Shown here one piece after another: positions 1 through 64,000 of a stretch of 64,000 nt of DNA. The DNA comes from Salegentibacter lacus (GTDB lineage Bacteria; Bacteroidota; Bacteroidia; Flavobacteriales; Flavobacteriaceae), in assembly GCF_020164555.1 (NCBI RefSeq), contig NZ_JAIQZB010000014.1, positions 1 through 64,000 on the forward strand, read 5' to 3'. The notes beneath the pieces were generated by a model that did not search any database, was not told where the DNA came from, and saw nothing but the letters and a program-made list of their open reading frames with translations. How positions within the stretch are numbered: position 1 is the first letter of the stretch; the number at the start of each line of letters is the position of its first letter. The translations under genes and the position numbers were made by a program.

Positions 1-1
1 G

Positions 2-217
2 AGTTGTTGCCAGTTACTGGAACCCCTCTATAATACCTTGAAGCAAAAAATACTGGAAGACGGGTACATCCAGGCCGACGAAAGTCCGATTAAGGTGCTG
101 GATAGTGATAAAAAAGGCAGCACACATTTCTCAATATTTACTTCGGCAAGTGGGAATTTCATTAAATCAAATTTTGTCTTTCAAATTGGCTACAAGGTTA
201 CGGTTATGGACAAGTAG
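2..217 (+). pseudogene. IS66-family transposase (TnpC) remnant
   Basis: Bases 2-127 read as an open frame containing YIQADESPIKVLDSDKKG, the conserved segment before and at the first catalytic Asp of IS66-family transposases. After about base 127 the frame loses similarity and stops at 215-217. Only about 40 recognisable residues remain out of the roughly 500 usual for TnpC, and the window edge cuts the upstream side. This is a dead fragment showing earlier transposon traffic here. Confidence 0.75.
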
Positions 218-333
218 CGGGAATAGGGACACGAATTTATCGGCTTAACCTTTAGTTTCCTAGATTTCTAAATTACACTTTTTCGGCAAAACCCGCTATT
301 TACTATAGGAACCGATGTTGTAGCCAGTACCAT
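185..333. repeat. attC-like imperfect inverted repeat
   Basis: The left arm begins ATTGGCTACAAGGTTACGG (185 on) and contains TAGCGGG. The reverse complement of the right arm begins ATGGTACTGGCTACAAC (ending at 333) and also reaches AAATAGCGGG. The arms share GGCTACAA, a GGTT block and TAGCGGG, leaving an unpaired centre, which resembles an integron attC hairpin. A related GGCTACAAC box lies at 3477-3493, on the other side of the OLD gene. The attC reading is an inference. Confidence 0.35.
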
Positions 334-785
334 TAATCTGCAACTGTTAATAGGTCTGAAAACATTTCTGTGAATTCATATCTGTCATTTCCTTCTTCGC
401 TGTACTTTTCCATTTCTCTAATCTGGTCAACTGTCATTCTAGTCCAAAAGGTTTCTAAAATTATCGACTTTTTAGTTGAAGTTTCATTTGCTATTAAAAC
501 TTTGGCATCGCAAGTGTCCGTTATGGATAAGTTATTACCTTCTCGAAGGCTTAAACAATCTTTATGAATATAATTTTCAGGTTCTCTTTTTCGAGTAACG
601 TAAGCTTTAATTCCATCCTGTCTTAACTCTTCTATTTGTTCAATATTTTTTTGTTCTTCAGGAGTTCCTTTGTCTGAATCTAGTAATACACAATATGGAA
701 TTTCAAATTGTTCTGCTAATTGTAATGTGCGCCAATGTTTTAAGTTGCCACAGCCACCAATTGGTACTAAAGCTATTTTTTTATC

Positions 786-794
786 ATCAAAAGT
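786..794. repeat. Target-site duplication, left copy (ATCAAAAGT)
   Basis: This 9-bp sequence is identical to 2104-2112 and abuts the left inverted repeat of the IS. Collapsing the two copies restores the OLD reading frame, which confirms the call. Confidence 0.9.
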
Positions 795-2103
795 CACTAG
801 TGTCCGGTTAAGGAGTATGTGAATCATTGGGAAGTATTACTATATAAAGGATAAACGTTCATTGAAATATTTTTCGATTTGAAATTGAATTAGGGAAAAT
901 GATTGGAGCTTTGCCGGATGAATAAAGGCAGGACAATTTTATCACAGGTTTTGGATTTTATATCCAAATATGAGTTTGACAAATGTGTAGCGAAGTATAA
1001 TGGCAATTATAGGGTCAGGAGTTTTACTTGCTGGGAACAATTTATCGTGATGATGTTTGCCCAGTTCACCTATCGTGAAAGCTTACGAGATATAGAGTCG
1101 TGTTTGGCTGCAATCTCTGGTAAACTCTATCACAGCGGAGTGAAAAGTAAAGTGAAGCGATCCACCTTATCAGATGCCAATGAAAAACGGGATTGGCGTA
1201 TTTATGCTGAAATTGCACAGCTCCTGATAGGAGAAGCCCGGGAACTTTATAAGGAAGACCATAATTTTTCTGTAAACATCGATGAAATTGCCTATGCCTT
1301 GGACAGTAGTACCATTGATTTGTGTTTATCCCTGTTTCCATGGGCCAAATTCCGAAAAAATAAGGCAGCTGTTAAAATGCATACCCAATTGGATTTAAGA
1401 GGCAATATTCCCACTTTTATTGAGATTACGGATGGTAAAGTGCACGATGTAAATATTCTGGATGCTTTGACCTTAGAGCCAGGTGCTTTTTATATTATGG
1501 ACAGGGCTTATCTTGACTTTGAGCGGCTTTACCATTTAAATGAATGTTTGAGTTTTTTTGTGATTCGGGAAAAACGCAATTTTAATTACAGAAGGGTTTA
1601 TTCTAACAAGGTGGATAAAACCTTGGGGTTTAAGTGTGATCAGATCATAAAGCTCACGGGGTTTTATAGCAAGCAGAAATATCCAGAAAAACTCCGGAGG
1701 ATCAAATATTTTGATAAAGAGACAGGGAAAACTTTAGTTTTTTTAACTAATAATTTCACCTACCAAGCAACGATTATTGCTGAGCTATATAAAGAAAGAT
1801 GGAAAATCGAATTATTTTTCAAATGGATTAAGCAACATCTGAGAATCAAGAGTTTTTTTGGAACAAGCTTGAATGCGGTTTATACCCAAATATGGATAGC
1901 AGTAAGTGCCTATCTGATAATTGCAATTATGAAGAAAAGACTGAAAATAGAGCTTGAACTTTACACTATTTTACAAATTTTGAGTATTAGCCTCTTTGAG
2001 AAAGTAACTGTAAATCAATTACTTAACAATAAAGAATACAGAAACAATATTAATGACGATTATAACCAACTAGAAATGTTTGATTTATAACCGGACACTA
2101 GTG
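795..2103 (+). mobile_element. IS4-type insertion sequence, complete, 1309 bp
   Basis: The ends are a perfect 16-bp inverted repeat: CACTAGTGTCCGGTTA at 795-810 and its reverse complement at 2088-2103. It is flanked by the 9-bp direct repeat ATCAAAAGT at 786-794 and 2104-2112, a target-site duplication. The element carries one intact transposase gene on the plus strand, opposite to the interrupted gene. Perfect ends and duplication point to a recent insertion. Confidence 0.92.
918..2090 (+). CDS. IS4-family transposase (DUF4372 N-terminal domain)
   Basis: This is a DDE transposase that moves the surrounding 1.3-kb element. The start MNKGRTILSQVLDFISKYEF at 918 matches the usual start of DUF4372/IS4 transposases; the frame is open upstream to a TTG at 903, but that adds nothing conserved. 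The N-terminal domain runs over about residues 1-90. The catalytic acidic residues are visible in ALDSSTIDLCL, in IMDRAYLDF, and as the Glu of ERWKIELFFKWIKQ, the YREK-like box. At 390 residues it is full length and uninterrupted, so it is probably active. It ends 13 bp before the right end of the element. Confidence 0.93.
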   Translation: MNKGRTILSQVLDFISKYEFDKCVAKYNGNYRVRSFTCWEQFIVMMFAQFTYRESLRDIESCLAAISGKLYHSGVKSKVKRSTLSDANEKRDWRIYAEIAQLLIGEARELYKEDHNFSVNIDEIAYALDSSTIDLCLSLFPWAKFRKNKAAVKMHTQLDLRGNIPTFIEITDGKVHDVNILDALTLEPGAFYIMDRAYLDFERLYHLNECLSFFVIREKRNFNYRRVYSNKVDKTLGFKCDQIIKLTGFYSKQKYPEKLRRIKYFDKETGKTLVFLTNNFTYQATIIAELYKERWKIELFFKWIKQHLRIKSFFGTSLNAVYTQIWIAVSAYLIIAIMKKRLKIELELYTILQILSISLFEKVTVNQLLNNKEYRNNINDDYNQLEMFDL

Positions 2104-2112
2104 ATCAAAAGT
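2104..2112. repeat. Target-site duplication, right copy (ATCAAAAGT)
   Basis: This is the second copy of the 9-bp duplication, abutting the right inverted repeat of the IS. Confidence 0.9.
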
Positions 2113-3476
2113 ATGATCTATATGACCTGCAGTTTTTAATTCCAACGCAGTATGTTTCACGAATGAAACATCACTTTTTCCTTCTAAAAGAAGCATTGCA
2201 GACGCATTTTTATCTACAGGGTTTGGCAAAACTCCTAGTGTAACAGCAATTTTTTCAAATACTTCATCTGTTCCTAGTTCAATTTTTCTGTTGTTACCGT
2301 CTTTTTCAATAAACCTTAAACTATCTAATGGAAGTAGCCCTGCTAATACTGGTGTATGTGTTGTCAAAATAATCTGAGAATTACCAGTATTTGATAAATC
2401 CATAAATGCTTGAATCAACATTTCTTGATGATCCGGATGTTGAGAGGTCTCTGGTTCTTCAAAGGCGAAAATTATTTGACTTCCATCGTTTTGTTCTCTT
2501 AATCTTTCTGCTTCTGCTCTGAAAAAATTTAATAGAATTAGTCTTCTTACGCCACTGCCTCTTTTGTTTATCGGAATGTCGTCTTCTGATTTAATTGTTA
2601 ATTTAAATTGACTATCAAATTTAGGTTCGGTTTTAAATTCAGGATTTAATTCGTCAGCTAAATCTGGTGACATCTCTTTTAACTTTTTCAATGTTCTTTT
2701 TGCCGTATTTATAGCTTTATTCCTGACTTGTTCTTTAATATGTTCAATCTCATCATCCAATTCAGATAACGCCTGTCGAACTGCTATTTTCATCGGGTCT
2801 GTTACTTCCTTGTCATCATCTTTACTTTGTCTGTCAGATTGAAATAAAGCATAAATCGGAAGATAATTTTTTAAAGTATCATAGACTTTTTTGGTGTCTT
2901 CTTTATCTACTAAAAGTTCCGTCTCCTGAATTTCTAAATCTTGGAATGATTCCCAGATTGCTTTTCTTATTGATGAATTTATACTTGCGTTGTAATTATC
3001 CTTACCAATCTCAAGGGATTCCGCTCTTTTTTTTAGTTCAGTTCTTTTTAGAGCTAATAAATCACCTGCATTCTCTGCAGAAGGGTGATTGCATACAATA
3101 AAAACTTTCTCTTTAGGTTTTGCAGCAGTTGCAGTAAATACCTTTTTAATTTCTAATTTTCCACCAGAATTTAAAAGTTTTTCAGCTTCTAATGAAGTAG
3201 GATTGGCAGCGTCAATAATTATTTCATCTGGAAAATCTGAAAATGTACAAGAGATCTCAATATTTTTATCAGCAGCATTTATATTCAAATCTTCTTTCTC
3301 GCAATTCACTAATGAGTTATTAAAGAAGATTTCAAGAGCTTCTAAAATAGTTGATTTCCCTGCATCATTTTTCCCTATGAATGAAGTTAAATTTGATATT
3401 GGTATTTCAGTATCATCTTTGTACCCTCTAAAATTTTTGATTTTTACTTTTTCTAATTTCATTGGTTAGGTTTCTT

Positions 3477-3493
3477 ATGGTATTGGCTACAAC
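3477..3493. repeat. Inverted copy of the GTTGTAGCCA box upstream of the OLD gene
   Basis: ATGGTATTGGCTACAAC is the reverse complement, with one mismatch, of the 17 bases at 317-333. The two copies bracket the OLD gene exactly: one lies just after its stop codon and one 14 bp before its start codon. A short TATCCCG/CGGGATA inverted repeat follows at about 3500-3545. Confidence 0.5.
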
Positions 3494-3721
3494 TCGTTAT
3501 ATCCCGCTTAAAATACCCATTTAATAAGAAGAATACCGGGATAAACTCAATTTTATAAAACTAACCATATTTACTCAAAGGAAATTACGGAAAACCGTAA
3601 GTGGGAAGAAAAATATAATAGCATATCCAAGAATATTAGGCGGGTTATTTTTTTAGATTTGAGGATCTTGGCAAACTAGTCTAAATCTGATTGACCATTT
3701 GAGCGACTTAAGAATGAAGCA

Positions 3722-4075
3722 TTACATAGAATGTATCTCTATAATTCTTTCTTCTAATTGTTTGCTTTTGCTCCCATTCTTATTTTGTTTTGGGATTTTT
3801 TGATATTTAATCTCAATAATATCTTCTTTTGGAATGAACTTTGGCAAAAGTTCACATAAGGATTTCAGCTTTAATGCTTTTGCGATTAAAGCTAAATGTC
3901 TAATACTGTATTTGTCGGGTTGTCCTAAAGCCTCAACTTTTCCTACAAAGCTTTTACTTAAATTCATAAGCTCACTTAACTGGCGTTGAGAAATGTCATT
4001 TTTCTCCCGTAATCTTCGAACTCGATTTATAATTTCGTAGTCAAGTCTGGATATTTTAACTGAAAAATTTTCCAT
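3722..4075 (-). CDS. XRE-family helix-turn-helix regulator
   Basis: This is a 117-residue DNA-binding protein. A single Cro/C1-type HTH covers about residues 12-75 (RRLREKNDISQRQLSELMNLSKSFVGKVEALG), followed by a basic, Lys-rich tail. It is transcribed away from the structured RNA locus at 4124-4993. The 20 bases beyond its start codon contain the palindrome GCTCC-N8-GGAGC (4082-4099), which overlaps the -33 element of a plus-strand promoter. The probable role, inferred from this arrangement, is repression of its own gene and of the divergent transcript. It has no effector domain, and its biological signal is unknown. Confidence 0.85.
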   Translation of the reverse strand: MENFSVKISRLDYEIINRVRRLREKNDISQRQLSELMNLSKSFVGKVEALGQPDKYSIRHLALIAKALKLKSLCELLPKFIPKEDIIEIKYQKIPKQNKNGSKSKQLEERIIEIHSM

Positions 4076-4081
4076 AATTAT

Positions 4082-4099
4082 GCTCCGATTATTTGGAGC
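4082..4099. promoter_or_regulatory. Palindromic operator between XRE gene and divergent transcript
   Basis: GCTCCGATTATTTGGAGC has perfect 5-bp arms around an 8-bp centre. It lies 6 bp from the XRE start codon and covers the TTTG of the -33 box of the plus-strand promoter. This is the expected position for an XRE autoregulatory site. Confidence 0.55.
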
Positions 4100-4123
4100 G
4101 TTTGTTTTTTGTTATTATCTTTG
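4092..4123 (+). promoter_or_regulatory. Bacteroidota-type promoter for the structured RNA
   Basis: The -7 element TATCTTTG (4116-4123) fits the Bacteroidota consensus TAnnTTTG. A TTTG at 4092-4095 lies 20 bp upstream, where the -33 box is expected. Transcription would start near 4130 on the plus strand. Confidence 0.55.
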
Positions 4124-4433
4124 TTTCAGTTATATAAGCGACAATTAGAAGAAAGAGTTTTTAGCTCTCTCTTAATACGATGTCACTCATGAACGAAAAC
4201 CGTCAATTTTCCCTATGAGTAGACCGTGAGCTCGCTGTCTATTGGAATTTATATCTTTGCGATATAAACCAATGGGCGGGTCTCATGTTAGTCTTTGGGG
4301 AACCAAGTTTCGGCTTGGCGGTTCTTGACGGTACCACGTTAAAGCATTGAGGCTCGCTTTATTGGTTTTTAATCATTAAAGCACTTCACTGGCTTCCTGA
4401 GTATACATCGTTTACATAATAAAAGTCAATATT

Positions 4434-4574
4434 ATGAAAACGAGTAAAGCAAATCTATCAAAGCACCTCTGTTGCAAATCATTAGTCGCAGGCATCACCC
4501 ATTGTGATCCCGAACAGGTACAATCACATCCCCTTCAATCTATCTTAAAGAACATAATATGTGCGCCAGAATAA
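4434..4574 (+). CDS. 46-residue Cys-rich ORF inside the structured transcript
   Basis: An ATG-initiated frame starts with MKTSKANLSKHLCCKSLVAG and ends in IICAPE. It has four Cys (a CC pair, then THCDPE and IICAPE), a basic N-terminus, and neither a signal peptide nor a membrane segment. It begins 23 bp after the outer helix closes at 4411, so the ORF would follow a folded leader. It could be a real small protein, a leader peptide, or chance. I do not recognise a characterised family. Confidence 0.35.
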   Translation: MKTSKANLSKHLCCKSLVAGITHCDPEQVQSHPLQSILKNIICAPE

Positions 4575-4672
4575 TGTGGGCGTAACCGGTAGTAAAAAGC
4601 CCTGCCTTTTGCCCGGTTATACCGGCCCGCTATCCAAGAGTTAACAAAATAGGGTAGCGATAGGGATTTAGG

Positions 4673-4723
4673 CCACTACAATAATATAGTTATTCGCACT
4701 GCTATAAATGTAGTAGGTTTTTT
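4673..4723 (+). terminator. Terminator-like hairpin with T-run
   Basis: Arms CCACTACA (4673-4680) and TGTAGTAGG (4709-4717) pair with one bulge, with an inner TATAG/CTATA pairing, followed directly by TTTTTT (4718-4723). It would end a transcript of about 590 nt started near 4130. Confidence 0.5.
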
Positions 4724-4831
4724 CTCTTCGTGCAAATACGAATTCTTATTTCATAGGTAAGCGGAGCCGGTTTTTTGCTCTTACATTTTAATAGGCCAAA
4801 GTGGTCGGCAGTAGCTATTACTGTATTCAAT

Positions 4832-4874
4832 AATTCTTGATTGCGGGATCAAGGAATTCTTATAAATAATCCCG
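4832..4874 (+). promoter_or_regulatory. Two mutually exclusive hairpins
   Basis: AATTCTTGAT (4832-4841) pairs with ATCAAGGAATT (4848-4858). CGGGAT (4844-4849) instead pairs with ATCCCG (4869-4874). The two stems share bases 4848-4849, and the second also uses the loop of the first, so only one can form at a time. A run of T residues lies at 4885-4890. This geometry recalls attenuators, but the function is unknown. Confidence 0.35.
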
Positions 4875-4966
4875 TGGGTTGCTGTTTTTTGATGCCCTAT
4901 AATTTCTAACAGCTTTGGGCGGGGCCTCTTTGGGGCACTGGGAATATAGATTTGGGTTAATAGGTG

Positions 4967-4993
4967 CTAACGCATAGGGGCGTTAGGTTTTTA
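4967..4993 (+). terminator. Rho-independent terminator before the SusC operon
   Basis: CTAACGC (4967-4973) and GCGTTAG (4980-4986) form a 7-bp stem with a 6-base loop, followed by GTTTTT. It closes the upstream transcript and separates it from the susC operon. Confidence 0.7.
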
Positions 4994-5029
4994 AAAAAGA
5001 AATTGCTATTGAAGAAAAATTTGAATTAG

Positions 5030-5103
5030 CCTTTATAAAGGTTATAAGCTAAAAAGCCTTCCCTTACTAAAGATTGGCGTCTGAGTGGGGAAGGCCTAAG
5101 CTT
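5030..5103 (+). promoter_or_regulatory. SusC leader: palindrome plus stable hairpin
   Basis: CCTTTATAAAGG (5030-5041) is a perfect 12-bp palindrome. It is followed by a hairpin with inner stem GCCTTCCC/GGGAAGGC (5056-5063 with 5088-5095) and outer stem AAGCT/AGCTT (5046-5050 with 5099-5103). The hairpin ends 38 bp before the susC start codon, so it lies in the operon leader and could control elongation or translation. Confidence 0.45.
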
Positions 5104-5141
5104 AAATAAAACAATGTTTCATTTAAATACCACACGAAATT

Positions 5142-8129
5142 ATGAAAAATAATTATTCGCGCCTTAAATGGGTGGCACTAATTATTCTGGGCGGGATACT
5201 CTTCTTCCTGTCCAAAGCTGCACAAGCAGCAACCACTACCCTTCCCTTGCAAGAGCAAGAAGTCTCGGGTTTAGTAGAAGATAAAAACGGCCTTCCTATT
5301 CCAGGCGTGACCGTAAAGGTTAAAAATACCAATAGAGGAACAGTAACTAACCTGGATGGCGAGTATAACATCACTGCTCCTGCCAAAGGCATTTTGGTTT
5401 TTTCCTATATAGGTTTCAGAACTGTAGAAATCGCGGTAGAAAATAATGCAGAGATAAATGTTCAATTAGAAGAAGATGTTGCCTCACTTGGCGAAGTAAA
5501 AATTAATGCTGGTTATTATACCACTACTGAAAGGGAACAAACAGGGAATATTTCTAAAGTTACTGCAGAGGAAATAGAACTGCAACCGGTGGTGAGCCCA
5601 ATACAAGCCTTACAAGGGAGAATGGCCGGGGTAGAAATAACTCCGGGAGGCAGTAATCCCGGCACCGCTTCAACTATCCGAATAAGGGGCACAAACAGCC
5701 TTCGTGAAGAAGGAAACTACCCTTTATATATTATTGACGGGGTTCCAATAAATTCTACACCGGTAGAAACCAATTCAATTATAGGAACGGCTGGTATCGA
5801 CCCACTCAATAACTTAAATGTTTCTAACATAGAGAGTATTGAAGTTTTAAAGGATGCCGATGCTACTGCTATATACGGGTCGCGTGGAGCTAACGGAGTT
5901 GTTTTGATTACCACTAAAACCGGGAAACAACGTGGAACAGGTCTCGAAGCCAGGTTTTATACCGGCGTAGCCACAGTTCCCAATCGGCTGGACCTATTAA
6001 ATACCGAAGAATATCTGGAAGTAAGAAGAGCAGCTTTTGAAAACGACGGGGTTGAACCTACAGCACAAAATGCTTATGATTTGGTAACGTGGGATCAGGA
6101 TCGCTACACCGACTGGCAAGACTTCTTTTATGGTGGAACTGCTGAAACCACCAATGCCAATATTTCCTTTTCAGGAGGGAGCGATAAAACTTTCTTTAGA
6201 TTAGGTGGCTCTTATTTTTCTCAGGGCACGGTCTATCCAGGAGATAATACTTACAATAAAATAACTGGTAATTTTAACCTTGACCATTCATCTGAAGATG
6301 AAAAACTAAAACTCAATTTTTCTGCGAATTACGGGGTGGATATAAATGATCTTTTCTGGAGCAATAGTATAAGTTCGTCAACAGTTTTATTGCCTCCAAA
6401 TGCACCTGATCTTTTTACTGAAGATGGTAGTTTAAATTGGGAAGAATGGGCAGTAGCAGATTTAGAAAACCCTCTGGCCGGTTACTATAATCGCGGCAGA
6501 ACGGAAACCAACAATTTATTGTCAAACCTTGGTTTATCCTACCAAATTCTAAATAACCTACAGGTACGATTAAATGCCGGTTATACATATTATGAAAGTC
6601 AGGAATTAATGAAACGCCCAGGCAGGTCGTATAATCCTTCGGCAGGAGAACCTAACAATTCTTTTCATTTAAATTCCCATAGAAAATCCTGGATTCTTGA
6701 ACCTCAGTTGATCTTTAATGACAATTTCGGTGATGTCAATTTAGATGCTATAATAGGTGGAACCTTTCAGGAAAATACGAATAGCCAGGTTAGATACCAG
6801 GGATCCGGTTATGTAACGGAATCACTTATTGGCAATTTAGATGCAGCTGAACGGGTAATTAATGCTTCAAGCCAAACAAACCAGTACAGATATGCTGCAG
6901 TCTTTGCCCGGATAGGAACAAACTGGAAGAGGAAAATATTTATAAATTTCACAGGGCGACGTGACGGCTCTTCGCGCTTCGGTCCGGAAAATCGTTTTGC
7001 GAATTTCGGAGCAATAGGTGCAGCCTGGATTTTTACAGAGGAAGAGCTAATTAAAAATGCGCTATCATTTCTGTCATTTGGAAAATTAAGGGGTAGTTAT
7101 GGTAGTACTGGAAATGATCAAATTGGTGATTACGGTTACCTGGATTCATACGAGGCAACCCCTGGCCCTGGAGGATTATACCCCGTTTCCCTGGCTAACC
7201 CCTCATTTTCATGGGAAGTTAACAAAAAGTTGGAAGCCGCACTGGAATTAGGTATTTTCAAAGACAAACTGAATCTTGGGATAAGCTGGTACCGCAACCG
7301 TTCTTCAAACCAATTGGTAGGATATCCCTTGCCCGCTATTACGGGGTTCAATACCGTTCAGGCAAATCTTCCTGCCACGGTAGAAAATAGCGGTTGGGAA
7401 GTGGAAATATCTTCTTTGAATTTTAACTCAGATGATTTTCGCTGGCAGACTTCATTGAATTTTAGTATCCCGAAAAACAGCTTAGTAAGTTATCCGGAAA
7501 TTGAACAGTCTTCGTATGCAAATACTTATCGAATTGGTCATCCTGTAAACATATCACTTTTATATAGATATGAAGGAATTGATCCAGAAACGGGATTATA
7601 TCAAATTGCGGATATTAATGGTGATGGAAGTTTTGATTATGAAGACCGGGTGGTAATCCAGGATTTAACCAGAGAATATTACGGCGGAATAAATAACAAC
7701 CTCAGTTTTAAAAATTTTAGCCTCCAGTTCTTATTACAGTATGTAAAACATGAAGGTATGGTTTCCTTTTTTAATGCCGGTAGACCTACCAATCAACGGG
7801 ATGTGGTTTTAGACGCTTTAAATTCAAACGAAGATTACCAAAGAATATCTCAGTTACCAGCCACCAATCAAGCTTATAACAATGCTATAAATTCAAATTT
7901 AGCTATCCAGGATGCTTCCTTCTTACGGTTAAAAACATTTTCGCTAGGATATAATTTACCAGGAAGTCTTCTGCAATCATTTGGATTAAGGGACGGAAAA
8001 ATTTTTCTTACGGGGCAGAACTTGTTTACAATCTCTCCTTACGAAGGTTTAGATCCTGAACTATCATATTCCAGCACTTCATTTGGAAACCTTCGGACAG
8101 TAACTGCCGGTCTTCAATTTAACTTTTAA
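5142..8129 (+). CDS. SusC/RagA-family TonB-dependent outer-membrane transporter
   Basis: This 995-residue barrel imports large substrates with a SusD partner, driven by TonB. Residues 1-30 form a signal peptide. A carboxypeptidase-regulatory-like domain follows (about 38-125, from VSGLVEDKNGLPIPGVTVKV), then the plug (about 130-260, with LQGRMAGVEI, IRIRGTNSL, YPLYIIDGVPIN and the SRGANGVVLITTKTG closing motif), then the 22-strand barrel ending in AGLQFNF. It is the first gene of a tight operon: susD starts 9 bp after its stop, and an M16 protease follows. The protease and the absence of any glycosidase suggest a peptide rather than a glycan substrate. That reading is an inference. Confidence 0.93.
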   Translation: MKNNYSRLKWVALIILGGILFFLSKAAQAATTTLPLQEQEVSGLVEDKNGLPIPGVTVKVKNTNRGTVTNLDGEYNITAPAKGILVFSYIGFRTVEIAVENNAEINVQLEEDVASLGEVKINAGYYTTTEREQTGNISKVTAEEIELQPVVSPIQALQGRMAGVEITPGGSNPGTASTIRIRGTNSLREEGNYPLYIIDGVPINSTPVETNSIIGTAGIDPLNNLNVSNIESIEVLKDADATAIYGSRGANGVVLITTKTGKQRGTGLEARFYTGVATVPNRLDLLNTEEYLEVRRAAFENDGVEPTAQNAYDLVTWDQDRYTDWQDFFYGGTAETTNANISFSGGSDKTFFRLGGSYFSQGTVYPGDNTYNKITGNFNLDHSSEDEKLKLNFSANYGVDINDLFWSNSISSSTVLLPPNAPDLFTEDGSLNWEEWAVADLENPLAGYYNRGRTETNNLLSNLGLSYQILNNLQVRLNAGYTYYESQELMKRPGRSYNPSAGEPNNSFHLNSHRKSWILEPQLIFNDNFGDVNLDAIIGGTFQENTNSQVRYQGSGYVTESLIGNLDAAERVINASSQTNQYRYAAVFARIGTNWKRKIFINFTGRRDGSSRFGPENRFANFGAIGAAWIFTEEELIKNALSFLSFGKLRGSYGSTGNDQIGDYGYLDSYEATPGPGGLYPVSLANPSFSWEVNKKLEAALELGIFKDKLNLGISWYRNRSSNQLVGYPLPAITGFNTVQANLPATVENSGWEVEISSLNFNSDDFRWQTSLNFSIPKNSLVSYPEIEQSSYANTYRIGHPVNISLLYRYEGIDPETGLYQIADINGDGSFDYEDRVVIQDLTREYYGGINNNLSFKNFSLQFLLQYVKHEGMVSFFNAGRPTNQRDVVLDALNSNEDYQRISQLPATNQAYNNAINSNLAIQDASFLRLKTFSLGYNLPGSLLQSFGLRDGKIFLTGQNLFTISPYEGLDPELSYSSTSFGNLRTVTAGLQFNF

Positions 8130-8138
8130 TCAAAAATT

Positions 8139-9533
8139 ATGTTCATTAAAAAAAGAATAAAACAGATAATTGTAGTTTTTCTCGCTTCCATTTTAATTGC
8201 CTGCGAAGATTTTGTGGAGGTTGATGCCCCCGATTATAAAATAATAAGAGATGATGTTTTTAGTAGTGAAGAAACAGCTAAAAGCGCTATGACAGGAATC
8301 TATAACGAGTTATTCCGATCCTCTTTTAGTAATGGGACACAGTATAGCGTAACAGTTTTAGGTGCCCTCTCAGGAAACCTCCTTAAAAACATCAGGGAAA
8401 CGAACCTCACCCGAATGGAATTCCAACAGCATGAAATCACTCCTGAGAATACCTCAAACCTATTTCTTTGGACCAGTGCCTATAATATGATTTATATGAC
8501 GAATGCTTTTTTGGAAGGGTTACAATCTTCGGAAAAAATAAGTTCAGAAGTTAAAAATCAGTTACAGGGGGAGGCTAAATTCGTGAGGGCCTTTACGTAT
8601 TTCTATTTAGTTAATCTTTACGGGGATGTTCCACTTGTACTCACCACTGACTACGAGCAAAATGAACTTGCTTCTCGAACTTATTCCGAGGAAATTTATA
8701 CGCAAATCATACTGGATTTAGAGGATGCAATTGAAGTTTTAACGAGCGAAAACCAGGATATACGGACCAAAGTTAATAGGTATACGGCTATGGCTTTGCT
8801 GGCCAGGGTTCATCTTTATAACCAGCAGTGGCAAAAGGCTGAAGAGTTGAGCAGTCAAGTTATTTCGAATAACTCCTATATTTTATTAGAAGAGTTGAAT
8901 GATGTTTTTCTAGCTAACAGCCAGGAAGCTATATGGCAGATATCACCTGTAGGAAGCGGAGCGGCAACAACACATACCAATGAAGGTAATTTTTTTATCA
9001 TAGATCCTGTTTTCTCATTCCTGGCAAGTGTAAAATTAGATGAAAATTTTATCGAAAATTTCAGTGAGGAGGATCTTCGATTGTCAACCTGGATCAGCTA
9101 TAATGAAAGCCTTAACGCTTACTTCCCTTTTAAATATAAAATATGGAATAGTAATGAGCAGCCAAGTACGGAGTATTCCATGGTGCTACGATTAGCCGAA
9201 CAGTTTTTAATAAGGGCTGAGGCCAGACTTATGCAAGACAATTTTACCGGTGCAATAGAAGATATTAATACAATTCGAAATAGAGCAGGTCTGGCACCAC
9301 TTTCCAATACGGATAATCTCGAAACTGAAGTACTCCTTGATGAATTAATGGAGCAACGTAGCAAAGAAATATTTACCGAATGGGGCCATAGATGGTTAGA
9401 TCTTAAGAGAACAGGCAGGTATGAACATATTTGGGAGAATAATCCATTATGGGAAGAAACCGACCTGCGCTATCCTATCCCAGCAGATGAAAGAATAAAG
9501 AACCCTAACCTAACTCAAAACCCTGGATATTAA
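8139..9533 (+). CDS. SusD/RagB-family surface lipoprotein
   Basis: This 464-residue lipoprotein forms the lid of the SusC transporter and binds substrate at the cell surface. The N-terminus MFIKKRIKQIIVVFLASILIAC has a lipobox with Cys22, followed by EDF. TPR-like helical repeats run through the protein. The C-terminal RagB segment shows RAEARLMQDNFTGAIEDINTIR (split over two helices) and the family motif EWGHRWLDLKRTGR, and the protein ends in the usual RIKNPNLTQNPGY. It lies between susC (9-bp gap) and the M16 protease gene (3-bp gap), so the three are almost certainly co-transcribed. Confidence 0.93.
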   Translation: MFIKKRIKQIIVVFLASILIACEDFVEVDAPDYKIIRDDVFSSEETAKSAMTGIYNELFRSSFSNGTQYSVTVLGALSGNLLKNIRETNLTRMEFQQHEITPENTSNLFLWTSAYNMIYMTNAFLEGLQSSEKISSEVKNQLQGEAKFVRAFTYFYLVNLYGDVPLVLTTDYEQNELASRTYSEEIYTQIILDLEDAIEVLTSENQDIRTKVNRYTAMALLARVHLYNQQWQKAEELSSQVISNNSYILLEELNDVFLANSQEAIWQISPVGSGAATTHTNEGNFFIIDPVFSFLASVKLDENFIENFSEEDLRLSTWISYNESLNAYFPFKYKIWNSNEQPSTEYSMVLRLAEQFLIRAEARLMQDNFTGAIEDINTIRNRAGLAPLSNTDNLETEVLLDELMEQRSKEIFTEWGHRWLDLKRTGRYEHIWENNPLWEETDLRYPIPADERIKNPNLTQNPGY

Positions 9534-9536
9534 CTT

Positions 9537-12386
9537 ATGAAATCATTAAAAACATTAGTAGTCTGGAGCTTGATATTCTTATGGGTTTTACCAGTGTTAG
9601 CACAAACTGCCTACCGTAATTCTGAGGATAGTTTGACTCTGGATAAAAGCATAAGAACAGGTGTATTAGACAATGGCCTTACTTATTTTATAAAACCTCT
9701 GGAAAATTCTAATCAACAAATAACCATGAATTTTCTAGTAAAAGTAGGATCCCATGATGAGCAACAACATGAGTTAAATTTCGCTCATCATATTGAACAT
9801 CTATCATTTAGACCGAGCGCTAATTTCCCTGATGGTCTTAAAAATAATTCTAAAATATTGAGCCAGTTTGGAATGAATATGTATGATATTTACGGAAGAA
9901 CAGGCGCCGGGGTTACACGATATTTCTATAATGTTCCCTATGAAAATGAGAAGGCAATAAATACTGGTTTACTCTGGTTTAAAGACATTGCTTCAGGTCT
10001 GGACCTTACCAAAAAAAGTATAGATAGGGAAAGAGGTGTACTACTGCAGGAATATCGAGGTGGTGTGGCCAGTCGTGCTCAAACAACAGCGTACAATGAT
10101 GTGCACAGCACACTCTTCTCTATAGTTAATAGCAAAAAATCTTTTTCTTCACATAATAGAAATTTTCCGCACCAGGATTTACAAAAATTTTATAATAAAT
10201 GGTATCAACCGCAGCGAATGGCTGTGATAATTGCTGGGAATATAGAAAATACTGAACAACTAGAAGAAAACATTAAATCCATTTTCCAGGAATTAAAGTC
10301 CTCAGAAAATAAAGTAGAACCCAAAGGAAAGGAACAAAGTAATCCAAAGATTGAAAAGAATTTCACAAGCGTTGTGCGAAATTCAAATGGAAATTCTGCA
10401 TATGAGTTTAAAGCTGTCAACATGTATCTTTTTTATAAGCATAAGGTCGACAAAAAAAAGGATGAAGGGTTGGGCAGACTACAAAGACAAATACAAGGAG
10501 AAATTGTTACGGATATACTTAAAACGAGGTTTAATGAAAATTCTAAGATAGACGATAGAACAACTATCTATAGTTCATATACCCCTGTTTGGAATATCCC
10601 ACCAGATATGTTAACTATTACTATCAATACTGAATTGCAATATGAAAAAGTAGCGCTGGAAAATACTTTATATATTTTAAGACAATTTGTAGAATATGGA
10701 ATTACAGAAGAAGAATTTGAAAATGCCAAAGATAATAGTTTAGAAACCCTAGAATCTTATAATACTTCGGAAAGCCCATATTGGGTAAAAGAAATAGAGA
10801 GGTATTTTGTAAACGACCAAACCCTGCCGTCTAATAAAAAGGAAATCATTATAAATTGGCTATCAAAACTTTCCAAAGAGGAAATAAATCGTCTAATAAA
10901 AGAAATAATAAAACCTTCACCGGATAAGATGGGCTTGATATTTCCTGAGGACAGCGAATCTCCTTTTTCCTCAAAAGAAAAGACCCAGGAAATAATTAAG
11001 AAAAAAGCTATGGAAAAAGTGTTTCCATATAAACCTAAATCTGAAATAAAAAGATTATTGAGCCAAAACCAAATGGATTCACTGCCAAATGGTAAAAAAT
11101 TGAAAGCCGAACCAGGCAAATTAGATACTGAAATTTATTCACTAAAGAATGGGGCAAAACTCATCCTAAAACCAATGAAAAGCAAAAATTCCAACACTTT
11201 AACTATCCGGGGATTTTCACCATTTGGGGCTTCTTGTTTTCCGAAAGAAGAATACAACAGTACAATGTTTGCTACATCAATTATTAAAAGTTCAGGAGTC
11301 GGATCTTATGAAAAGAAGGATTTAAAAAAATTTTATGAAAACACGCAATCAATAAAATTGGGTTTTGATCCTTATATCTTCAGTAATGAAAGTGGTTTTG
11401 AATCTGAAGTATCTATTAAAGAACTAAATAAATTTCTTCAGCTTTTATATTTATATTTTACAAAACCCCGTAAAGACCAGGCAGCTTTTGAAAACTGGAA
11501 AAAAGGATATTTACAGGATGCTAGATATATTATAAACCCCTCAAAGGACCTTATTGATGCTTTGAAGAAAGTAACGAGAGACTCCACAAGGCTTCCCATA
11601 GCCTCAGATTTGGTAAAAGCATCTCAAAGGGTAAATCTTAATGTAGCACATAGAAATTATCAAGAACTATTTGGGAATATAGGGAACTTCACTTTTATTG
11701 TTACAGGTGATTTTGATAGTGATGCAGTGCTCACCGCTTTTCAGAAATATGTAGGAAATATTCCCTCCAATTCAAAAACAATTTGTACTGATAAAAACAA
11801 AGCAATTGAGATACCTGATGGTCCCAAATATTATGAGCTAAGCGCCTCAGACCTTTATGAAACAGAAAATTCATTTTATGGAATAAGATTTGTTCATAAT
11901 CCTCCAGACAAAAAAGTTTGGAAAGAAGAACTAAAGATTAGGGTACTAGGCCAAATGCTTAATAGTTTAATATATGACTTAAGGGATAAAGAGGAACTTT
12001 CATTATATACAATTAGTGCTGGCGCCTATTTTGATAGAAGGACACAGCGATTTGAAGTACAGTTCCGTTTCAGCTGCCTACCTGAACAATTACCTATCAT
12101 AAGAGATAAAACAAATAATATAATTGAAAAATTAAAAAAGGGTAATGTGCCGGAGAAAGTTTTTAAAAATCAAAAAAACAGAATAAGATCCATTTACACA
12201 CCCCAGGCACTAAATCAGCCTTCTTATATTGCGAAAAAGTTGTATCGATATTACAGATTTGAGGAACCTCCGATAGCATCATCAACTATAGAAAATTATC
12301 TCAAAGACCTAACTTTTAAGGAAATCATTCAAACAGCTAAAACATATTTAAAACCAGAATACATGCACGAGGTAAAAATGGAATAA
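9537..12386 (+). CDS. M16 (pitrilysin/insulinase) family zinc metallopeptidase
   Basis: M16 enzymes enclose and cut unfolded peptides in a two-half chamber. The 949-residue protein has a signal peptide (cleavage near LAQ, residue 23), so it acts in the periplasm or at the outer membrane. The inverted zinc motif HxxEH is H84-HI-E87-H88, and the third ligand Glu172 ends ERGVLLQE, with the standard spacing. Two M16 halves are present; the second half, from about residue 530, has no zinc motif. It is the last gene of the susC-susD operon, and a perfect 15-bp stem terminator follows it. The likely role is to process a peptide handled by the SusCD transporter. Confidence 0.92.
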   Translation: MKSLKTLVVWSLIFLWVLPVLAQTAYRNSEDSLTLDKSIRTGVLDNGLTYFIKPLENSNQQITMNFLVKVGSHDEQQHELNFAHHIEHLSFRPSANFPDGLKNNSKILSQFGMNMYDIYGRTGAGVTRYFYNVPYENEKAINTGLLWFKDIASGLDLTKKSIDRERGVLLQEYRGGVASRAQTTAYNDVHSTLFSIVNSKKSFSSHNRNFPHQDLQKFYNKWYQPQRMAVIIAGNIENTEQLEENIKSIFQELKSSENKVEPKGKEQSNPKIEKNFTSVVRNSNGNSAYEFKAVNMYLFYKHKVDKKKDEGLGRLQRQIQGEIVTDILKTRFNENSKIDDRTTIYSSYTPVWNIPPDMLTITINTELQYEKVALENTLYILRQFVEYGITEEEFENAKDNSLETLESYNTSESPYWVKEIERYFVNDQTLPSNKKEIIINWLSKLSKEEINRLIKEIIKPSPDKMGLIFPEDSESPFSSKEKTQEIIKKKAMEKVFPYKPKSEIKRLLSQNQMDSLPNGKKLKAEPGKLDTEIYSLKNGAKLILKPMKSKNSNTLTIRGFSPFGASCFPKEEYNSTMFATSIIKSSGVGSYEKKDLKKFYENTQSIKLGFDPYIFSNESGFESEVSIKELNKFLQLLYLYFTKPRKDQAAFENWKKGYLQDARYIINPSKDLIDALKKVTRDSTRLPIASDLVKASQRVNLNVAHRNYQELFGNIGNFTFIVTGDFDSDAVLTAFQKYVGNIPSNSKTICTDKNKAIEIPDGPKYYELSASDLYETENSFYGIRFVHNPPDKKVWKEELKIRVLGQMLNSLIYDLRDKEELSLYTISAGAYFDRRTQRFEVQFRFSCLPEQLPIIRDKTNNIIEKLKKGNVPEKVFKNQKNRIRSIYTPQALNQPSYIAKKLYRYYRFEEPPIASSTIENYLKDLTFKEIIQTAKTYLKPEYMHEVKME

Positions 12387-12400
12387 TTCTATTTTAAATA

Positions 12401-12435
12401 ATTACCCCATAGTAGCTACTCTACTATGGGGTAAT
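12401..12435. terminator. Perfect hairpin between convergent genes
   Basis: ATTACCCCATAGTAG and its exact complement form a 15-bp stem around the loop CTACT. It lies between the M16 gene (plus) and the small exported peptide gene (minus), so it can serve both directions. Its T-tracts are weak, but both flanks are AT-rich. Confidence 0.7.
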
Positions 12436-12457
12436 ATTACAAATCTACTTTATAATC

Positions 12458-12748
12458 CTAAAGATTAATTACGGTAGGCGCTTGACCCGGAGGGCTTAAT
12501 TTTACTGTACTAAGATCCATTTCATCATAGACATCATAGACAGGTCCCGCTGCACCAATCTGAACTCGACAGTTTTCCTCGGTTCCCTGGCACTCCTGCT
12601 CAGGTATCGACTGCCAATTATCATTACCCAGATAGATAAAATCAGCAGTTTGTACTTCTGGCTTTGGCTCAGAATTAACGCTTGCAAAGGTCAATCCTAT
12701 GGCAAATATTATTGCCAACATCGGTAAAATCATTTTTAAATATTTCAT
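12458..12748 (-). CDS. Small exported peptide, DUF6520-like
   Basis: This 96-residue protein begins MKYLKMILPMLAIIFAIGLTF, a signal peptide with likely cleavage near FAS-VNS. The mature part is about 70 residues with a single Cys pair (QECQGTEENCRV) that could form a disulfide. The signal sequence and the pattern WQSIPEQ-C match the flavobacterial DUF6520 family as I know it. Its function is unknown. It lies convergent to the SusCD-M16 operon and downstream of an AraC regulator on its own strand. It may be a substrate or signal of that system, but only proximity supports this. Confidence 0.65.
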   Translation of the reverse strand: MKYLKMILPMLAIIFAIGLTFASVNSEPKPEVQTADFIYLGNDNWQSIPEQECQGTEENCRVQIGAAGPVYDVYDEMDLSTVKLSPPGQAPTVINL

Positions 12749-12965
12749 AATATAAAGTTTTAATATATACCTACTCTTTGAAGGATTTTCGGCTTCTCCT
12801 ACTTTCTGCGCAAAAAGATTTAAAACGTTTCTTTTATGGTGTAAAATTTCAGTGCAATACTGAAAATTGAAAGTAGTATAAGCTTAAGGCTACTATCATT
12901 TACAATAGTAAATTTCATCAAATAACCTCAAAGAAAATGGTTGCTAAAGCCGTAAAACTGTTCTG

Positions 12966-13889
12966 CTATTGAATGGTCCAGGCATTTTCCATTCTATACT
13001 GCGAAGGGGTCTGACCATATTGAAGCCGAAAATTTTTAGAAAAATGCGAATGATCCTTAAAACCGCACTTCTGCATAATTATGGAAATAGGTAATTCCGT
13101 ACTTCGAATTAAAAGGGCACCTTTTTCGAGTCTTTTTTTCATATGGAACCGGGGTATCGTAGTCCCATACATTTTCTTGAATTCTTCTTTGAGCTTGGTT
13201 TTATTCGTACGGTGAATAAGTCCTAATTCCTTAAGGGAGGGCAGTTCCGTATGTAGATTCCGGAGAATATAGAGACGCACTTGTTTTAACAGTATTTTTG
13301 TTGCGGCACTTTCTTTCTTTCCTGATCCTGAAGACCGGGCGGTCTTACTATCTTTCTCGTCCTCATCATCTTTATTTTCGAAACGAAAAGCAGTAATCAC
13401 ATAAGAACAGTCTGAATTAATGCCCGTCATCTTTTGGATAGTACTGGGAGTTCTATATAGGCTTTTATTTTCAGTAATAAAGTCTAAAGAAATTAATCGC
13501 TGATAGGGTTTTTCACCATTTGATTCAAGTTCCTCTTTTAAAACATTCACAGAATTATTGGAAAGAATTTCTGAAACTGGCCTATCAATTTTTTTTTCAT
13601 CCCATTTCAGGATCTTGGGAGTTTCAAAAGTATAGGAAGTTATATGATAATTTTTATCCAGGAATATTGAAAAATGAAATTCCGGATGTTCTCCACGTTG
13701 CTGGGGTTTAAAACAGGAATTATAAATTTCCTCGGACATCATATTGAGTAATACTGCAACAGTATCTAATGGATCTCTACGACCGGATGGCTCCTGGCGA
13801 AACATAAAATTACCACAGGCAATTTCGATGATTTGCTGATACAGAGAATTGAATCTCATTTTCTCCTCATTGCTAATTTCTTTTTTCAT
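12966..13889 (-). CDS. AraC-family transcriptional regulator
   Basis: This 307-residue regulator has a C-terminal double HTH (about residues 210-302) with the AraC signature: LPISIIMQKCGFKDHSHFSKNF, then QYGQTPSQYR. The N-terminal 200 residues form a sensor domain with no recognised fold, and a Lys/Ser-rich linker follows at about 180-200. It lies between the small exported peptide gene and a DUF7793-like gene on the same strand, 21 bp downstream of the latter. Divergent or adjacent genes of the SusCD-M16 locus are its probable targets, by position only. Confidence 0.9.
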   Translation of the reverse strand: MKKEISNEEKMRFNSLYQQIIEIACGNFMFRQEPSGRRDPLDTVAVLLNMMSEEIYNSCFKPQQRGEHPEFHFSIFLDKNYHITSYTFETPKILKWDEKKIDRPVSEILSNNSVNVLKEELESNGEKPYQRLISLDFITENKSLYRTPSTIQKMTGINSDCSYVITAFRFENKDDEDEKDSKTARSSGSGKKESAATKILLKQVRLYILRNLHTELPSLKELGLIHRTNKTKLKEEFKKMYGTTIPRFHMKKRLEKGALLIRSTELPISIIMQKCGFKDHSHFSKNFRLQYGQTPSQYRMENAWTIQ

Positions 13890-13910
13890 AATTATTGTTT
13901 TATTGAAGGG

Positions 13911-14282
13911 TTACTTTTTATAGTCTTGCAAGAACGAAAGCGCTTCTTCCTTATTAGTAAATACCCGGGTAGGATAAGCCGGGCTGTTTGTTTTTATAAA
14001 TAATTGAGTGATTACCATGGCGTGCTCATCTTCTACAAGCAGGGCTAGTGCGGTGGTCATATATGCACCTTCAATGGCTAAATAATCCCTGGCTTGTTTC
14101 TGTGCAATGGTGACGGCCCTTAGATCACAAAATATAGGATATGAATTTTCATTCTGCAGCTGTAACCGCTGGCTTACGATCTGTTTGGCCATACTCCTAT
14201 TGATCTCATAAATTTCTTTATAGACAAAGTAGAGGATCCCATTGGAAATCCACATTTTTGCATAAGTACCATCCACAACCAT
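13911..14282 (-). CDS. DUF7793 (STAS-like) protein
   Basis: This 123-residue cytoplasmic protein has no signal peptide. It reads as a STAS/SpoIIAA-like fold: it opens with a beta hairpin (MWISNGILYFVYKE) and has the family features YPIFCDLRAV, ARDYLAIEGA, TNSPAYPTRVFTNKEEALSFL. Such proteins occur next to regulators in Bacteroidota, but their role is not established. It is followed by the AraC gene after 21 bp, suggesting co-transcription. Confidence 0.7.
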   Translation of the reverse strand: MVVDGTYAKMWISNGILYFVYKEIYEINRSMAKQIVSQRLQLQNENSYPIFCDLRAVTIAQKQARDYLAIEGAYMTTALALLVEDEHAMVITQLFIKTNSPAYPTRVFTNKEEALSFLQDYKK

Positions 14283-14506
14283 CCCGTAATAATTTGGATA
14301 TCACTAATATAGAATAAAATTTCAATACGTCTTACCAGAACATCTTCCTTGATTTTATATACTATGTTATAAAGTTATTCTCATAGGATTTAATGGTATT
14401 TGAACGAAAAGCCGTATAACTGTTCTGAAAAGACCTTTTATTATAATGGTCAGAATTACAATAGATATTTATCATAGCTTGAAAAGGAAATTTTCATATC
14501 AAAGTT

Positions 14507-16924
14507 ATGGCTAAGATTAAACACAATAATTTCCTGGATACGGTTGATGAAGTAGTCACTAATGCAACCAATGCGGGGATAATCCACCTCCATGCAGAAG
14601 GCAAGGAATTAAACGGACGGCGTATCACCATTAACGGCAAACCTTCCTATCACTTCGGTACTACGGGTTACCTGGGCCTTGAACAAGATAAAAGGTTAAA
14701 AATGGCAGCAATAAATGCTATTGAAAAATACGGAACCCAGTTTCCGTTATCCAAAACATACATTTCACATCCGCTTTATGCGCCGTTGGAAGAAAAAATT
14801 TTCCAAATGTACCAGCACCCCATACTCATCACTAAAAATAGTACACTTGGCCATTTAGCAGTAATTCCCACTGCTGTAAGAGCTGGTGATGCGGTAATCC
14901 TGGATCACCAGGTGCATTGGAGTGTACAAAGTGCCACGGAGGTTTTAAAATCAAAAGGGGTAACAGTAAGAATGATCAGACATAGCAATATGGAAATGCT
15001 GGAACACTATATCAAAGACTTAAGAAATAAAGCTAATAAAATTTGGTATATGGCGGACGGGGTTTATTCTATGTACGGGGATTTTGCCCCGTTACATGAC
15101 CTGATGGAGTTATCCAAAAAGTATGCGCAATTACATCTTTACATTGATGATGTCCATGGAATGAGCTGGAAAGGAAAAAACGGTTCTGGCTATGTGATGT
15201 CCGTATTGAAAGATCTTCCACAAAATATACTATTGTTTGGTACTCTGAGTAAAACTTTTGGAGCTAGTGGCGCCATTCTGGTTTGCCCTGATAAGAAATT
15301 ACATAAAAAGATAAAGAATTTCGGAGGACCATTAACATTTTCAGCCCAACTAGAGCCTGCTTCAGTTGCTGCTGCAACTGCTTCAGCCGATATTCATTTA
15401 TCCCCGGAGATCTATGATTTACAATCAGATTTGGAGCGAAAAATAAATTACTTCAATCATTTACTGGAGTTATCAGATTTGCCGCTGGTACACAAAAATG
15501 CTTCCCCGGTATTTTACATTGGTACGGGGCTACCGGCCACAGGGTATAATTTTGTAAGCAAAATGATGAATGCCGGATTTTTTGTAAACCTTGGGTTATT
15601 CCCGGCCGTTCCGGTTAAGAATACCGGGGTTAGAATAACGATTTCCAGGCATAATGAATTGAAGGATATCCAGGCATTGGTAGATGCTATGAGTTATTAC
15701 TTTCCCCTGGCTATGGAGGAAACTCATACTGATTTAACCAGGATTTATAAATCATTTGGAATTCAGGAAACTGAAAAAAATAATACTATAGGAACACAAA
15801 TTGAGGAACTAAATCTGGAATCTACGGAAACAATTCAGCAGATAAATAAAGCTGAGTGGGACACCTGTTTTTCCGGAAAGGGTACATTTGACTGGGATGG
15901 CCTTAATTTTTTGGAGAAAGTCTTTACCAGTAATAATTTAAAGGAGCATAATTGGGGATTCCATTACATTACGATAAAGGATAAAAAAGGTAAAATTGTT
16001 TTGGCAGCATCTCTTACCAGTGCGCTTTTAAAAAATGATATGCTTTCTGATGCTAATACCTCAAGAGTCATCGAAGAAATGCGTGAAGAGGATCCCTATT
16101 ATATGACCGATATGGTTCTATCCTTAGGCTCGGTTTTTTCAGAGGGAGCTCATTTGTTTTTAGACGATGAACATCCTTTACATATTCGCTCGATGCGGTT
16201 ATTTCTAAAGAAACTTGATGAAATAAAGACTAAGGTGGGGGCTAAACTTATCATTTTAAGGGATTTTGAAAAAACAAATACGTTGAACACTTTCTTTCAC
16301 GAGCAAGGATTCATATCCATAGATATGCCCGACTCCTGTGAAATTGCCAATTTCAACTGGCGAAATGAAGAACAATATATTTCTACACTCAGCAAACGCT
16401 CCAGGAAACATTTCAACAAGGATATCAAGGCATTTGAGAATTATTTTCAAACCAGGATTGTAATCTCACCTACTCCCGAAGAAATTGACAAATTTTATAC
16501 GTTGTTTGAAGAAGTTTGGAGTAACAATTTAGGAATTAACATTTTTAAATTTCCTAAAAAGCTGTTTTCTGAAATGGTTAAAAGTCCGAAGTGGGATTTT
16601 CTAACATTATATCTTAAAGCAGATAGTCCTAACGCATCGGATAAGATCGTAGGCGTGATGTTTATAACGCGATCCGGAAAAACTTTTATACCCGCTTTTG
16701 TAGGGATGGATTATGGATATAATGAAAAATTCAATATCTATCGCCAGCTATTATACCAGACAATAAAAACGGCCGGAACTTTAAAATTCGAAAAAATTAA
16801 ATTTGGCTTTAGTGCCAGCTTTGAAAAAAAGAAATTGGGAGCCACTTTAATACCTAAAATAGCCTATGTTCAGGCGGATGACAACTTCAGTCTTGAAGCT
16901 TTAGATTGGCTACAAAAAGATTAA
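14507..16924 (+). CDS. Fusion of alpha-oxoamine synthase (PLP) and GNAT-type acyltransferase
   Basis: Residues 1-400 form a fold-type I PLP enzyme of the 8-amino-7-oxononanoate synthase/serine palmitoyltransferase family, which condenses an amino acid with an acyl-CoA. The PLP lysine is K249 in LFGTLSKTFGASGA. The cofactor-binding DDVHGMS lies at 214-220, and GLFPAVPVKNTGVRITIS marks the C-terminal small domain. Residues 430-805 form a GNAT/FemAB-like acyltransferase (KRSRKHFNKDIKAF, KFGFSASFEKKKLGATL). A two-domain protein could make and then N-acylate an amino-ketone lipid, such as a sphingolipid- or sulfonolipid-like product. The domain assignment is firm and the product is an inference. 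It stands alone, upstream of the conjugative element. Confidence 0.85.
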   Translation: MAKIKHNNFLDTVDEVVTNATNAGIIHLHAEGKELNGRRITINGKPSYHFGTTGYLGLEQDKRLKMAAINAIEKYGTQFPLSKTYISHPLYAPLEEKIFQMYQHPILITKNSTLGHLAVIPTAVRAGDAVILDHQVHWSVQSATEVLKSKGVTVRMIRHSNMEMLEHYIKDLRNKANKIWYMADGVYSMYGDFAPLHDLMELSKKYAQLHLYIDDVHGMSWKGKNGSGYVMSVLKDLPQNILLFGTLSKTFGASGAILVCPDKKLHKKIKNFGGPLTFSAQLEPASVAAATASADIHLSPEIYDLQSDLERKINYFNHLLELSDLPLVHKNASPVFYIGTGLPATGYNFVSKMMNAGFFVNLGLFPAVPVKNTGVRITISRHNELKDIQALVDAMSYYFPLAMEETHTDLTRIYKSFGIQETEKNNTIGTQIEELNLESTETIQQINKAEWDTCFSGKGTFDWDGLNFLEKVFTSNNLKEHNWGFHYITIKDKKGKIVLAASLTSALLKNDMLSDANTSRVIEEMREEDPYYMTDMVLSLGSVFSEGAHLFLDDEHPLHIRSMRLFLKKLDEIKTKVGAKLIILRDFEKTNTLNTFFHEQGFISIDMPDSCEIANFNWRNEEQYISTLSKRSRKHFNKDIKAFENYFQTRIVISPTPEEIDKFYTLFEEVWSNNLGINIFKFPKKLFSEMVKSPKWDFLTLYLKADSPNASDKIVGVMFITRSGKTFIPAFVGMDYGYNEKFNIYRQLLYQTIKTAGTLKFEKIKFGFSASFEKKKLGATLIPKIAYVQADDNFSLEALDWLQKD

Positions 16925-17024
16925 CCCCCCTTTGAAGCATATTTTTTAATATTTACCCTTTTAAAAAGCCGTATTGAAAATAGCACAGCAGAGGCATTAT
17001 TTGTTTTCATTAAATACAAATCTC

Positions 17025-17858
17025 ATGTTCGAGAAAACAATGTCGATATTCAGCGAAAATGTTGAAAGCCTAATTCAGTCAGGTAAATCTGATTTGAAGA
17101 AAGCTGAAGATGGCATTAATTTATGTATTAAAATTCTTTCTAAATTACAAAAGCAAGTAGATAAGGATGATTTTGAAAATACTCAAGCAGAAATCGAGTT
17201 TTTTAAAAACATAAAACCTTTCCCTATGAGCTATCTTATTTATTTTACCGAAGTGAGGTCTTGTGAATTAAAGCTCCCGAAAGCCGGTAACTCTCATAAA
17301 GTTCGTTACTTGGAAAAGGAGATTAAAAAGATCAATAGATTTTTTTCTGAAAATAACAGTTTTGTCAACTATATGGAGCAAAACCACAATTACCTGGATC
17401 CGCAGTTTTTCAGTCGCAGTGGAAAGATGGATTTCTCCTTTAGCCCAACTATTAACTATTATCAAAATCCTGAATTTTCGACTAGCCACGATATGCTTTG
17501 GTCTAAGATCCAGGCTTTATACCGGTACATCCATTATATTCGAGAGAAATTAGAATTGATACAGCCCGGAAGCAGTGGGAATTTCCGGGAACGTCAACCA
17601 AATTTATTACGATGGTCCGGATCCAAAACTTCTTTAGTAGAAGTAATCTATAGTTTATACCTTAAAGGGGATATCAACCACGGAACTGCAGACCTTAAAA
17701 CGCTTATCTCTGCCTTTGAAGACTTTTTTAATATTAAGCTCGATAATTATCATAAAACTTATAGTGAGATGAGAGCCAGAAAAGATCCAAGAGCCAAATA
17801 CCTATACCAAATCGCTGGCAACCTGGAAGCAAAAATGCGCCAGGATGATGAAAAGTAA
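17025..17858 (+). CDS. rteC: RteC-family protein
   Basis: RteC proteins are winged-helix activators that control excision of CTnDOT-type conjugative transposons. The family pattern is visible: KPFPMSYLIYFTEV, a basic helix (KVRYLEKEIKKINRFF), then the C-terminal winged helix (LVEVIYSLYLKGDINHGTADLKTLI, then RARKDPRAKYLYQI). I prefer the ATG at 17025 (MFEKTMSIF), giving 277 residues. The frame stays open upstream to a TTG at 16974. It begins the conjugative element and is followed by a 252-bp regulatory gap and the HTH gene. Confidence 0.85.
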   Translation: MFEKTMSIFSENVESLIQSGKSDLKKAEDGINLCIKILSKLQKQVDKDDFENTQAEIEFFKNIKPFPMSYLIYFTEVRSCELKLPKAGNSHKVRYLEKEIKKINRFFSENNSFVNYMEQNHNYLDPQFFSRSGKMDFSFSPTINYYQNPEFSTSHDMLWSKIQALYRYIHYIREKLELIQPGSSGNFRERQPNLLRWSGSKTSLVEVIYSLYLKGDINHGTADLKTLISAFEDFFNIKLDNYHKTYSEMRARKDPRAKYLYQIAGNLEAKMRQDDEK

Positions 17859-17873
17859 ATTTTCGAAGTAAGT

Positions 17874-18110
17874 CGTAACTACGAAAATCAGCTCTCCATT
17901 AATTTTACATAGAATTCCTACTTCTTCCCTCCTACCTGGACCTCAAATTAAATCAATCCTCATCGTTTTCTATTAAACGTTAAACTTTTTCGTACTACGA
18001 AAGAAGTAGGGAATAAATACCCTGGAAGAGCACCAATTTTATAGAACAATTATTAAACCAGGTCAGGAACTACCAATTGCAATGTTCCGAGCCATAAAAT
18101 TTGTTCTATT
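17874..18110 (+). promoter_or_regulatory. Repeat-rich control region between rteC and the HTH gene
   Basis: CGTAACTACGAAAA (17874-17887) recurs nearly exactly as CGTACTACGAAAG (17991-18003), the latter within the palindrome TTTCGTA-C-TACGAAA (17988-18002). CCTACTTCTT (17927-17936) pairs with AAGAAGTAGG (18001-18010). ATAGAACAA (18041-18049) pairs with TTGTTCTAT (18101-18109), which abuts the ATG of the HTH gene and encloses GGAAC/GTTCC. These could be regulator-binding sites and a leader hairpin that occludes the start. Confidence 0.45.
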
Positions 18111-18392
18111 ATGCCAACATCAATTATTACTACAGACGATCTTCAGGATTTCAAAATGGAGTTACTCGAAGACATTAAAAAACTGCTGAACCAGCAAAAA
18201 TCAGGTAAAATAAAAAAGTACCTGAAATCTGCAGAGGTAATGGATTATTTACAAATAAGTCCGGGAACACTTCAGAATTTACGAATAAAGGGTACGCTAC
18301 CCTACACCAAGATAGGCGGAATCATTTATTACGATGCCCAGGAAATCCAGAAGGTCATGGAAGAGAACCGTGTACATCATTTAGAATATTAA
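18111..18392 (+). CDS. Excisionase-like helix-turn-helix protein (HTH_17)
   Basis: This 93-residue protein has an N-terminal coiled segment (LQDFKMELLEDIKKLLNQQ) and then a MerR/Xis-type winged HTH (KYLKSAEVMDYLQISPGTLQNLRIKGTLPYTKIGG-IYYD). Such proteins follow RteC in Bacteroidota conjugative elements, where they act in excision or as regulators. It lies 3 bp before the next gene, so it is the first gene of a short operon with the replication-like genes. Confidence 0.82.
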   Translation: MPTSIITTDDLQDFKMELLEDIKKLLNQQKSGKIKKYLKSAEVMDYLQISPGTLQNLRIKGTLPYTKIGGIIYYDAQEIQKVMEENRVHHLEY

Positions 18393-18395
18393 GCG

Positions 18396-19115
18396 ATGAA
18401 TTACATAAAACTTCTAAACGCCGCTTTTGAAAAATTCTATTTTGATGACCGTCTAAATCCAACGCATATCAGCTTGTATATGGCCTTATTCCAGGAATGG
18501 AATAGCAGCAGATTTGCATCGGATTTTTTTGTAAACCGCAGAGATTTAATGAATGCTTCAAAGATAGGTTCAAAATCTACCTATCACAGATGTATAACCG
18601 ATCTGAATGCCTGGAGTTACCTGGAATACTTTCCTTCCAATAACCCATACAAAGGCAGTAAAATCAAGATGTCCATTATTGGGACAAGTGATGAACCTGA
18701 GGAAGCCCATTACGATCCCAAATTAGAACAACTTGCAGAACGCTACCATCCCATAAAGGAACAAGTAGTAGACCAGCAGCGTCCCGTCAGTGGACAAGTA
18801 TTGGTATCTACTATAAACAATACTAAACCAATAAAACATAATAAACATCCAAACAGTTTGAAGGTGGTACTGGATTTTTTTAGTAATAAAAATTTTAATC
18901 CGGAATATGCAAAAGAGTTCTACGAGTACTATGAAGACAGGCAGTGGCAAACAAGCGATGGTTCTGAGGTGAGAGATTGGAGAGCTTTAGCAAAATATTG
19001 GGTCCATCAAAAAGCGCTTATGAAAGAAAAAAATAAGTTAGATAAAAAGCAAGCATCCTATTTCAGGGACAACCTGCGAACCACTAAAAATAAAGATTAT
19101 GGACAATCCCTCTAA
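18396..19115 (+). CDS. Putative replication/primosome protein of the mobile element
   Basis: This 239-residue protein has an N-terminal winged-helix-like region (LNPTHISLYMALFQEWNSSRF, then NRRDLMNASKIGSKSTYHRCITDL) typical of DnaD/Rep-like proteins, a variable middle, and a C-terminal DnaB2-like piece (FNPEYAKEFYEYYEDRQW, then DWRALAKYWV). Its frame overlaps the DnaC-like ATPase gene by 17 bp, which supports a helicase-loading role. The function is inferred from fold and neighbour. Confidence 0.65.
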   Translation: MNYIKLLNAAFEKFYFDDRLNPTHISLYMALFQEWNSSRFASDFFVNRRDLMNASKIGSKSTYHRCITDLNAWSYLEYFPSNNPYKGSKIKMSIIGTSDEPEEAHYDPKLEQLAERYHPIKEQVVDQQRPVSGQVLVSTINNTKPIKHNKHPNSLKVVLDFFSNKNFNPEYAKEFYEYYEDRQWQTSDGSEVRDWRALAKYWVHQKALMKEKNKLDKKQASYFRDNLRTTKNKDYGQSL

Positions 19116-19761
19116 AATAACTGAAGGTGGCGTTGAGTATTCCCTGGGCAAATTTGATGGGACTTGTGTACATTACGACTTCTCTAAAATCTTGGTTTAT
19201 CTCAATACAAAAGGAAAGCTGCTATTTGGTAAACACTTTAAAATTTATAAAAAAGATAAGGCTGTTTTATTAAAACTTACATCGTACTTCATACGGGATG
19301 AAGCTACTTGTAAAAAATTTGACATTGATATCAATAAAGGAATCTTACTTTCAGGACCGGTGGGCTGCGGTAAAACCTCTTTAATGAAATTATTAAGGCA
19401 CCTGGTTCCAGCACAACGCCCTTATGAAATGATTCCTTGTCGAAATGTGACCTTTAGTTTTAATCATTTGGGATATAAAACTATCGAAGACTACGGTAAT
19501 TCAAAATATTTCTGTTTTGACGACCTAGGTGTGGAACCATTCGGCAGGTTTTACGGTAAGGATTTAAATGTTATGGGCGAGGTACTGCTATCGAGGTATG
19601 AACTTTTTCTGGAAACAAATGGAAAACTCAAAACTCATGCAACCACTAATTTGAATGCTGAAGAATTGGAAGAACGTTACGGTAACCGTGTTCGCAGCCG
19701 GATGCGTGAATTGTTTAATTTGGTAGCTTTTGATCAAAATGCTTGGGATAAGAGGAAGTGA
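19099..19761 (+). CDS. DnaC/IstB-like ATPase
   Basis: This 220-residue AAA+ ATPase has Walker A GPVGCGKTS (about residues 91-99), Walker B CFDDLGVEP, and the Arg-rich GNRVRSRMRELFN near the C-terminus, as in helicase loaders. It overlaps the upstream replication-like gene by 17 bp and is probably translationally coupled to it. Together they would start replication of the excised element. Confidence 0.78.
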   Translation: MDNPSKITEGGVEYSLGKFDGTCVHYDFSKILVYLNTKGKLLFGKHFKIYKKDKAVLLKLTSYFIRDEATCKKFDIDINKGILLSGPVGCGKTSLMKLLRHLVPAQRPYEMIPCRNVTFSFNHLGYKTIEDYGNSKYFCFDDLGVEPFGRFYGKDLNVMGEVLLSRYELFLETNGKLKTHATTNLNAEELEERYGNRVRSRMRELFNLVAFDQNAWDKRK

Positions 19762-19825
19762 AATATTTTAAAGCTGAGATTCAAATATAAATTATTTCCA
19801 ATTCATTACATTTGTTAAAAAATAA

Positions 19826-20809
19826 TTGGCAGCAGCAGAAAAAATAAAAGCACTATTACAGAGTTTTGGTGATGAAGATGACAACCGTTTTTACACCACA
19901 GCAATGCAGATTGCCGCTGCTGAAGCTAAGAAAGGTCATACAAAATTAGCTGAAGAACTTAAAGAACTTATTGAAAAAATCAAGTCCAAGCGAAAGTTAG
20001 ATTCAGTTTCCAAAACAAGAATTCTTCCCGTCAACGAGGCTCAACGTGAGTTAAAAGATTTACTTGAGGTATACCGTCCGCATATAAAAACAAAGGATAT
20101 GGTTTTGACCGAACAAGTGTCAGAAGCAATCAAACGTATTCTTTCCGAACAGCAGAAATTTGATCAACTTTTACAACACAACTTAGAACCAAGAAGGAAA
20201 TTAATGCTTGTTGGACCACCGGGCTGTGGAAAAACAATGACAGCCAAAGCAATTGCCGGCGACTTGGAAATACCTCTTTTTATCATACGTTTAGATGGAT
20301 TGATTAGTAGGTATATGGGTGAATCCATTGGAAAACTCAAATTAATATTTGATTCTATGTACCAACATAGAGCTGTTTATCTATTTGATGAATTTGATTC
20401 GATTGGTTCTAACCGTAGTTATGGGAACGATGTTGGGGAAATCAAGCGTGTTCTAAATAGCTTTCTAATGAATATTGAGCAAGACCAGTCCAATAGTTTA
20501 TTGATAGCAGCTACCAATATTCCTGAATCTCTTGATAAAGCACTCTTCCGAAGATTTGATGATATTATACAATATCCATTACCAAAAGATAAGGAAATTG
20601 CTGAACTCATTAAGGTTCAACTTAGAGGATACTCACTCACTAAAGGCAAAACTGTTAGTGCTCTTGCCAAAGAAGCCGTAGGCCTTAGTTTTGCAGATGT
20701 TTCTAATGCGTGTAAGGACGCTATTAAGGAAATGATTGTACACAATACAGACAAAGTATCTTCAACTACTCTTCTCAAATTTATTAAAAACAAAAAGACC
20801 CAATTTTAA
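19826..20809 (+). CDS. AAA+ ATPase partner of a subtilase
   Basis: This 327-residue protein has an N-terminal helical region (RFYTTAMQIAAAEAKKGH at 21-38) and a classic AAA module: Walker A GPPGCGKT at 130-137, Walker B LFDEFD at 186-191, and sensor motifs AATNIPESLDKALFRRFD. I accept the TTG start because the family's conserved N-terminus begins there and no ATG precedes the RFYT motif. A TACATTTG element (19807-19814) lies just upstream, which would make the message nearly leaderless. The subtilase gene starts 7 bp downstream. Such ATPase/S8-protease pairs recur in bacteria. The ATPase may recognise or unfold the protease's target. Confidence 0.88.
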   Translation: MAAAEKIKALLQSFGDEDDNRFYTTAMQIAAAEAKKGHTKLAEELKELIEKIKSKRKLDSVSKTRILPVNEAQRELKDLLEVYRPHIKTKDMVLTEQVSEAIKRILSEQQKFDQLLQHNLEPRRKLMLVGPPGCGKTMTAKAIAGDLEIPLFIIRLDGLISRYMGESIGKLKLIFDSMYQHRAVYLFDEFDSIGSNRSYGNDVGEIKRVLNSFLMNIEQDQSNSLLIAATNIPESLDKALFRRFDDIIQYPLPKDKEIAELIKVQLRGYSLTKGKTVSALAKEAVGLSFADVSNACKDAIKEMIVHNTDKVSSTTLLKFIKNKKTQF

Positions 20810-20816
20810 TTCATAA

Positions 20817-23282
20817 ATGCCTAGAAATTTAGAACATATAATTCTTTCTGGGTATACATCTACCGAGTCCTATACAAGCCCAAGCACAGGGAGGGACAGA
20901 GTGACGCCAATTGGAAGAAATAGAAACACCCACGGTAATGCTTTACGCAATCAGCTTCAAATGGCTGAAATGGCGTTTAGGCAAAATATAGATACTGATT
21001 TTGTATATCTGGAGTTTATTTCTGAAAGAGATTGCCTTTTGGCTTTCGATAGCTTTGAAGATGGTAGAAGTGGCGACCATCGTTTTGTGTCGTCAAAATT
21101 GGAAAAAGTAATAATTGATGGTCAAGAACACGAACGCTATAAAGCTTGTGTCTTTTTAAATACTAATGGAATATCTAAATTCCTAAGAAAAATTGAAGCC
21201 TATCTAAATCCTGAGAAGGACAGTGATTCCGGAAACCCTAGACATACAAAGTTACTCAACAATATTGCTAATATACAACAAGCTACTTTAGCCAGTTTTT
21301 GGCAAGAAGATGAAATCGATTTTCCTGACTTGGATGAAGAAGTTTGGTGGGAAGTTTGGTTTAGACGGGACAATACTCAAGACGACATCCGGGAAGATGA
21401 GGACGTGATAAATATGCTTGTGGATAATATTATTGTGGTTGCCGAACGTAGATTGTTATTCCCAGAACACATTGTTCGTATGATTCGATGTACCGCAAGA
21501 GAACTATCAACGAGTCTGTTATATACTGATAAACTGGCAGAATTAAGAAAACCCAAAGAGGCTGCCGATTTTTTCACAGGATTAAATAATGACGATGCCA
21601 ACGATTGGGTTGAAGACCTAAAAAATAGGACGCTCAATAGAACCACGGATGATTCCATAATTATCTGCTTATTGGACACGGGTGTAAATCGAGGTCACAC
21701 CTTGTTACAAGATTTTATTCCAGAAGAAAATTTAGATTCCGTGAACTCTGAATGGGGAAATGCCGACACACATTCCCACGGTCACGGAACACCTATGGCC
21801 GGAATTGCATTGTACGGCGACCTTACCGATTTATTGCAAGACACCTCAAATATTGAAATATTTCACCGTCTAGAATCTATCAAATTAATTCATCCCAACA
21901 ATCCACATCAACCTGAATTATACGGTGCGGTAACAGAAGAAGCTATTTCCAGAGCCATAATTCTCAACCCGAACAATAAGCGAGTTCTTGCAATGGCTGT
22001 AACCGCTACTGATGGACGTGATAAAGGTAAGCCATCGTCGTGGTCAAGCTCGGTAGATAAAATTGCGTTTGGTGAGGAGGGTACATCCGATGACAAATCG
22101 TTGTTTTGCGTTTCTAGCGGAAACACTGTTATATTTGATGTTTCTGAATATCCGCAAAAGAACTTTGAAGAATCTATACACGACCCTGCCCAAGCTTTCA
22201 ATGCGCTTACCGTTGGTTCATTCACTCAAAAAACTATCATTGACCAAAGTCAATTTAATGGAGCAACCCCTTTAGTACCAGCCGGAGGAATGTCACCAAG
22301 CAACAGTACTTCTCTAATTTGGGAGAATAGTTGGGCTTTAAAGCCAGAACTGGTTATGGAAGGTGGCAATTATGGTATTCATAACGATGGTATCATTGAC
22401 CCTGATTCTTTACGAATACTTTCCGTGGGAAAAAATTTTAGAACCGAACCACTTTACAGTTTTGGTGATACCAGTGGTGCTACAGCTTTGGCTTCAAGAT
22501 ATGCCGCAATGCTGACCTCCCAATACCCAACATTATGGCCTGAAACCATAAAAGGGCTTCTTATTCATTCAGCAGATTGGACAACCGAAATGCTTGGCAA
22601 TAGGGCGATACAGGAATTAAACAAAACCGAGCAAATCAATCTACTAAGAACCTTTGGGTATGGTGTTCCCGATTTTCAAAAAGCTGTGAGAAGTGCAAAT
22701 AATTCACTTACACTTATTGCGCAAGAATCTTTAAGTCCTTTTATACTTGATGACGGTACGGTTAAGACTAATCAAATGCATTTACACAATTTACCTTGGC
22801 CTGTTGATGTTCTAACCAGTTTATTTGATAGTGAAGTGACCCTTACGGCCACCTTATGCTACTTTATTGAACCAAATCCTGGCAACAAGCAATATAGCAA
22901 ATCATACTATTACCAATCCCACGGTCTGCGTTTTAAAATGATTGATTCAGGGGAATCCATCGAACGTTTTCGGGAAAGGGTAAATCGCGAGGCAAGAATG
23001 GAGGATCAAAATGGCTCCTATTCCGGTGAAAGCTGGATTATTGGTAATAAAGTCAGGGACAAGGGCTCAGTTCACAAAGATATATGGAAAGGAACTGCTG
23101 CTGATTTAGCTACTAGAAATGTAGTCGCCATTTTTCCAGTTAATGGTTGGTGGCGTACCAGAAAGAAACTGTTACGATACAATAATCAAGTCAGGTACAG
23201 TTTAATACTATCTATTGAATCTCCAGACAGCACGATTGATCTTTATAATCCAGTGCTTAATCAAATTGAAATTTTGATCTAA
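20817..23282 (+). CDS. S8-family (subtilisin-like) serine peptidase
   Basis: This 821-residue protein has no signal peptide, so it is probably cytoplasmic, unlike secreted subtilases. The catalytic triad is complete: D287 in CLLDTGVN, H323 in HSHGHGTPMAG, and S553 in GDTSGATALASRYAA. N436 in SSGN gives the oxyanion hole. About 280 residues precede the protease domain and 200 follow it, including a beta-rich tail. It is paired with the AAA+ ATPase, and the two form a cargo unit between the replication module and the tra operon. A defence or regulatory-proteolysis role is likely but unproven. Confidence 0.9.
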   Translation: MPRNLEHIILSGYTSTESYTSPSTGRDRVTPIGRNRNTHGNALRNQLQMAEMAFRQNIDTDFVYLEFISERDCLLAFDSFEDGRSGDHRFVSSKLEKVIIDGQEHERYKACVFLNTNGISKFLRKIEAYLNPEKDSDSGNPRHTKLLNNIANIQQATLASFWQEDEIDFPDLDEEVWWEVWFRRDNTQDDIREDEDVINMLVDNIIVVAERRLLFPEHIVRMIRCTARELSTSLLYTDKLAELRKPKEAADFFTGLNNDDANDWVEDLKNRTLNRTTDDSIIICLLDTGVNRGHTLLQDFIPEENLDSVNSEWGNADTHSHGHGTPMAGIALYGDLTDLLQDTSNIEIFHRLESIKLIHPNNPHQPELYGAVTEEAISRAIILNPNNKRVLAMAVTATDGRDKGKPSSWSSSVDKIAFGEEGTSDDKSLFCVSSGNTVIFDVSEYPQKNFEESIHDPAQAFNALTVGSFTQKTIIDQSQFNGATPLVPAGGMSPSNSTSLIWENSWALKPELVMEGGNYGIHNDGIIDPDSLRILSVGKNFRTEPLYSFGDTSGATALASRYAAMLTSQYPTLWPETIKGLLIHSADWTTEMLGNRAIQELNKTEQINLLRTFGYGVPDFQKAVRSANNSLTLIAQESLSPFILDDGTVKTNQMHLHNLPWPVDVLTSLFDSEVTLTATLCYFIEPNPGNKQYSKSYYYQSHGLRFKMIDSGESIERFRERVNREARMEDQNGSYSGESWIIGNKVRDKGSVHKDIWKGTAADLATRNVVAIFPVNGWWRTRKKLLRYNNQVRYSLILSIESPDSTIDLYNPVLNQIEILI

Positions 23283-23411
23283 GAAATTATAACCTCAAAG
23301 GTCGTTTTTAAAATTTCTTTTATGCTACTTAAGATTTTTGAAATAATTTTTTCAAGGCTTAATTGTTTTGTCATTGATACAAAGATGATATTTGGCAAGA
23401 GTGTAATATTT

Positions 23412-23923
23412 TTAGAGTTTACAAGATTTTTCCTCATCCCAATTACTCAAAAATCCTAATTCCAATAGGAAAGAAGGGCTATAATCAACAGTTTCCCGCA
23501 ACACCTGAAAATTAGCAAACTTCACGCCCCTACTTTCAAGCCCTATTTGCTTTATAAACTGGTTCTGTAATTAATAAGCAAACCAAATAGAATTTTTGGA
23601 ATACTGTGATATAGTGCTGTCCACATAAACTTCAATCCCTCGTGCAGTAGGAGTATTAAAATGATTGCAGTGTAAGGAAATAAACAAATCCGCATTAAGT
23701 GACTTCGTCAACTTCGTTCTATCCGATAAGGAAATAAGCGTATCGCTATACCGGATCAAATAAATATCCACTGGTTTTTATGACTTTTCGTTGAGCCTTA
23801 AAGCTCCAAGGTTATATCCAGTACCACATCTGTTTATTTAATGCCATTTATTCCGATGGCACCGGATTCTTTTCTCCTGTGTCCAACATCAATAACAATT
23901 CGTTTTCTGGTTGCCGGTTCTTG
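23412..23923 (-). pseudogene. N-acetylmuramoyl-L-alanine amidase (Amidase_3), degraded
   Basis: Successive pieces on the minus strand match a zinc amidase. RIVIDVGH leads into SGAIGINGIK, interrupted by a stop, and TDVVLDITLEL ends in another stop. After a frameshift come DIYLIRYSDTLISLSDRTKL, then NADLFISLHCNHFNT with the zinc His. A TAA at 23571-23573 interrupts the frame, after which QVLRETVDYSPSFLLELGFL resumes in the same frame. At least three stops and one frameshift show the gene is dead. Amidases of this kind accompany conjugation genes and help cross the cell wall. Confidence 0.85.
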
Positions 23924-24177
23924 TCAAAATTGATACACATATTCAGGAACAAAATCACAAAATTGACGTTTTTGTCCCCTCCTCCCCTTTCCACATTTCA
24001 AGTTATTAACAACCCACTTTTAAAATCCCATAAAATTTAATGCCAAATGAAAGCATTGAAAATCAACTAACTGCAAATAATATTTTATTCACAATTTACT
24101 GATTTTCAATTATTTAAGTCCTTGAATTCCTAATTTTCTCATAACGAAATCGAATCAAAAATTTAAAACTTTCCGTT

Positions 24178-24465
24178 ATGAAAAAATCCATTCTATTGGC
24201 AACTTTTTTATCGTTGCTTTCTTCGAGCGTTTTTGCGCAAATCGGTGGGATCGAAGATTCCGTAGCCGATATTTCTGATACCATAAGGAATATATTTCCC
24301 ATTATCCTAGGGATAATCTTCCTGGTCGGTTTTCTCTTTAATGCCGGCCACTTCTTTGGGGAAAACTCCGATCTCAAAAAAGGAATAACCCGGGTGTTAG
24401 TCTTTGTACTTATTGCGGGCGCCGTGGTAGGCATCTTCACTTATTTGATCAGCATTGTAGTTTAA
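24178..24465 (+). CDS. TraE/VirB2-like conjugation protein
   Basis: This 95-residue protein has a signal peptide ending FAQ (residue 21) and two hydrophobic segments (about 38-58 and 72-94) separated by a short charged loop, the layout of VirB2-like pilins and of TraE in CTnDOT-type systems. It is the first gene of the transfer operon. The family is assigned from topology and position more than from sequence. Confidence 0.7.
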   Translation: MKKSILLATFLSLLSSSVFAQIGGIEDSVADISDTIRNIFPIILGIIFLVGFLFNAGHFFGENSDLKKGITRVLVFVLIAGAVVGIFTYLISIVV

Positions 24466-24506
24466 GTCGGTCGCTAAGCGACATTTAAAAAAATAAAGGA
24501 ACAATT

Positions 24507-24791
24507 ATGAAAAAGTACGAACCTTATAAGAACATTCGGAAGGGTGCCATCATCTTTGGGCTTTCCCTTCCCCTATTTGCACTAATGATGCTTTCAATTA
24601 TCGCTTCCTTGTTGGTAATTATATTTTCCTTCAGCCTGGGTGTGATTATCAGCGCCCTGCTCTTTAATGCATTCTTATATATCGGGTTAAACCGTATCAG
24701 CAGGCTATTGGAATTTCTACAGATGACAGGGGCATTTCCAAAAATGATCAGTAATAAAAGAAACTCCGGTATCGATTATGAAAAAGATTAA
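24507..24791 (+). CDS. TraF/VirB3-like conjugation protein
   Basis: This 94-residue protein has two adjacent membrane segments (about residues 12-60) after a charged MKKYEPYKNIRKGA start and before a basic tail, as in TraF (DUF4133) and VirB3. The end overlaps the traG start by 14 bp, and VirB3 next to VirB4 is the standard order. It is an inner-membrane part of the T4SS. Confidence 0.75.
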   Translation: MKKYEPYKNIRKGAIIFGLSLPLFALMMLSIIASLLVIIFSFSLGVIISALLFNAFLYIGLNRISRLLEFLQMTGAFPKMISNKRNSGIDYEKD

Positions 24792-27180
24792 GCTTTCCAC
24801 CCACTGGCCAATTGCCGACATCCGGGATAATATTATTTTCTCCAGAAATGGTAACGTTGTGCTATGTTACCAGCTGGACCTACCTGAAATTTATTCTTTA
24901 TCGGAAAAAGATTTTGAAGACCTGCACGCCACCTGGTTCCAGGCGCTTAAATCCCTACCGGTCGGTACGGTGGTTCATAAACAAGATATCTATGAGAAAA
25001 AAGCATTTACTGCAGCCGACTTGCCCGATAAAACCTTTTTAGAAAAGGCCACTCGGGATCATTTTAAAGATAGAGTGTTTATGGAACACATCTCCTTATT
25101 ATTCTTCACCCTGACCAAGAATAAAGCTTTAAACAACTCCAAATACGTAAACCCTTTTCGAAAAGTCTCCAAAGACATTGTCAGGGAACTGGATGCCAAC
25201 CTTAAAAGCTTTACCGGCTCGGTAAACGATTGTGTTTCTTTTATCGCTAACAGCCGAAAGGTTTCTATAAAAGCATTCCAACCAGAAGAAATCACCAATC
25301 TCACTACCGAATATTTTAATGGTTTCAATGAGGGTTTCGATACCGATATCCTACTCGAAAAACAACATATTCAAACTGGGGATAATTATTTTGATGCCCT
25401 GGCTATCAATAGCGAGCTGTGCTTTGGCGAAAGGGTACAGTCGAGCAAGACCAATGAGAAATTCACATCCGATGATTTTGTATTTCACCAGGGGTTTATT
25501 GATGGGCTGGGGCTTCATTTAAAGGAAAACCATATAGTCAACCAGATCCTCTACCTGGATGATAAACATAAGTGGCGCAAGCTACTGGATAAAAAAGTAG
25601 AAGAACTTAGCAAAAGTTCCAATTTTGGCTCTCAGAATAAGGTTGTGCTTGGAAAGATTCAGGAAATCCTGGAAAAGATTAATAGCGATGATAACGCGCG
25701 GATTATCCGTGGCCATCTCAATGTAGTCTTTTGGGATCGTGAACCCGATAATTTGGAGCGCATTGCCTCTAAGATTAAAGCAGAGTTTAAAGAACTGGAT
25801 ATCATCACTTACGCCCCACGAGGGGAAGAACGAAAGAATTACCTGCTTAATAGCTATTGCTGCCACTCTTCCAATTTTTCCGATGAAGATCTTTATGTGA
25901 CCGATTTAAAACATGCCTTGTGCCTGTTTATCAATAACACCAATTATAAAACAGACCCTACCGGTATCATTTTTAATGATCGCGAGCATAATATTCCTGT
26001 GCTAAAAGATGTATGGGATGAGCAGAAGAAACGAATCAAGGCGCGCAATTTTGCCATCTTCGCCCCAACCGGTGAAGGGAAATCTTTTTTGGCCAATAAC
26101 ATTCTTCGCCAGTATTTTGAAAATGGGGTCCGGCTGGTCATTATCGACCTGGGAGGATCTTATACCAAGTTCGCAAAGCTCTATCCCGAACAATACACCG
26201 TTTTACGCTACGAAAGTGGTAAGAGCTTAGGGATTAATCCTTTTTATATATCCAATGCCGATGATGTAGGCCCCGAACGGTTGGAGGATCTATCGGTGTT
26301 CTTATTGGAGCTGTTTGCCTCTGATTTAAAAGTGGACAAAGCGCAATCCGTAGCCATAAAAAAGATTCTCCGCTACTATTACCAAAACGCAACTGAGAAC
26401 CATTCTTTAGATAGTTTCTACCAATTTATCGAGCAGCGAAAAGATGAGCTGCTGGAGATCCTTAAAATCCATCCCGACTACTTTAATATCACTAGCTTTT
26501 TGCACGTGCTTTCGGAGTATGTCGGCGATGGCCTATACAGCTTCTTATTTGAAGTTAGCGAAGATCAAACTTACAAGATCGAAGAAAAGCGGCTAATTGT
26601 CTTTGAACTCGATGAAGTCAAGGACAATAAAGAGATCCTTTCGGTAATGCTCAAACTGATTAAGTCGGCCATACAGCGCACCATCTGGAAAAACCGTGCT
26701 GAAAAAGGGATCATCCTTTTTGACGAATTTGCCAAACAACTCAAGTTTAAAAATGTCCTGGAAAGCGTGGAATTCTATTATCAGGCGATCCGTAAACAGA
26801 ACGGAGCCATTGGAATTATCTTACAATCCATAAATCAGCTTCCTAATAATGCGACTTCGTCAAGTATCCTAGAAAATACTCAGGTGATCTACAGCCTGAA
26901 CAATGAAAAAGGTTATGGAGAACTGGGCAAGCGCTTAAGCCTTTCCAGCCACGATTTCAACCAGTTAAAATCGATCAGGAATAATTTGACCGGGAAACGG
27001 AAGTACACCGAGATCTTCATTAAGATCGGCAAGGAAAGCAACATTTTCCGCCTAGAAGTACCACCTGAAGTCTATGCTGCCTACCTCACCGACGGCACCG
27101 AAAACGAGGCCATATTGGCCATTTATAATGAGACAAAAAATATGGAAAAGGCTATCAAGGAATTCACCAGGAAGTCCTAA
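24778..27180 (+). CDS. traG: TraG, VirB4-type conjugation ATPase
   Basis: This 800-residue cytoplasmic ATPase powers the type IV secretion system. It has Walker A APTGEGKSFLANN (about residues 428-440), Walker B GIILFDEFAKQL, and the QSINQLP segment of VirB4 proteins. The N-terminal half is the CagE/TrbE-like domain. Length and motif order match TraG of CTnDOT-type elements. It overlaps the VirB3-like gene and lies 29 bp before the next gene. Confidence 0.93.
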   Translation: MKKIKLSTHWPIADIRDNIIFSRNGNVVLCYQLDLPEIYSLSEKDFEDLHATWFQALKSLPVGTVVHKQDIYEKKAFTAADLPDKTFLEKATRDHFKDRVFMEHISLLFFTLTKNKALNNSKYVNPFRKVSKDIVRELDANLKSFTGSVNDCVSFIANSRKVSIKAFQPEEITNLTTEYFNGFNEGFDTDILLEKQHIQTGDNYFDALAINSELCFGERVQSSKTNEKFTSDDFVFHQGFIDGLGLHLKENHIVNQILYLDDKHKWRKLLDKKVEELSKSSNFGSQNKVVLGKIQEILEKINSDDNARIIRGHLNVVFWDREPDNLERIASKIKAEFKELDIITYAPRGEERKNYLLNSYCCHSSNFSDEDLYVTDLKHALCLFINNTNYKTDPTGIIFNDREHNIPVLKDVWDEQKKRIKARNFAIFAPTGEGKSFLANNILRQYFENGVRLVIIDLGGSYTKFAKLYPEQYTVLRYESGKSLGINPFYISNADDVGPERLEDLSVFLLELFASDLKVDKAQSVAIKKILRYYYQNATENHSLDSFYQFIEQRKDELLEILKIHPDYFNITSFLHVLSEYVGDGLYSFLFEVSEDQTYKIEEKRLIVFELDEVKDNKEILSVMLKLIKSAIQRTIWKNRAEKGIILFDEFAKQLKFKNVLESVEFYYQAIRKQNGAIGIILQSINQLPNNATSSSILENTQVIYSLNNEKGYGELGKRLSLSSHDFNQLKSIRNNLTGKRKYTEIFIKIGKESNIFRLEVPPEVYAAYLTDGTENEAILAIYNETKNMEKAIKEFTRKS

Positions 27181-27209
27181 ACGCTCATAAAATTTTAAAA
27201 CTCTTAAAT

Positions 27210-27791
27210 ATGAAAAACAATCGCAAAACTTTAGTATTTACATTGGCCCTTGTTTTATGCCTGCCTGCAGGCGCTGCCTGCCAGGGGATGCCGGTGTATG
27301 ATAATACGAACTTTGTCAGCCTGGTTAAATCCCTGGTGGAATCAGCCAAGCAAACCGCCAACCTGGTCAAGACCGTCAATTTCTTAAAAGCACAGAAAGA
27401 AAATATTGAGAAGGTCAATAGTGTGGTGCAGGATTTAAAAGCTGTTCGTGAGATCGGCCGTAACAATCAGCGCCTTATTGCGGTAATGCAGGATGACCTT
27501 CGGGATATTTTGAATTCCCCTTACATCAAACCCGACGAAATAAGCCGGGTGACCGAATCCTTCAGTGCCGTGGTAGATAACTCCCTGGAGACCGCAAGCT
27601 TTATTGATGAGATCTTATCGAGTGATCATTTAAAAATGAGTGATGCCGAGCGGGCCGAAGTTTTAAAACAAAAAGAACTCGAGTCTAAAGAAATGGTCAC
27701 CGATGTGCGGCTGAAGACCAAGCGTTACCGTGAGATCATTTCTTTTAGGAAGATGCAGGATAAGATCAATAACCGGGAAACAAGCTTTTGA
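27210..27791 (+). CDS. TraI-like (DUF4141/VirB5-like) conjugation protein
   Basis: This 193-residue protein has a signal peptide (cleavage near CLPAGAACQG) and a long helical, coiled-coil-rich mature part (SLVKSLVESAKQTANLVKTV, then FLKAQKENIEKVNSVV), like TraI of CTnDOT and VirB5-type pilus-tip proteins. It lies between traG and the polytopic traJ, which it touches or overlaps by up to 4 bp. Confidence 0.75.
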   Translation: MKNNRKTLVFTLALVLCLPAGAACQGMPVYDNTNFVSLVKSLVESAKQTANLVKTVNFLKAQKENIEKVNSVVQDLKAVREIGRNNQRLIAVMQDDLRDILNSPYIKPDEISRVTESFSAVVDNSLETASFIDEILSSDHLKMSDAERAEVLKQKELESKEMVTDVRLKTKRYREIISFRKMQDKINNRETSF

Positions 27792-28636
27792 TGATGGAAG
27801 GGGTAATCATATTGACCGTAGGTGTCGAATATATCGATAGCGTTTTCCAGACCATTCAGGAAAGCGAGTTTTCCCGCTATACCATTGTTGGCATGAAGAC
27901 GTTGGCGGTACTTTTCTTTTTGGTTAACATCCTTAAAAAGTATAATGAAGGGGTAGCTGATAGGCAGGGCTATACCTGGGGGCTTTCACCCGGGGATCTG
28001 GCTAAGAACTTTGCGGTGGTCCTGCTGGTTATTTTCTCTACCCAAATCCTGGGATTCTTTGATAACATTCTTGTGGCTATTGAAAACCAGTACCGCGATA
28101 CAGCCCCTGCCCTGCTCCCCCTTCAGATGCAGGAGATTCCAATAGAACAAGATGTCTCCCCTATGGGGGCTATGCGTAAAGCCATGGCCTTACTTTATGA
28201 AGCCCTGGTGACTCCCCTATACGGCTTTAAAACCTTTGCTTTTCTAATCAGCCTGTTTTTATGGATTCTGGATTTATTCATTTATCCCTTATTCCTTGCG
28301 GAGCGCTACTTCCTGCTTGGAATTATGCAGGCTTTTTTTCCGCTAGTGCTTAGCCTGGCGGTATTTGAAAAATTCCGTTCGATGGCCTATGGATTTTTCC
28401 GGTTGTATGCAGCGGTATATATGCTGGTGCCTGCATTCTTCCTGGTTAATGTGTTTATCAACGCCCTTTATACGGAAATCAACACCAATTTTTGGGAAAA
28501 CCTATTCGGTACGGATTACGGAAGCGGTTTTTTCGCCCCAGTTGTAGAAATGGGTTCGATAGTTTTTATCGTGTTTTTAAAATTCAAACTCTACCGGCGG
28601 GCCATTTCATTTACCCTAAGATTGTTCACCACGTGA
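27791..28636 (+). CDS. traJ: TraJ, VirB6-like polytopic membrane protein
   Basis: This 281-residue protein has at least five membrane segments (about 33-50, 70-92, 150-185, 190-215, 245-265) with the VirB6-like layout of the T4SS inner-membrane channel. The start could be the TTG at 27788, the ATG at 27791 or the ATG at 27794; I chose the first ATG, which overlaps the preceding stop by one base. It is translationally coupled to the upstream gene. Confidence 0.8.
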   Translation: MMEGVIILTVGVEYIDSVFQTIQESEFSRYTIVGMKTLAVLFFLVNILKKYNEGVADRQGYTWGLSPGDLAKNFAVVLLVIFSTQILGFFDNILVAIENQYRDTAPALLPLQMQEIPIEQDVSPMGAMRKAMALLYEALVTPLYGFKTFAFLISLFLWILDLFIYPLFLAERYFLLGIMQAFFPLVLSLAVFEKFRSMAYGFFRLYAAVYMLVPAFFLVNVFINALYTEINTNFWENLFGTDYGSGFFAPVVEMGSIVFIVFLKFKLYRRAISFTLRLFTT

Positions 28637-28715
28637 GGCCCATAAAGGGCATTTAAAATGGTTCTCTTAAGAAGCTTCGATATAACCAATTTAGTCATAA
28701 AAAAATAGTTCAAAA

Positions 28716-29330
28716 ATGAAAACACCATATAAAAATATCTATTCGATATTAAAGCTCAACCGCTTTATCGTTCTGGCCGTAGTGCTTTGCGCGATGCTTT
28801 GCAGTGTTTTTGCCATTTGGATGGCCATTTCAACAAGAAACAAAGCCTTGAACAGTGCCTTTGCCATTAATACTGACGGCAGTATTATTCCTTTAAAACT
28901 AGTGACCCAAAAAGAAAACTTCCGAGTAGAAGCCCTGGCCCATTTGGATTTATTTCACACCTATTTCTATAATATTGATGCCAGCAACTATGAGAAAAAC
29001 CTGGAAAAAGCATTATGGCTGGGCAATAGTTCGATAGATAACCTTTACAGGCAAAAGAAAGCCGATGGGGTGTACAACCGCTTATTGCAATATTCGCTGG
29101 TTCAAAAGGTAATGAGTATTGAATCCCAGCTTGAAGAAAGGGAAGATTCCTATCATTTTAGGACCACGGTGATTTTCGAGATCAACCGGGGCAGCATTGT
29201 CGATACTTATGAGCTGGTTTCCACGGGAAAACTGCTCATCGTAGATCGCCACTTCCCAAATAACCCCCACGGGCTACTCATCACAGATTATTTTGAAAAC
29301 AGCTTAAGAAAAATTTCCCCGCAAAATTAA
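28716..29330 (+). CDS. traK: TraK, VirB8-like conjugation protein
   Basis: This 204-residue bitopic protein has a short cytoplasmic N-terminus, one membrane helix (about 17-37, FIVLAVVLCAMLCSVFAIWM) and a periplasmic domain with the TraK pattern HLDLFHTYFYNID and GNSSIDNLYRQKK. VirB8-type proteins scaffold T4SS assembly. It is separated from traJ by 79 bp and lies 11 bp before traM. Confidence 0.88.
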   Translation: MKTPYKNIYSILKLNRFIVLAVVLCAMLCSVFAIWMAISTRNKALNSAFAINTDGSIIPLKLVTQKENFRVEALAHLDLFHTYFYNIDASNYEKNLEKALWLGNSSIDNLYRQKKADGVYNRLLQYSLVQKVMSIESQLEEREDSYHFRTTVIFEINRGSIVDTYELVSTGKLLIVDRHFPNNPHGLLITDYFENSLRKISPQN

Positions 29331-29341
29331 AACTACAACAG

Positions 29342-30325
29342 ATGAAAATAGAAAAAAACAAGATCGTATTTATCAGCGTACTTGTGGTCATTGTGATTTT
29401 TCTTGTCACCTATACCTTAATGATCACCTGGGACGATGACGAGCAACAAGAAAACCTACGGCAAACCGAGGTTCCGACCCTGGAAGAAGAAAGCCAGGAA
29501 ACCTATGATTCTAAACTGGAGGCTATTGACAACCTTAAAGAAGTTCGGGAAAAGAATGCGCCAAGTATTTATGATGAAACGTTTTTAGACTCTTTAGGCT
29601 ATTACGATACCGAGTTTTTGGAAAAAGAGAAAAAACGCAAGATCGATAGTATTTATGAGCTGGGAAAAGCACGGCAAATGCAAATAGCAAACCTATCGCA
29701 AACCCGGCAGACCACCACACCGGAAAATAACAGGCCATCCCCAATTCAAAGAGCATCAAAAGGAGATAGTGCTGAAAGCCGGGAAGCGCGAGAAATGGAG
29801 ACCAAAGAAATGGGATTGGAACATCAATTATTCTTTGCCTCTGCTCCTATGAAATCCGAAAATTTCACTGGAACAACAGATAAGGAAATTAAAGTGGTGG
29901 TCGATGGCACCCAGGTAGTCAAAGCCAATTCCAGGCTTCGAATGCGGCTTGCCCAGCCTGCCAGGATCGGTGATAAACTTATACCTAAAAACACCCCGAT
30001 TTTTGGCTTTGTCAGTTTTCAACCTAATCGTGTCCTAATTGAGATTGAAAATATTAATAACCACCCAACCAGCCTAAAAGCTTTTGACCTTGAAGATGGT
30101 AGCGAAGGTATTTACATAGAGAATAATTTACGGGCGGAAATAACCACGGAAGTGCTGGATGATGTGATTAGCGATATCAATATTCCGAGCGTACCACAAG
30201 TCAGTGGAATAAGCAAAGTATTCAGAAGGAATAACAGAAACGTAAAAGTGACCATCCTTAATAATTACAGACTACTACTAAAAGCCAGTAAAACCAAAGG
30301 AAACTGGGCAACAGCTAACCAATAA
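29342..30325 (+). CDS. traM: TraM, VirB10-like conjugation protein
   Basis: This 327-residue protein has an N-terminal membrane helix (about 8-29), a charged, helical, Glu/Lys-rich middle (about 40-165) and a C-terminal domain from about 180 (KVVVDGTQVVKANSRLRMRL, then GDKLIPKNTPIFGFVSF) typical of TraM/VirB10 beta-barrel domains. It would bridge inner and outer membranes in the channel. Confidence 0.88.
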   Translation: MKIEKNKIVFISVLVVIVIFLVTYTLMITWDDDEQQENLRQTEVPTLEEESQETYDSKLEAIDNLKEVREKNAPSIYDETFLDSLGYYDTEFLEKEKKRKIDSIYELGKARQMQIANLSQTRQTTTPENNRPSPIQRASKGDSAESREAREMETKEMGLEHQLFFASAPMKSENFTGTTDKEIKVVVDGTQVVKANSRLRMRLAQPARIGDKLIPKNTPIFGFVSFQPNRVLIEIENINNHPTSLKAFDLEDGSEGIYIENNLRAEITTEVLDDVISDINIPSVPQVSGISKVFRRNNRNVKVTILNNYRLLLKASKTKGNWATANQ

Positions 30326-30336
30326 AAACAATTCTT

Positions 30337-31170
30337 ATGAAAAATTATCTTTTAACAACAGCCGCTTTACTGGTGATAGTTTTCACCAGTGCACAAGCCC
30401 AAGAAAAGCTGGACACTATTTACGCTAATGAGCATAAGAATGTCGCGCTATTTTTTTCTGAGGAAATCAGCCAGGGTATTACCGGTGCTGAGCATTTTGT
30501 CTTCACTTATAACCGGGAAAAGCAGCAACACTTCGGACTGCTGCAGGCCAAGCCCGGCAGAGAAAGTAATTTACTTGTTATCGGAACAAATGGTTCGGTA
30601 TTCTCCTATATCCTGAAGTATAAAAAACAGCTTTCCCGGCTGAACTATTTTATCCCTGAAGCGGAAAGTATTGGAAAAGAAAAGCCAGTTGTCAAGGATT
30701 CAGTTAAGGACAAAAAACCGCAAAAGAACTTAAACAAGAAGGAAGGTCATTACCGCAGATTCTGCAGCTACCTGCTGAGTAAAAAGCAACGCATAGGCCG
30801 CATAAAAAAACGCAAGAACGATATTATTTTAAGTGTTGAGAATATCGTTTTTAATAAGGAGCAGCTCTATTTTGTGATCGAAATTGAGAATAGATCCAGC
30901 CTGGATTATGATCTTAATTTCTTAAACCTGGCGATTGAAACCCGCAAAAAGGGAAAGAAGAAATCCTTACAACGCTTATACCAGGATCCGGTTTTCAAGT
31001 ACAACTTGCCGGCTAAGATTGGAAAAAAACAAACGGTAAGATTGGTTTATGTGATGCCAAAATTTTCCTTGTCTAAAGAAAGGAGGGCGATATTGGAACT
31101 TAATGAAAAGGATGGGGAACGTAATTTAAAACTAAAGATCTCCCATCGGTTTATTAATAATCCTAATTGA
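30337..31170 (+). CDS. traN: TraN (DUF4138), VirB9-like conjugation protein
   Basis: This 277-residue protein has a signal peptide (cleavage near AQAQ, residue 21) and the DUF4138 pattern: FFSEEISQGITGAEHFVFTY, ESNLLVIGTNGSVFSYIL, then a C-terminal Ig-like half (NEQLYFVIEIENRS-like segment). It forms the outer-membrane part of the T4SS core with TraM. It is the last gene of the plus-strand transfer operon seen here; the next gene is convergent after a 29-bp gap. Confidence 0.87.
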   Translation: MKNYLLTTAALLVIVFTSAQAQEKLDTIYANEHKNVALFFSEEISQGITGAEHFVFTYNREKQQHFGLLQAKPGRESNLLVIGTNGSVFSYILKYKKQLSRLNYFIPEAESIGKEKPVVKDSVKDKKPQKNLNKKEGHYRRFCSYLLSKKQRIGRIKKRKNDIILSVENIVFNKEQLYFVIEIENRSSLDYDLNFLNLAIETRKKGKKKSLQRLYQDPVFKYNLPAKIGKKQTVRLVYVMPKFSLSKERRAILELNEKDGERNLKLKISHRFINNPN

Positions 31171-31199
31171 TAATTTTGAAAAATTCCGACTTTAAAAGT

Positions 31200-32555
31200 T
31201 TAAATTTTTCTGGCTTTTGCACCCCTGGCAGTCAGCCTATAACGCTGTTTACTACTTTGTGGTTTCTCGGGAATGGTCATTTCAATCAAGCCTTCGGCAA
31301 GTGCAGGTTGCAAATAATTTTTTCTAAAATTTTCTCTATCGGAAAGTCCTAAATGATATTGCAACTCACTTCTGCTATCTTCACCATTAATCACATTTAA
31401 GAGGTCTTGAACTTGCGGGGTGACTTGCGGGGTCTCTTGCAGGGTTACTTGCGGGGTTTCATTAGTAGTTTTATCAAAAACTTCTTCTGAAGCTGGAAAA
31501 ACCATTCGTAAAAAGTTCTCGGAGAAACGGAAGGAATCTTTACTATAGGATTCTAATATTCTGGGGATCCCCGATCCAAGTTGTTCTACCAAATCCAGGT
31601 CTTTATAAATGCGCATTAATTCTTTGTTGCGGGGAATCGAAAAACCTTCAAAAAATTCATTTTTACTTAAGCCATCCGGTAAAGAACCTGCAGAAGTGAT
31701 TTCTATCCGATCACTAAAAATTTCAAACTTTGGAGCTATTTCACGAGTGTAATCATTATGGACAAAGGCATTTATAATGGCTTCCCGCAGTGCAATGGCA
31801 TTCCAAAGACGACGTTCTTTTCGTTCACTATGGGTGATTTTGGTAATCGTTCGATTTTCCAAGTTCATTTTATCCAATACGCTCTTAGTGGCTTTTATTA
31901 AAGAGCAGTAACCATATTCATTACTTTCAACTAAATCGACCCGTGTATTCCCTTTATACTTAGCCAATTTAACAGAAACATTATTTTCATCTGCTAATAA
32001 ATATGCTGCATAATTCAAGTCACCTCCTGTCGTAGTTAGCTCTAAATTTTTTCTGAATTGTTTGTTGAGGGGCTTTTGTTTTTCCTGGTAATATATATGA
32101 AGTTGTTCAAACCTTAAATCCTGCCGGTGTGCTTTTATTTTTCCGATAGAATTTCGTGTACGTGTGGCAAAAAGTTCTTCAATGAGTTTTTGTGACATAG
32201 GCTCTGCCGCAGAACCAAGCCGTATAAAACAACCTTTTTCACTCATTCCAAATTTTTTGAGATGGTAAGGTTTTTCTGAACCGCTTGCTACGATAATTTT
32301 CAGAATATCTTTCCCATCCCGTTCCTCAGTTACAATATCAAATAACCCAAGTGCAGAAGGCCGTATATTGTTCCTTACCCTATCCTTAATTTTCAATTGT
32401 ACACTATCAGGATCTTTCACCCCAAAAGTTCTTCCTTCCTTATCAATCCCTATATAGATAATACCGCCTTCACGATAATTTAAAAAAGCAACAACTTCTT
32501 TCTCCAAACCATCGGAAAGCTCCCTTTTATATTCTATACGGTTGGTCTCACTCAT
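31200..32555 (-). CDS. AlbA_2 (Schlafen-like) ATP-binding/DNA-binding protein
   Basis: This 451-residue protein starts at MSETNRIEYKRELSDGLEKE; the frame is open upstream, but that part overlaps the virD4 gene. The AlbA_2 domain (about 5-130) shows EVVAFLNYREGGIIYIGID. A conserved central region with ALREAIINAFVHNDYTR and LVEQLGSGIPRI is the HATPase-like C-terminal half of this family. The linker TPQVTLQETPQVTPQVQ is repetitive, and a winged helix follows. It lies between traN and virD4 and interrupts the usual gene order, so it is probably cargo. Function in the family is mixed: regulators, antiphage or unknown. Confidence 0.82.
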   Translation of the reverse strand: MSETNRIEYKRELSDGLEKEVVAFLNYREGGIIYIGIDKEGRTFGVKDPDSVQLKIKDRVRNNIRPSALGLFDIVTEERDGKDILKIIVASGSEKPYHLKKFGMSEKGCFIRLGSAAEPMSQKLIEELFATRTRNSIGKIKAHRQDLRFEQLHIYYQEKQKPLNKQFRKNLELTTTGGDLNYAAYLLADENNVSVKLAKYKGNTRVDLVESNEYGYCSLIKATKSVLDKMNLENRTITKITHSERKERRLWNAIALREAIINAFVHNDYTREIAPKFEIFSDRIEITSAGSLPDGLSKNEFFEGFSIPRNKELMRIYKDLDLVEQLGSGIPRILESYSKDSFRFSENFLRMVFPASEEVFDKTTNETPQVTLQETPQVTPQVQDLLNVINGEDSRSELQYHLGLSDRENFRKNYLQPALAEGLIEMTIPEKPQSSKQRYRLTARGAKARKI

Positions 32556-32589
32556 AAAAAAGATTTTAACGCCACAAATATACTTATAA

Positions 32590-34182
32590 TTACTGGTCAA
32601 ATATAGACCTGGCCTCCTTATACACCCGCTCAAAATTAGATTCCAAATCAGCTTTGGAATAAGGTTTTTGATCTTTAGCCGAAGGCAGATCGCGCCTAAT
32701 ATTCTGCAATCTAAACTGTACCTTTTTATCTTTTCCATCTGCATAGGTTATAAATTCCCCCTGGTTCAGGCGAAAGAAAACATCGGCACGGATTTTTGGG
32801 ATTTCCTTCTCTCCGGTGGTTACCCGAGTATCAAAATCGAGGCTGTACCCGCGATTCACACTGGTAGTAGGTTTTTTCACAATCTCAAAAAACCGCTCAT
32901 AATATTTGGCAGTATCGGGATCGTTCACCTTTCCAAAAAACTGATAGGACAAATTGCTTAAAATAGCCTTACTGGCTTTATCCCCATACATCATATCGTT
33001 TTGGATCTTATCCTGCATTACATAAATAGTAGCGATATCATAACTCCTCAGGGTTGCCGGGATCCGGTGCATATTCAACAAACGAAGGGTGGGGGCTTCT
33101 TCCATCAGTAGGAAAGAAGCTTTGGAATTACGAACACTCATTTGTTTAGTAATGGTATGGATGATCGTGGCTATGACTGGTGAGTATGAAGCTTCGTATT
33201 TTGGGTTGTTCACTACGGAAATAACTGCAGGGTTTTCCTCACTATTAATATGAAGCGGAACCTCATCTTTAGAAAGCACCATAAAAATCTGCTGGGTACT
33301 GATCCTTTTAAGGGCATTGGCCAGGGTACTTTTTACACCGGCCGTTTGCCGCTCAGAATCTTTCCCGCTAATAAAGGCATCGGCCATTGCACGGGAAGTT
33401 GTATTGGTTTCCAAAAACTGGATAAGGCTATCAGTATTTAAAAACTGATAAATAGCGATAAGATGTGGGAGGGTACAAAACTTGGGGTAATCCGTTTTTA
33501 ATTTCCAGATCAGTCCCCCGATCAAACCTTCAGCGGCATCATTAAAAAATTTTGTAGTTCCCGAAGTTCCGGACTCCCGTTGCTCCAGGAGGTTCTCTAC
33601 CAGTACTCGGGAAACTTCATTTACACTTTCCTCGTTCTCCAGGTATCGTGGAGCGATGGGATTCACCCGATGGATGATTTTATCAAATGAAATAACCTTA
33701 AAAGGAATTTCCCGGTCTTTAAAAAGCGGATAGGCCATTTCGGTAAGTTCAAAGTCTTTATAGTCGTGAATGACACCACAAAAATTTTCCTTTTGAAAAT
33801 GTTTTAAAAAGCCATACACCACGCTTTCGGTCTTCCCGCTTCCGGCAGAACCAATAACGGAAGCACCCCGTTTAATATTTTCCAGTTTAAATTTTCCTTT
33901 GTTGGTTGCAAAACCGACCTGGTATTTTCTATCGATCTTTTTATTATCCTGATCCTTATGTAAAAAAACATACATCAGGGTATTGATCAGGAGCAACGGA
34001 CACCCCAGGAATAACAAAGCCGGAATCCATTGGTTATCCTGGACTCCATAAATGCCAAGAGCCGTCATTAGTAATAGATTCAAAACAAAAGCAAATCGGT
34101 TGATGAGCCTAAAACATATATAGAACAATATGCTTACCAGCCCGATGATCAGAAGCAGTCTAACAAGATTTTCTATGTCCAT
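32590..34182 (-). CDS. VirD4/TraG-type coupling protein (MobC)
   Basis: This 530-residue protein has two or three N-terminal membrane segments (about 5-75), a Walker A GSAGSGKTE at 111-119, and Walker B-like LLMEEAPTL. Coupling proteins bring the relaxase-DNA complex to the T4SS channel; in Bacteroidota this protein is called MobC. It lies 11 bp downstream of the relaxase gene on the same strand, and together with the MobA-like gene they form the mobilization operon. Confidence 0.92.
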   Translation of the reverse strand: MDIENLVRLLLIIGLVSILFYICFRLINRFAFVLNLLLMTALGIYGVQDNQWIPALLFLGCPLLLINTLMYVFLHKDQDNKKIDRKYQVGFATNKGKFKLENIKRGASVIGSAGSGKTESVVYGFLKHFQKENFCGVIHDYKDFELTEMAYPLFKDREIPFKVISFDKIIHRVNPIAPRYLENEESVNEVSRVLVENLLEQRESGTSGTTKFFNDAAEGLIGGLIWKLKTDYPKFCTLPHLIAIYQFLNTDSLIQFLETNTTSRAMADAFISGKDSERQTAGVKSTLANALKRISTQQIFMVLSKDEVPLHINSEENPAVISVVNNPKYEASYSPVIATIIHTITKQMSVRNSKASFLLMEEAPTLRLLNMHRIPATLRSYDIATIYVMQDKIQNDMMYGDKASKAILSNLSYQFFGKVNDPDTAKYYERFFEIVKKPTTSVNRGYSLDFDTRVTTGEKEIPKIRADVFFRLNQGEFITYADGKDKKVQFRLQNIRRDLPSAKDQKPYSKADLESNFERVYKEARSIFDQ

Positions 34183-34193
34183 AACTTTTAAAA

Positions 34194-35225
34194 TTAAATT
34201 CCAATTGAACTTGATTTAACGGCTACCTCTACCCCTTTTTTGAGCCTGTTAAAAATTTTGAGGGCAAGTTGTGCCTGCGAGGTTGGAATGCTGGGAATCA
34301 TCGGGATGCCCGATTCCCGGATGAGCTTAAAAGCAAGTGCTTTTTCATTATTGGGCAATCCTAGTATTGCATTAAAATAGTGGTTCGGCTTTTTGATAAA
34401 TTCCTTTCGTGCCGTATAGGTTTCCACAAAATTGCGCTGGTAACCGAAGGTTTTATCAAAGGTCTTTTCCGCCTTTTCAAAAAAGCGGTCTCGGTCAAAA
34501 CCTCGTTTAACGGTTTTGCCATTAAAGTTAACTTCCGAAGCTTTGTATTTACTACCCGGAGATAAGCTAACCAAATTGGAGGCATCTTTTCTACTCACAA
34601 TAATATGGATATGGCTTTGATTTCCTGTTTTGGGCATTCCCTGGACGATTCGCTTACCATCTTGCCGGTGTGGTGCCCGGGCTTCCAGTTTCTCAATTTC
34701 CTTTTCCCGTTTTTGAATACTTCTCTGCATCAGCCCGGTTTCTATTTTTCGGACTTCACTTTTAAGTTGAAGAATTTTAGTGGCATATGGCTGGTTTTCG
34801 CGAACCTGGCGATCGGTACCCTTAAAACTCCGGCTATGTTCAATTTTAGCGTAATATTTAATATCATTAATATTTATCGGGCGGCCATCTATTTCCCGGT
34901 TGAAGCAGGCCACATAATCCTTCATCAGTTCCCGGGTATACCTTTTTACATCCTTGCTACTGTTTTGCAGGCGTTTTAATTCGTATTTGGAAGGGCTAAC
35001 CGTAATGGAATAGAACTTCGGTTCTTTCTTCTTGAGCTTAGCGGTATTGTTATCAATTTCTTTGACGACTTCCCCCGGGGTGATGACATCCTCATATTGA
35101 TTAAAAAAATGTTCCTTTGCCCCTTCTTCCAGGCCTTCATTTTCTTTTTCAAGGTAACTAACAAAACCTGAGGAACTTTGGGAATAATTCCCGCCCAACT
35201 TTTGGGGAGTGATAGTGATATACAT
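34194..35225 (-). CDS. mobB: Relaxase, MobB type (DUF5712)
   Basis: This 343-residue protein nicks oriT and pilots the strand into the recipient. It begins MYITITPQKLGG, contains the catalytic candidate residues in FYSITVSPSKYE and YYAKIEHSR, and has an HxH metal motif H205-I-H207 in GNQSHIHIIVSRKD. A coiled-coil (about 150-185) separates the conserved parts. It is preceded by the MobA-like gene (11-bp gap) and followed by virD4 (11-bp gap). Confidence 0.87.
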   Translation of the reverse strand: MYITITPQKLGGNYSQSSSGFVSYLEKENEGLEEGAKEHFFNQYEDVITPGEVVKEIDNNTAKLKKKEPKFYSITVSPSKYELKRLQNSSKDVKRYTRELMKDYVACFNREIDGRPININDIKYYAKIEHSRSFKGTDRQVRENQPYATKILQLKSEVRKIETGLMQRSIQKREKEIEKLEARAPHRQDGKRIVQGMPKTGNQSHIHIIVSRKDASNLVSLSPGSKYKASEVNFNGKTVKRGFDRDRFFEKAEKTFDKTFGYQRNFVETYTARKEFIKKPNHYFNAILGLPNNEKALAFKLIRESGIPMIPSIPTSQAQLALKIFNRLKKGVEVAVKSSSIGI

Positions 35226-35236
35226 AGCAAGAAATT

Positions 35237-35638
35237 TTACAGGTTATTATCCGAAAATTTCTTTTCACCCAAACCACCTTGTTCCTGTTTCGGAACACCA
35301 TCTTTTTTCTCTCGGAGGATTTTCTTTTCCAGGATGAGTGGTTTCTTTTGAGGTGCTTCGGTTTGGAAAAGTGAGGCGACCATCGCCGCGGTGGGTTTAG
35401 TTTGCGTTTTTTCCATATCACGCATAATGGCAATAACCGCATTGATACGTTTCTTAAAAGAAGCTTCGATAGTCCTACCTGTAGGCCCTAATTTTTCTCT
35501 TGGGGAAATCTCATTATAAAAGAAAAAGTCGAGCATTGTTTCCAGGGCTTCGGTGTGTGATTTGAAGTGTGTTCTTGAAAATTCCTGAAAACGTTTTGCC
35601 GTTTCTTTTTTAAACCTGATGCCGATAAATGAGTCCAT
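35237..35638 (-). CDS. BfmA/BtgA-family mobilization protein (MobA-like)
   Basis: This 133-residue protein has a ribbon-helix-helix-like start (DSFIGIRFKKETAKRFQEFS), the RHH position that binds oriT or represses its own operon, then a helical middle and a charged, disordered tail. It is the first gene of the mobilization operon, and two identical palindromes lie just upstream at 35648 and 35690. Confidence 0.8.
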   Translation of the reverse strand: MDSFIGIRFKKETAKRFQEFSRTHFKSHTEALETMLDFFFYNEISPREKLGPTGRTIEASFKKRINAVIAIMRDMEKTQTKPTAAMVASLFQTEAPQKKPLILEKKILREKKDGVPKQEQGGLGEKKFSDNNL

Positions 35639-35647
35639 AATTCGCCG

Positions 35648-35703
35648 ATTTGTCGCAAATTCTTCCCTAAAAATGGGCGCTGGCAGGGCATTTGTCGCAA
35701 ATT
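35648..35703. promoter_or_regulatory. Paired palindromes upstream of the mob operon
   Basis: ATTTGTCGCAAATT occurs identically at 35648-35661 and 35690-35703. Each contains ATTTG-TCG-CAAAT. The centres are 42 bp apart, four helical turns, so two dimers would lie on the same face of the DNA. They begin 10 bp before the MobA-like start codon and are candidate operators or relaxosome sites. Confidence 0.6.
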
Positions 35704-35754
35704 GCTTAAACTCAGGAATTTAAATAAATTTTAAACAACTGATTTACAGTTATT

Positions 35755-35960
35755 TAAAAACAAAAAGGAGTGCTTAACATCGCGAAGCGTGTTACCCTCT
35801 TGCTACTCCTTTTCGTCCCGCAGCGCGGGACAAAAATTCCGTACAATTTGGTCTGTTTTCTGTCTTGATAGACAGTCAAAAGCCACTTGCCAATTCCCGG
35901 AAAAAATTTCCGGATTAATAATTTTTTGATGTGCAGGTTATCGGCGAAAGTCAAAATGGA
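35755..35960. other. Candidate oriT: cluster of hairpins
   Basis: AAAAGGAGT/ACTCCTTTT (35763-35771 with 35805-35813) encloses a nested TAACA/TGTTA plus CGC/GCG hairpin. It is followed by GTCCCGC-AGC-GCGGGAC (35815-35831), CTGTC/GACAG (35860-35864 with 35871-35875) and a CCGG-flanked AT stem near 35898-35913. This stretch is non-coding, lies directly upstream of the mob operon, and matches the position and character of an origin of transfer. The nick site was not identified. Confidence 0.5.
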
Positions 35961-36090
35961 TACACCTGCGTAAATTTGAATGCTGAAGATCAGCGTAATA
36001 AAGATACATTTTTTTTATAAAATCAAGGCAAAGAATACCTAATGAATAAACTTTTTTCTATATCATTTGAATTTTTCATTTAATGATAGA

Positions 36091-36126
36091 AAGGAAAATC
36101 CAGGTAACAGCGGATTTTCCTTTTTT
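36091..36126 (+). terminator. Plus-strand terminator in the oriT region
   Basis: AAGGAAAATCC (36091-36101) pairs with GGATTTTCCTT (36112-36122), followed by four more T residues. It would end a plus-strand transcript, but no plus-strand gene lies upstream for several kilobases, so it may serve a short RNA from the oriT region. Confidence 0.6.
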
Positions 36127-36246
36127 ACTTAAATTGAGAGTGAAATGCTCCTTATTTTTGAGCACAACCAACTAAGCTATTTTTTTTATCTTTTATGCTA
36201 AAAAACTGCTTTGTTTATAGTGATTTATTGAGGAATATTTGAGCCT

Positions 36247-36279
36247 AAAAAAACACCTCTAAATAATAGAAGTGTTTTA
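36247..36279 (-). terminator. Terminator of the ssb-radC operon
   Basis: Read on the minus strand, AAAACACTTCT pairs with AGAGGTGTTTT around an AT loop, and more T residues follow. It lies 26 bp after the RadC stop codon. Confidence 0.7.
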
Positions 36280-36304
36280 AAAATCCGGTTTGAAAATTAA
36301 AAAA

Positions 36305-36754
36305 TTATAGAATTCCTTCATCTGCAAAACTGTAGTAATTACCGTCAGGAATAAGAATAATATGATCCAGGACTTTAACATCAAAAAATGTTGCAGCATT
36401 TTTAATTTTCCTTGTCAGGCTTTTATCGGCTTCACTTGGTCTGAGGGTTCCGCTGGGGTGATTGTGCAATAAGATTATTGCCGTAGTTAAGGATTTTAAT
36501 ACTACTGCGAATAAGATTCGAACATCGACCAGGGTCCCGGTAATACCTCCATTAGAAACTTCATAGATTCCTTTAACCCTATTGGCATTATTGAGCAGTA
36601 TAATTTTAAAGGTTTCCTGCAATTCAATATTATTTTTATTCCACTGTTCAAATGCCAATGCTGCCGCACAGCTGGAACTGTTTATTTTTGGAAGTAAATT
36701 TGTTTTTATATTTCCGCTGTAGCTTATCGCAATTTCATTAACTTTGGTTTTCAT
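36305..36754 (-). CDS. RadC-like JAB/MPN-domain protein
   Basis: This 149-residue metalloenzyme-fold protein has the JAMM motif in full: LLHNHPSG-x6-D (HNH in ILLHNHPSGTLRPSEAD) and a preceding Glu in NIELQETFKIILLN. It lacks the N-terminal HhH region of chromosomal RadC, which is typical for copies on mobile elements, where such proteins are linked to DNA processing or antirestriction. It lies downstream of ssb on the same strand with an attenuator-like hairpin between them. Confidence 0.88.
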   Translation of the reverse strand: MKTKVNEIAISYSGNIKTNLLPKINSSSCAAALAFEQWNKNNIELQETFKIILLNNANRVKGIYEVSNGGITGTLVDVRILFAVVLKSLTTAIILLHNHPSGTLRPSEADKSLTRKIKNAATFFDVKVLDHIILIPDGNYYSFADEGIL

Positions 36755-36783
36755 TATTAGCTTATTTAAAGGGTTAATAATTA

Positions 36784-36819
36784 AAAGAGGGCTCTACTTT
36801 CGAAGGGTACGCCCTCTTT
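36784..36819 (-). terminator. Intergenic hairpin between ssb and radC
   Basis: AAAGAGGGC and GCCCTCTTT form a perfect 9-bp stem. On the minus strand it is followed by TTTTAATTATT, so it could end or attenuate ssb transcription before radC. Confidence 0.65.
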
Positions 36820-36830
36820 GTTTTTAAAAA

Positions 36831-37178
36831 TTACTGGTCTGCGTTTTCCTTATTTCCAAGGAATAAGATTTCATTTACCAAAATTTCGGTAACAAATCGT
36901 TTTTCCCCGCTTTGGGTTTCATAGGATCTGGAAGTCAGTTTGCCACGGATAGCTACTTCTTTACCTTTATCGACATATTTCTCGATAAGCTCTGCCTGTT
37001 TTCCCCAGGCCACTACATTGTGCCAGTCGGTTTGTTGCACTTTTTCCCCGTCTTTGTGGTAATATTCATTGATAGCCAATGAAAAGCTGCATACCTTTTT
37101 ACCGCTTTCAAAATTCTTTGTTTCGGGAGCGTTTCCCACATTTCCAATTAACTGTACTTGGTTTCTTAGATTACTCAT
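36831..37178 (-). CDS. ssb: Single-stranded DNA-binding protein
   Basis: This 115-residue OB-fold protein coats single-stranded DNA. I chose the start MSNLRNQVQLIGNVGNAPET; the frame is open 44 codons further upstream, but that part is low-complexity and unlike SSB. The core shows KVCSFSLAINEYY, WHNVVAWGKQAELIEKYVDKGKEV and the RSYET segment. It lacks the long acidic tail (DDDIPF) of chromosomal SSB, ending in ENADQ, as do many plasmid or conjugative-element versions. It likely protects transferred strands. Confidence 0.93.
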   Translation of the reverse strand: MSNLRNQVQLIGNVGNAPETKNFESGKKVCSFSLAINEYYHKDGEKVQQTDWHNVVAWGKQAELIEKYVDKGKEVAIRGKLTSRSYETQSGEKRFVTEILVNEILFLGNKENADQ

Positions 37179-38281
37179 AATTAAAAGATTTAGAAACCTG
37201 CTTTTCTTTGCAGGTTGATTAAACATTGATTTACTTATTATATCCGGAGCGTTTTCCTTTTTTGATTTTTTTACTTCGCTACCGGGTATGTTGTTTTGAA
37301 ATGATTTCATAATTTTTATTAATTGATTTACTTCTTATAGAGCCGTTTGCTGTTACCTTTTTTGATGCTGATACATTTTCAATATTTAGAATTAGGGAAG
37401 GTTTATAAAAAGGAGGGACGACTGGCTTATGCAACCTGGACTAACTTCTAAATATTGGTATTTTGCATTACAAAAAAGGTAGGGACAGCTACGGCCGGGA
37501 AGGAAATGGAAAGGCTGAAATTGAAAAGCAACCGGAAGCGAAGTAAATGCAGGAATGAATTTCCGATGGGGCGGACTCCATTCCCTATTTCGGATTGGGA
37601 ATGAAGTGATCCTTACCAGAACACCAGAAGAGTTAACGAAATGAAAAGGAGAAATTGGGAATAGTGTCCAAGACTTCAAGGGAAGCTCTTTCTCCGTAAT
37701 GGAGCTTTTCGCGAAATTAGGGAGAATGTGCTGACCGATCAATACAAACGGATCATCCACTTTAAATCGAATTCACTGTAGACTTAAAATGATAAGGTAA
37801 TTGGTAGTATTAGGAAATGCCCACGGCTCATTTAATTCCCTACGCAAATACCGTAATAGAGTGAAAAATAAGTTAGTGGGTAAATTATAGTTACGAATTA
37901 TTCCAATCTAAAATGGAATCAATTGACTTTAAAAGACAAAGATTTAATTTTTCAGAAAGTCACGAAAAAAGTGGATAAAATTTATAAAAGGAATTTTTTT
38001 CCGGGGTTCCAAATACTCAATATAAGCGTTGAATATTGCGTGGGTCACTCGTCCGGAAAATATTCTTCCAAATATCACCAATCATTCTTGAAATAGAATA
38101 ATATCAGTTAAGGGGTAAAACAGCGAACAAACTTTGAACGTTAAGTCATAAACTAAACCACTCTTCACTTAAAGTGCAGAGGTTTTTCTCCCAGGGTTTA
38201 AAATCCAACAAAGCTATTCCAATATAAATTGGAATCGTCACTTGAACCTCACGATAATGATCCCGATAATCATTAACCATC
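37179..38281. other. 1.1 kb without a supported gene
   Basis: Short reading frames exist on both strands, including one of 122 codons on the minus strand (37392-37760), but none shows a domain, a signal peptide or a credible start. This is where the conjugative element appears to end. I found no integrase, tRNA or clear direct repeat that would mark an attachment site. Confidence 0.5.
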
Positions 38282-38524
38282 TCATCCTTCAATATCGTTT
38301 TGGAATTCTTATTGAAGTTCTCTAGACTTTCGCCCTTTAAACTTCTCCAGTATATTACTTACATTAAGTTTAGGAACATATTAAATATGCATATGGACAT
38401 AATCCGAACTAACAATTCCTTTTGATATTCCTATTCCTTCTACTTCACCTATTTGAACTAACAGTTCACGACAACCCTCCTGATTATCACCTTGAAGTAC
38501 CTTTTATCTATATTTAGTGGACCA
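38282..38524 (-). pseudogene. IS200/IS605 TnpA (Y1 transposase), degraded
   Basis: The minus strand reads WSTKYR, stop, KVLQGDNQEGCRELL, then GISKGIVSSDYVHMHI with the HUH motif (HMH), a stop, and then LEKFKGRKSRELQ, a stop, and a final short segment. All pieces are in one frame and in the order of TnpA of IS200. Four in-frame stops show it is dead. Confidence 0.82.
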
Positions 38525-38569
38525 AAGATGCGGAAAGCCCCCTCATTAATAGCCTTCAAAATTTTAAAA

Positions 38570-38594
38570 AATTAGTTGCAAATCTCAACTAATT
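38570..38594. promoter_or_regulatory. MarR-type operator
   Basis: AATTAGTTG and CAACTAATT are perfect 9-bp arms around CAAATCT. The arms contain TAGTTG, frequent in MarR/SlyA sites. It covers the -33 TTG (38576-38578) of the promoter for the MarR-efflux operon, so a bound dimer would block RNA polymerase. Confidence 0.75.
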
Positions 38595-38607
38595 AATTTT
38601 ACCTTTG
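38576..38607 (+). promoter_or_regulatory. Promoter of the MarR-RND operon
   Basis: TACCTTTG (38600-38607) fits TAnnTTTG, with TTG at 38576-38578, 21 bp upstream. It overlaps the palindromic operator and lies 19 bp before the MarR start codon. Confidence 0.65.
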
Positions 38608-38626
38608 TCTTTCAATACTATTTCAT

Positions 38627-39037
38627 ATGAACATAGGTTTTAAAATGAGTGAAGTAATAAAATCTATTGGCAAGCTGATCGATAAATCCGTTATGGAAAA
38701 AGGGCATGAGCTTTCGATGGAGTACTTCATCATGCTAAACATTCTATATGACAAAGACAATATAATCCAGCAGGACCTCGCCAGTATAATGAACAAGGAT
38801 AAATCAGCAATTCTCAGGCAAATAGATGTATTAGAAAGAAAAAAACTGGTAGTACGTATTCCCGATAGCGAGGATAGGCGTAAAAAAACAATTGTCCTTA
38901 CCAAAGACGGCAGGAAGATGGTCGAGAAGCTTAGAAAAATTGAAGCTGACATTTTCAATAGCCTTCTAAAAAATGTATCGGAAAAAGATTTGAAGATTTT
39001 TGAATCGGTCCTGGATATAATGAAAGCACAGGTGTAA
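38627..39037 (+). CDS. MarR-family transcriptional repressor
   Basis: This 136-residue winged-helix dimer has the family core: QDLASIMNKDKSAILRQIDVLERKKLV (recognition helix) and RIPDSEDRRKKTIVLTKDG (wing). It is the first gene before a tripartite RND pump and has a perfect palindrome over its own promoter, so it very likely represses the pump operon and is released by a small, perhaps phenolic, ligand. The ligand is unknown. Confidence 0.92.
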   Translation: MNIGFKMSEVIKSIGKLIDKSVMEKGHELSMEYFIMLNILYDKDNIIQQDLASIMNKDKSAILRQIDVLERKKLVVRIPDSEDRRKKTIVLTKDGRKMVEKLRKIEADIFNSLLKNVSEKDLKIFESVLDIMKAQV

Positions 39038-39103
39038 CATTTTTTTTACCCAATTAATTGACAAAATCAACATTCTTTTAAATCAACTATAATAATCGGT
39101 AAT

Positions 39104-40459
39104 ATGCCCAATTACTTCTCCCTTAAATATATGCTACTTGTAGTCGCAGTTTACTTAGGTACTTATCAGGCCAACGCACAAAGTCAGGTTCTTTCTTTGA
39201 AAGAAAGTATCAATTATACCTTGCAACATCACCCCAGTAGTACAATTGCAAGATACTCGACGCAATCGGCAGAAGAAGAAATTAGGGAAAGCAAAGCTTC
39301 TTTTTTGCCGTCTGTTTATGGAAGCGTGGGACTTGACTACAACATCAAACTTCAAACAACCATTATACCTGCAGGCAGCTTTTCACCTACTGAAACAGAG
39401 CTGCAAATGGGTAACAAATTCACTAATTCAGCGTATATCCAGGCAGAGCAAAACCTGTTTGATAAAAGTTTATCGTTGGATATTACATCGGCAAAGATTG
39501 ATAAAGAAATTACCGACCTGAATGTATTGAAACAAAACCAAACGCTTATTTACAATACTGCATCGGCATACTATCAGGCTTTAAAGTATGCTGAAGAGGG
39601 AAGATTGCTGAAAGAAAGCGAAAAGCAATATGAAACGATGGTAGATATTTTGAAACTGCGTTACGAGCAGGGCGTGGTAAAGAAAAGTGAGTACGACCAG
39701 GCAAGGGTTAATTACAACAACATACAATTAGAAATTCAGGCTAACGACAATGAATACCAACTTGCATTGAACACCCTCAAAAACAGCATGGGTCTTGAGC
39801 TTGAAGCCTCTATTAGTATTGAAGATAGTGTGAGTAATGTAGATGTTGAGGATATAGGCCTCACCGCTCCCTCAATATTAGAGCCGGATAATATTATTGA
39901 TTACCGCATTGACCAAAAAAACCTGGAGCTACAGGTCCTGGATGTGCAACAAAAGAAAGCCGCTTTTCTTCCATCCATTTCAATGTACGGAAATTACGGT
40001 GGCAATGCCTTTGGTTCAGAGTTTTTACCAGCCATGGGTAATTGGTTTGACTATGCTACCATTAGCTTACAGGCTACTATTCCAATTTTTAGCGGCTTTA
40101 AAAAGAAAAGCCAACTAGCGCAGAGTAAACTTAGCCTTGCCTCACAAGAGCTAACCAACTCACTCAACCTGCAAACCTACAAACTCGATGTAGAAAATGC
40201 TTTCACGCAAATTATGAATGCTTATACCAGTCTAAATAAAAGCAAAGAAAACCTTCAGCTTGCACAAGAAATGATGGATGCGTCAACTATTGAATACAGG
40301 GAAGGAACAACTACGCTTTCTTCTTTACTGGACGCAGAATATTCTTATAAAGAGGCACGAACTACTTATACCAGCACATTGCTGGATTACCTGAATGGCC
40401 GGTTAAACTATTATAACAAAACCGGCACCATTACCGACTTTCTAGATGAATTAAAATAA
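39104..40459 (+). CDS. TolC-family outer-membrane efflux protein
   Basis: This 451-residue protein has a signal peptide (cleavage near ANAQ, residue 25) and two repeats of the outer-membrane efflux (OEP) fold, seen in paired helical segments such as YQALKYAEEGRLLKESEKQY and NAFTQIMNAYTSLNKSKENL. It forms the outer duct of the RND pump and lies 66 bp after marR. Confidence 0.9.
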   Translation: MPNYFSLKYMLLVVAVYLGTYQANAQSQVLSLKESINYTLQHHPSSTIARYSTQSAEEEIRESKASFLPSVYGSVGLDYNIKLQTTIIPAGSFSPTETELQMGNKFTNSAYIQAEQNLFDKSLSLDITSAKIDKEITDLNVLKQNQTLIYNTASAYYQALKYAEEGRLLKESEKQYETMVDILKLRYEQGVVKKSEYDQARVNYNNIQLEIQANDNEYQLALNTLKNSMGLELEASISIEDSVSNVDVEDIGLTAPSILEPDNIIDYRIDQKNLELQVLDVQQKKAAFLPSISMYGNYGGNAFGSEFLPAMGNWFDYATISLQATIPIFSGFKKKSQLAQSKLSLASQELTNSLNLQTYKLDVENAFTQIMNAYTSLNKSKENLQLAQEMMDASTIEYREGTTTLSSLLDAEYSYKEARTTYTSTLLDYLNGRLNYYNKTGTITDFLDELK

Positions 40460-40476
40460 AACAACTTCGAAAAATG

Positions 40477-40527
40477 AAATCCCCATGGACACATGCACAC
40501 CCGACAAGAATGATTATTTGGGGATTT
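40477..40527 (+). other. Hairpin between tolC and the adaptor gene
   Basis: AAATCCCC (40477-40484) pairs with GGGGATTT (40520-40527), followed by TAT. It lies in the 101-bp gap inside the pump operon and may adjust the ratio of outer-membrane protein to pump by partial termination or message stability. Confidence 0.4.
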
Positions 40528-40560
40528 TATGTGGCCATTAAAAAATATTAAAATACTCAC

Positions 40561-41631
40561 ATGAAAACGAAAAGAATTATTACCATCATACTGATTGTAT
40601 CGGTGCCTGCTGCAATCATCATTGGATTGATGACGAATAAAAAAAAGTTGGATGAAGCGAAGCAACCTGTGGACAGAAGCAATATCGCTGTAAATGTAAC
40701 CGTAGATACGGTCTCATTGAAAACGGTTGATAACTCTGTTACACAGCCAGCCACCCTAATTACCGAGAATGACGCCAGTGTAGCAGCAGAAACCTCCGGA
40801 ACAATCAGCAGTCTGGATATAGAGTTGGGCACATCAGTTAAAAAAGGTCAGGTAATCGGGCAGATTGATGCTACCGAAAACCAACAAAAACTGGATGCTG
40901 CAATGCTTTCCATCACCAAACTTACCTCCGATTACGAAAGAAATAAAGTACTGTTGGCCGGCAATGCCACCAATGCCAATGCCGTAACAGATGCAAAATA
41001 TGAATTGGATGCAAAGAAGTTGGAAGCCGCCCAACTACGTACACAAATTGAAAGAGCCAGGATTACAGCTGCATCAGCTGGTGTGATTACCGATAAGCTA
41101 AAAATAGCAGGAGAGTATGTTACCACTGGCGCCACAATAGCAACGATCACCAATGTGAATAGCTTAAAAGCCAATGTAAGTGTGCCGGAGAGCCAGGTTT
41201 TGCACATAAAGAAAGGACAGGAGGCTGTCATCACTTCCCAGTCTTATCCCGGCGCAAGTTTTACTGGAATTGTGAATTATGTAAGTCCTAAAGGAGATGA
41301 CAACCACAATTATACTGTGCAGCTTGACATCTCCAACACCGGTGCTATGCAGTTAAAAGCAGGTCTATACGTAAATGTTCAATTTCCAGTTTCAGCAACA
41401 AATCGATCCCTGCTCATGATTAACAAAAACGCATTGGCGGAAGGTGTGAAAAACCCAGTTGTATTTGTATTTAAAAATGGAGTGGTGGAAAAAAGAAAAC
41501 TGGTTACGGGCACTGAACAGGGTGATTACATAGAAGTGAAAAGTGGCTTATCTGCAGGTGAACTGGTGGTAACCAACGGTCAAATCAATTTATCAGACAG
41601 CAGCAAAGCTGAAATTGCACAAATAAGATAA
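40561..41631 (+). CDS. RND efflux periplasmic adaptor (membrane fusion protein)
   Basis: This 356-residue protein has one N-terminal membrane segment or signal anchor (about 5-24), a lipoyl/barrel-sandwich half (GTISSLDIELGTSVKKGQVIG), a short coiled hairpin (DAAMLSITKLTSDYERNKVL), and the second lipoyl half (ARITAASAGVITDKLKIAGE), then beta-barrel domains. It bridges the RND pump and TolC. The RND gene follows after 49 bp. Confidence 0.9.
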   Translation: MKTKRIITIILIVSVPAAIIIGLMTNKKKLDEAKQPVDRSNIAVNVTVDTVSLKTVDNSVTQPATLITENDASVAAETSGTISSLDIELGTSVKKGQVIGQIDATENQQKLDAAMLSITKLTSDYERNKVLLAGNATNANAVTDAKYELDAKKLEAAQLRTQIERARITAASAGVITDKLKIAGEYVTTGATIATITNVNSLKANVSVPESQVLHIKKGQEAVITSQSYPGASFTGIVNYVSPKGDDNHNYTVQLDISNTGAMQLKAGLYVNVQFPVSATNRSLLMINKNALAEGVKNPVVFVFKNGVVEKRKLVTGTEQGDYIEVKSGLSAGELVVTNGQINLSDSSKAEIAQIR

Positions 41632-41680
41632 TCCGGAAACCTACCAGGTTGTTATTGCGTACCATAAAAAAAATCTAAAA

Positions 41681-44600
41681 ATGAGTATCACAGAATTAAG
41701 TATAAAACGTCCGTTATTGATAACGGTAATGTTCGTAACACTTATCTTGTTTGGCATTATTGGTTATAATAGCCTTAGCCTGAACCTGCTTCCAAAGTTT
41801 ACGACCAATGTTGTTTCCGTTAACACCACATACACAGGCGCATCACCTGAAGAAGTGCTAGCCAGCGTTACCGAGCCATTGGAAGATGCGCTTTCTTCGG
41901 TTGAAGGGGTTGATGCCATAAGCTCTTCCTCGCAGGAAGGTTCATCATCCATTTCCCTGGAATTAACCAATAGTGTGAGCACTGCTGATGCCCAGTTAGA
42001 TGCCGAAAGAAAAGTAAACGAGATATTGGCATCGCTGCCAGAAGACGTTGACGACCCTGTGGTAAGCCGAATGAGTTCTGATGACGAGCCCATATTGAAA
42101 TTAAGCATCACTGCCAACATGAGCGACACGGAGTTGTATGACTTTATCGATAATGAAATAAAGCCCTTGCTTACCAATATAACAGGCGTATCGGACGTAA
42201 GCGTAATCGGCGGAACGAAAAGACAAATCAACATTGATATTGACAACGATAAACTGAAAGCCTATAACCTTTCGTTACTCGATGTTAACTCCGTTATAAG
42301 TACCAGTGATGCTTCTTTCCCCGCAGGTAAAATTGAAAGCGATAACAACCGCTATTCACTTGATTTGAATGCAAAGGTTCAAACTGTTGAGCAGTTAAGA
42401 AATGTGGTTTTACGACAAAATATTGACGGGAGCAGGGTATTATTAAAAGATGTGGCCTCCATTACTGATGGAAAAGAAAATGCAACGCAATTAAACCGTT
42501 TAAATAGCGAGCCCGCTATCGGTATTGAAATAAAAAAACAAACGGATGCCAACACGGTTGCAGTAAGCAAGCTGGCCAAACAACGTTTGGAAGAACTTAA
42601 AGCGGATTATGCAGCTGATAATTTCGAATATAATATAGCTTCCGATCAATCCACATATACACAGGCATCCGCAGATGCGGTGGTTCACGATTTGCTTCTC
42701 GCAGTTATCATAGTGTCATTTGTTATGCTGTTCTTCTTACATAGTGTTCGCAGTTCAATGTTCGTACTAGTGGCTTTACCTTCCGCTATGATACCCACTT
42801 TTATTATGATGTGGGCATTTGGATATTCGCTGAATATGATGACGCTGATGAGTCTTTCGTTGGTGGTGGGTATTTTAGTAGACGATAGTATCGTGATATT
42901 GGAAAACATTTTTCGCCACATGGAAATGGGGAAAGATAAACGCACTGCAGCTTTGGACGGCCGGAACGAAATTGGCTTTACTGCATTGGCGATTACCTTG
43001 GTTGATGTGGTTGGCTTTTTACCGCTTGCTCTGGTTGGCGGTATGATTGGCAATATTGTAAAAGAATATGCGATGGTGGTGGTGTTTTCTACCCTGTTGA
43101 GTTTGTTGGTAGCCTTTACGCTCACACCACTTTTGGCATCCCGTTGGGCAAAACTTACGCATTTGAGCAAAACTTCTTTATGGGGTAAAACCAATAGATG
43201 GTTTGAATCGCTAATTGACGATTTACGTGAGTTTTATTCAAAGGTTCTGATATGGTCGCTGGGCCATAAACGATATGTGATTATTGCAATTTCCGTATTG
43301 ATTATTGGTTCCGTTGCATTAATTCCTATCGGCTTTGTAGGTACGGAGTTTATACCAACCTCTGATCGCGGTGAACTAAATATTCAAATCGATTTAGCAG
43401 GCAATACGCCTTTAAATAAAACAAATGAAAAGGTTGCACAGATAGAAAGCATCATACTCAAACATCCCGAAGTAGTGAATGTCTTTTCAAAAGTAGGTAC
43501 GCAAAGCGGTGCCGGAATGGGAGCCAACTCATCTTCTAACAGCAACCTTGCGGAAATTTCCATACAGCTTATCGATGTAAATGAACGTGCGATAAGCACT
43601 GTTGATTTCGGAAGGAAGGTAAGAGATGAAATCATGCAAATACCCGGTGTCAAGCCTACGATAAAAACAGTGGGCATGACAGGCAGTGCCAATTTTGATA
43701 TTCAGATGGATGTTCGGGGAGTAAACACCGATTCTATTATGAAGGCAGCAGCCATCGTGAAAGACATTTTTGAAAAAACACCCGGCACCGATTATGTGCA
43801 ATACAGCACCAAAGAAGCCAAACCTCAGGTTTCTATTGCGCTTGACCATGAGAAAATGGCCAGCTATGCGGTGACAGTAAATGATGTGGGTAATTCTGTG
43901 CAATATGCATTCAGTGGCAGTGATAACACTAAATTCAGGGACAAGGGAGAAGAATATGCGGTGAACCTCGAGTTAGATGCTTCCAATACCATGACCATTG
44001 AAGATGTTAGGAAATTCAATGTGCAAAATTCCCGTGGTGCCAGCATTCCGCTGGAGGCAATAGCCACCATTACGGAAACATCTAGCCAATCCGTACTCGA
44101 ACGAACAGACCGGCTTAACTCGGTGACTATAAATGCCATTGCAGTAGGTCGTCCTTCCGGAAGTATTTCGATGGAAATTAAAGAGCAACTTGAAAATGTT
44201 GACTTCCCTGCGGGCGTACAAGTAGTAGAGGCCGGATTCGGTAAAAACCAAAATGATGCATTCAGCAGCCTGTTTTCCGCTGTGGGCCTAGGCATATTGT
44301 TGATGTACCTTATTATGGTGGCCCTGTATGAGAGTGTCGTTTATCCTTTTGTAGTATTATTCTCATTACCTGTTGCCATCATAGGAGCCATACTGGCATT
44401 GGCACTTACGTTAAATACCATAAACCTGTTTTCTATATTAGGCATTATCATGCTTTTGGGGCTGGTAGCGAAAAACGCCATTCTTATTGTTGACTTTGCT
44501 AACCAGGAAAAGGAGAAAAGCATGTCCGTAAGGGATGCCCTGGTTTCAGCCGGCCGGGAGCGGTTACGCCCTATCTTGATGACAACGCTTGCAATGGTCT

Positions 44601-44812
44601 TTGGCCTTTTACCAATGGCGCTTTCCTCAGATGCGGGTTCTGAAACCAAGAACGGTATGGCTTGGGTAATTATCGGCGGCTTAACAAGCTCCATGATTTT
44701 TACACTGGTATTCGTACCCGTTATGTACACTGTTATTGAAAGCGGGAAAAATAAAGTAAATGGTTGGTTTGGGATAAAAAAAGAGACCCCTGTGGTTGCT
44801 GAAGCAAAGTAA
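41681..44812 (+). CDS. RND efflux pump, AcrB/HAE-1 family
   Basis: This 1043-residue proton-driven inner-membrane pump has full length and 12 membrane segments. It starts MSITELSIKRPLLITVMFVT, as family members do. The proton-relay Asp pair lies in VGILVDDSIVILENIFRHME (about residue 405), and the porter-domain motif GASPEEV and the second-half segment GLVAKNAILIVDFANQ are present. The periplasmic loops account for about 300 residues in each half. The genes for the tripartite complex are all in this operon. Confidence 0.94.
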   Translation: MSITELSIKRPLLITVMFVTLILFGIIGYNSLSLNLLPKFTTNVVSVNTTYTGASPEEVLASVTEPLEDALSSVEGVDAISSSSQEGSSSISLELTNSVSTADAQLDAERKVNEILASLPEDVDDPVVSRMSSDDEPILKLSITANMSDTELYDFIDNEIKPLLTNITGVSDVSVIGGTKRQINIDIDNDKLKAYNLSLLDVNSVISTSDASFPAGKIESDNNRYSLDLNAKVQTVEQLRNVVLRQNIDGSRVLLKDVASITDGKENATQLNRLNSEPAIGIEIKKQTDANTVAVSKLAKQRLEELKADYAADNFEYNIASDQSTYTQASADAVVHDLLLAVIIVSFVMLFFLHSVRSSMFVLVALPSAMIPTFIMMWAFGYSLNMMTLMSLSLVVGILVDDSIVILENIFRHMEMGKDKRTAALDGRNEIGFTALAITLVDVVGFLPLALVGGMIGNIVKEYAMVVVFSTLLSLLVAFTLTPLLASRWAKLTHLSKTSLWGKTNRWFESLIDDLREFYSKVLIWSLGHKRYVIIAISVLIIGSVALIPIGFVGTEFIPTSDRGELNIQIDLAGNTPLNKTNEKVAQIESIILKHPEVVNVFSKVGTQSGAGMGANSSSNSNLAEISIQLIDVNERAISTVDFGRKVRDEIMQIPGVKPTIKTVGMTGSANFDIQMDVRGVNTDSIMKAAAIVKDIFEKTPGTDYVQYSTKEAKPQVSIALDHEKMASYAVTVNDVGNSVQYAFSGSDNTKFRDKGEEYAVNLELDASNTMTIEDVRKFNVQNSRGASIPLEAIATITETSSQSVLERTDRLNSVTINAIAVGRPSGSISMEIKEQLENVDFPAGVQVVEAGFGKNQNDAFSSLFSAVGLGILLMYLIMVALYESVVYPFVVLFSLPVAIIGAILALALTLNTINLFSILGIIMLLGLVAKNAILIVDFANQEKEKSMSVRDALVSAGRERLRPILMTTLAMVFGLLPMALSSDAGSETKNGMAWVIIGGLTSSMIFTLVFVPVMYTVIESGKNKVNGWFGIKKETPVVAEAK

Positions 44813-44854
44813 TAAATAGGTTAAAATTTTAAGGAGAAGTTTTTATAAAAAAAG

Positions 44855-45305
44855 ATTGAAGTTGTTGACCTCTAAAAAAGTTTGGAGATTTTACTGCTGT
44901 GGAAAACATCAGTTATTAGGTTGATAAAAATGAAATCTTCGCATTTCCTGGTCCCAATGGAGCCAAGAAATCTACCTCCATCAAAATGATGACTACAATT
45001 TCAGCGCCCACAAGTGGCCAAGGGAAAATTGATGGTTTTGATGCTGTAAAATAAAAGAAACAGGTTCTTGAATCCATAGGCATTATTTCCTGGATTTAAA
45101 TGAAGACCTGACGGCATACGAGAACCTATACTACCATGTCGTGGTTTACAAAGTGACCTCGGCAACAAGAAAGCAAAAAAATGAAAAGGTGTTAAACCAG
45201 ATAGGCTTGCTGAATCCTAAGGATGAATATATCAAAAACTTCTTCGGCGGGATCCCAAGAAGGGTTGAAATAACCCGTGGAATGCCCTGCTTCCAGGAGC
45301 GTATA
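44855..45305 (+). pseudogene. ABC transporter ATP-binding protein, degraded
   Basis: Broken pieces of an ABC-2-type drug-export ATPase are visible: IEVVDL then a stop, KFGDFTAVENISY then a stop, NEIFAFPGPNGAKKSTSIKMM (Walker A altered from GAGKST to AKKST), a frame shift, then text matching the ESIGI, LDEDLTAYENL and NFFGG-IPRRVEI segments. Several stops and frameshifts show it is dead. It lies just after the RND pump operon. Confidence 0.8.
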
Positions 45306-45539
45306 TAACTTATGGAGGAAAAGTGTTAAATTTAAGTTTAGTGCTTTAAGGTATATTTTTTTGCAATCCGAAATAATCGAAAACCTCCAATAGTACCTAC
45401 ACGCAAAACGTTAGGAGCAATTTTGATCCGTATACTTCAAAAATCTACATTTCCGAAAAACTATACAACATACCTGATTTTGTATAATCTGAGAGTCTTA
45501 ATTAAGGAGAACTTTGCATTGAATTTAAAAATGAAATGT

Positions 45540-45818
45540 ATGCAAAATCAATTAAAATATTTGTTATTAACCGGTGCATCTACCGGTATAGGATTGGTAA
45601 CTGCCGGTGTGCTTGCTAAAAATCGTTATTATGTATTTGCAGGAAGGGCCATAAGCATAAGATCAGCTTACACGATCAATCTTAACTTTATTATTCCAGA
45701 CGGTAATTTCATCTTCTACTTCATAAAAGATCCAATTTATCATTTTAAAAAGCATGGACCCAGAGTAATGGATGAAACAAATCCACTAACATCGCAATTA
45801 AAAATTTTGTATGCGTGA
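45540..45818 (+). pseudogene. Short-chain dehydrogenase (SDR) N-terminal fragment
   Basis: The frame MQNQLKYLLLTGASTGIG has the SDR NAD-binding motif TGxxxGIG and goes on VTAGVLAKNRYYVFAGR, the first strand and helix of a Rossmann fold. After about base 45650 the sequence has no SDR similarity. A full SDR is about 250 residues, so this is a truncated remnant. Its end overlaps bamD on the opposite strand. Confidence 0.7.
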
Positions 45819-46622
45819 TTTTATATCTTCTGCGGAAGCCTCAACTGCTTCACTATATTCACCTTCGGAATAATATTTCATGTAATCCTGATAGTACTCC
45901 AGCGCTTCTTCAAGGCGCTCTTCCATTAATTCCCTAAAGCTATTAATGGCTAACTGATATGCAGAATCAAACCTGTAATAATACGCTTCTTCCCTAAATG
46001 GAGATCCTGGATTGTTAGCAAGAAAATTATTAAAAGAAGTAATAGCGGCCTGGTAGTTACCGGCACGGGCTTCTCCGGTCAAATGATATTGTTTAGCAAT
46101 TTCATACTCCTTCTTTTCCAGTTTTATACGCAATTCAGCAGCCATATCGTTGGCTTCCTCGGCGTGTTCGCCTTCAGGATAAGTGTTCAAATAAGCCTGA
46201 AGTTCTGCAATTGCTTTATGAGTATCGGTTTGATCAAGATCGTATCTTGGAGAAAGTTCGTAAAAACTTCTTGTTTTTCTAAAAGCTGCTTCTTCCACCT
46301 TATCACTATTAGGATAAGATTGCTGAAAACGCTCAAACTCGTAAGAAGAAAGGTAATAATCACCTAATTGATAATAGGTATTAGCAAATAAGAAACTTAG
46401 TTTCTCTCCCTGTGGTTTACCGCGATACTGAGGAACAATCTGTTCAAACAAGCGTAAGGCTTTGCGGTACTTTGATTTACTATTCTCTTTCTGAGCTTCG
46501 TTATAAAGCTTTTCGGCAAGTACATATTTCTCACCCGCTTCCGGACTTTTCAGCACCTTTTGGTATTGGCTGCAGGAGGTAGAAACAATCACCATACTTA
46601 TTAACAAGATTATTTTCTTCAT
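45798..46622 (-). CDS. bamD: BamD, outer-membrane assembly lipoprotein
   Basis: This 274-residue lipoprotein helps insert barrel proteins into the outer membrane. It has the lipobox VIVSTSCSQYQKVL (Cys17) and five TPR units (AEKLYNEAQKENSKSKYRKAL, QLGDYYLSSYEFERF-Q, AFRKTRSFYELSPRY-LDQ, then GEHAEEANDMAAELR). It lies after bamA on the same strand but 175 bp away. Canonical Bacteroidota bamD sits elsewhere, so this may be an accessory copy. That is knowledge-based inference. Confidence 0.88.
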   Translation of the reverse strand: MKKIILLISMVIVSTSCSQYQKVLKSPEAGEKYVLAEKLYNEAQKENSKSKYRKALRLFEQIVPQYRGKPQGEKLSFLFANTYYQLGDYYLSSYEFERFQQSYPNSDKVEEAAFRKTRSFYELSPRYDLDQTDTHKAIAELQAYLNTYPEGEHAEEANDMAAELRIKLEKKEYEIAKQYHLTGEARAGNYQAAITSFNNFLANNPGSPFREEAYYYRFDSAYQLAINSFRELMEERLEEALEYYQDYMKYYSEGEYSEAVEASAEDIKSRIQNF

Positions 46623-46797
46623 CTAAATTTTAATTTTGATAAAACTACTTTTTCAAGATTATTGTAAAAGCTGATTTCCAACTTCTTACCCCCCTAACCA
46701 AAGGATCATAGGAAAAAATATAGGTTATAGGTTAAACCAAGGCAGAATTTCCTCAAAGTTATGGCACCGAAAATCTAATTAAATATCAACTGTCAGT

Positions 46798-49416
46798 TTA
46801 AAACTGTTGCCCTATTATGAAATGAGTTTCCCATCCATTTGCACCTGATTGCCCTCCAATGGAGTCAAAACCGTACCCAAAGTCTATCCCAAGTAAACCA
46901 AAGGCTGGCATAAAAATTCTCAAACCTGCACCAGCCGACCTATTTAGCTGAAATGGATTGAAATCCCTAAAGTTATCATAAGACGCACCAGCTTCTAAAA
47001 AGGTAAGTGCATAAATAGATGCTGAAGGCTTTAAGGTAATAGGGTATCTAAGTTCTAAAGAATATTTGTTGTAAATGGTAGCGCCATCATCATTCGCTCC
47101 CGCAGTGCGATCTATAGGTACTACAGATTCGTTTGGATAACCTCTTAATTGAACGTTTTCTCTACCATCTAAACTATATGTTCCAAGGCCATCACCACCA
47201 AGAAAAAATCTTTCGAAAGGAGGGACACCACGGTCGCTGTTATAAGCTCCAAGAAAACCATATTCAGCATTGGTCCTCAATACAAGTTTGTCGTAGATTT
47301 GGGTAAACCATTCTCCACTAAACTTAACTTTATAAAATTCTAACCAGTTATATTTCTTTTGGTCAATTTTTTCTGGATCGCCCACTGCATTTTCTGGAGT
47401 TACCCTTGCGCCGCTTTCATCCACAAGATTACCATTGTCATCATCCAGTTGAAATTCTCTTTGTTCATCTAAATTAGCATAATCTACACCATTCCATAAA
47501 GAATAAGGAGGGGTGAACTTTGCCGTAAGTTTAAATTTAGAACCTCCCATTGGGAAAACTGGGTTTACATAAGTGTTATCTCTTGTAAGACCAAAAGTAT
47601 AATTGATGTTGTTGGAAAAGCCATCTCCAAATGTAAATAGGCCTGTATTATAATTATTGAGATCATAACGTTGCAATCCAACCGAATGTGAAACCGTCAT
47701 GTATGGATCTGGTATCGTTAAACGTTTGGCGAGGCCTACGTTAATACCAAAAATATCAAAACTTCGGCTCCGGTCTGCTTCTCCAGTTGTATTATCGTAT
47801 AAAAATTGACGGGTATAAGAAAAAGAGGTTTGTAAGCTTACCGGTTTTTTACCGCCTAACCAGGGTTCCTGAAAAGATAAGCTATAAGTTTGATATGTAG
47901 TACTGGCCTGTGCTCTAAGAGAAAGGGTTTGACCATCACCCATAGGTACCGGTTTATAAGCTTCTTTATCAAAAATTCCAGATAAAGAGAAGTTGTTGAA
48001 AGAAAGTCCTAGGGTTCCTATAAAGCCACCCCCACCATAACCGCCTTGTAGTTCTATTTGGCTGGCACCAGCTTCTACTACAGAATATTCAAGATCTAAA
48101 GTACCAGACTGTGGATCTGGATCAACAAATTTTGGCTCTAGTTGTTCAGCATCGAAGAAACCTAGTTGTCCAAGTTCCCTTACCGTATTTACCACATCTT
48201 CCTGACTGTACTTTTGCCCGGGTTTTGTTCTTAATTCACGATAAATAACGTGATCTTTAGTTTTGTCGTTTCCGGTTACTTTAATATTATTAAAATAGGC
48301 TACTTTACCTTCAATGATTCTTATTTCAAAATCTATAGTATCATTATATACATTTGTTTCTACCAGGTTAATGGTTGAAAAAAGGTAACCGTTGTTTTTA
48401 TATAGGTTGGAAAGGTCTTCTCCATCAGGCTTTGTTTCATCGGCAATTCGTTTGTCCAAAAGTACACCGTTGTAAATATCACCTTTGTTTATTCCTAAAG
48501 CACGTTGCAATTGGGCATCAGAATAAACTGAATTACCAAGATATTCAATGTTTCCTATATGGTACTGATCGCCTTCTTCTACTTTAAGATTTAATGCGAT
48601 TCTTTCGTCGTCAATTTCGACCAGGGAATCTGTTACAATTCTAGCATCTCTATAGCCACTTTCTTTGTATTTATCGATGATGTTCTCCTTGTCTTCCTGG
48701 TAATCTGTCCTAACAAATTTAGATCTTTTCCAAAAGCGGATGATATTCTTTTGCTTGGTGTTTTTCATTGCCCTTTTAAGTTTAGCATCAGAGAATTTCT
48801 CATTTCCGCTAAAGTTTATATCGGCAATTTTCACACGATCCCCCTGGTCGATATCGACCAGCATATTTACCAGGTTAGCATTTTCAGCAGTATCAGTAAC
48901 CTCGCGGGTGCTTATTTTTGCCTGGGCATTTAAATACCCTTCCTTACGATATTTATCTTCAATATAATTTCTGGTAGTGGTAATAAGGTTTTCAGAAACT
49001 TTTGCGCCAGCCCTTAATTTATTTTCCTTTATGAGCTCTTCATTTTCACGCTTTTTAAGTCCTGTTATCTCTACCTTATTAAGTTTTGGAACTTCCTGTA
49101 TTTCAATCTCAAGATCAGCTACATTATCTTCACTTACGTGGGTGATATAGAAGTTGATATCACTGAAATGACCAATATCCCATAACTTATGAATTACGCT
49201 ACTTATTTTATCCCCTGGAATATAAATTTCTTCTCCTTTTTTCAGACCGGTATAAGCAATTACGGTTTGCTCATTAAAACTAACGTTGCCCGTAACTTTT
49301 ATCTCTCCAATTATATACTTTTTACCACCTGCTAATGGTAAGTCCTGAGCTCGTGAAGAAATGCTAAAAATTAAACTACATGCTACTGCCAAAAGGCTAA
49401 ATACTTTCTTCGTCAT
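46798..49416 (-). CDS. bamA: BamA, outer-membrane protein assembly factor
   Basis: This 872-residue protein has a signal peptide starting MTKKVFSLLAVACSLIFSIS and cleaved near SRAQ, five POTRA domains (about 40-430; e.g. KYIIGEIKVTGNVSFNEQTV, ADLEIEIQEVPKLNKVEITG) and a C-terminal Omp85 barrel ending in IIGQQF. The frame is open 12 codons further up, but the signal peptide fits the internal ATG. It lies 175 bp upstream of bamD on the same strand, a pairing not usual for this phylum. Confidence 0.92.
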   Translation of the reverse strand: MTKKVFSLLAVACSLIFSISSRAQDLPLAGGKKYIIGEIKVTGNVSFNEQTVIAYTGLKKGEEIYIPGDKISSVIHKLWDIGHFSDINFYITHVSEDNVADLEIEIQEVPKLNKVEITGLKKRENEELIKENKLRAGAKVSENLITTTRNYIEDKYRKEGYLNAQAKISTREVTDTAENANLVNMLVDIDQGDRVKIADINFSGNEKFSDAKLKRAMKNTKQKNIIRFWKRSKFVRTDYQEDKENIIDKYKESGYRDARIVTDSLVEIDDERIALNLKVEEGDQYHIGNIEYLGNSVYSDAQLQRALGINKGDIYNGVLLDKRIADETKPDGEDLSNLYKNNGYLFSTINLVETNVYNDTIDFEIRIIEGKVAYFNNIKVTGNDKTKDHVIYRELRTKPGQKYSQEDVVNTVRELGQLGFFDAEQLEPKFVDPDPQSGTLDLEYSVVEAGASQIELQGGYGGGGFIGTLGLSFNNFSLSGIFDKEAYKPVPMGDGQTLSLRAQASTTYQTYSLSFQEPWLGGKKPVSLQTSFSYTRQFLYDNTTGEADRSRSFDIFGINVGLAKRLTIPDPYMTVSHSVGLQRYDLNNYNTGLFTFGDGFSNNINYTFGLTRDNTYVNPVFPMGGSKFKLTAKFTPPYSLWNGVDYANLDEQREFQLDDDNGNLVDESGARVTPENAVGDPEKIDQKKYNWLEFYKVKFSGEWFTQIYDKLVLRTNAEYGFLGAYNSDRGVPPFERFFLGGDGLGTYSLDGRENVQLRGYPNESVVPIDRTAGANDDGATIYNKYSLELRYPITLKPSASIYALTFLEAGASYDNFRDFNPFQLNRSAGAGLRIFMPAFGLLGIDFGYGFDSIGGQSGANGWETHFIIGQQF

Positions 49417-49452
49417 AAATGCGCTAACTGAGTTGCTCACTGGTTTTTCCAA

Positions 49453-50159
49453 ATCGTCGTTCTCTAACCTGATATATAGATGACCTTCTTAATGAAAAGG
49501 ACATAATTCTAAATTTTATTTCTAAAGAATAAGCCACAGGTTCAATTCCTTTTTGCTCCTCCATGTTTTTTAATTACTACAAGCTTGTTATCCTACTGCT
49601 GAATTATTAAACAAATAATCAACAGCAACAATTTTTGCCGATTCAAGTTCTTTATTTGACATCCGTAGCCTGGGGAAACAATTCCTTTGGCTTCCATAAG
49701 AAAAAGGCACGCTATGATTAAACTCATAGATGTTTTCATCAGGCGGTAGATTCCGTACCAAATCTCACATACTTTCATACATTAAAAAAAGGAAATGGAA
49801 GTACGATCTAATTTTATATACAGAGAGGTCTTATTTATAGATGGAATTTTTGATGGAACAATGAAAACCAAAAAATTATATGATCTTAATTTTACCTAAA
49901 GTTCCCTAAAAAATAGGGAATGGAAGAAAGCTGCGTGTTTCGGAAAACAATGTTATTCCAAGCCTTTATTCTTCCCCAAACTGGTATTAATAATTAACAG
50001 CATAATAGACCGAAACTTCCCTCGCCTGAGAATAGTAATCTCTTATTTAAAACCTTAGTAGAACTAGGCTTATAATTAGATATAAAATTGCTTTTTTAAA
50101 TGATTGGGCCTGGAATAGTTGTCACGAAAGACAGTCGGTTATTAATGCTATGGAATTAC
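49453..50159. other. 0.7 kb without a supported gene
   Basis: Only short chance frames were seen, including one of 61 codons on the minus strand at 49593-49778. A small TTCCCTA/TAGGGAA hairpin (49902-49920) lacks a T-tract. The bamA promoter should lie in the part next to 49416, but no clear TAnnTTTG element was identified. Confidence 0.45.
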
Positions 50160-50900
50160 TTATTCCCTTCTTGCTAAAAATTTAGGGGCTTTCATCTGAT
50201 AATATTCTACTAATTCCAAATGTCTTTCTTTAGCCACTAACAAATGAAAATTTGGGTTTTCTGCACAGAAATAAATAAAATCTTTAATAAGATTGTCAGG
50301 AAGGTTTAAATCTTTAAATAGAGTCTTTGGTACTGCATTTATGGCTCTGTCTATTAGGTTTCTTTTCTCTTCAATATTATGAATCGTTTCCAATTGATTG
50401 GTTTTTCCACTAAAGGAATTGAAAATAGAAGCAAAAACATTTCTATTAGCTGCCTGCAATTTTTTTTCTGTCCTTGTTCTTTCTTCAACGTAGGATAATC
50501 CAAATTCAGATTTATCTATTGTTTCAATATCATCGAAATCTAACATTAAATTACCTGATAGGGAGATATTGCTTAACAGGACTTCATCCAATTCATTTAC
50601 TTGAAGTCTCAAATCAATAATGATTTCTTTTTTGTTTATTATTTCGGAGGTAATTAGTCTCTTTACCCTTTCATATTGAACAGAAGAAATGATTAAAGTA
50701 TCGCCAAGCATTACTTCAATTTTAAAATTTCCTTCAAAATCACTGTTCACCCCGTTTTCATTACTTTGATTGATAACATGAATAGAAGTTTTGTCAAAGA
50801 ATTGACCTTGGAGTTTTCCTTCTATCATAGTTTTCTCCTGAGAATAGCCGCTTAAACTTATTAAAACACCCAAGACTACCAGTCCATATTTTATCATCAA
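50160..50900 (-). CDS. Exported carboxypeptidase-regulatory-like domain protein
   Basis: This 246-residue protein has a signal peptide (cleavage near SGYSQ, residue 21). An Ig-like carboxypeptidase-regulatory domain follows (MIEGKLQGQFFDKTSIHVIN, then GNFKIEVMLGDTLIISSVQY) to about residue 110, and then a helical C-terminal part. Such proteins are common in flavobacteria and have no assigned role. It stands alone on the minus strand. Confidence 0.75.
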   Translation of the reverse strand: MMIKYGLVVLGVLISLSGYSQEKTMIEGKLQGQFFDKTSIHVINQSNENGVNSDFEGNFKIEVMLGDTLIISSVQYERVKRLITSEIINKKEIIIDLRLQVNELDEVLLSNISLSGNLMLDFDDIETIDKSEFGLSYVEERTRTEKKLQAANRNVFASIFNSFSGKTNQLETIHNIEEKRNLIDRAINAVPKTLFKDLNLPDNLIKDFIYFCAENPNFHLLVAKERHLELVEYYQMKAPKFLARRE

Positions 50901-51294
50901 ATTTATTAGTCTTAACCTTATCCCGCTATTAAAAAAAAATGGAATATTTTCGTTTCTACATTCCTTGAAACCACTAATTCCAGCTAATAGTTCCTTAAAT
51001 GTTTAAAGTGGGCAAATTTAATTCAAGAAGTACCGTAAAACGAATAAGTTATATCAACGGACCTTTTCCAAAGACGAGAACGAAAATGATGACTATATAA
51101 TAAAAAATACTAATTTCATAGGTCAAAAAACAACTTCAGTAGATAGAATTTTTGTGTTTATCTATTAGAGGTATAAAAGAACACCTTAGCTTATTAACTT
51201 TGCTTAAACTTGAGCTTCAATATTTACGCTAAACCGCTTGAGACCAATTTTTAGCCCCAAATAGATAAATTTCAAAATCCTGCTCATTCAGCCA
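50901..51294. other. Divergent intergenic region, 394 bp
   Basis: It lies between the minus-strand exported protein gene and the plus-strand kinase gene. TAACTTTG at 51195-51202 fits TAnnTTTG and may be the kinase promoter, but no -33 TTG is seen at the usual distance. No other signal was found. Confidence 0.35.
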
Positions 51295-52365
51295 ATGAAT
51301 ACATTAAAAACTAAAAAAAATGGATTGTCAGGAATACGTTCCTACACCACCAAAAAGAAACCTCTTCTTGTTCACGTTATTGTGTGGCTTATTCTTTTGG
51401 TAATTTTGCTGTATCATGCGTACAACAACAACGGGAAAATCGACAACCAATTCCTACTTTTCCACATTTTTTCAATCGTGGTCTTTTACATTAATTACCT
51501 CTATTTAGTCCCTAAATTCTTATTACGAAAAAAGACCTTACAATATTTACTTTATTCCGGAATATTAGTATTGATACCACTTTTTCATTCGTTATACTTT
51601 GGACCGCCTCCACCACCCCCTATAGAATTTGCAGAACGATTCGGGAATGAGCCGTCACCGCCCAAAACTTTTTTCTTTCTAGGCCCCATTTTGATTAATG
51701 TTTGCTTTTTGGTTATAGGTTCTTCTATTAGAATTTATATGGAATGGAATAGGAATGAAATAAAAAAGAAAGAAATTGAAACTCAAAAAAGTAAGGCCGA
51801 ACTAAATTTTTTAAAAAACCAGTTAAGCCCGCATTTTCTTTTTAATTCATTGAACAGTTTATATTCTTTAAGCGTAAAAAAATCTGATGCGGCCCCTGAA
51901 GCTATTATAACTTTATCAGAATTAATGCGATATATGCTATATCAAACTGATAATGATTACGTAGCTTTAAAAGAAGAATTGGAATATATAGAAAATTACT
52001 TAAAGTTACAGCGGCTGCGACTTGCTAATGATGAGTTTGTAAGCTTTGAAATTAATGGCACTATCACTAACCAGAAAATAAGGCCCTTGTTATTAATTAG
52101 TTTTATAGAAAATGCCTTTAAATATGGTACGGATGCCCAGGGAAAAACAAGAGTAGTCATAAATATTATTGTTGGCCAAAAAACCCTTGAGTTTATGTGT
52201 ACCAATATTACGCAGAACAAAATTAAAACCGGTAATAATACGGGCATTGGCTTAAAAAATACGAGAAGTAGGCTAAATCTGTTATACCCGGGCAAACACC
52301 ATTTAGAAGTTAGCAATCATTCTAACCAATATAAAGTTAATCTAAAATTAGATCTTAGTGTATGA
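51295..52365 (+). CDS. LytS-family sensor histidine kinase
   Basis: This 356-residue membrane kinase has four N-terminal membrane segments (about 25-45, 55-75, 83-103, 126-146), a coiled linker, then the His_kinase domain with the phospho-acceptor H-box NQLSPHFLFNSLNSLYSL (His near residue 179) and the N-box LLLISFIENAFKYG, then GIGLKNTRSRL. It overlaps the LytTR regulator gene by 4 bp, so the two are coupled. A proline-rich loop (PPPPPPIEF) between TM3 and TM4 may face outside and sense a ligand. Confidence 0.92.
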   Translation: MNTLKTKKNGLSGIRSYTTKKKPLLVHVIVWLILLVILLYHAYNNNGKIDNQFLLFHIFSIVVFYINYLYLVPKFLLRKKTLQYLLYSGILVLIPLFHSLYFGPPPPPPIEFAERFGNEPSPPKTFFFLGPILINVCFLVIGSSIRIYMEWNRNEIKKKEIETQKSKAELNFLKNQLSPHFLFNSLNSLYSLSVKKSDAAPEAIITLSELMRYMLYQTDNDYVALKEELEYIENYLKLQRLRLANDEFVSFEINGTITNQKIRPLLLISFIENAFKYGTDAQGKTRVVINIIVGQKTLEFMCTNITQNKIKTGNNTGIGLKNTRSRLNLLYPGKHHLEVSNHSNQYKVNLKLDLSV

Positions 52366-53093
52366 AGTGTATAATAATAGATGATGAACCCCTGGCAATT
52401 GATGTCCTGGAGTCTTACATAGAAAAAATTGGGAGCCTCGAGATTGTTTCTAAATGTACAAATCCCATTGAAGCTATAAATATCATTAATAAAGAAGAGG
52501 TGGATCTGGTTTTTCTAGATATCGAAATGCCTAATTTAACGGGGATAGAACTGGTTAAAAGTATAGATAAGCTACCCCAGTTTATATTTACAACGGCCTA
52601 CCCCCAATATGCTTTACAGGGTTTTGATCTAAATGCTACGGACTATCTTGTCAAGCCTATACCTTTCCATAGGTTTTTAAAAGCTATTTCCCGTGCGAAC
52701 GAACGCCATGAAAACAAACGCACTCAACCCGAGACTGAACCCGGATCTGTAAGTAATAATCACCCCCCGGTTTACGAAGAGGATTTTATTTTTATTAAAG
52801 CCGACTATGAAAATGTAAAAGTCTACCTTAAGGATATTTGCTATATAGAAGGTTTAAAAGATTATATTAAAATCCATTTAAATACAGGTTCCAAACCCCT
52901 TCTTACACTTTCGAATTTTAAAGGAATTTTGGACAAACTTCCCTCTGGAAAATTTTTAAGAGTTCATAGATCCTACGTGGTTAACATAGAATATATCACC
53001 GCACTTCAAAAATCTCGCCTCATTCTAAATAACACTAAAATACCTATAGGTAATACTTATAGAAAAGAAGTACTCAAGCGTCTTAAACTTTAG
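52362..53093 (+). CDS. LytTR-family response regulator
   Basis: This 243-residue protein has a receiver domain with phospho-acceptor Asp53 in LVFLDIEMPNLTG and conserved Lys in DYLVKPI, then a LytTR DNA-binding domain (about 145-240) ending in the motif RVHRSYVVNIEYI. It overlaps the kinase gene by 4 bp. It precedes a TolC-MacA-MacB pump with no other regulator, so control of the pump is the natural reading. Confidence 0.93.
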   Translation: MKCIIIDDEPLAIDVLESYIEKIGSLEIVSKCTNPIEAINIINKEEVDLVFLDIEMPNLTGIELVKSIDKLPQFIFTTAYPQYALQGFDLNATDYLVKPIPFHRFLKAISRANERHENKRTQPETEPGSVSNNHPPVYEEDFIFIKADYENVKVYLKDICYIEGLKDYIKIHLNTGSKPLLTLSNFKGILDKLPSGKFLRVHRSYVVNIEYITALQKSRLILNNTKIPIGNTYRKEVLKRLKL

Positions 53094-53224
53094 TATTTCG
53101 GAATTCCGGTAAATTATTTGGTAGGGAAAAAAGACCTGTTAACCTACAAAATAACCAGCTACTTCTATTTCATTTTTTAGGGCCAAAATCCCGTAGGTAA
53201 TTTGTCCTATCAAAGTATAAAAAA

Positions 53225-54583
53225 ATGAAATGGTATTTAACTATCTGTGTTTTGGTTTCCAATCTGGTTGCTATGGGGCAGCAAGATTTGGAATGGATCC
53301 AAAAAACAATGACAGAAGCTCCACCCCAAAAAAAAATATGGTCTTTAGAAGAGTGTTTGGAATATGCCCGTACACGAAACCTGACCGTTTTAAATGCTCA
53401 CCTGGATAAAAGTAGTGCCGAGGTAAATTACAGGCAGTCTGAATTGGAAAGATTACCAAATTTATCCGCAAATGCTTCAGAAAGTTTTACCAACGGCTAT
53501 AGCATAGACCCTATTACCAGTGCTTATGTAAACGAACAAATTTACGCGACCAGTGCTAACCTTAATTCTGAAATTGTCGTGTTCAATGGATTCCAGCTTA
53601 ATAATGAAATTAAAAAAAGTAAACTCCTGGTAGACCAGAATTCATTTTTTGTCCAGGAAGCCGAAAATAACATCAGCCTGAATATTACCAATGCATACCT
53701 GCAGGCACTATATTACCGCGAAGAAATATATGTAACAGAGAATACTCTGGACAATTCTGAAATTGCTTTAGATATAGCTACTGCCCGATTTGAAGCGGGT
53801 GCCATAGCTAAAAAAGATTATTCTGATGCGTTATCACAAGCAGCTTCTGACAGGTACCTGTTAATTGAAGCCAGGAATAATTATAACTCACAAATTTTAA
53901 TCCTGAAACAGTTATTGGAATTAGGGCCGGAAACAAATTTCAGTATCGAGGAACCTGACACCAATTACAATGGAGTTACAATAATCGATAATAAATTAAA
54001 TATTTACGAGCGTGCTTTAGAATCCTTACCAGAGATAAAGGCCGGGGAGTTAAATATTGCAATCAATGAAAAAGAACTTGATATAGCTCAGGGGGGCTAT
54101 TTACCCTCCCTTTCACTATCTGGAAACCTGGGTACGGGTTACACCAGTGTCCAGGACATTGGATTTTATGACCAATTAAACCTGAATTTTAATCCACGAG
54201 TATCACTATCGCTGAACGTTCCAATTTTTAGTCGAGGACAAAACAAGGCCCAGGAACAAAATGCACGAATTGATATTGAAAAAGCCAGGATAAATTTAAA
54301 ATCCACGGAAAAGGAAGTCTATGAAAAAGTAGAAACAGCCTGGCGAAACGCTATTGCGGCTCAAAATCAAATAATTGCGGCTGAAGCGGCAAGGGATGCA
54401 GCTTCGGATTCTTATCAACTGGCACAGAAGCAATACGAAGTGGGCAGCATAAACACTATGGATTTACTCGTAAGTAAAAACTCCTATAGCAATGCTGAAC
54501 AAAATTATATTCAGGCCAAGTACTTAAGTATTCTCTATTCCCAATTATTACAATTCTACCAGGGAAATAAAATAAAAATCTAA
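53225..54583 (+). CDS. TolC-family outer-membrane channel of the MacAB pump
   Basis: This 452-residue protein has a signal peptide (cleavage near VAMGQ, residue 18) and two OEP repeats with long helices (SLEECLEYARTRNLTVLNAHL, then EKARINLKSTEKEVYEKVET). It forms the outer duct of a tripartite ABC pump. The MacA-like gene starts 5 bp downstream. Confidence 0.9.
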   Translation: MKWYLTICVLVSNLVAMGQQDLEWIQKTMTEAPPQKKIWSLEECLEYARTRNLTVLNAHLDKSSAEVNYRQSELERLPNLSANASESFTNGYSIDPITSAYVNEQIYATSANLNSEIVVFNGFQLNNEIKKSKLLVDQNSFFVQEAENNISLNITNAYLQALYYREEIYVTENTLDNSEIALDIATARFEAGAIAKKDYSDALSQAASDRYLLIEARNNYNSQILILKQLLELGPETNFSIEEPDTNYNGVTIIDNKLNIYERALESLPEIKAGELNIAINEKELDIAQGGYLPSLSLSGNLGTGYTSVQDIGFYDQLNLNFNPRVSLSLNVPIFSRGQNKAQEQNARIDIEKARINLKSTEKEVYEKVETAWRNAIAAQNQIIAAEAARDAASDSYQLAQKQYEVGSINTMDLLVSKNSYSNAEQNYIQAKYLSILYSQLLQFYQGNKIKI

Positions 54584-54587
54584 ACCA

Positions 54588-55820
54588 ATGAAAACAAAAA
54601 AAGCAAAAATTCTTCTGAGTGTCTCTCTTATTGTCATACTGTTGATCTCTGCATATTATATTTTGAATACAGATAATGAGCCCTCGTTTATTGTAGAAAC
54701 CGTCCCTGTAAAGAGAGGTGAAATAAACACCCTGGTTACTGCTACGGGTACTATAGAGCCCTTAACCAAAGTTGCGGTCGGGACCCAGGTTTCAGGAGAA
54801 GTAGAAAAGATTTATGCTGATTATAATAGTGAAGTTAAAAAAGGGCAATTGCTTGCAGAGCTCGATAAAACTAACTTAAAAGCAGCCCTGGGGCAAGCGC
54901 AGGCCTCTTATGAAAACGCTTTAAACGAAAAAGAATATTATGGTAATATTTTTAAAAGACAACAAGGACTCTATGAAGAAGAGGTGATCAGCCGGGCTGA
55001 TTTCGAGGAAGCAACCTATAATTATAACCTTGCAAAAACCCAGGTGACTCAATCTTTATCTAATCTACAAGAGGCGAAAACCAACCTTGGTTTCGCCGAT
55101 ATATATTCTCCCATAGATGGTGTGGTGCTATCTAAAGAAGTAGACGAAGGCCAGACCGTTGCGGCAAGTTTTGAGACCCCCACCTTATTTACCATTGCTA
55201 AAGACCTCAGGCAAATGCAGGTTGAAGCTAGTGTAGATGAAGCTGATATAGGGAATGTAAAAGAAGGACAACGGGTTACCTTTACTGTAGATGCGTATCA
55301 GGGAGAAACTTTTGAAGGTATAGTAACCCAGGTAAGGCTATCTCCCATTGAACAGGAAAGTGTGATCACTTATACAGTAGTCATTAAAGCACAAAACCCA
55401 GACCTTAAATTAAAACCTGGATTAACCGCCACGGTGGTCATTTATACTCTGGAACTTAATGAGGTTCTCACCATAGAAGCCAAAGCCCTAAACTTTAAAC
55501 CGAACCCCAACCAATTAATTGAATATAATGAACAATACATAACAGGGGAAAAACAACCACGAGAAATTCCCGAAACTTCGCAAGAAGACATGGTGATTGT
55601 GTGGAAACATACTGAAGATAACAGGATTCTTCCGGAAAAGATTGAAGTAGGAGCAAGTGATGGCATTAACACAGAGGTGGTCAGCGGGTTATCGGAAGGA
55701 GACAAGCTTGTATATAATTTAAAAACCAATGCTAATCGAGGGGTCCGAAAAGAAAGTTCAAGCCCATTTATGCCTACCCCCCCGGGGAACAATAAAAATA
55801 AACCAGGTGAAGATGAATAG
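54588..55820 (+). CDS. MacA-like periplasmic adaptor
   Basis: This 410-residue membrane-fusion protein has one N-terminal membrane helix (about 8-27), a barrel-sandwich domain (TLVTATGTIEPLTKVAVGTQVSG), a helical hairpin (GQAQASYENALNEKEYYGNI) and beta-barrel domains. An insert with QLIEYNEQYITG precedes the final domain, and the Pro-rich tail SSPFMPTPPGNN is unusual. It overlaps the ATPase gene by 8 bp. Confidence 0.88.
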   Translation: MKTKKAKILLSVSLIVILLISAYYILNTDNEPSFIVETVPVKRGEINTLVTATGTIEPLTKVAVGTQVSGEVEKIYADYNSEVKKGQLLAELDKTNLKAALGQAQASYENALNEKEYYGNIFKRQQGLYEEEVISRADFEEATYNYNLAKTQVTQSLSNLQEAKTNLGFADIYSPIDGVVLSKEVDEGQTVAASFETPTLFTIAKDLRQMQVEASVDEADIGNVKEGQRVTFTVDAYQGETFEGIVTQVRLSPIEQESVITYTVVIKAQNPDLKLKPGLTATVVIYTLELNEVLTIEAKALNFKPNPNQLIEYNEQYITGEKQPREIPETSQEDMVIVWKHTEDNRILPEKIEVGASDGINTEVVSGLSEGDKLVYNLKTNANRGVRKESSSPFMPTPPGNNKNKPGEDE

Positions 55821-56556
55821 AGACATTATCAGCATTGAAAATATTAAAAAGAGATTCAGCATGGGACAAGAAACCGTAGAAGCTCTCAGGGATGTTTCTT
55901 TTTCCATCGAGGAAGGTGAGTTCGTTACTATTATGGGATCCAGCGGGTCAGGGAAAAGCACCCTTTTGAACATTCTTGGCTGTCTAGACCAACCTACCTC
56001 CGGCTCCTATGAAATTGACGGGCTAAAGGTAAAAGATCAAAAACCTAATGGTCTTGCAAAAATAAGAAATGAAAAAATCGGGTTTATATTCCAATCCTAT
56101 AACCTTCTTCCAAGAACTTCGGCTGTTGAAAATGTAGAATTACCACTCCTATACAACAGTGCTATTTCTAAGGATATACGTAGGAAACGTGCAATTGACG
56201 CTCTAGTACATGTCGGTCTGGAGGATCGGCTTCACCACACCCCGGCACAACTATCCGGTGGACAACAACAGCGCGTCGCTATTGCTCGTTCCCTGGTAAA
56301 TGACCCAGTGGTAATCCTAGCCGATGAAGCTACAGGAAACCTGGATACACGTACCTCTTATGAAATCATGGCTCTTTTTCAGAAACTAAATATTAGTGGT
56401 AAAACCATTGTGTTTGTAACGCACGAGCAAGATATAGCCAATTTTAGCGCCCGGACTATTGAATTAAAAGACGGCAATATTATCAGAAATGTACAGAACC
56501 ACGATATAATGCTTGCTGCTGAAGAATTAGAAAGTTTACCAAAAGAAAATATATGA
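55813..56556 (+). CDS. MacB-type ABC transporter ATPase
   Basis: This 247-residue ATPase has Walker [10 protein letters not shown] (42-50), the signature [15 protein letters not shown], Walker [13 protein letters not shown] and the H-loop VTHE. I chose [15 protein letters not shown] at 55813; the frame is open upstream into the adaptor gene, but that part has no homology. It overlaps the preceding stop by 8 bp and the permease start by 4 bp. The ATPase and permease are split here rather than fused as in E. coli MacB. Confidence 0.94.
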
Positions 56557-57773
56557 AAATTTTAAACTTATTACGCATAGCCTGGAAAGCTATAATCCTG
56601 AATAAAATGCGCACTTTCCTTACTATGTTAGGAGTAATAATTGGGGTAGCAGCGGTTATAACCATGCTCGCTATTGGTGAAGGATCTACCCAGAGTATAA
56701 AAGAAGAAATCTCCGGTATGGGTTCTAATATGATCACTATCAGTCCCGGAGCCGGGATGCAAGGAGGAGTAAGAACTGACCCCGGTCAAATGCAATCCTT
56801 AAAGCTATCTGACTACCACGCTATTAAAGAAAAATCCAGTCTAATCACACATATTTCGCCACAAGTCAGTGGAAATGGGCAAGCAATAAACGGTGCTGAA
56901 AATTGGCCGACAAGTATATACGGGGTCACCCCAGAGTATCTAAATATTAGGGTGTTAGAACTTGAGGACGGCAGTATGTTTACTGATGCTGAAGTTAAGT
57001 CTTCCAGTAAAGTTGCAGTTATAGGCCAAACCGTGCGGGAAAATTTATTTTCCACAGAAGAGGACCCCATAGGAAAGATGATTCGCTTTAATAAAATTCC
57101 TTTTAGAATAATTGGAGTATTGTCGCCAAAAGGAGAAAATACCTTTGGCCAGGATCAGGATGATGTCATTTTGGCCCCCTATACCACCGTGCAGAAAAGA
57201 ATACTTGGGATAAATTATGTACAGTCTATAGTTGCCTCTGCTATAAGCGAAGAAAAAGCTCCTGAAGCGGTAAATGAAACCTACTCCATTCTAAGGAAAG
57301 AACATAATATATTAACCGGGGAGGAAGATGATTTTAATGTATTTTCTATGGATGAATTGATCTCCATGTTCAATTCTACCAGTGAAATCATGACGGCATT
57401 ACTGGTTGCTATTGCCGGGATCGCCCTGCTTATTGGAGGAATTGGTATTATGAATATCATGTATGTTTCTGTAAAAGAACGTACCCGGGAAATTGGCTTG
57501 CGGTTAGCAGTTGGTGGACAAAGTATGGATATCCTGGTTCAATTTTTAATCGAAGCTATTCTAATAAGTGTTACCGGCGGCTTAATCGGGGTGAGCCTGG
57601 GGATAACCGCTACCCTACTAATTGAACATTTTCTCAACTGGCCGACTTCTATAACGGCTACTTCTATAATAATATCATTTACCGTGTGCGCCTTTACCGG
57701 AATATTCTTTGGTTGGTACCCGGCAAAAAAAGCCTCAGGGCTAGACCCCATTGTAGCCCTGCGCTATGAATAA
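56553..57773 (+). CDS. MacB-type ABC transporter permease (FtsX-like)
   Basis: This 406-residue protein has an N-terminal membrane helix (about 18-45), a large MacB_PCD periplasmic core (about 60-275), and three membrane segments of the FtsX domain at the end (about 283-310, 335-365, 370-395), with the family motif GGIGIMNIMYVSVKERTREIGL and the end motif ASGLDPIVALRYE. It completes the tripartite pump. A perfect terminator follows at 57821-57856. Confidence 0.94.
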   Translation: MKILNLLRIAWKAIILNKMRTFLTMLGVIIGVAAVITMLAIGEGSTQSIKEEISGMGSNMITISPGAGMQGGVRTDPGQMQSLKLSDYHAIKEKSSLITHISPQVSGNGQAINGAENWPTSIYGVTPEYLNIRVLELEDGSMFTDAEVKSSSKVAVIGQTVRENLFSTEEDPIGKMIRFNKIPFRIIGVLSPKGENTFGQDQDDVILAPYTTVQKRILGINYVQSIVASAISEEKAPEAVNETYSILRKEHNILTGEEDDFNVFSMDELISMFNSTSEIMTALLVAIAGIALLIGGIGIMNIMYVSVKERTREIGLRLAVGGQSMDILVQFLIEAILISVTGGLIGVSLGITATLLIEHFLNWPTSITATSIIISFTVCAFTGIFFGWYPAKKASGLDPIVALRYE

Positions 57774-57820
57774 TTATTGCTTTACATATCTCACTTATTT
57801 TGAATATGTTTAGTTAGCCA

Positions 57821-57856
57821 GAAATAGGCTGTCTTATGAGGCAGCCTATTTCATTT
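57821..57856 (+). terminator. Terminator of the two-component/MacAB operon
   Basis: GAAATAGGCTG and CAGCCTATTTC form a perfect 11-bp stem (57821-57831 with 57842-57852) around a 10-base loop, followed by ATTT. It lies 48 bp after the macB-like stop codon. Confidence 0.8.
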
Positions 57857-58400
57857 AAGAATTTTTGACTTGTGAAAAAAATATAGCTCCTCCGCTTATT
57901 CCATATTTAATGATCCTACCCACATTAGTAATGCCTATTATAAATTAAGACTATTTACACGGCACGAAAAAGAAAATTTATCCAGGATGAATTTTTACAG
58001 TAGGATATAAACGTTGATGACCTCAACGAATTTTTTAAAAACCGGATATACGTTCTGCGTTATATGAATTAAAAGCGCGAAGTTAACCCTTAGTCATCCA
58101 GGCTATAATCACACCCAAATCCGATAATCGAAACTACCGTGATTCTTATGGCCCGGAGAAGTGTGGTATGGGAAATAAAATCAAAAGATCTGGATAAGCC
58201 ATTACCTGAAATACTGATGCGTGCCGGCCGGAAGGGATCTCAATACTTCCTTATAGATCGCAATATTAGGAAGTAATAGCGATATAGAAGAAAGTTTGAA
58301 TTTATATTGTTGAACACCTACTTACACAATTTTCGAAAAGATCACCGGGGATATCCCCTGGAAGAATGTCCACCGGATACAGTACAACTTAATTGTAATT
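57857..58400. other. 0.5 kb without a recognised gene
   Basis: An ATG frame of 42 codons starts MARRSVVWEIKSKDL at 58148 and ends at 58276; it resembles no family known to me and may be a decayed gene. A perfect palindrome GGGGATATCCCC lies at 58347-58358. The stretch has the uneven, stop-rich look of degraded coding DNA. Confidence 0.4.
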
Positions 58401-58655
58401 ATGGGTTTGTCTTTAAACTACCGGGGGAAAAGAGCGTCAATACAATTCGTTACAGAGTGGCTTTGGGGAAATAAACAGGAAGAAAAATTTAAGAACTGGT
58501 TAGTTGAAAATGAACCTTCGGATGCTTTTAAAGAAATAAAATCCAGAGAATGGAAATTATACTTAACACCAGCGGAAAAAATCTGGATGCACAAATATAA
58601 GGGCGCTTACCAAAATCCTAAGCTCAGTAGTACACTAAATGCCTCAGGTTTTTAA
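58401..58655 (+). CDS. Short hypothetical ORF, possibly a gene remnant
   Basis: This 84-residue frame has a mixed-charge, Trp-rich sequence (FVTEWLWGNKQEEKFKNWLVEN) without signal peptide or membrane segment. I do not recognise a family. It is preceded by debris and followed closely by a convergent gene. It could be a small cytoplasmic protein or the tail of a lost one. Confidence 0.35.
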   Translation: MGLSLNYRGKRASIQFVTEWLWGNKQEEKFKNWLVENEPSDAFKEIKSREWKLYLTPAEKIWMHKYKGAYQNPKLSSTLNASGF

Positions 58656-58703
58656 AACCTTCACTTGAATTTGGCGTATTTTACACCGCGGTCCTCATAG
58701 GCT

Positions 58704-59090
58704 TTACGGACATAAAGATTGGATTGGAAGGCCTGATGTAATACCAGTCTCATTCCGATTTAAATCCAAACCAATTTCCTGTAATTCTTCAAGGGTAAGG
58801 GCTGGTTGTTGGCCTCGAGTAATTTTTTTAACCACCAGCCTTGCAGATGATCTCGCAATATCATAATTGGGAAATGGTATCTCATTTTGTATTGCGGGGA
58901 TGAAATCTTGTTTAATTAAAAGATGGGCTCCTTCTGAAATGGTATACCCGTAGCCGGAATTAACCCGGTGTACCACGATACTAAAATTATTTGAAGTCAG
59001 ATCCGTTAAGTTGCCGGAATTAAGAAAATAAACGGATAGACCAACCATACAGATACTAGCAAACACCGTACTTATTTTATCTAATTTCAT
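58704..59090 (-). CDS. DUF4907-family protein
   Basis: This 128-residue protein starts MKLDKISTVFASICMVGLSV, a membrane anchor or signal sequence; the frame is open 26 codons upstream, but that part is not family-like. The conserved core is YGYTISEGAHLLIKQDFIPAIQ, then ARLVVKKI. Members occur next to Kelch proteins in Bacteroidota, as here, and their role is unknown. It is the last gene of the minus-strand envelope operon. Confidence 0.75.
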   Translation of the reverse strand: MKLDKISTVFASICMVGLSVYFLNSGNLTDLTSNNFSIVVHRVNSGYGYTISEGAHLLIKQDFIPAIQNEIPFPNYDIARSSARLVVKKITRGQQPALTLEELQEIGLDLNRNETGITSGLPIQSLCP

Positions 59091-59216
59091 ATATAAAAAA
59101 TTAAAGAAAAACCCAAAGCAACTAACCGGGGGCGCGTGGTATTTGTGCTTTGAGTTTTTCCGACTCAACCTAGAGAAAATTTAACAACCAATTAAAAAAC
59201 CAAAAACAACATAAAA

Positions 59217-60212
59217 CTAATCTTCGTCATCATATTCCTGTTGGGGATATAATTCATAAATATCATCCAGGTATAGACTACCGGATCTTCCCATAGAAAT
59301 ATAAGCGCGATCACCGGTAGAGAAATAAGTAGCATCCTGACGTGCGGTTCCTTCTAATTGCGTAATTTCTTCCCAAGTGTCATCCAAAGGATCATATTCC
59401 CAAATCGTAGAAAGCGCACCACCGCTATAACCTGTTGCAATATAGCCAAGCCCCTCCATTTCAAACCCTACCGCATAAGAACGCGTCACATAATAATCAT
59501 CTTCTTCATCCAGGTCATTAAGAGGACTAAAAACCTCCGTGGAAGGATCGAAAACCCAAAAATCTGTTTGGTAGATTCCATTGCTTTCTCCTGTCCCCAA
59601 ATAAACCAGTCCGTCTATAGAGAAGGATGTGGCTCCTCTTCTTTTATCGCCGCCGAAACCTACCACTTCACTCCACTTGTCGGTACCAGGATCATATTTG
59701 TAAAAATCCTTACGATCGTTCTTACCGTCATAACCGGTTCCTACATATCCCCTTCCTTCAGCACCAAACCCTATGGCCTCCCTACGCGAACCACCCATAA
59801 AATCAGCTTTTTGGTTCCACGTATTTGTTGCGGGATCGTATTCCCAGAAATCATCCAGTTCATCTATTCCGTCATACCCTACACCCAGGTATCCTTTTCC
59901 TGCTGTGGCAAACCCAACTGCTGCTGTCCTGGGAGTTCCCGGGAAATCCGCTTTTTGAACCCAATAATTACCCTCAATATTGTACTCCCAGAAATCATCC
60001 ATATAATCATCGCCATCGTACCCGGTTCCCATATATCCTTTTTGATCTATAGTAAATCCTATCGCATTGCTCCGTGGTACGCCATCAAAAACTGAACGAG
60101 ACACCCAGTTTCCTCTTTCAAAATCATCATCATCATCGGAACAACCGGTAAGGATGAGGCCTAGTAAGGCGGCCGTAATCAAATACTTTATTTTACGCTG
60201 CATTTTTATCAT
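59217..60212 (-). CDS. Kelch-repeat lipoprotein
   Basis: This 331-residue protein has a lipobox (LLGLILTGCSDDDDD, Cys near 23) and then six Kelch-like blades. Each repeats an AxGF-xxxxxGY-GxGYDG-xxxDDFWEYD pattern, first at about residues 48-95, so a six-bladed propeller is likely. The start could be the ATG three codons later. It probably faces the periplasm or surface and binds proteins or sugars. It is 2 bp downstream of the DUF6268 barrel gene and 126 bp upstream of the DUF4907 gene. Confidence 0.85.
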   Translation of the reverse strand: MIKMQRKIKYLITAALLGLILTGCSDDDDDFERGNWVSRSVFDGVPRSNAIGFTIDQKGYMGTGYDGDDYMDDFWEYNIEGNYWVQKADFPGTPRTAAVGFATAGKGYLGVGYDGIDELDDFWEYDPATNTWNQKADFMGGSRREAIGFGAEGRGYVGTGYDGKNDRKDFYKYDPGTDKWSEVVGFGGDKRRGATSFSIDGLVYLGTGESNGIYQTDFWVFDPSTEVFSPLNDLDEEDDYYVTRSYAVGFEMEGLGYIATGYSGGALSTIWEYDPLDDTWEEITQLEGTARQDATYFSTGDRAYISMGRSGSLYLDDIYELYPQQEYDDED

Positions 60213-60214
60213 AT

Positions 60215-61078
60215 TTATTTATTATTTAGATTAAGTATAATACCGGTTCCCAGGAAGAATGATTCATTATTAATGGTATAGGTTTCATTTCCCAGGTGAT
60301 CTATAAACTTATATTCATCTGAAAACCCATAGCCTAAGTTTAAATCAAAAGACCAGGTATTGTCTATTCTATGCTGAAATTTAAGACTCGTCGTATTGGA
60401 AGACCAGACCATGTTTGAAATACTGGATGTTAGTCTGGAAGAATGATGAACGTTTGCATACATCCCTTTAAATTCAAGATTCCCTTGAAGGGAATTGTTT
60501 CTATCCAGTTGGTAGGTAATTTCTGTTTTAGGAAAACCAATGCCTAAGGCCAGGGTTTTATTAAATTTCTTATAGAATAAAACCCGGGGTAATATTTTAG
60601 GCACGCCTAGAAATGTATAATAACCAAGGCCAAACTTTACATAAGCGGGTAATTCTACCGTACCAAAATCACGAGTAATAGCAAGGCCCCCATTTAGCAG
60701 AAATTTTTCACTGGTTAACTCACCTTTTAAATTTGAAGCAAGGGAAATATCACTATCAACTTCTAATTTCCAATACCGGGAAAACCGGTAACCTATCGCT
60801 GTATAATTATGAAAACGATAGAAGGTTTCCAGTCCTGTTGTATTAAATGAAGCATCCATAGGATAGGATAAGTTATTAACTCCAATCCCCAACTTGTTAT
60901 CAATATTAAAATTACCGGCATTCAATCCCAGTATGTAGGAAATATTGCTTCTGGACGATCCCATTTCCTCCCCTGAAGGAACAAGCGTGTAATTCGCTAC
61001 AATCTTGTTTTCAAATATTTGGGAGTAAAAGGTTGTTCCTTTAATTAGTATAAGAATCATTACTAATCTTTTAAGCAT
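60215..61078 (-). CDS. DUF6268-family outer-membrane beta-barrel protein
   Basis: This 287-residue protein has a signal peptide (cleavage near TTFYSQ, residue 20) and alternating beta strands through to the C-terminus (ending GIILNLNNK). The pattern ENKIVANYTLVPSGE and LDRNNSLQGNLEFKGMYANV fits DUF6268. It is probably an outer-membrane protein of unknown function. It is the first gene of the minus-strand operon, with a 222-bp gap to the divergent DUF4270 gene. Confidence 0.75.
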   Translation of the reverse strand: MLKRLVMILILIKGTTFYSQIFENKIVANYTLVPSGEEMGSSRSNISYILGLNAGNFNIDNKLGIGVNNLSYPMDASFNTTGLETFYRFHNYTAIGYRFSRYWKLEVDSDISLASNLKGELTSEKFLLNGGLAITRDFGTVELPAYVKFGLGYYTFLGVPKILPRVLFYKKFNKTLALGIGFPKTEITYQLDRNNSLQGNLEFKGMYANVHHSSRLTSSISNMVWSSNTTSLKFQHRIDNTWSFDLNLGYGFSDEYKFIDHLGNETYTINNESFFLGTGIILNLNNK

Positions 61079-61300
61079 TATCCATAATTTTTGTCAAACC
61101 TACTTTTTAACCAGTCTTTAAAAAAAAACGATATACAAACAGCATCTTTCAATCGACAAATTTGCTATTTGCTCACATTAAACATATGTCTGATGTTTAT
61201 AGATAAAAAACTTTCCTTTAACCCTGATTCCTTCTCATTTATATATAATCTTTTGTTTAAACAACCTGTCTGAATAGTTTCACCGAAACTTTATTACTAC

Positions 61301-62605
61301 ATGAAATTTCATATTCAAAGAAACCCTATAATAATTAGCATACTCTTCATCAGTGCTTTTTTATTATTCTCCTGTTCAGAAGATAGTGACATAAGCGAAG
61401 TCGCCGATAACTGGATTAATAGTAATACCAAAGTGTATTTCATAGATACCCTGACCGTAAATTCTTCTACTTTCAAATTCGATTCGCTATCCGTTTCAGG
61501 ATCCAACAGGCTATTGATAGGAGCTTATACGGATGAAGATTTCGGCTATATTGAGAGCAAGGTATTTGCCCCGATTTACCCATCTACATATACTATAGAT
61601 AGTGAAGCAGAACTGGATTCGGTAGCACTCATACTTAATTATGATGGCTACGCCTATAACGACACCTTACAAAACCAGGTTTTTAATGTTTATGAAATTT
61701 TGGAGAAAGTGGATAATGATGGAGAAGACTTTTACAATACAACCAGTTTCAAAGTGGCGGAAAACGCAATTGGAGTCAAAAATTTTAAACCCTATCCAAC
61801 TTTAAATGACTCCTTGCATATTACTATAGATTATAATTTTGGGGAGGGGATCTTTGAAAAAATAAAGAACAAGGACCTCACCAATACTGAGGATTTTATG
61901 AGAGAATATAGAGGGATTAGTATAGTCCCCGATCGTGAGAATACTGGTGTTTTAGGATTTTCCAGAGAAAGTTCCTTAAGATTATATTATTCTATTAGCG
62001 CAGAAGTTGATTCTGAAGAAAAGACCTTGGATTTGAATTTTAACGAATCCGACAGCTTTAACCATATTTCTTCTAATAACGCGGGGAGTTTGCTGGACAG
62101 TCTTTCCCAAAACAGTTATCTATCCAGTCTGGATAGTGACAATCAAACGTTTATCCAGGGTGGAACAGGTATCGCCACGAGAATTGATTTTCCGAATATG
62201 GAAGCTTTAAATAATATCCAGGGAGAAGGAACCATAATGGATGCCAATTTAAAAATCTATCTAAAAACCCGGGACAATAAGCTGAGTTCTCCAAGCAACT
62301 CCCTTCAATTCTATATAATAAACCAGCATTCGGATATAATAGGAAACCTTTATGATTATAACCAGACTACTGTTACCGGGGAGATCCATCAGGAAAGTCA
62401 GGAATTCAATATCATAAGTTATAGTGTCCCCCTTAAATACTACCTGGATTCCAAAGCAAGCGACCCAAACGGTAATAATTGGTATCTAATTATGTATGGG
62501 CAGGATTTCAGTTCTTCTGTAGACGGCTATATTTTTTATGGTGAGAAGGCACCCGGAGATCGTAGAATGAAACTTGAGTTAACCTATGCTTTATACGATG
62601 AATAA
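61301..62605 (+). CDS. DUF4270 lipoprotein
   Basis: This 434-residue lipoprotein has a lipobox (FLLFSCSEDSD, Cys near 25) and the DUF4270 pattern: VYFIDTLTVNSSTFKFDSL, LLIGAYTDEDFGYIESKVFA, then LDSVALILNYDGY and a KLYLKTRDN-like repeat. Members are surface lipoproteins of Bacteroidota with no established role. Its 3' end overlaps the following gene by 8 bp, so the two are coupled. Confidence 0.85.
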   Translation: MKFHIQRNPIIISILFISAFLLFSCSEDSDISEVADNWINSNTKVYFIDTLTVNSSTFKFDSLSVSGSNRLLIGAYTDEDFGYIESKVFAPIYPSTYTIDSEAELDSVALILNYDGYAYNDTLQNQVFNVYEILEKVDNDGEDFYNTTSFKVAENAIGVKNFKPYPTLNDSLHITIDYNFGEGIFEKIKNKDLTNTEDFMREYRGISIVPDRENTGVLGFSRESSLRLYYSISAEVDSEEKTLDLNFNESDSFNHISSNNAGSLLDSLSQNSYLSSLDSDNQTFIQGGTGIATRIDFPNMEALNNIQGEGTIMDANLKIYLKTRDNKLSSPSNSLQFYIINQHSDIIGNLYDYNQTTVTGEIHQESQEFNIISYSVPLKYYLDSKASDPNGNNWYLIMYGQDFSSSVDGYIFYGEKAPGDRRMKLELTYALYDE

Positions 62606-63836
62606 ATACTTATATATAATTGTCTTCTCTTTTGTGTTTGTTAAAAGCTTCTCGCAATCCAACACCCTGACGAATTCCCCATATTCTCTGTATGGCCTTG
62701 GAGAGAAAAATTTATTAAATACCGGGAAAACCAATGGTCTTGGTGGTACGGGCATTGCGCTCCCCTCTTCCACTATGATGAATAATTTGAATCCGGCTTC
62801 TTACGGAGCAATACCTCAAAACCATTTTTTCTTTGATGTTGGTATTAACTATCAGATAAATAATCTTAGTGAAGCAGGTAATGAGGATCGTAAAACCAAC
62901 GGGAATTTCTCTAACATTGCTTTCGCTTTGCCTATAAACGAGAAATCCGGGGTGGGTCTTAGCTTACTACCATATACGGATGTAGGTTATAATTTCACTA
63001 GCCTCCAAAACAATATTGAAGGCTCATCAGAAGCCTATTATACGTCAATCGATGGTTATGGTGGTATTAATGAGTTAGCTATAAACTATGGGATATCCCT
63101 GGGTAAAAAATTAAGATTAGGTATTTCAGGTGAGGTTCTATTTGGAAAAATTACTGAATACGAAACCAATTATATCGGTAATAATACCTTGGAGCTGATT
63201 GAACAAAACTATTACTCGGGATTCAAAGCAGTATTCGGGGTTCAATATGATGCTTCGGAAAATATAAGCTTTGGCGCCGTCGTAAATTCCCCTACCAATC
63301 TTGGAGCATCCCAAAATCAAACTGTTTATCAATATCAACAAAATACCCAGGTTGCCAGTAGTAGTGACGAAAATAATATATCCGATTTTTCTCTTCCACT
63401 GGATATTGGCTTGGGCATAAGCTCTAATCTGAGCGAGGAACTTACCGTTTCTGCAGACTATACCAGGGAGTTTTGGACTGCTACTAACCAATCTGACAAT
63501 CTTGGAACTTATGTGGATCGGGATTTTATTGGTTTGGGGCTCGAGTTTTTACCCCGGGGCAATCCCCTGCGATATACCAACCATATTCAATATCGTTTAG
63601 GTATGAACTATGATAGCGGGAACCTGGAAGTCTCAGGTATTAAAACCCACAATTATTCAATAAATGTGGGACTTGGCTTGCCTTTGAACACAAGAAGTAG
63701 TTCTATGTTTAATCTTATGTATTCTTACGGAAAAAAAGGTATAGTGAGTGACGGGCTTATACAGGAAAATTATCATACATTAAGCTTAAATATAAGCCTA
63801 CAGGATATATGGTTTGTAAAGCGAAAGTTCAATTAA
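62598..63836 (+). CDS. FadL/OMPP1-like outer-membrane protein
   Basis: This 412-residue protein has a signal peptide (MNKYLYIIVFSFVFVKSFSQ) and a beta-rich body. Its N-terminal segment NSPYSLYGLGEKNLLNTGKTNGLGGTGIA-like region and NLNPASYGAI are typical of FadL-type barrels of this phylum, which open with a GMGGTGIA-like hatch. The start at 62598 begins the signal peptide; a start at 62586 is possible. It is partnered with the DUF4270 lipoprotein. Confidence 0.8.
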   Translation: MNKYLYIIVFSFVFVKSFSQSNTLTNSPYSLYGLGEKNLLNTGKTNGLGGTGIALPSSTMMNNLNPASYGAIPQNHFFFDVGINYQINNLSEAGNEDRKTNGNFSNIAFALPINEKSGVGLSLLPYTDVGYNFTSLQNNIEGSSEAYYTSIDGYGGINELAINYGISLGKKLRLGISGEVLFGKITEYETNYIGNNTLELIEQNYYSGFKAVFGVQYDASENISFGAVVNSPTNLGASQNQTVYQYQQNTQVASSSDENNISDFSLPLDIGLGISSNLSEELTVSADYTREFWTATNQSDNLGTYVDRDFIGLGLEFLPRGNPLRYTNHIQYRLGMNYDSGNLEVSGIKTHNYSINVGLGLPLNTRSSSMFNLMYSYGKKGIVSDGLIQENYHTLSLNISLQDIWFVKRKFN

Positions 63837-63845
63837 GAAAATAAA

Positions 63846-63892
63846 GGATGACCTTACCACGCAGACTTGTAGGCGTGATCCTTACTTTTTTA
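63846..63892 (+). terminator. Terminator after the DUF4270 operon
   Basis: AAGGAT and CACGC on the left pair with GCGTG and ATCCTT on the right, with a left-side bulge, followed by TACTTTTTT. It lies 10 bp after the outer-membrane protein stop codon. Confidence 0.6.
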
Positions 63893-64000
63893 AAAATGAA
63901 AATCACCTTTTTCCAAAGTATCCGGTTGGCTAAGTACATCTGGTATAAACTTAAGATAAATTCTAGCTTGCCTCCAAAAAAGAGATGGATAAGCAAGCCT

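Follow-up and report, generated by a model that had tools for sequence, protein, structure and literature searches.

Transcription attenuators, among them trp-type leaders and the expression platforms of riboswitches, decide between mutually exclusive terminator and antiterminator structures. In the Bacteroidota, SusCD importers are central to feeding and are usually described as being controlled by sigma/anti-sigma or hybrid-sensor systems, and cis-antisense sRNAs of the DonS type provide RNA control of susCD in Bacteroides PULs. A further system, dCas12f-sigmaE, reportedly carries out RNA-guided transcription. Here we describe a region of the Salegentibacter lacus genome that we are somewhat inclined to read as the regulated 5′ leader of a susC-susD-peptidase operon, acting as a bistable attenuator.

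The window, that is, the whole stretch of 64,000 nucleotides that we analyzed, carries a susC-susD-M16 peptidase operon at 5142-12386, preceded by a leader of about 1 kb. The operon consists, on the plus strand, of susC (5142-8129; SusC/RagA family, TIGR04056, E 5.7e-220), susD (8139-9533; SusD-like_3, 1.3e-30) and a gene of the M16 peptidase family (9537-12386; Peptidase_M16_C, 2.1e-24; Peptidase_M16, 3.5e-7). On its other side the leader is bordered by a divergent XRE/HTH regulator gene of 117 aa on the minus strand (3722-4075; Pfam HTH_3, E 1e-6). The palindrome GCTCCGATTATTTGGAGC at 4082-4099 is a putative XRE operator, and TATCTTTG at 4116-4123 (plus strand) is a candidate promoter box, which we take to fit the Bacteroidota -7 box and which would place the transcript start near 4130. 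The XRE gene and the palindrome beside the promoter are located as the initial annotation had described them. Different palindromes were seen by eye at the equivalent position of two related loci (L039 and L041), and an HTH_3 gene is also present at the corresponding locus of Galbibacter. A TAnnTTTG box at a hairpin tip was considered as a second promoter and rejected, as inspection by eye revealed no -33 box at the proper distance.

The XRE gene is adjoined by a DDE transposase gene (903-2090) and an AAA_15 ATPase gene (2098-3462); at other loci the neighbors, judged by eye, include a zeta toxin-like gene (L039) and a DNA methyltransferase-like gene (L143). The XRE gene end (3743-3761) and the leader start (4141-4159) share a 19-nt inverted repeat, 95% complementary, whose two segments would yield transcripts that are alike, not complementary. 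Beyond the operon, the Rfam DUF805b RNA motif was found on the minus strand at 12768-12801.

The core of the leader is a structured RNA domain on the plus strand (4177-4411), here called type 1, which is supported by the folds of 11 sequences, the window's included, and by covariation. It is closed by pairing of ACGATGT (4177-4183) with ACATCGT (4405-4411). Within lie a variable helix, S1 (AACG, 4192-4195, with CGTT, 4337-4340; 3 of 4 pairs changed on both sides), an 8-bp helix formed by ACCGTCAA (4199-4206) and TTGACGGT (4325-4332; double-sided changes in 5 of 8 pairs and pairing in 93.2% of cells), and a long inner hairpin whose arms span roughly 4240-4255 and 4261-4274. All the nested complementary segments named in the initial annotation were located. 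The folding energy of 4165-4420 was -85.6 kcal/mol (z -6.65), which none of 200 dinucleotide shuffles equaled. An extent of 0.6 to 0.9 kb had been proposed, and 4124-4993 as a whole does fold better than its shuffles (z -5.25; 0/20 equally good), but the folded unit proper is 4177-4411, about 235 nt, and the remainder of the stretch consists of other leader modules.

The proposal that the RNA belongs to no recognized class agrees with our searches. At the gathering threshold, Rfam 15 gave no family match at the element in the window or its relatives, permissive Rfam searches returned only matches far below threshold, and the intron matches in L034, L041, L046 and L086 fall away from the leaders. 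A blastn comparison of 4124-4430 with plasmids and phages and a search of viral contigs for the end pattern of type 1 both came back empty. In the literature listings and abstract openings that we consulted, we found no description of the conserved, structured leader RNA that the window carries. The compact branched fold and the patchy distribution of type 1 would suit a remnant of a catalytic or mobile RNA, such as an intron, retron or ribozyme. We regard such an origin as very improbable: no Rfam family and, with regard to group I and II introns and retrons, no intron model has a match at the element, the scanned flanking genes encode a transposase, an ATPase, XRE, SusC, SusD and a peptidase and no reverse transcriptase, and the position before an operon recurs.

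Related leaders were identified by DNA searches at 27 susC loci, which belong to 10 of the 15 genomes of the genus. Three short matches (L061, L075 and L078) lie in other genes and were dropped; one of the three is the sole match in G011, a genome that a tally of 11 would include. A short divergent ORF precedes the leader at all 27 loci; judged by eye, most of these are XRE-like, and the domain scan covered part of the set. The leaders are modular, with several types of 5′ domain and susC-proximal parts in common. The type 1 model R2, built from the window and L039, recovered in the genus both of its sources plus one match at E 0.05, and in 299 genomes of the family the window, one strong match (L271, 168 bits) and one weak match (E 0.004). 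A second search, of GTDB genomes, used a pattern that combines the sequence closing the domain on its 3′ side with the beginning of the ORF behind it. It returned nine stretches, from Olivibacter, Sinomicrobium, Zunongwangia, Pedobacter (three), Salegentibacter sp. 24, Galbibacter and one Flavobacteriaceae strain, so that type 1 spans two orders, the Sphingobacteriales (Pedobacter, Olivibacter) and the Flavobacteriales (Galbibacter). With L278, which repeats L039, and L279, which repeats L271, each counted once, and with L041, which R2 missed and which was added by eye, the type 1 set comprises 11 distinct sequences including the window, from six named genera and one unassigned strain. A divergent ORF lies directly upstream in eight of the nine stretches; the ninth, L272, ends too early.

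Folded alone, each of the 11 sequences adopted much the same architecture as judged by eye. In the structure of the antiterminator state defined below, 28 of 69 pairs were changed on both sides, across genera (shuffled mean 18.8; 0/500 shuffles reached 28), and 60 cells were changed on both sides compared to 30.2 after shuffling (0/500); these tests, like the swap tests below, take the sequences without regard to their relatedness. The check for covariation in homologues that the initial annotation had suggested bears the RNA out. Moreover, 80.2% of cells were paired compared to 73.9% after shuffling (0/500). Sliding the structure along the alignment left 37.9 to 42.9% of cells paired, a control that favors the tested structure because this was derived from the window sequence. 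One measure of covariation, further pair types, does not stand out from chance, its value being reached in 38 of 500 shuffles.

In Galbibacter an HTH_3 gene, the type 1 RNA, an ORF beginning with MKT, SusC and SusD follow one another as in the window, and a peptidase-like ORF was seen by eye after SusD. TonB receptor genes lie behind the type 1 RNA in L272, L274, L276 and L277 as well, with another ORF intervening in L272, L276 and L277. In L273, the scanned ORF behind the RNA (at +1175) encodes a sigma factor.

The inner part of the domain can pair in two ways. The pivot strand X (4268-4288) may pair with strand Z (4224-4245), the 5′ arm of the apical hairpin, on the antiterminator side, or with strand Y (4342-4366), all on the plus strand. 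X:Y is a terminator-like stem with a duplex energy of -26.5 kcal/mol, followed by TTTTT at 4366-4370. When partners were swapped among the 11 type 1 sequences, none of 2,000 swaps gave energies as good as those with a sequence's own partner, for Z:X and X:Y each. Both sides were changed in 8 of the 21 X:Y pairs, a number that 2 of 500 shuffles reached, and 84.7% of X:Y cells were paired compared to 78.6% after shuffling (0/500) and 36.7 to 48.5% after sliding. An arrangement expected of an attenuator, two mutually exclusive helices that have one strand in common and that both covary, is present.

Throughout the type 1 set (11 of 11), the computed energy was lower for the fold with Y unpaired than for the fold with X:Y forced. 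The values for the window were -58.3 and -56.6 kcal/mol; elsewhere the Y-unpaired state was ahead by 2 to 12 kcal/mol, and in L041 by 20. Termination would therefore need a trigger or kinetics. As aligned, the X:Y duplex of L041 is weak (-8.9), and L041 in this alignment, like L278, L280, L272 and L274, has an interrupted or missing T run after X:Y. A terminator scan of the stretch did not list the X:Y stem; its two terminator-like entries lie at 4967-4986 and, over the palindrome, at 4080-4101, and carry no weight by themselves, since shuffles average 1.4 such sites.

The sequence itself shows the operon context, the fold, the fact that both pairings covary and an in-frame ORF end. In the attenuator model that we favor, the promoter divergent from the XRE gene would drive the leader RNA, and XRE would probably repress at the palindrome, as this palindrome and the divergent gene suggest. 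Pairing of X with Z would form an antiterminator, and transcription would continue into the leader ORF and susCD; pairing of X with Y would form a terminator and cut the transcript short at about 240 nt. A signal would tip the balance between the two, and because the antiterminator is computed to be more stable, this signal would more likely induce termination. The leader RNA would probably decide, as a switch, whether the importer is made. The overall reading of the initial annotation is supported in part, namely as to a large folded RNA outside Rfam beside an XRE gene; it missed the role as leader of a susC-susD-peptidase operon, the leader ORF and the alternative, terminator-like pairing.

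The leader ORF (4434-4574, plus strand) has 46 codons and reads MKT...LKNIICAPE*. The claim that the stretch contains no long ORF is correct in that none on its plus strand exceeds 46 aa, but this one has in-frame counterparts in relatives. We compared 13 ORFs, 11 behind type 1 RNAs and those of L031 and L032, which have a different 5′ domain. An end of the form KN..[CR][AS]P. plus stop occurs in 10 of the 13 and counts as evidence; the initial MKT does not, since the start ATGAAAACG was part of the search pattern. Length is 46 codons in the window, L031, L032, L039, L041 and L274 and 35 codons in L275-L277 and L280, with longer ORFs in L273 (97) and L279 (148) and a different end in L272. The conserved end shows silent codon differences (AAG/AAA, TGT/TGC, GCG/GCC). 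Among the ORFs of the window, L031 and L032, nonsynonymous (6, 8 and 5) and synonymous (4, 4 and 6) differences are about equally frequent, and the 46-aa peptide used as a query in 299 genomes matched only itself.

Further plus-strand modules follow. A second terminator-like hairpin, CCACTAC..GTAGTAGG with a T run (4673-4723), was read from the sequence and is absent from the scan's list, and a third, also with a T run (4967-4993), was found by the scan. The leader peptide and these two later hairpins may serve as further checkpoints. Between the hairpins lies module II (4835-4931), in which the alignment indicates a hairpin, GCGGGA/TCCCGT, and inspection by eye a possible pseudoknot, GCCC/GGGC. 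Its string TCCCGTGGG occurs in 24 of the 27 leaders of the genus, and module II is a second candidate regulatory RNA within the same leaders. Module III (5056-5095), a hairpin of GCCTTCCC and GGGGAAGGC in the susC leader, is conserved in the genus alignment. A third leader type (L050, L083 and L086) has the ends GAGTCTCG/CGAGACTC and a 40-codon ORF, MKT..NGPSAAERLF.VKP..PI.

A sister RNA, type 2, is more widespread. Its model, R1, was built from 17 leaders of the genus. Under stricter filters it found type 2 in 54 of 299 genomes of the family (47 of 236 genera), with up to 7 copies each, and it also matched 12 of the 15 genus genomes. No match to R1 was obtained in the window, L031, L032, L039, L041, L045, L048, L050, L083 or L086. 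In 70 matches (67 distinct), 24 of 31 pairs were changed on both sides and the covariation score was 0.430 vs 0.129, in an alignment that was made to R1 and hence leans towards the model. Type 2 follows the same X/Y/Z logic as type 1; in the swap test (n = 17), 0 of 2,000 swaps were as good for Z:X and 0 of 2,000 for X:Y. From this likeness of layout, the two types may be related.

The context was examined for 41 of the 98 matches in the family; these 41 come from 40 genomes. By a set criterion, 37 of the 41 loci have a divergent ORF, of HTH_3 type in 22 of these. A downstream ORF of at least 150 aa lies within 1.5 kb at 37 loci, the first being SusC-like in 25, a sigma factor in 8 and something else in 4. 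This repeated position before susC or sigma factor genes, together with the leader ORF and its conserved end directly after the element, argues against a free-standing, trans-acting RNA that ends near 4370 or at the closing helix while susC uses a promoter of its own downstream. We consider that reading rather unlikely, granting that type 1 ends closed, that about half of the aligned genus type 2 leaders have a T-rich run after the outer helix, that several copies occur per genome and that susC is far away.

Type 2 also points to a link with RNA-guided transcription. Six of the 41 type 2 loci, one of them in the genome of the window (G000:C1), run into genes for an ECF-like sigma factor and a Cas12f-like protein. 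At the latter locus (L157) the sigma protein matches the solved chain RpoE (9n9q, E 1.2e-90) and the Cas12f-like protein matches nuclease-deactivated Cas12f (9n9c, E 3.3e-188), which is also a chain of 9n9q. A conserved scaffold (GGGTGCTTGTACACCC..GCATATACAAC) with its guide lies downstream of the Cas12f-like gene; type 2 as the dCas12f guide RNA was rejected, the scaffold being a separate element after dCas12f. Matches to dCas12f occur in 12 of the 15 genus genomes, two of which have only fragments or broken copies, and in 13 of the 299 family genomes, where the same applies to G035 and G301. Type 2 is present in every one of these 13 genomes, where 2.3 would be expected (hypergeometric 6e-11, kinship ignored), and thus in all 10 of those outside the genus (1e-8). 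Conversely, 41 of the 54 type 2 genomes have no dCas12f match; the RNA is therefore probably older, with guides exploiting it.

We compared 47 distinct 14-nt guides with the leaders of the genus; beside a G, 19 of them match a leader with at most 2 mismatches. In class A, the main class, 14 of 28 guides do so, invariably at strand X of type 2; 4 of these have no mismatch, and 12 beat all 100 shuffled sets; since class A was named by motif, the count leans towards a match to X. Outside class A, 14 of 19 guides match no leader. Against the susC leader, 4 of 10 class B and 1 of 4 class D guides come within 2 of 14 bases, compared to 0 of the remaining 5; three of these five matches beat all 100 shuffles, most are closest to leaders of other genomes, and we take them as suggestive only. 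The class C guide has 5 mismatches to module II. Within their own genomes, 8 of 46 guide copies match a leader with at most 2 mismatches, 7 of them at X and the other at module III.

Module III resembles some dCas12f guides of sister species. At L217, L219, L220, L221, L227 and L228, the first bases of the guide RNA resemble the module III hairpin, and a type 2 match lies upstream of five of the six operons; a regulatory cascade is possible.

In the genome of the window, sigmaE and dCas12f form two operons accompanied by divergent HTH-like genes, L157 (G000:C1:309951-312170) and L209 (G000:C118:149289-150650). Searches of this genome with scaffold patterns gave 3 and 4 sites, all of them outside the contig of the window, and define four guide RNAs, one distant from dCas12f (G000:C118:172703). 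Compared with the window leader next to a G, the four guides had at best 3, 4, 4 and 6 mismatches of 14; none fell at strand X, the best (3 mismatches) lying at 4918. The window leader as a target of its own genome's guides was rejected for want of a convincing match.

Type 2 copies, in which guides match next to a 5′ G, are putative dCas12f-sigmaE targets; the predicted tie to RNA-guided transcription appears good for type 2 and only indirect for the window copy. One might go further and regard the element as primarily a DNA target, at which guides bind X and transcription starts within the terminator, bypassing it. The class A and own-genome matches to X, the co-occurrence in 13 of 13 genomes and the two proteins of one solved complex speak for this idea. 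We nevertheless judge it improbable: most type 2 genomes have no dCas12f match, half of class A and 14 of 19 other guides fail to match, class labels are motif-based and the co-occurrence ignores relatedness, the four own-genome guides have at best 3 of 14 mismatches to the window copy, and that at a site other than X, and covariation extends to helices distant from X. More tentatively than the attenuator reading of the window leader, we suggest that types 1 and 2 could form a Bacteroidota RNA superfamily, a bistable gate on SusCD importers, whose pivot strand dCas12f-sigmaE guides evolved to read, with RNA-guided initiation inside the terminator overriding attenuation. If so, classical attenuation and RNA-guided transcription would meet in one element. 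A conserved two-state RNA beside XRE-type regulators would add a control layer to SusCD, and the type 2 form, in 54 of 299 sampled family genomes, offers a directly testable link to RNA-guided transcription.

Compared with the described systems, the window leader shares with dCas12f-sigmaE that genomes of the genus carry dCas12f and that the sister RNA has a pivot strand to which guides match; it differs in that it is not a guide RNA, the scaffold being separate, and in that its own genome has no clear guide match to this copy. Unlike known attenuators, it has no known ligand motif or Rfam match, its ORF comes after the first switch and not inside it, and a 235-nt core lies beside a divergent XRE gene. 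Like them, it has one strand that takes part in two covarying helices, one of which is followed in the window by T residues, and it lies before an operon, with a leader ORF close by. With DonS-type sRNAs it would share RNA control of susCD, as we propose for this leader; those sRNAs are antisense, whereas the window RNA is a sense-strand leader with a conserved fold.
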